From an uncultured Spirochaetaceae bacterium (GTDB lineage: Bacteria; Spirochaetota; Spirochaetia; Treponematales; Treponemataceae), in contig CADBRC010000150.1 of assembly GCA_902796985.1 (NCBI GenBank), forward strand, positions 1 to 10,762: a stretch of 10,762 bases of DNA. The letters are read 5' to 3'. Position 1 is the stretch's first letter. Each line of letters starts with the position of its first letter. Shown here piece by piece: positions 1-10,762 of the stretch. Below the pieces are notes generated by a model. The model had not been told where the DNA came from. It made no database searches and saw only the letters and a program-made list of their open reading frames with translations. A program made the position numbers and the translations under genes.

Positions 1-201
<201 letters not shown>

Positions 202-228
202 AGCTTCCGGTCGTGACGTCTGAGTGAC

Positions 229-256
229 TTGACTGAGGCCACGGGGCCTCAGTCAG
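229..256 (+). terminator. GC-rich hairpin after proS, possible terminator
   Basis: GACTGAGGCC at 231-240 and GGCCTCAGTC at 245-254 are perfect reverse complements with a 4-base loop. The stem extends by a T-A pair (230/255) and a G-T wobble (229/256). It lies 28 bases after the proS stop, where a terminator is expected. There is no U-tract directly after it: the bases that follow are GGGGC, and the nearest T-run is at 291-296. It may therefore be a U-tract-less or Rho-assisted terminator, or an mRNA 3'-end stabiliser. Confidence 0.5.
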
Positions 257-279
257 GGGCTGCATGGCGCCGCGGTCGG

Positions 280-308
280 TTGCAACAATCTTTTTTCTTC
301 TATATAAT
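280..308 (+). promoter_or_regulatory. Sigma-70-type promoter producing a predicted leaderless mRNA
   Basis: TTGCAA at 280-285 (-35; 4 of 6 match TTGACA) and a perfect TATAAT at 303-308 (-10) are separated by exactly 17 bases. A T-rich spacer (291-300) lies in front of the -10. The expected start point is 6 to 9 bases past the -10 (314-317). Bases 311-316 are all pyrimidines, so the first suitable purine is A317, which is the A of the aminopeptidase ATG. No Shine-Dalgarno sequence exists upstream of that ATG. The promoter should drive the aminopeptidase, the MBOAT gene and the SGNH gene. Confidence 0.75.
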
Positions 309-316
309 GGCTCTCT

Positions 317-1681
317 ATGGATGAAAAACTGATAGAGGGCTATAAAGCCTTTTTAAATGACGGTAAGACGGAGCGCGAATGCTGCGCGAGAATCATAGAA
401 GACGCAAAGGCTGCCGGATACAAGGATATACGGGACTGCAAGACCCTCAAGGCGGGGGATAAGGTTTACATAAACAAGTTCGGCAAGGCTGTCGCCCTGT
501 TCAACATCGGTACGGGGAGCATTGAGGACGGGCTCAACATTCTGGGTGCGCACATTGACTCACCCCGTCTGGATGTCAAGCAGAATCCCCTCTATGAGAG
601 GGACTTCCTTGTCTACCTGAACACCCACTATTATGGCGGAATAAAGAAATACCAGTGGCTGACCCTGCCGCTCGCCCTTCACGGGGTTGTCTGCAAGAAG
701 GACGGTACGACGGTCAACGTCCGGCTGGGCGAGGACGAGGACGATCCGGTGTTCGTCATCAGTGATATCCTGCCTCATCTGGCCCAGAAGCAGATGAAGG
801 AGTCTGCTTCGGATTTTGTTCCGGGCGAGAGCCTGGACCTCATCCTGGGGAGCGAGATTCCCCCGAAAAAGGATGATGAGGGCAAAGACAAGAAAGACGA
901 GAAGGCTGAGAAAGACGAAAAGGACAAGGCAAAGAAGGCTGTCCTGGGCATCCTCAAGGACAAGTACGGCATAGAGGAGGCGGACTTCGGCTCGGCGGAG
1001 CTTGAGGTTGTTCCCGCCGGCAGGGCGCGCGACCTGGGGCTGGACCGTTCGCTGATTCTCGCCTACGGGCAGGATGACCGCTCCTGCGCCTACACGTCTG
1101 CCGCCGCCCTGTTCGCGAGCCAGGCGGGAGTCAGGACCAACTGCTGCCTTTGCGTGGATAAGGAGGAGATTGGTTCTGTCGGTGCAACCGGCATGGAGAG
1201 CCACTTCTTTGAGAATGCCGTTGCTGAGCTCGTTGCCCGGCTCGGGACCTATTCGGAGCTTTCCGTCCGCCGCTGCCTGTACAATTCCTACATGCTTTCC
1301 AGTGACGTGAATGCCGCCTACGATCCTCAGAACGGCGACCTGTATGACCGCGACAACGCCTCTTTCCTGGGCGGCGGCATCGTGTTCAATAAGTATACGG
1401 GCAGCCGGGGCAAGTACAGCGCAAGCGATGCAATGCCTGAGTTCATCGCAAAACTGCGCGGACTTCTTGACGGCAGGAACATCCGTTACCAGATGGCGGA
1501 GCTTGGCAAAGTCGATCAGGGCGGCGGCGGAACAATCGCATATCTCGCCGCCAAGTACGGCATGTACGTGCTGGACGCGGGTGTTTCCGTTCTGAGCATG
1601 CATGCCCCCTGGGAGATTACGTCCCGCGAGGACATCTGTCAGGCTTACGAGGCATACAAGGCATTCCTGACGCTGGCATAG
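317..1681 (+). CDS. M18-family zinc aminopeptidase (aminopeptidase 1 / aspartyl-aminopeptidase type)
   Basis: This 454-residue protein is a cytosolic metallo-aminopeptidase of family M18, which removes N-terminal residues from peptides using two metal ions and forms large oligomers. The metal-site motifs are visible in order: GAHIDSPRLD (His79), GQDDRSC (Asp253/254), DKEEIGS (Glu283/284, general base and ligand), SSDVNAAYDP (Asp330) and LSMHAPWE (His429). The length is normal for the 'aminopeptidase 1' branch of clostridia and spirochaetes. The start is forced: TAA at 305-307 closes the frame, and ATG 317 is the only start codon before the conserved region. It has no ribosome-binding site, which fits the leaderless promoter. 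An odd feature is a highly charged Lys/Asp/Glu insert at residues 184-207. The MBOAT gene begins 7 bases after the stop, so co-transcription is likely although no functional link is obvious. Substrate preference cannot be read from sequence. Confidence 0.9.
   Translation: MDEKLIEGYKAFLNDGKTERECCARIIEDAKAAGYKDIRDCKTLKAGDKVYINKFGKAVALFNIGTGSIEDGLNILGAHIDSPRLDVKQNPLYERDFLVYLNTHYYGGIKKYQWLTLPLALHGVVCKKDGTTVNVRLGEDEDDPVFVISDILPHLAQKQMKESASDFVPGESLDLILGSEIPPKKDDEGKDKKDEKAEKDEKDKAKKAVLGILKDKYGIEEADFGSAELEVVPAGRARDLGLDRSLILAYGQDDRSCAYTSAAALFASQAGVRTNCCLCVDKEEIGSVGATGMESHFFENAVAELVARLGTYSELSVRRCLYNSYMLSSDVNAAYDPQNGDLYDRDNASFLGGGIVFNKYTGSRGKYSASDAMPEFIAKLRGLLDGRNIRYQMAELGKVDQGGGGTIAYLAAKYGMYVLDAGVSVLSMHAPWEITSREDICQAYEAYKAFLTLA
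866..937 (+). repeat. Low-complexity charged insert inside the M18 aminopeptidase
   Basis: Residues 184-207 are 21 charged residues out of 24 (Lys, Asp, Glu; the others are Gly, Ala, Ala). The DNA is a run of AAG/AAA/GAC/GAG/GAA codons with imperfect purine-rich repetition. It lies between the first part of the catalytic domain (after GSEIPP) and the GILKDKYGI helix. This is likely a surface loop between domains. M18 relatives carry a shorter charged segment here as far as I recall, so this looks like a lengthened version. Confidence 0.6.
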
Positions 1682-1688
1682 GGTAAGA

Positions 1689-3272
1689 ATGCTTTTCAAT
1701 TCCGTAGCCTTCTGGCTTTTCTTTCCGCTTGTATGCCTGGGGTATGCACTGTGCTCCTCGCTGATCAGGCGGAATTCCGTGACCCGTCTCTTCCTGCTGG
1801 CAGTCAGCCTCTTCTTTTATGCATGCTGGAATCCGGCGTATCTTTCGCTCATATTGATTTCGGTGTGCATAACCTATCTGTCAGGTCTGGGGATGGAACG
1901 CTGGCCAGGCAGGAAGAAGGTTGTGCTCGTAATCTCCCTGCTGAGCAACCTCGCGATTCTTTTCTTCTTCAAGTACTACAACTGGTTTGCCCTTTCTGCC
2001 AATGCCGTCGCAGGGCTTCTGCCGGGGGGCTTCCGGCCGTTCACCCTTACGTCTTTTGCTCTCCCTGTGGGAATCTCTTTCTATACGTTTCAGGCGCTGG
2101 GATATTCGATTGACGTGTATCAGGAAAAACTTCGGGCGGAACGGAACTTCATTACCTACGCGCTCTTCGTTACTTTTTTCCCTCAGCTTGTCGCGGGGCC
2201 GATTGAGCGGACGGAGAACCTTCTGCCCCAGTTCAAGTGCGATTACGGCTTTGACTACGGTCGTGTCACGGACGGGCTCAAGCTGGCTGCATGGGGGATG
2301 TTCATGAAGGTCATCATTGCGGACAACCTTGCTCCCTACGTCAACGGCATCTACGGCAACGTAAGCGGTGCGACCAGCTGTTCCATTGCGCTTGCGACAT
2401 TGTTTTTTGCCGTGCAGGTCTATGCGGACTTCGCGGGATACTCAAACATTGCGATTGGCTGTGCGGAGGTACTTGGCTTCCGCCTGATGAAGAACTTTGA
2501 CCATCCCTATTTCTCTTCATCGGTTCCTGAGTTCTGGAGGCGCTGGCATATAAGTCTGGGGGCGTGGTTCCGGGATTACCTCTATTACCCTGTGGGATTC
2601 GCTTCCTGGAACGAAAAGCTCTGTTCGGTATTCTGCGGTAAGAACAGACGGAGAATTTCCAAGATGATGGGATGCGTTGCGTTCGCCTGTGTCTGGCTTT
2701 CGACGGGCCTCTGGCACGGAGCAGCATGGCACTTCGTTGCATGGGGTGCAGTATACGGGGTATATGTCATAACATCCGTGCTGACAAAGAAGCGCAGGGC
2801 TGCCATCCGGGTCAAACTGGGACTTGAGAAAGACGGACAGGTCGTGAAAGGCTGGCATTATGTCCAGATACTGATTACGTTTTTCCTCGTCAACATCGGG
2901 TATGTTTTTTTCCGCGCAGACAGTATGGCGGATGCGGGGAGGGCTCTTGCAAAGCTTTTCTTCTTGCCCGCCGAGCTTGCGGGCGGCATTGCGTCCGTAG
3001 GTGAGCTCGGGCTGGCCGGCACTGTCCGCGAACTCTTCATCCTGCACGAGGGGGTGAGCGGCTTTGGCTTTAAGCTCGCTCTCAGGGCCCTGCTCCTCTG
3101 TGCCCTGCTTTTTGCAGCATCGTTCATTTCCCGCAAAGAGGACGGACGCAAAGTCCTTGCCCGCTTGCCGGCCGCTGTCCGATGGCTCTGCTATTATGCC
3201 GTTGTTTTTGTCATCGCTCTCTCGCTCTTCATGACGCATGAGGACGTGCAGTTCATCTATTTCCAGTTCTAG
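1689..3272 (+). CDS. MBOAT-family membrane O-acyltransferase (AlgI/DltB-like)
   Basis: This 527-residue polytopic inner-membrane protein has roughly 11-13 hydrophobic segments from residue 2 to 516. Family landmarks appear in order: LPVGISFYTFQALGYSIDVY (125-144), FFPQLVAGPIER (163-174), QVYADFAGYSNIAIG (243-257), the FWRRWHISLGAWFRDYLY block (282-299, His287), and the catalytic-His motif GLWHGAAW (His343). It ends in FIYFQF, a common MBOAT C-terminus. Members take an acyl group (acetyl or D-alanyl) from a cytoplasmic donor and pass it across the membrane to a glycan or polymer through an extracytoplasmic partner. That partner is probably the SGNH gene starting 20 bases downstream. ATG 1689 follows AGGG at 1680-1683, which overlaps the previous stop codon, so expression is probably coupled to the aminopeptidase. 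No dltA/dltC or alginate genes are nearby, so donor and acceptor are unknown. Fold and general activity are secure; the substrate is not. Confidence 0.92.
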   Translation: MLFNSVAFWLFFPLVCLGYALCSSLIRRNSVTRLFLLAVSLFFYACWNPAYLSLILISVCITYLSGLGMERWPGRKKVVLVISLLSNLAILFFFKYYNWFALSANAVAGLLPGGFRPFTLTSFALPVGISFYTFQALGYSIDVYQEKLRAERNFITYALFVTFFPQLVAGPIERTENLLPQFKCDYGFDYGRVTDGLKLAAWGMFMKVIIADNLAPYVNGIYGNVSGATSCSIALATLFFAVQVYADFAGYSNIAIGCAEVLGFRLMKNFDHPYFSSSVPEFWRRWHISLGAWFRDYLYYPVGFASWNEKLCSVFCGKNRRRISKMMGCVAFACVWLSTGLWHGAAWHFVAWGAVYGVYVITSVLTKKRRAAIRVKLGLEKDGQVVKGWHYVQILITFFLVNIGYVFFRADSMADAGRALAKLFFLPAELAGGIASVGELGLAGTVRELFILHEGVSGFGFKLALRALLLCALLFAASFISRKEDGRKVLARLPAAVRWLCYYAVVFVIALSLFMTHEDVQFIYFQF

Positions 3273-3274
3273 GC

Positions 3275-3282
3275 AGGGGAGG
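3275..3282 (+). promoter_or_regulatory. Strong ribosome-binding site for the SGNH gene
   Basis: AGGGGAGG lies directly after the MBOAT stop codon and ends 10 bases before ATG 3293. It is the clearest Shine-Dalgarno sequence of the plus-strand operon and supports that start. It contrasts with the first gene of the operon, which has none. Confidence 0.8.
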
Positions 3283-3292
3283 CAGTTTATCC

Positions 3293-4303
3293 ATGAAAAG
3301 ATTTTTCATCAAACTTGCGGCATTGTTCGTTCCGCTTGCCCTTGTCTTTGTCCTTCCCCCGCTCCTCGTTGATCCCTTCAACGTCTTCCACCGCAAGGCC
3401 GTGAGGCGGAACGGAGTGGAACCGAACGAGAACTTCATCAAAACCGCCTACGTGCTAGACAATCCCGGAAAATTCGACAGCTTCATCTTCGGATCCTCCC
3501 GGGTCGGTGCTTTGCACGGGGAGAATATTCGCGGCTACCGTGCCTACAACATGACCTACTCTTTCGGGATACCGCAGGAGCACTTGGACAACATTAAGAG
3601 TTTCCTTAAGGCCGGAATCAAAATTAAGATGGTGCTGATAAACATAGATGAGGTATGCTGTGCGATTGACGGGAAAGATCATTTTTCTGATCCCATGCAC
3701 CGGCCGTATCCGTCTGACGGAAACTTCCTGTCCTTTTATTCGATGTATATGAAGCCTGAGATTGTCCTGCAGTCCCTGCCAATCATCATGAAGAATACTC
3801 AGAACGATGAGAAGGTCTGGAGGCGGAACTTCTATGAAACCGGCTGGTGGATTGATTATGACATGGATACCGGGTTCAAGTTTGAGAAGCCGTCTGATGC
3901 TGCAGAAGGCTTGCAGTATTACTTTTATCCTGCTGCCCTTGAAGCGATGGAAGAGATTGCTGCCCTTTGTGCGGCAAACGGCATTGAGCTGCTTGTCTTT
4001 TCCAGCCCCATGTTCAGCTATCAGTTCCGGCTTTCTGCGAGCGCGGGCTACCTGGACTTTTTGGAACAGCTCGCCTCTGTCACGCCCTACTACAATTTCT
4101 CCTGCCTGAACGCGATAACGGAGGACGACTCCAACTATCTGGACCCGAGCCATTACAAGGCCCGGATCGGCGACATGATTCTGAACCGCATTTTCTGCGA
4201 GGACAAGGCCGAGCACAAAGCTGATGTGTTCGGCGAGTACGTCACGCAGGACAATGTGGGGCGGGTGATGGACGCGCTGAGGGAGCAGCTGGGGCGGCCA
4301 TAG
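3293..4303 (+). CDS. Membrane-anchored SGNH/DltD-like protein, partner of the MBOAT acyltransferase
   Basis: The protein has 336 residues. Residues 1-25 (MKRFF followed by a long hydrophobic stretch) form an N-terminal membrane anchor that places the rest in the periplasm. There is no lipobox or clear cleavage site. SGNH-type catalytic blocks are visible: FGSSRVGAL (Ser68/69, nucleophile block) and YLDPSHYKARIGDMIL (Asp284 and His287, the C-terminal DxxH dyad). Asn86 in AYNMTYS may serve as the SGNH Asn. This layout resembles DltD and AlgJ/AlgX-type proteins, which accept or transfer the acyl group exported by an MBOAT partner. That the gene lies directly downstream of such an MBOAT gene supports this role. 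The product is probably an O-acyl (perhaps O-acetyl) modification of an envelope polysaccharide or glycolipid. The acceptor cannot be read from sequence. A pure esterase removing acyl groups is the main alternative. Confidence 0.75.
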   Translation: MKRFFIKLAALFVPLALVFVLPPLLVDPFNVFHRKAVRRNGVEPNENFIKTAYVLDNPGKFDSFIFGSSRVGALHGENIRGYRAYNMTYSFGIPQEHLDNIKSFLKAGIKIKMVLINIDEVCCAIDGKDHFSDPMHRPYPSDGNFLSFYSMYMKPEIVLQSLPIIMKNTQNDEKVWRRNFYETGWWIDYDMDTGFKFEKPSDAAEGLQYYFYPAALEAMEEIAALCAANGIELLVFSSPMFSYQFRLSASAGYLDFLEQLASVTPYYNFSCLNAITEDDSNYLDPSHYKARIGDMILNRIFCEDKAEHKADVFGEYVTQDNVGRVMDALREQLGRP

Positions 4304-4314
4304 GGCCGGGCCTA
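4301..4314 (+). other. Near-palindrome holding both convergent stop codons
   Basis: TAGGGCCGGGCCTA is palindromic except for the central-flanking G-G pair (4305/4310). Its left end is the TAG stop of the SGNH gene, and its right end is the reverse-strand TAG stop of dihydroorotase. Only 8 bases separate the two genes. No loop or U-tract is present, so it is not a standard terminator, and neither gene has another candidate in the gap. Confidence 0.4.
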
Positions 4315-5649
4315 CAGGCTGAATACCTGCTTTCCGCCGTGGAATGTTGCAGTGACTTTCCCGGTGAGCTCTTTTCCTTCCCAGGGACTGAACTTTCCTC
4401 TGCTCTGGAAAGCTGCCCCGTGTACTGTCCAGACCCTTTCTGCATCCACGACAACAAGGTCTGCCCTGTAGCCCTCTTTGATCAGCCCCCTGTCGGCGAG
4501 CGCCAGCAGCCGGGCGGGGGCTGCGGACATTCTTGCTGAGAGCGTCTGCATGCTCATGCCGCTGTCCAGTACGAGGTTCGTGAAGCAGACTGCGAGGGCT
4601 GTCTCCAGCCCGGAGAAGCCGGGACTGCCGTTCCGTTTGTCCTGTTCGGTGTGGGGGGCATGATCGGTCGCGACAGCATCTGCCTCTCCGTTTATCAGTG
4701 CTTCAATCAGTGCCTGCCTGTCCTTTTCGGCACGGAGGGGCGGGTTTACGATGTTGAAGATGTCCGGCTGTGTTTCTCCGGTAAGCCCTATGTGGTGGGG
4801 CGTGACTTCCAGGCTCAGTTCCTGCCCTGCCTTTTTTGCCCTGATCGCGGACTCCAGGCAATGCGCAGTGCTGACGTGGCAGAGGTGCAGGTGGCAGCCT
4901 GCTGTTGCGGCGAGCCGTATGTTCCTGTCGGTTGCGACGTCCTCGGCTAGTCGCAGCAGCTCGTCCGCCTTGGCGAGCAGCCGTGCGGCCTCTTCCCTGT
5001 CACCTGCGGCGAGCTTTTCCAGCGCGGCCTGTCTGAATGGGCGGGCGGCGGCGGCGAGGAAGGGATCCTCACAGTGGCAGGAGACGATGATGTTTTTCTT
5101 TGCCGCGATCTTCATCGCCTCAAGCATCACCGAGCTGTCCTGTACTTCATGCCCGTCCTCGGTAATCAGGGGAACTGACGCGCTGTCAAGTCCGTCCAGA
5201 TGGGAGATTGTCTTTCCGTCAAAGTCCCGCGTTATGCTGACCGACTGGAATAAATCCGCAAGCCCTATCTCGTGGCCCCGCCTGTCGTTTGCCAGCGCGG
5301 CTTCCTGTGTGGAGACGACAGGGCTGGTGTTTGGCATGAGGACAAGCGTTCCGAACCCTCCCGCCGCCGCCGCCCGCGATCCGCTCTCAAGGTCCTCCTT
5401 CTGCGTCAGGCCGGGGTCCCGGAAGTGCGCGTGCATGTCGATGAAGGCGGGCATGACGATCTGCCCGTGCGCGTCGAACAGGTCCAAGTCCGCGCTGCCT
5501 GCTCCGGTGGTAAGGGAGGCGGCCTCGTGATTGTCCATTACTTTCTCTATCGTTCCGCCGGAGATGAGCAGGGCCTGTTTTTCCTTGTCCATGCCCTCGT
5601 CAACCAGCCGGGCGTTGTATATCAGTGTCTTGCGTCCTGTGTTTTCCAT
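4312..5649 (-). CDS. pyrC: Dihydroorotase, class I (type with Asp instead of carboxylated Lys)
   Basis: This 445-residue cytosolic zinc amidohydrolase interconverts N-carbamoyl-aspartate and dihydroorotate, the third step of pyrimidine synthesis. Metal and active-site residues are all visible: DMHAHFRDPG (His73, His75), TEDGHEVQD (Asp165), CHCED (His192), CHVST (His258) and ATDHAPHT (Asp329). The NPPLR motif (302-306) is substrate-binding in this family. Spacing from His75 to Asp165 to His192 (90 and 27 residues) matches what I recall for the Bacillus/Aquifex class I enzymes. About 13 extra residues precede His258, in an Ala/Glu/Arg-rich helical stretch at 205-235. The start is supported by AGGAGT (5663-5658), 8 bases before the ATG and overlapping the previous gene's stop. 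It is the last gene of the minus-strand operon. No other pyrimidine gene is in the window. Hydantoinase or allantoinase is less likely given the FRDPG and NPPLR motifs. Confidence 0.92.
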   Translation of the reverse strand: MENTGRKTLIYNARLVDEGMDKEKQALLISGGTIEKVMDNHEAASLTTGAGSADLDLFDAHGQIVMPAFIDMHAHFRDPGLTQKEDLESGSRAAAAGGFGTLVLMPNTSPVVSTQEAALANDRRGHEIGLADLFQSVSITRDFDGKTISHLDGLDSASVPLITEDGHEVQDSSVMLEAMKIAAKKNIIVSCHCEDPFLAAAARPFRQAALEKLAAGDREEAARLLAKADELLRLAEDVATDRNIRLAATAGCHLHLCHVSTAHCLESAIRAKKAGQELSLEVTPHHIGLTGETQPDIFNIVNPPLRAEKDRQALIEALINGEADAVATDHAPHTEQDKRNGSPGFSGLETALAVCFTNLVLDSGMSMQTLSARMSAAPARLLALADRGLIKEGYRADLVVVDAERVWTVHGAAFQSRGKFSPWEGKELTGKVTATFHGGKQVFSL

Positions 5650-5655
5650 ACTGTT

Positions 5656-7293
5656 TTACTCCTGTACTGCCGTTGTTTTTTTCTCAATCGAGAAGAAGCT
5701 TTTTAGCACCCTGCCGGCCTTATCGTATTTGTAATCATACAGGTAGACTACATCCACCCCTGGCCGGCCAGTTTCGTAGACTATCATGTCGCCCTGCTCG
5801 TTGTATTCATAGCGGTCTTCCACTGTCTCAGTGCTTCCTGTTTCAGGATCTATTCTGACAGACAGATGGCGGATGTTGTTTCCGTTTTCATCATACTCAT
5901 ACCAATTCTCATCGTCGTTCAACCAGCGTTCGTGCAGCAGACGGCTTGCACCGTCGTAATCTTTCCACACCTCACGGCCGTCGTTATAGCGTGTATGTAT
6001 TTCGTTTCCGCCGTCATACTCGGACCAGTATTCGTAATCATAATCGTCATTCCCGATTGAATGAAAGTGGATGATGTTCCCTAAGCCGTCATATTCGGTA
6101 TATCGTGTAAACTGATTTGAGTTCTTGTAGCGCACGATGCTGCCTTCGTATGAAGTCCAGCTCTCAAAGTCTCCTGTCTCGTTTGTGCTTCGGTAATGGA
6201 TTTCCTTGCCTTCATCATTGTGCTCGCGCCACATTTCCCATCCGTCGTTGTCCCATCCGTGCGTAGCCAGTCCGCTTGCATCGTCATATTCATACCAGGT
6301 TTCCATCCCGTCGCTGTCGTATTCATGTGTCAGAAGACCGCTCTTGCTGTCATATTCGGACCACAGCTCATACTTTTCAATAAGATCATTGTAGTATACC
6401 TCCCGGTTTTCGGCATCGAATTTTTTTCTGTAGTCTTCCGGTTCTTCTTCATCGAAATTCTTGTGGTACACACAGTTGCCGTTCTTGTCATATTTGTTTA
6501 TCTCGTTTATGAACCAGGGGTGCAGCCTCATCTCGCCCGGAACTTTTCTGAACGTAATCCGACGCATATCCCCATTGTACCAAATGAGTGTCAAAATTGA
6601 AAAAGGAATGGCACACACAATCCACAACGTTGTGCTGACAACTTTTATTTTCTTGGAATAATTGGATTTGCACACAATGGCAACATGAAAAACCGTGCGG
6701 ATCAACAGGATGGCAAGGCCAATCAGCATTAGGGGTCTGCAAAAGAACATTCCCACGCCAAACAGAATTATGCTGGCAAATGTGAGAAGATTTTTGAGAA
6801 TTATGAAATGCAGGGCGGAAGAACTTTTTAAATCCGGCCTCGCAAGTTCCAGCTTTTCTTTGATCGCATCAAATCCTGTCAGATAAGATGAAATGGTCAG
6901 CCTCTGAAAGCCTTTGGAAACAATTTTCAGCTGTTTCCTGTCCCTTATGCCGGGGAGTGTGAGAATGCCTGTGATGTCCTTGAGAAGGATCTTGCTGCTG
7001 ATTAGCTTCTTGCCTGGAATTCGGTATTCTATGAATTCGTCCGTCAGCTCCAGCTCCGCTCCGTCATACTGCTTCATGTTTATTCTATAGCACAAGACCC
7101 CCATAAGAGCTGTAAGTGCAACGAAAAAGCCGAGAATATCGAATGGAAAGGGGCTGTCAGGGGTAAGCAAATAATTTACGGCAAAAGGAACAGCCAATAA
7201 TAGAACTGCTGCATACAGAACATACAGGGCAAAGAACAGGATGCTCCGTCTGATGTATTCTCCCTTCTGCGAAGGATCGTTTTTATAAACCAT
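5656..7293 (-). CDS. Membrane protein with PH-like domain and C-terminal YD-like repeat domain, function unknown
   Basis: The protein has 545 residues. I recognise the parts but not a named family. Two hydrophobic segments (about 17-43 and 51-69) are followed by a soluble stretch at about 73-155. That stretch resembles bacterial PH-like domains: LELTDEFIEYRIPGKKLI, a DITGI strand, then an FDAIKEKLEL end helix. Three more hydrophobic segments follow (about 160-184, 187-208, 217-239). From residue 266 to the end come about 12 units of 19-30 residues with the pattern W-x-E-Y-D-x-x-G-x-x-I-H, rich in Tyr, Trp, Asp and Asn. Topology is uncertain. Positive charges after TM2 and TM4 place the PH-like part inside, and five segments would put the repeats outside, but Arg/Lys after TM5 argue against this. 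The start ATG follows AGGA (7307-7304) at 10 bases. The stop lies 6 bases before dihydroorotase. The DNA is AT-richer than both neighbours, which suggests a different origin. The repeats may bind carbohydrate or protein; this is a guess. Confidence 0.75.
   Translation of the reverse strand: MVYKNDPSQKGEYIRRSILFFALYVLYAAVLLLAVPFAVNYLLTPDSPFPFDILGFFVALTALMGVLCYRINMKQYDGAELELTDEFIEYRIPGKKLISSKILLKDITGILTLPGIRDRKQLKIVSKGFQRLTISSYLTGFDAIKEKLELARPDLKSSSALHFIILKNLLTFASIILFGVGMFFCRPLMLIGLAILLIRTVFHVAIVCKSNYSKKIKVVSTTLWIVCAIPFSILTLIWYNGDMRRITFRKVPGEMRLHPWFINEINKYDKNGNCVYHKNFDEEEPEDYRKKFDAENREVYYNDLIEKYELWSEYDSKSGLLTHEYDSDGMETWYEYDDASGLATHGWDNDGWEMWREHNDEGKEIHYRSTNETGDFESWTSYEGSIVRYKNSNQFTRYTEYDGLGNIIHFHSIGNDDYDYEYWSEYDGGNEIHTRYNDGREVWKDYDGASRLLHERWLNDDENWYEYDENGNNIRHLSVRIDPETGSTETVEDRYEYNEQGDMIVYETGRPGVDVVYLYDYKYDKAGRVLKSFFSIEKKTTAVQE
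5658..5663 (-). promoter_or_regulatory. Ribosome-binding site of dihydroorotase overlapping the upstream stop
   Basis: AGGAGT reads on the minus strand from 5663 to 5658, 8 bases before the dihydroorotase ATG at 5649. Its last base is the first base of the TAA stop codon (5658-5656) of the repeat protein, so translation of the two genes is probably linked. It supports the chosen dihydroorotase start. Confidence 0.75.
5704..6498 (-). repeat. Tandem YD-like protein repeats (about 12 degenerate units)
   Basis: Units begin near residues 266, 291, 312, 334, 356, 380, 399, 424, 444, 465, 495 and 521 of the membrane protein. The common core is an aromatic residue, x, E/K/D, Y, D, then a small turn (often G-N or D-G), a hydrophobic pair and His/Tyr, then an acidic loop ending in W or Y. 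Units diverge at DNA level, but some stretches are nearly identical. For example, 6013-6027 and 6349-6363 (both coding W-S-E-Y-D on the minus strand) differ at one base in 15. The pattern resembles RHS/YD repeats in spacing and in Y-D-G-N content, but lacks the canonical wording and any RHS core. Confidence 0.75.
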
Positions 7294-7332
7294 TCTCAGT
7301 ATATCCTAAAAGCCCTGGCGCAATCTTACTGG

Positions 7333-8190
7333 TTACGCGTCCGCTATCTTTTGGAATTTCACTCCGCCGGCGGTCAGGTATGCAAGCTCCGTGTATCCGG
7401 CCTGCCGTGCGGTCTCAAGGGCCTGATCGTACGCGAAGTCCAAATTGCTGCTCTGGTGCGCGTCGGAGTTTATCGTGACGGCTACATTCCGCTTGTTCAG
7501 GAGGGAGAGGAAAGCCGGGGAGGGGTAGGGGCTGTCCAAGAATCCCCGCGCCATTCCGCCCGTGTTTATCTCTACGATGACTCCTGCAGCCGCAATCGCA
7601 TCCGCCGTTTTCTCCAGCTCCGCCTTGTACCAGTCTTCGTCCTCGCTGAACAGCGGCTGTGCGCCTATGGAGTTCTGCTTGCGGACAAGATCGGCGTGCC
7701 CCAGTATGGTGAAGGTACTTTCCTTGAGCATCTGCCGCTCGCTTTCAAAGTAAGCCGTGACCGCCCGCCGTATGTTCCCGCCGAAGTATTTCCCGATTTT
7801 CTCCCGGGTCTCCTCAAGCGGGCCGTCCGCCTCAAAGTTGCCGCCGTCGCCGATAACGTAATGAACTGAGCCTATGATGAAGTCCGGCGAGAACTGGGCG
7901 TATTCTTTCATGTCGGGCTTGCAGAGTCCCGGTATGTAGTCCGCCTCAAACCCCCTCAATATCTCAAGCTTTCCCCGGTAGGCTTCCTTGAGCCTGTCGG
8001 TCTCGTTGACGTAAGCCTCATATCCTCCGGGGGTTATGTGGATGTGCCAGTCGTCGCAGAAGGGGTACATCGCGTGGGAGCTGAAACCGAGGATTTGGAA
8101 TCCCTTTTGGGCTGCAGCTTCCGCCATCGCTTCCGCGCTTTCTTTTCCGTCGCAGAACTGCGAGTGGGTATGGTAGTTCGTCTTTATCAT
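7333..8190 (-). CDS. PHP-family phosphoesterase, histidinol-phosphatase-like
   Basis: This 285-residue cytosolic metal-dependent phosphoesterase belongs to the PHP superfamily, closest in appearance to HisK-type histidinol phosphatases, which remove phosphate from L-histidinol phosphate in histidine synthesis. Metal-ligand motifs are seen in order: NYHTHSQFCDG (His7, His9), GFSSHA (His39), GFEADYIPG (Glu82), IGSVHYV (His110), LGHADLVRK (His165) and INSDAHQSSNL (Asp243, His245). EINTGG (207-212) is also typical. Length matches the family. Its ATG overlaps the kinase stop as ATGA (8190-8187) and has no good ribosome-binding site, so translation probably depends on ribosomes finishing the kinase gene. 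No other his genes are in the window, so a different phosphoester substrate is possible. A PHP domain of a DNA polymerase is excluded by length. Confidence 0.88.
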   Translation of the reverse strand: MIKTNYHTHSQFCDGKESAEAMAEAAAQKGFQILGFSSHAMYPFCDDWHIHITPGGYEAYVNETDRLKEAYRGKLEILRGFEADYIPGLCKPDMKEYAQFSPDFIIGSVHYVIGDGGNFEADGPLEETREKIGKYFGGNIRRAVTAYFESERQMLKESTFTILGHADLVRKQNSIGAQPLFSEDEDWYKAELEKTADAIAAAGVIVEINTGGMARGFLDSPYPSPAFLSLLNKRNVAVTINSDAHQSSNLDFAYDQALETARQAGYTELAYLTAGGVKFQKIADA

Positions 8191-10139
8191 AGCGTGCTTT
8201 TCCAGTTCTTTATGATGTTCTTGAGCTTGAGGTAGTCTAGCGCGAATGCCGTCCTGCGGTCATCGAAGGTCTTGGTGTCCTTCGCCATTGCAGCCCGCTC
8301 CATCTCCTTTGCCGTATCCCGCAGCTTGTGCGCACTGACAGACGCGCTGCTTCCTTTGAGCGTGTGCGCGTCGAACCTGAGCTGGCTGAAGTTCAGTTCA
8401 GGCTCGGCAAGTTCCTTCTTTATCTTCTCCAGAAGCTTCTGCGTCTGCTCTTCATATTCTTCTATTATCGAAAGGGCGAGCTGGGGGTCGCCTCCTGCCG
8501 TGTTCATGAAGTCCGCAATGTCCCACATCTCGGAGGCAGTGTTGTTCATCTCTGCGAGGTTGACGATTGTCTTGGCCTCGGGAATCAGCAGGACGGTATT
8601 CCATTTTTCCAGCATCTTCTTGACGGCATCGCGTTTGTACGGCTTTATGAGGATGTCATTTATGCCCATCTTGGTATACTCGCGGATGTCGTCGGGGTCG
8701 TCGTTCGCGGTGCAGGCGATGATGATTCCCTTGTAGCCTCCGCTGCGTATCTCTTTGGTCGCGTCTATGCCGTTTTTAATCGGCATGAAGATATCCATGA
8801 AGATGATGTCTATCTGCGGGTTCCTGGCAATCCTGTCCACGGCCTGCTGCCCGTTCTCGGCGAGGGAGACCGTCGCACCGTACTTCTCCAAGAAGGTGTT
8901 GAGCAGCTTGCGGTTCACCGGATGGTCTTCGGCGATGAGAATGGAAAGCCCCTTCGCTATGCCTGCTTCACTTGCGCGGGCAGCCTTCTTCCGCACGCTC
9001 CGCTCTATCTCGTCCGCCGTGTACTCGGTACGGCTGAATATGGCGAGCAGCCGGTCCCTCTTGATGGGCTTATAGATGTAGCCGTCAAAGAGGTCCAGCA
9101 TCTTCATCCTCGCATCCTTTCCCATCTGGCCTTCCGCAACGGTCAGGTAGAGGCGGAGGGGAGTGATGGCAGTGGACTTGCGTATCGTGCTGGCGACGCT
9201 CCATCCGTCTATGCGGGGCATGAGCATGTTGATGAAGGCGATGTCGAAAGGTTTCTTGTCCTCGGAACCATTGGTCAGCTTGTTCAGCACTTCCTGCCCG
9301 TTCTCCGCCGTTGCGATGTTTTTTATGCCGAGGGATATCAGCTTCTTGGCGAACGACTTGGCGGCGAGTCGGTTGGGGTCGGCTATGAGGATCCGTGCGT
9401 CCGTGGGGATATAGTCCGGCACGGGCTTCTCCAGATCGAAGTCTGCCTTCACGAGCGGAAGTGAGAACCAGAAGTTGGACCCTCCGGAGGGGTTACTCCG
9501 TATTCCGATTTTACCGCCCATTACCTCGACGAGGTTCTTGCTTATTGTGAGTCCCAGGCCGGTACCCCCATACTTGCGGGTCATGCTTGCATCCACCTGG
9601 AAGAAGTCGTTGAAAATAAGCTTCTGGTTTTTGGCGGCCACGCCTATTCCGCTGTCTATGACCTGGAAAAAGAGGTTGTTGTTCTCCACCGAAAGCTTGA
9701 CGTAGATGTAGCCCTTTGCGGTGAATTTGACCGCATTCTTGACCAGGTTCAGCAGTATCTGCTGCACGCGGGTGGGATCACCCATGATGTTCCGCTGCAT
9801 GGAATAGTCTATGTCGGTGATGATTTCTACGCCCTTGCTGAATGCGTCCATGCTGACCAAATCGACAACGTGTTCGGTCAGCTCAGAGATGTCGAAGGGA
9901 ATGCTCTCAAGCTTGAATTCCTTGGAGCGGATTTTAGTGAAGTCCAGCACGTCGTTTGCAAGCTGCAGAAGGACGTTCGCACTGAACTCAATCTGCCTGA
10001 CGTACTCGGTTTGCTCCTTGTCCAGTGCGGTATCGTCCAGCAGCTCCGTCGTACTGATGATTGTCTGGATGGGCGTCCTGATTTCATGCAGGGTACTGGC
10101 CAGAAATCGGCTCGCCGTCTCCAGTGAGTTGTCGCCCAT
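8187..10139 (-). CDS. Soluble hybrid histidine kinase: HisKA, HATPase, degenerate receiver, receiver, HPt
   Basis: The protein has 650 residues, no membrane segment and no N-terminal sensor; the HisKA helix begins almost at residue 1. Domains: HisKA 5-75 (STLHEIRTP, phospho-acceptor His18); HATPase 115-230 (N-box NLVKNAVKFT with Asn135, DSGIGV, GGTGLGL); receiver-like 247-370, in which the phosphorylation site is Asn304 (FINMLMP) rather than Asp, though YKP Lys357 is kept; intact receiver 398-512 (Glu404/Asp405, Asp449, Thr477, Lys499); HPt about 540-650 (FDAHTLKGSS, His592). This suggests a phosphorelay His18 to Asp449 to His592, then to a separate receiver. The receiver protein encoded just upstream is the obvious partner. 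The ATG sits two codons after that protein's amber stop and in the same frame. The only SD-like AGGA is one base from the ATG, so translation depends on re-initiation or the two are one split protein. The signal and final output are unknown. Confidence 0.9.
   Translation of the reverse strand: MGDNSLETASRFLASTLHEIRTPIQTIISTTELLDDTALDKEQTEYVRQIEFSANVLLQLANDVLDFTKIRSKEFKLESIPFDISELTEHVVDLVSMDAFSKGVEIITDIDYSMQRNIMGDPTRVQQILLNLVKNAVKFTAKGYIYVKLSVENNNLFFQVIDSGIGVAAKNQKLIFNDFFQVDASMTRKYGGTGLGLTISKNLVEVMGGKIGIRSNPSGGSNFWFSLPLVKADFDLEKPVPDYIPTDARILIADPNRLAAKSFAKKLISLGIKNIATAENGQEVLNKLTNGSEDKKPFDIAFINMLMPRIDGWSVASTIRKSTAITPLRLYLTVAEGQMGKDARMKMLDLFDGYIYKPIKRDRLLAIFSRTEYTADEIERSVRKKAARASEAGIAKGLSILIAEDHPVNRKLLNTFLEKYGATVSLAENGQQAVDRIARNPQIDIIFMDIFMPIKNGIDATKEIRSGGYKGIIIACTANDDPDDIREYTKMGINDILIKPYKRDAVKKMLEKWNTVLLIPEAKTIVNLAEMNNTASEMWDIADFMNTAGGDPQLALSIIEEYEEQTQKLLEKIKKELAEPELNFSQLRFDAHTLKGSSASVSAHKLRDTAKEMERAAMAKDTKTFDDRRTAFALDYLKLKNIIKNWKSTL
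9226..9232 (-). other. Degenerate phosphorylation site in the first receiver of the hybrid kinase
   Basis: The codon at 9230-9228 reads AAC (Asn304), where an active receiver has Asp before the hydrophobic-Met-Pro turn (here N-M-L-M-P). The acidic cluster is also reduced (IADPNR keeps one Asp). The conserved Lys357-Pro is kept, so the fold is probably intact but not phosphorylatable. Such pseudo-receivers usually act as docking or regulatory modules. Confidence 0.8.
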
Positions 10140-10142
10140 TTC

Positions 10143-10145
10143 CTA
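10143..10145 (-). other. In-frame amber codon separating receiver protein and kinase
   Basis: On the minus strand the order is receiver C-terminus (ISGANTGF), TAG, GAA, then ATG of the kinase, all in one frame. Without the TAG the frame would give one long protein: N-terminal region, receiver, HisKA, HATPase, pseudo-receiver, receiver, HPt. A receiver placed directly before HisKA is a common fused architecture. Confidence 0.7.
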
Positions 10146-10762
10146 AAAACCGGTGTTCGCGCCGCTTATCGCCGACAGGGCCGTCTGTATGATGACCTCG
10201 GGCTTCTGCGGCTTGAGGATGAAGTTTGCAGCCCCCAGAGATATTGCGTCTGTAACGTACTGCTTTTCGGTCGCCTGGGAGTAGACCAGTACGGGAGAAG
10301 CATACTTCTGCCGCTGCAGGTTCCTGAGTACGTCCAGACCGTTCATGTTGGGGATGAAGATGTCCAGAATAACGACATCGAACTCCTTGCCTTTCAGATC
10401 ATTCAGGAAGGTTACGCCGTCGCTGTATATCGTAATCTTGGCCTTTACCCTGTCAAAGGTACCGACGAGGATTTTCTGGGAGACCGGGTCGTCGTCGATT
10501 ATGGCAACCCGCATTATGTCACCCTCGTCCCAGCTGCTCTTGGCTGTCCCGCCGTAGTCGCTGGAGAAGCGCATGTCTATGTCGTTTTCGGGCAGCTCCT
10601 TGTTGGGAATAAGGATTCGGTGCAGGAGGGGATCCTTGCTTTCCGAGATGGCGAAAATCTCCAGCAGGGGGTTCAGCACGGTGTTTATGTCATCCGTAAT
10701 CTCTATGCCCTTGTATTCCTCATGACCGTCTACGAAGTCTTTGAAGAAGGAGTCGTTCGTCA
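10143..10762 (-). CDS. Response-regulator receiver protein with unrecognised N-terminal region (partial at window edge)
   Basis: The frame is open to the window end, so the true start may lie beyond it. GTG at 10679 or ATG at 10514 are internal options. The last 123 residues are a complete receiver: MRVAIIDDDPVSQKIL (acidic pocket), VVILDIFIPNMNG (phospho-acceptor Asp in LDIFIP), VYSQA (Ser switch), FILKPQKP (conserved Lys). About 80 residues before it (from FFKDFVDGHEEY to SSWDEGDI) have normal codon use and no stop. I do not recognise them; they could end another domain. ATG 10514 is preceded by GAGGG about 7 bases away and starts exactly at the receiver, so a receiver-only product is possible. 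No output domain follows. The TAG stop at 10145-10143 is in frame with the kinase ATG, with one GAA codon between. Likely role: phosphorelay partner of the kinase, or its detached N-terminal half. Confidence 0.8.
   Translation of the reverse strand, partial: TNDSFFKDFVDGHEEYKGIEITDDINTVLNPLLEIFAISESKDPLLHRILIPNKELPENDIDMRFSSDYGGTAKSSWDEGDIMRVAIIDDDPVSQKILVGTFDRVKAKITIYSDGVTFLNDLKGKEFDVVILDIFIPNMNGLDVLRNLQRQKYASPVLVYSQATEKQYVTDAISLGAANFILKPQKPEVIIQTALSAISGANTGF

Follow-up and report, generated by a model that had tools for sequence, protein, structure and literature searches.

Locus and gene neighbourhood

The window, a stretch of 10,762 nucleotides, belongs to a source genome of 2.28 Mb in 426 contigs that is 75.7% complete. 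Its minus strand carries a run of genes in the order response regulator, hybrid histidine kinase, PHP protein, composite and dihydroorotase-like amidohydrolase:

10143-10760, minus strand: response regulator, in the same run as the composite gene and open at the window edge
8187-10139, minus strand: hybrid histidine kinase (two receiver domains plus Hpt), in the same run and 3 bp after the response regulator
7333..8190, minus strand: PHP-domain protein, upstream neighbour, 39 bp before the composite gene
5656..7293, minus strand: whole composite gene, 545 aa (open frame, single match in its own genome, purifying selection)
4312..5649, minus strand: dihydroorotase-like amidohydrolase, downstream neighbour, 6 bp after the composite gene

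The composite gene was an exact ATG-to-stop frame and the sole match of its kind in its own genome as assembled. Against its nearest relative the pN/pS was about 0.36 (0.219/0.601), and a second pair gave a pN of 0.225 and a pS of 0.547, with synonymous sites near saturation in these pairs. The ratio of about 0.36 marks this frame as a conserved gene; conservation was seen in the PH domain and in the repeat array, while the helices drifted. The histidine kinase and response regulator pair (8187-10760) is possibly in one operon with the composite gene.

No generally conserved neighbour was found at the composite loci, neighbours being long frames called mechanically. A dihydroorotase gene lay 3' of the composite gene in the window and in genome G120 only (one of the six other composite loci), and a counterpart of the PHP protein was absent beside all six in the stretches compared. 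Genomes G240 and G189 had in common a GH120-insertion/beta-helix gene upstream and a DUF436 gene downstream of the composite gene, and in G119 a DUF4153 gene was located upstream. The two horse genomes had no composite neighbour in common with the others or between themselves. In G120, a bacterial alpha-2-macroglobulin-like gene (L057:3-3497, plus strand) was located directly upstream of the composite gene. On the plus strand of the window (1689-4303), an MBOAT acyltransferase gene preceded one for a DUF1574-like protein (below the cut-off, E 0.047), an arrangement that we take to resemble a polysaccharide O-acetylation pair.

The GC content of the composite gene was 0.453, compared with 0.558 in its flanks within the window. 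All seven composite genes (GC 0.27 to 0.54) were 5 to 11 GC points below their flanks. Since the deficit was common to all seven, it follows the amino-acid composition, and recent horizontal transfer was rejected.

Membrane helices and PH fold

The preliminary description had read the protein as a membrane part, a PH-like domain and repeats, and this architecture was borne out by hydropathy, two AlphaFold models and a PH-like fold. Hydrophobic stretches were located at residues 14-45, 48-72, 159-210 and 216-241. Both models contained five long helices; the better model, built for residues 1-256 from 16 sequences (mean pLDDT 81.3), arranges them as 2 + 3. The features of the N-terminal membrane-PH module (N-module) and the linker that follows it are:

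7279..7290, minus strand, residues 2-5: strand beta-1 of the PH fold as predicted by AF2, ahead of the first membrane hairpin
7168..7275, minus strand, residues 7-42: membrane helix 1 (hydropathy, AF2)
7060..7143, minus strand, residues 51-78: membrane helix 2 (hydropathy, AF2)
6838..7059, minus strand, residues 79-152: rest of the PH fold, made up of six strands and, at 141-151, the C-terminal helix
6745..6813, minus strand, residues 161-183: membrane helix 3 (AF2, hydropathy)
6667..6738, minus strand, residues 186-209: membrane helix 4 (AF2, hydropathy)
6574..6654, minus strand, residues 214-240: membrane helix 5 (AF2, hydropathy)
6508..6573, minus strand, residues 241-262: conserved basic linker (alignment, charge count; pLDDT <50)

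The model of the window protein contained the PH superfold of seven strands and a C-terminal helix. A PH-like domain had been placed at residues 75-155; the fold was confirmed there (79-152), but the better model also uses a strand at residues 2-5, with a pLDDT of 91 over the first 10 residues. All 50 structural matches listed began at model residue 1. Among seven members, the mean pairwise identity was 64% over residues 2-6 versus 24% in the adjoining hairpin. The conserved N-terminal residues were MxYKN-like, with Y or F at position 3 in all 20 N-module rows, which include near-copies. Six of these rows (L002, L005, L030, L040, L046 and L066) were begun at the conserved motif instead of at the frame's first start codon, and position 1 is biased as a result. 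The model and the residue conservation suggest that residues 2-5 form PH strand beta-1 and that the helix 1-2 hairpin separates beta-1 from beta-2 in the chain. Such an insertion would hold the PH domain tight on the membrane face.

A sequence search for solved relatives gave no significant match (best E 0.48). A phage holin identity was rejected, as PF07332 matched residues 16-74 with 16.6 bits (E 0.0081) against a cut-off of 28.4; this match covered the hydrophobic hairpin only and had an E of 0.097 for the whole protein. The remaining weak Pfam matches listed for N-module members were all below their cut-offs.

Kinship to YcxB and PHb families

Aligned to a YcxB set gathered by the Pfam model alone, the N-module reached 92.1% in hhalign (E 6.4e-7, 64 columns, columns 80-148); three reversed controls scored 1.3-8.8% and the array profile 0.0%. 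The YcxB-like protein L070 (E 0.0025 against Pfam YcxB, below the cut-off) was kept out of this set because the N-module profile had been used to find it; adding L070 raised the value to 96.6%. The Pfam YcxB model (PF14317) gave no match to the N-module of the window protein (E up to 10) or in its own genome. No match to bPH_2 (PF03703), which we take to be the Pfam family of YdbS/YdbT, was obtained for the window N-module or in any of the 59 genomes searched, its own included. Nine repeat-less N-module proteins matched neither family. Given the profile score and the lack of a match to the Pfam YcxB and bPH_2 models, the relation of the N-module to YcxB is, as judged by profile, a distant kinship and not membership.

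Both the N-module and YcxB-like membrane PH proteins (PF14317) have a short segment ahead of the first helix, then two helices and then a PH domain. The composite differs in that it goes on with three more helices and the YD array. In the sections of Xu et al. 2010 that treat these families, DUF1696, DUF304, DUF1200 and DUF2244 were grouped as PHb domains, two N-terminal membrane helices were noted, and the membrane families were suggested from alignments to be without beta-1 (PMC2817789). Here, in contrast, beta-1 appears ahead of the hairpin in the model, which suggests that the strand is present in that position, for the N-module family at least. The split-PH reading is a testable answer to the fate of beta-1 in membrane PHb domains, which may have been missed since it precedes the membrane helices. 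If beta-1 sits before the helices, the domain limits drawn for proteins of the YcxB type and their relatives may have to be revised.

The YD-repeat array

The C-terminal half of the protein consists of a single feature:

5659..6507, minus strand, residues 263-545: YD-repeat beta array, ~12 units with a period of 22, net acidic

At offsets of 15-119, 93 segments of 16 residues were self-matching, compared with a mean of 1.6 and a maximum of 12 in 300 shuffles, so the repeat is not due to chance. The best offset was 22, and the twelve best also held 44, 66, 88 and 110, along with 112, 21, 20, 30, 45, 109 and 90. A period of 22 across an array of 279 residues gives about 12 units, in agreement with the earlier count. 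The array, which had been expected to be beta-structured, was modelled as an RHS-type beta-sheet fold with pLDDT block means of 82-93 over residues 301-480; confidence was low in the last ~35 residues. RHS cores led the fold searches.

The repeats had been described as resembling YD repeats. They are YD-like, but the similarity goes beyond resemblance. NCBIfam TIGR01643 matched the window protein with 23.6 bits (cut-off 15.8) and was above the cut-off in six of nine composites, the window protein included (P0004, P0005 and L003 missed). Pfam RHS_repeat (PF05593) gave 11.6 bits in the window protein against a cut-off of 22 and exceeded it only in the horse composites L015 and L019 (50.3 and 30.2 bits), a count from which L003, without a Pfam scan, is absent. 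P0004 and P0005 had neither family above the cut-off.

As stated in the preliminary description, neither an RHS core (NF041261, E up to 1) nor a signal peptide nor a variable C-terminal toxin tip was found in the window protein, and PAAR and toxin families gave no match at E up to 1. Weak partial RHS_core matches occurred in P0003, L015 and L019 (11.9-25.2 bits against a cut-off of 2000, best E 3.3e-6). The C-terminal half of the array was as conserved as the first half (mean identity 51% and 52%, five members without the two horse ones), which argues against a polymorphic tip. A defence-system identity was rejected, as no PADLOC model matched the window protein, L015 or L030. With YD/RHS repeat proteins (TIGR01643, PF05593) the composite shares the repeat motif and the beta-sheet fold, but its array is ~280 residues long and is preceded by a membrane-PH module, and an RHS core, toxin or signal peptide was not found.

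Distribution and origin of the composite

The composite was present in 7 of 274 family genomes, all in the window's genus, including Treponema MAGs from goat rumen (2) and horse faeces (2). The proposed spirochaete-wide family was not found in this form; arrays occurred in 87 of 392 phylum genomes by the array profile, some via RHS-like frames of about 2000 aa. By the full-length profile, matches occurred in 125 of 274 family genomes, for the most part through the array. In the scan that returned the six other composites, a seventh locus (L053, Lachnospiraceae) matched residues 465-536 only. Five full-length composite entries, one a near-copy of the window protein, were found in the protein collection, and no further ones among the 7996 candidates scored with the full-length profile. 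Searching proteins with the N-module alignment gave no match at E up to 0.001 among the 7995 candidates sharing most words, with length limits that leave out the 545-aa composites.

The N-module profile A3 matched 16 of 274 family genomes, comprising the seven composites and nine repeat-less proteins of 182 to 269 aa (frames read). A wider profile (A5) gave matches in 11 of the 392 phylum genomes: one belongs to another family of the class, the other 10 to the family itself. Its match in G060 was rejected as false, lying inside a long enzyme frame, and that in G190 was YcxB-like. The membrane half forms an independent module, and the array, too, occurs without it.

In an N-module tree of 20 rows, in which L030 formed a long branch, the composites required two label changes, and a single fusion origin appeared in 8% of 200 bootstrap trees. 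The tree left out the YcxB-like L070, the second G535 match L072, and L071, a match within a long enzyme frame that by eye is carbamoyl-phosphate synthase. The linker and the array start (KYDK-x-GN) aligned across the seven composites (five non-horse, two horse), which favours, though it does not prove, one origin of the fusion.

Arrays carried varying N-terminal modules, as had been anticipated: signal peptide, lipobox, Fic/DOC or membrane-PH. By a simple rule, 17 of 25 array-only proteins from the best-scoring loci had a signal peptide, one a lipobox and seven neither. Exported Treponema YD-array proteins (e.g., L007, L010, L021, P0006 and P0009) share with the composite short repeats with a W-x-E-Y-D-x-x-G-N core, but start with a signal peptide or lipobox and not with a five-helix PH module. 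The array-only sister L006 (37% identity over 186 residues) had no export signal.

Topology and proposed function

The N-terminus and loop 206-219 were net positive in 10 of 10 aligned rows, and loop 44-52 contained at most one K/R in all ten. This charge distribution points to a cytoplasmic N-terminus and PH domain, and the three additional helices after the PH domain would then place the array outside. We consider a periplasmic array probable. A point against it is the linker after helix 5, which was basic in every aligned row (3 to 6 K/R). The opposite arrangement, with the YD sheet inside the cell as a scaffold beside the PH domain, either because only two of helices 3-5 span the membrane or because the whole protein is inverted, would accommodate this basic segment as well as the several array-only relatives without an export signal, one of which has a Fic/DOC domain. 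We regard it as unlikely given the five helices in two models, the contrast between the basic N-terminus and the first loop, the export of most scored array-only relatives, and the hairpin insertion, which would put residues 2-5 and the PH domain on the same side with three helices before the array.

We tentatively propose that the composite is an inner-membrane-anchored YD-repeat protein in which a periplasmic YD sheet is coupled to a cytoplasmic PH domain, acting as a tether or sensor and not as a toxin. The N-terminus and PH domain would face the cytoplasm, and after helices 3-5 an acidic, aromatic-rich YD sheet would lie in the periplasm. This sheet would be a constitutive binding surface for a putative periplasmic partner (glycan, peptidoglycan or protein), and the PH domain, as the cytoplasmic half, may oligomerise or recruit a partner. 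For the array we infer, as the preliminary description did, a binding or scaffold role.

A more speculative and rather doubtful extension is that membrane PHb domains are split by a hairpin, the barrel closing after the hairpin enters the membrane, and that the composite is a transmembrane YD receptor or tether, loosely teneurin-like and without a toxin. Teneurins and teneurin-like proteins are single-pass, with a much larger closed shell and other domains. To our knowledge teneurins have no PH domain, in contrast to the five-helix composite with its PH domain.

The original observation was confirmed, and its first interpretation is partly supported. The statement that the protein matches no nameable family holds for the combination but not for the parts, which are of known kinds (YD/RHS repeats, and a membrane-PH module near YcxB). 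The new points are the PH and YD combination and the split-PH reading. No paper on a PH-YD membrane protein was found in the titles and abstract starts of the open-licence literature, among the matches listed. Bacterial YD repeats are usually discussed as polymorphic-toxin shells; the composite is a small conserved YD array on a membrane protein, with no toxin found there. Those of treponemes are spoken of as toxins in a part of PMC8049484.

The main functional rival to a tether or sensor is a transport-linked role, because the membrane PHb proteins DdE/DdF are described as needed for enterocin DD14 export in the relevant part of PMC8657885. In this reading the N-module would act as the YdbS/YdbT-like DdE/DdF are proposed to, as a transport component or a PHb-type oligomer, with the array as an accessory plug or guide outside. 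Xu et al. suggested, in their discussion of PHb rings, that these are transporters or pores (PMC2817789), and the profile kinship to YcxB fits such a role. We consider it improbable, since the composites have no conserved transporter or peptide gene next to them and the 59 genomes searched contained no bPH_2 match. A degenerate or truncated RHS polymorphic toxin that has lost its toxin tip (e.g., a T6SS-type effector whose N-terminus carries membrane helices) is very improbable, despite the RHS fold of the array, the weak partial RHS_core matches in three composites and the T6SS effectors with N-terminal membrane domains mentioned in PMC7773334, given the lack of window-protein matches to PAAR, RHS-core and toxin families (E up to 1), a C-terminal array half that is not hypervariable, no generally conserved downstream gene, and 0 complete secretion systems in the ten treponemes surveyed in a table of PMC8049484.

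Other loci with arrays or membrane-PH modules

At L009:1084-2736 (minus strand), a 550-aa fusion protein combined a Fic/DOC domain (PF02661, E 6.8e-16) with RHS repeats (PF05593, E 2.6e-33, eight stretches). It had no export signal by the simple rule and also matched the PADLOC candidate models PDC-S23. Two signal-peptide YD-array genes were adjacent at each of the loci L010, L017 and L021, the second start at L010 being called late.

Among the repeat-less modules, 5 of 13 were followed within 68 bp by a lipoprotein or signal-peptide gene, and four of these five belonged to one clade. At L041-L044, a small lipoprotein gene (~128 aa) was located 9-68 bp after the repeat-less membrane-PH gene, and L041 carried three such genes in a row.
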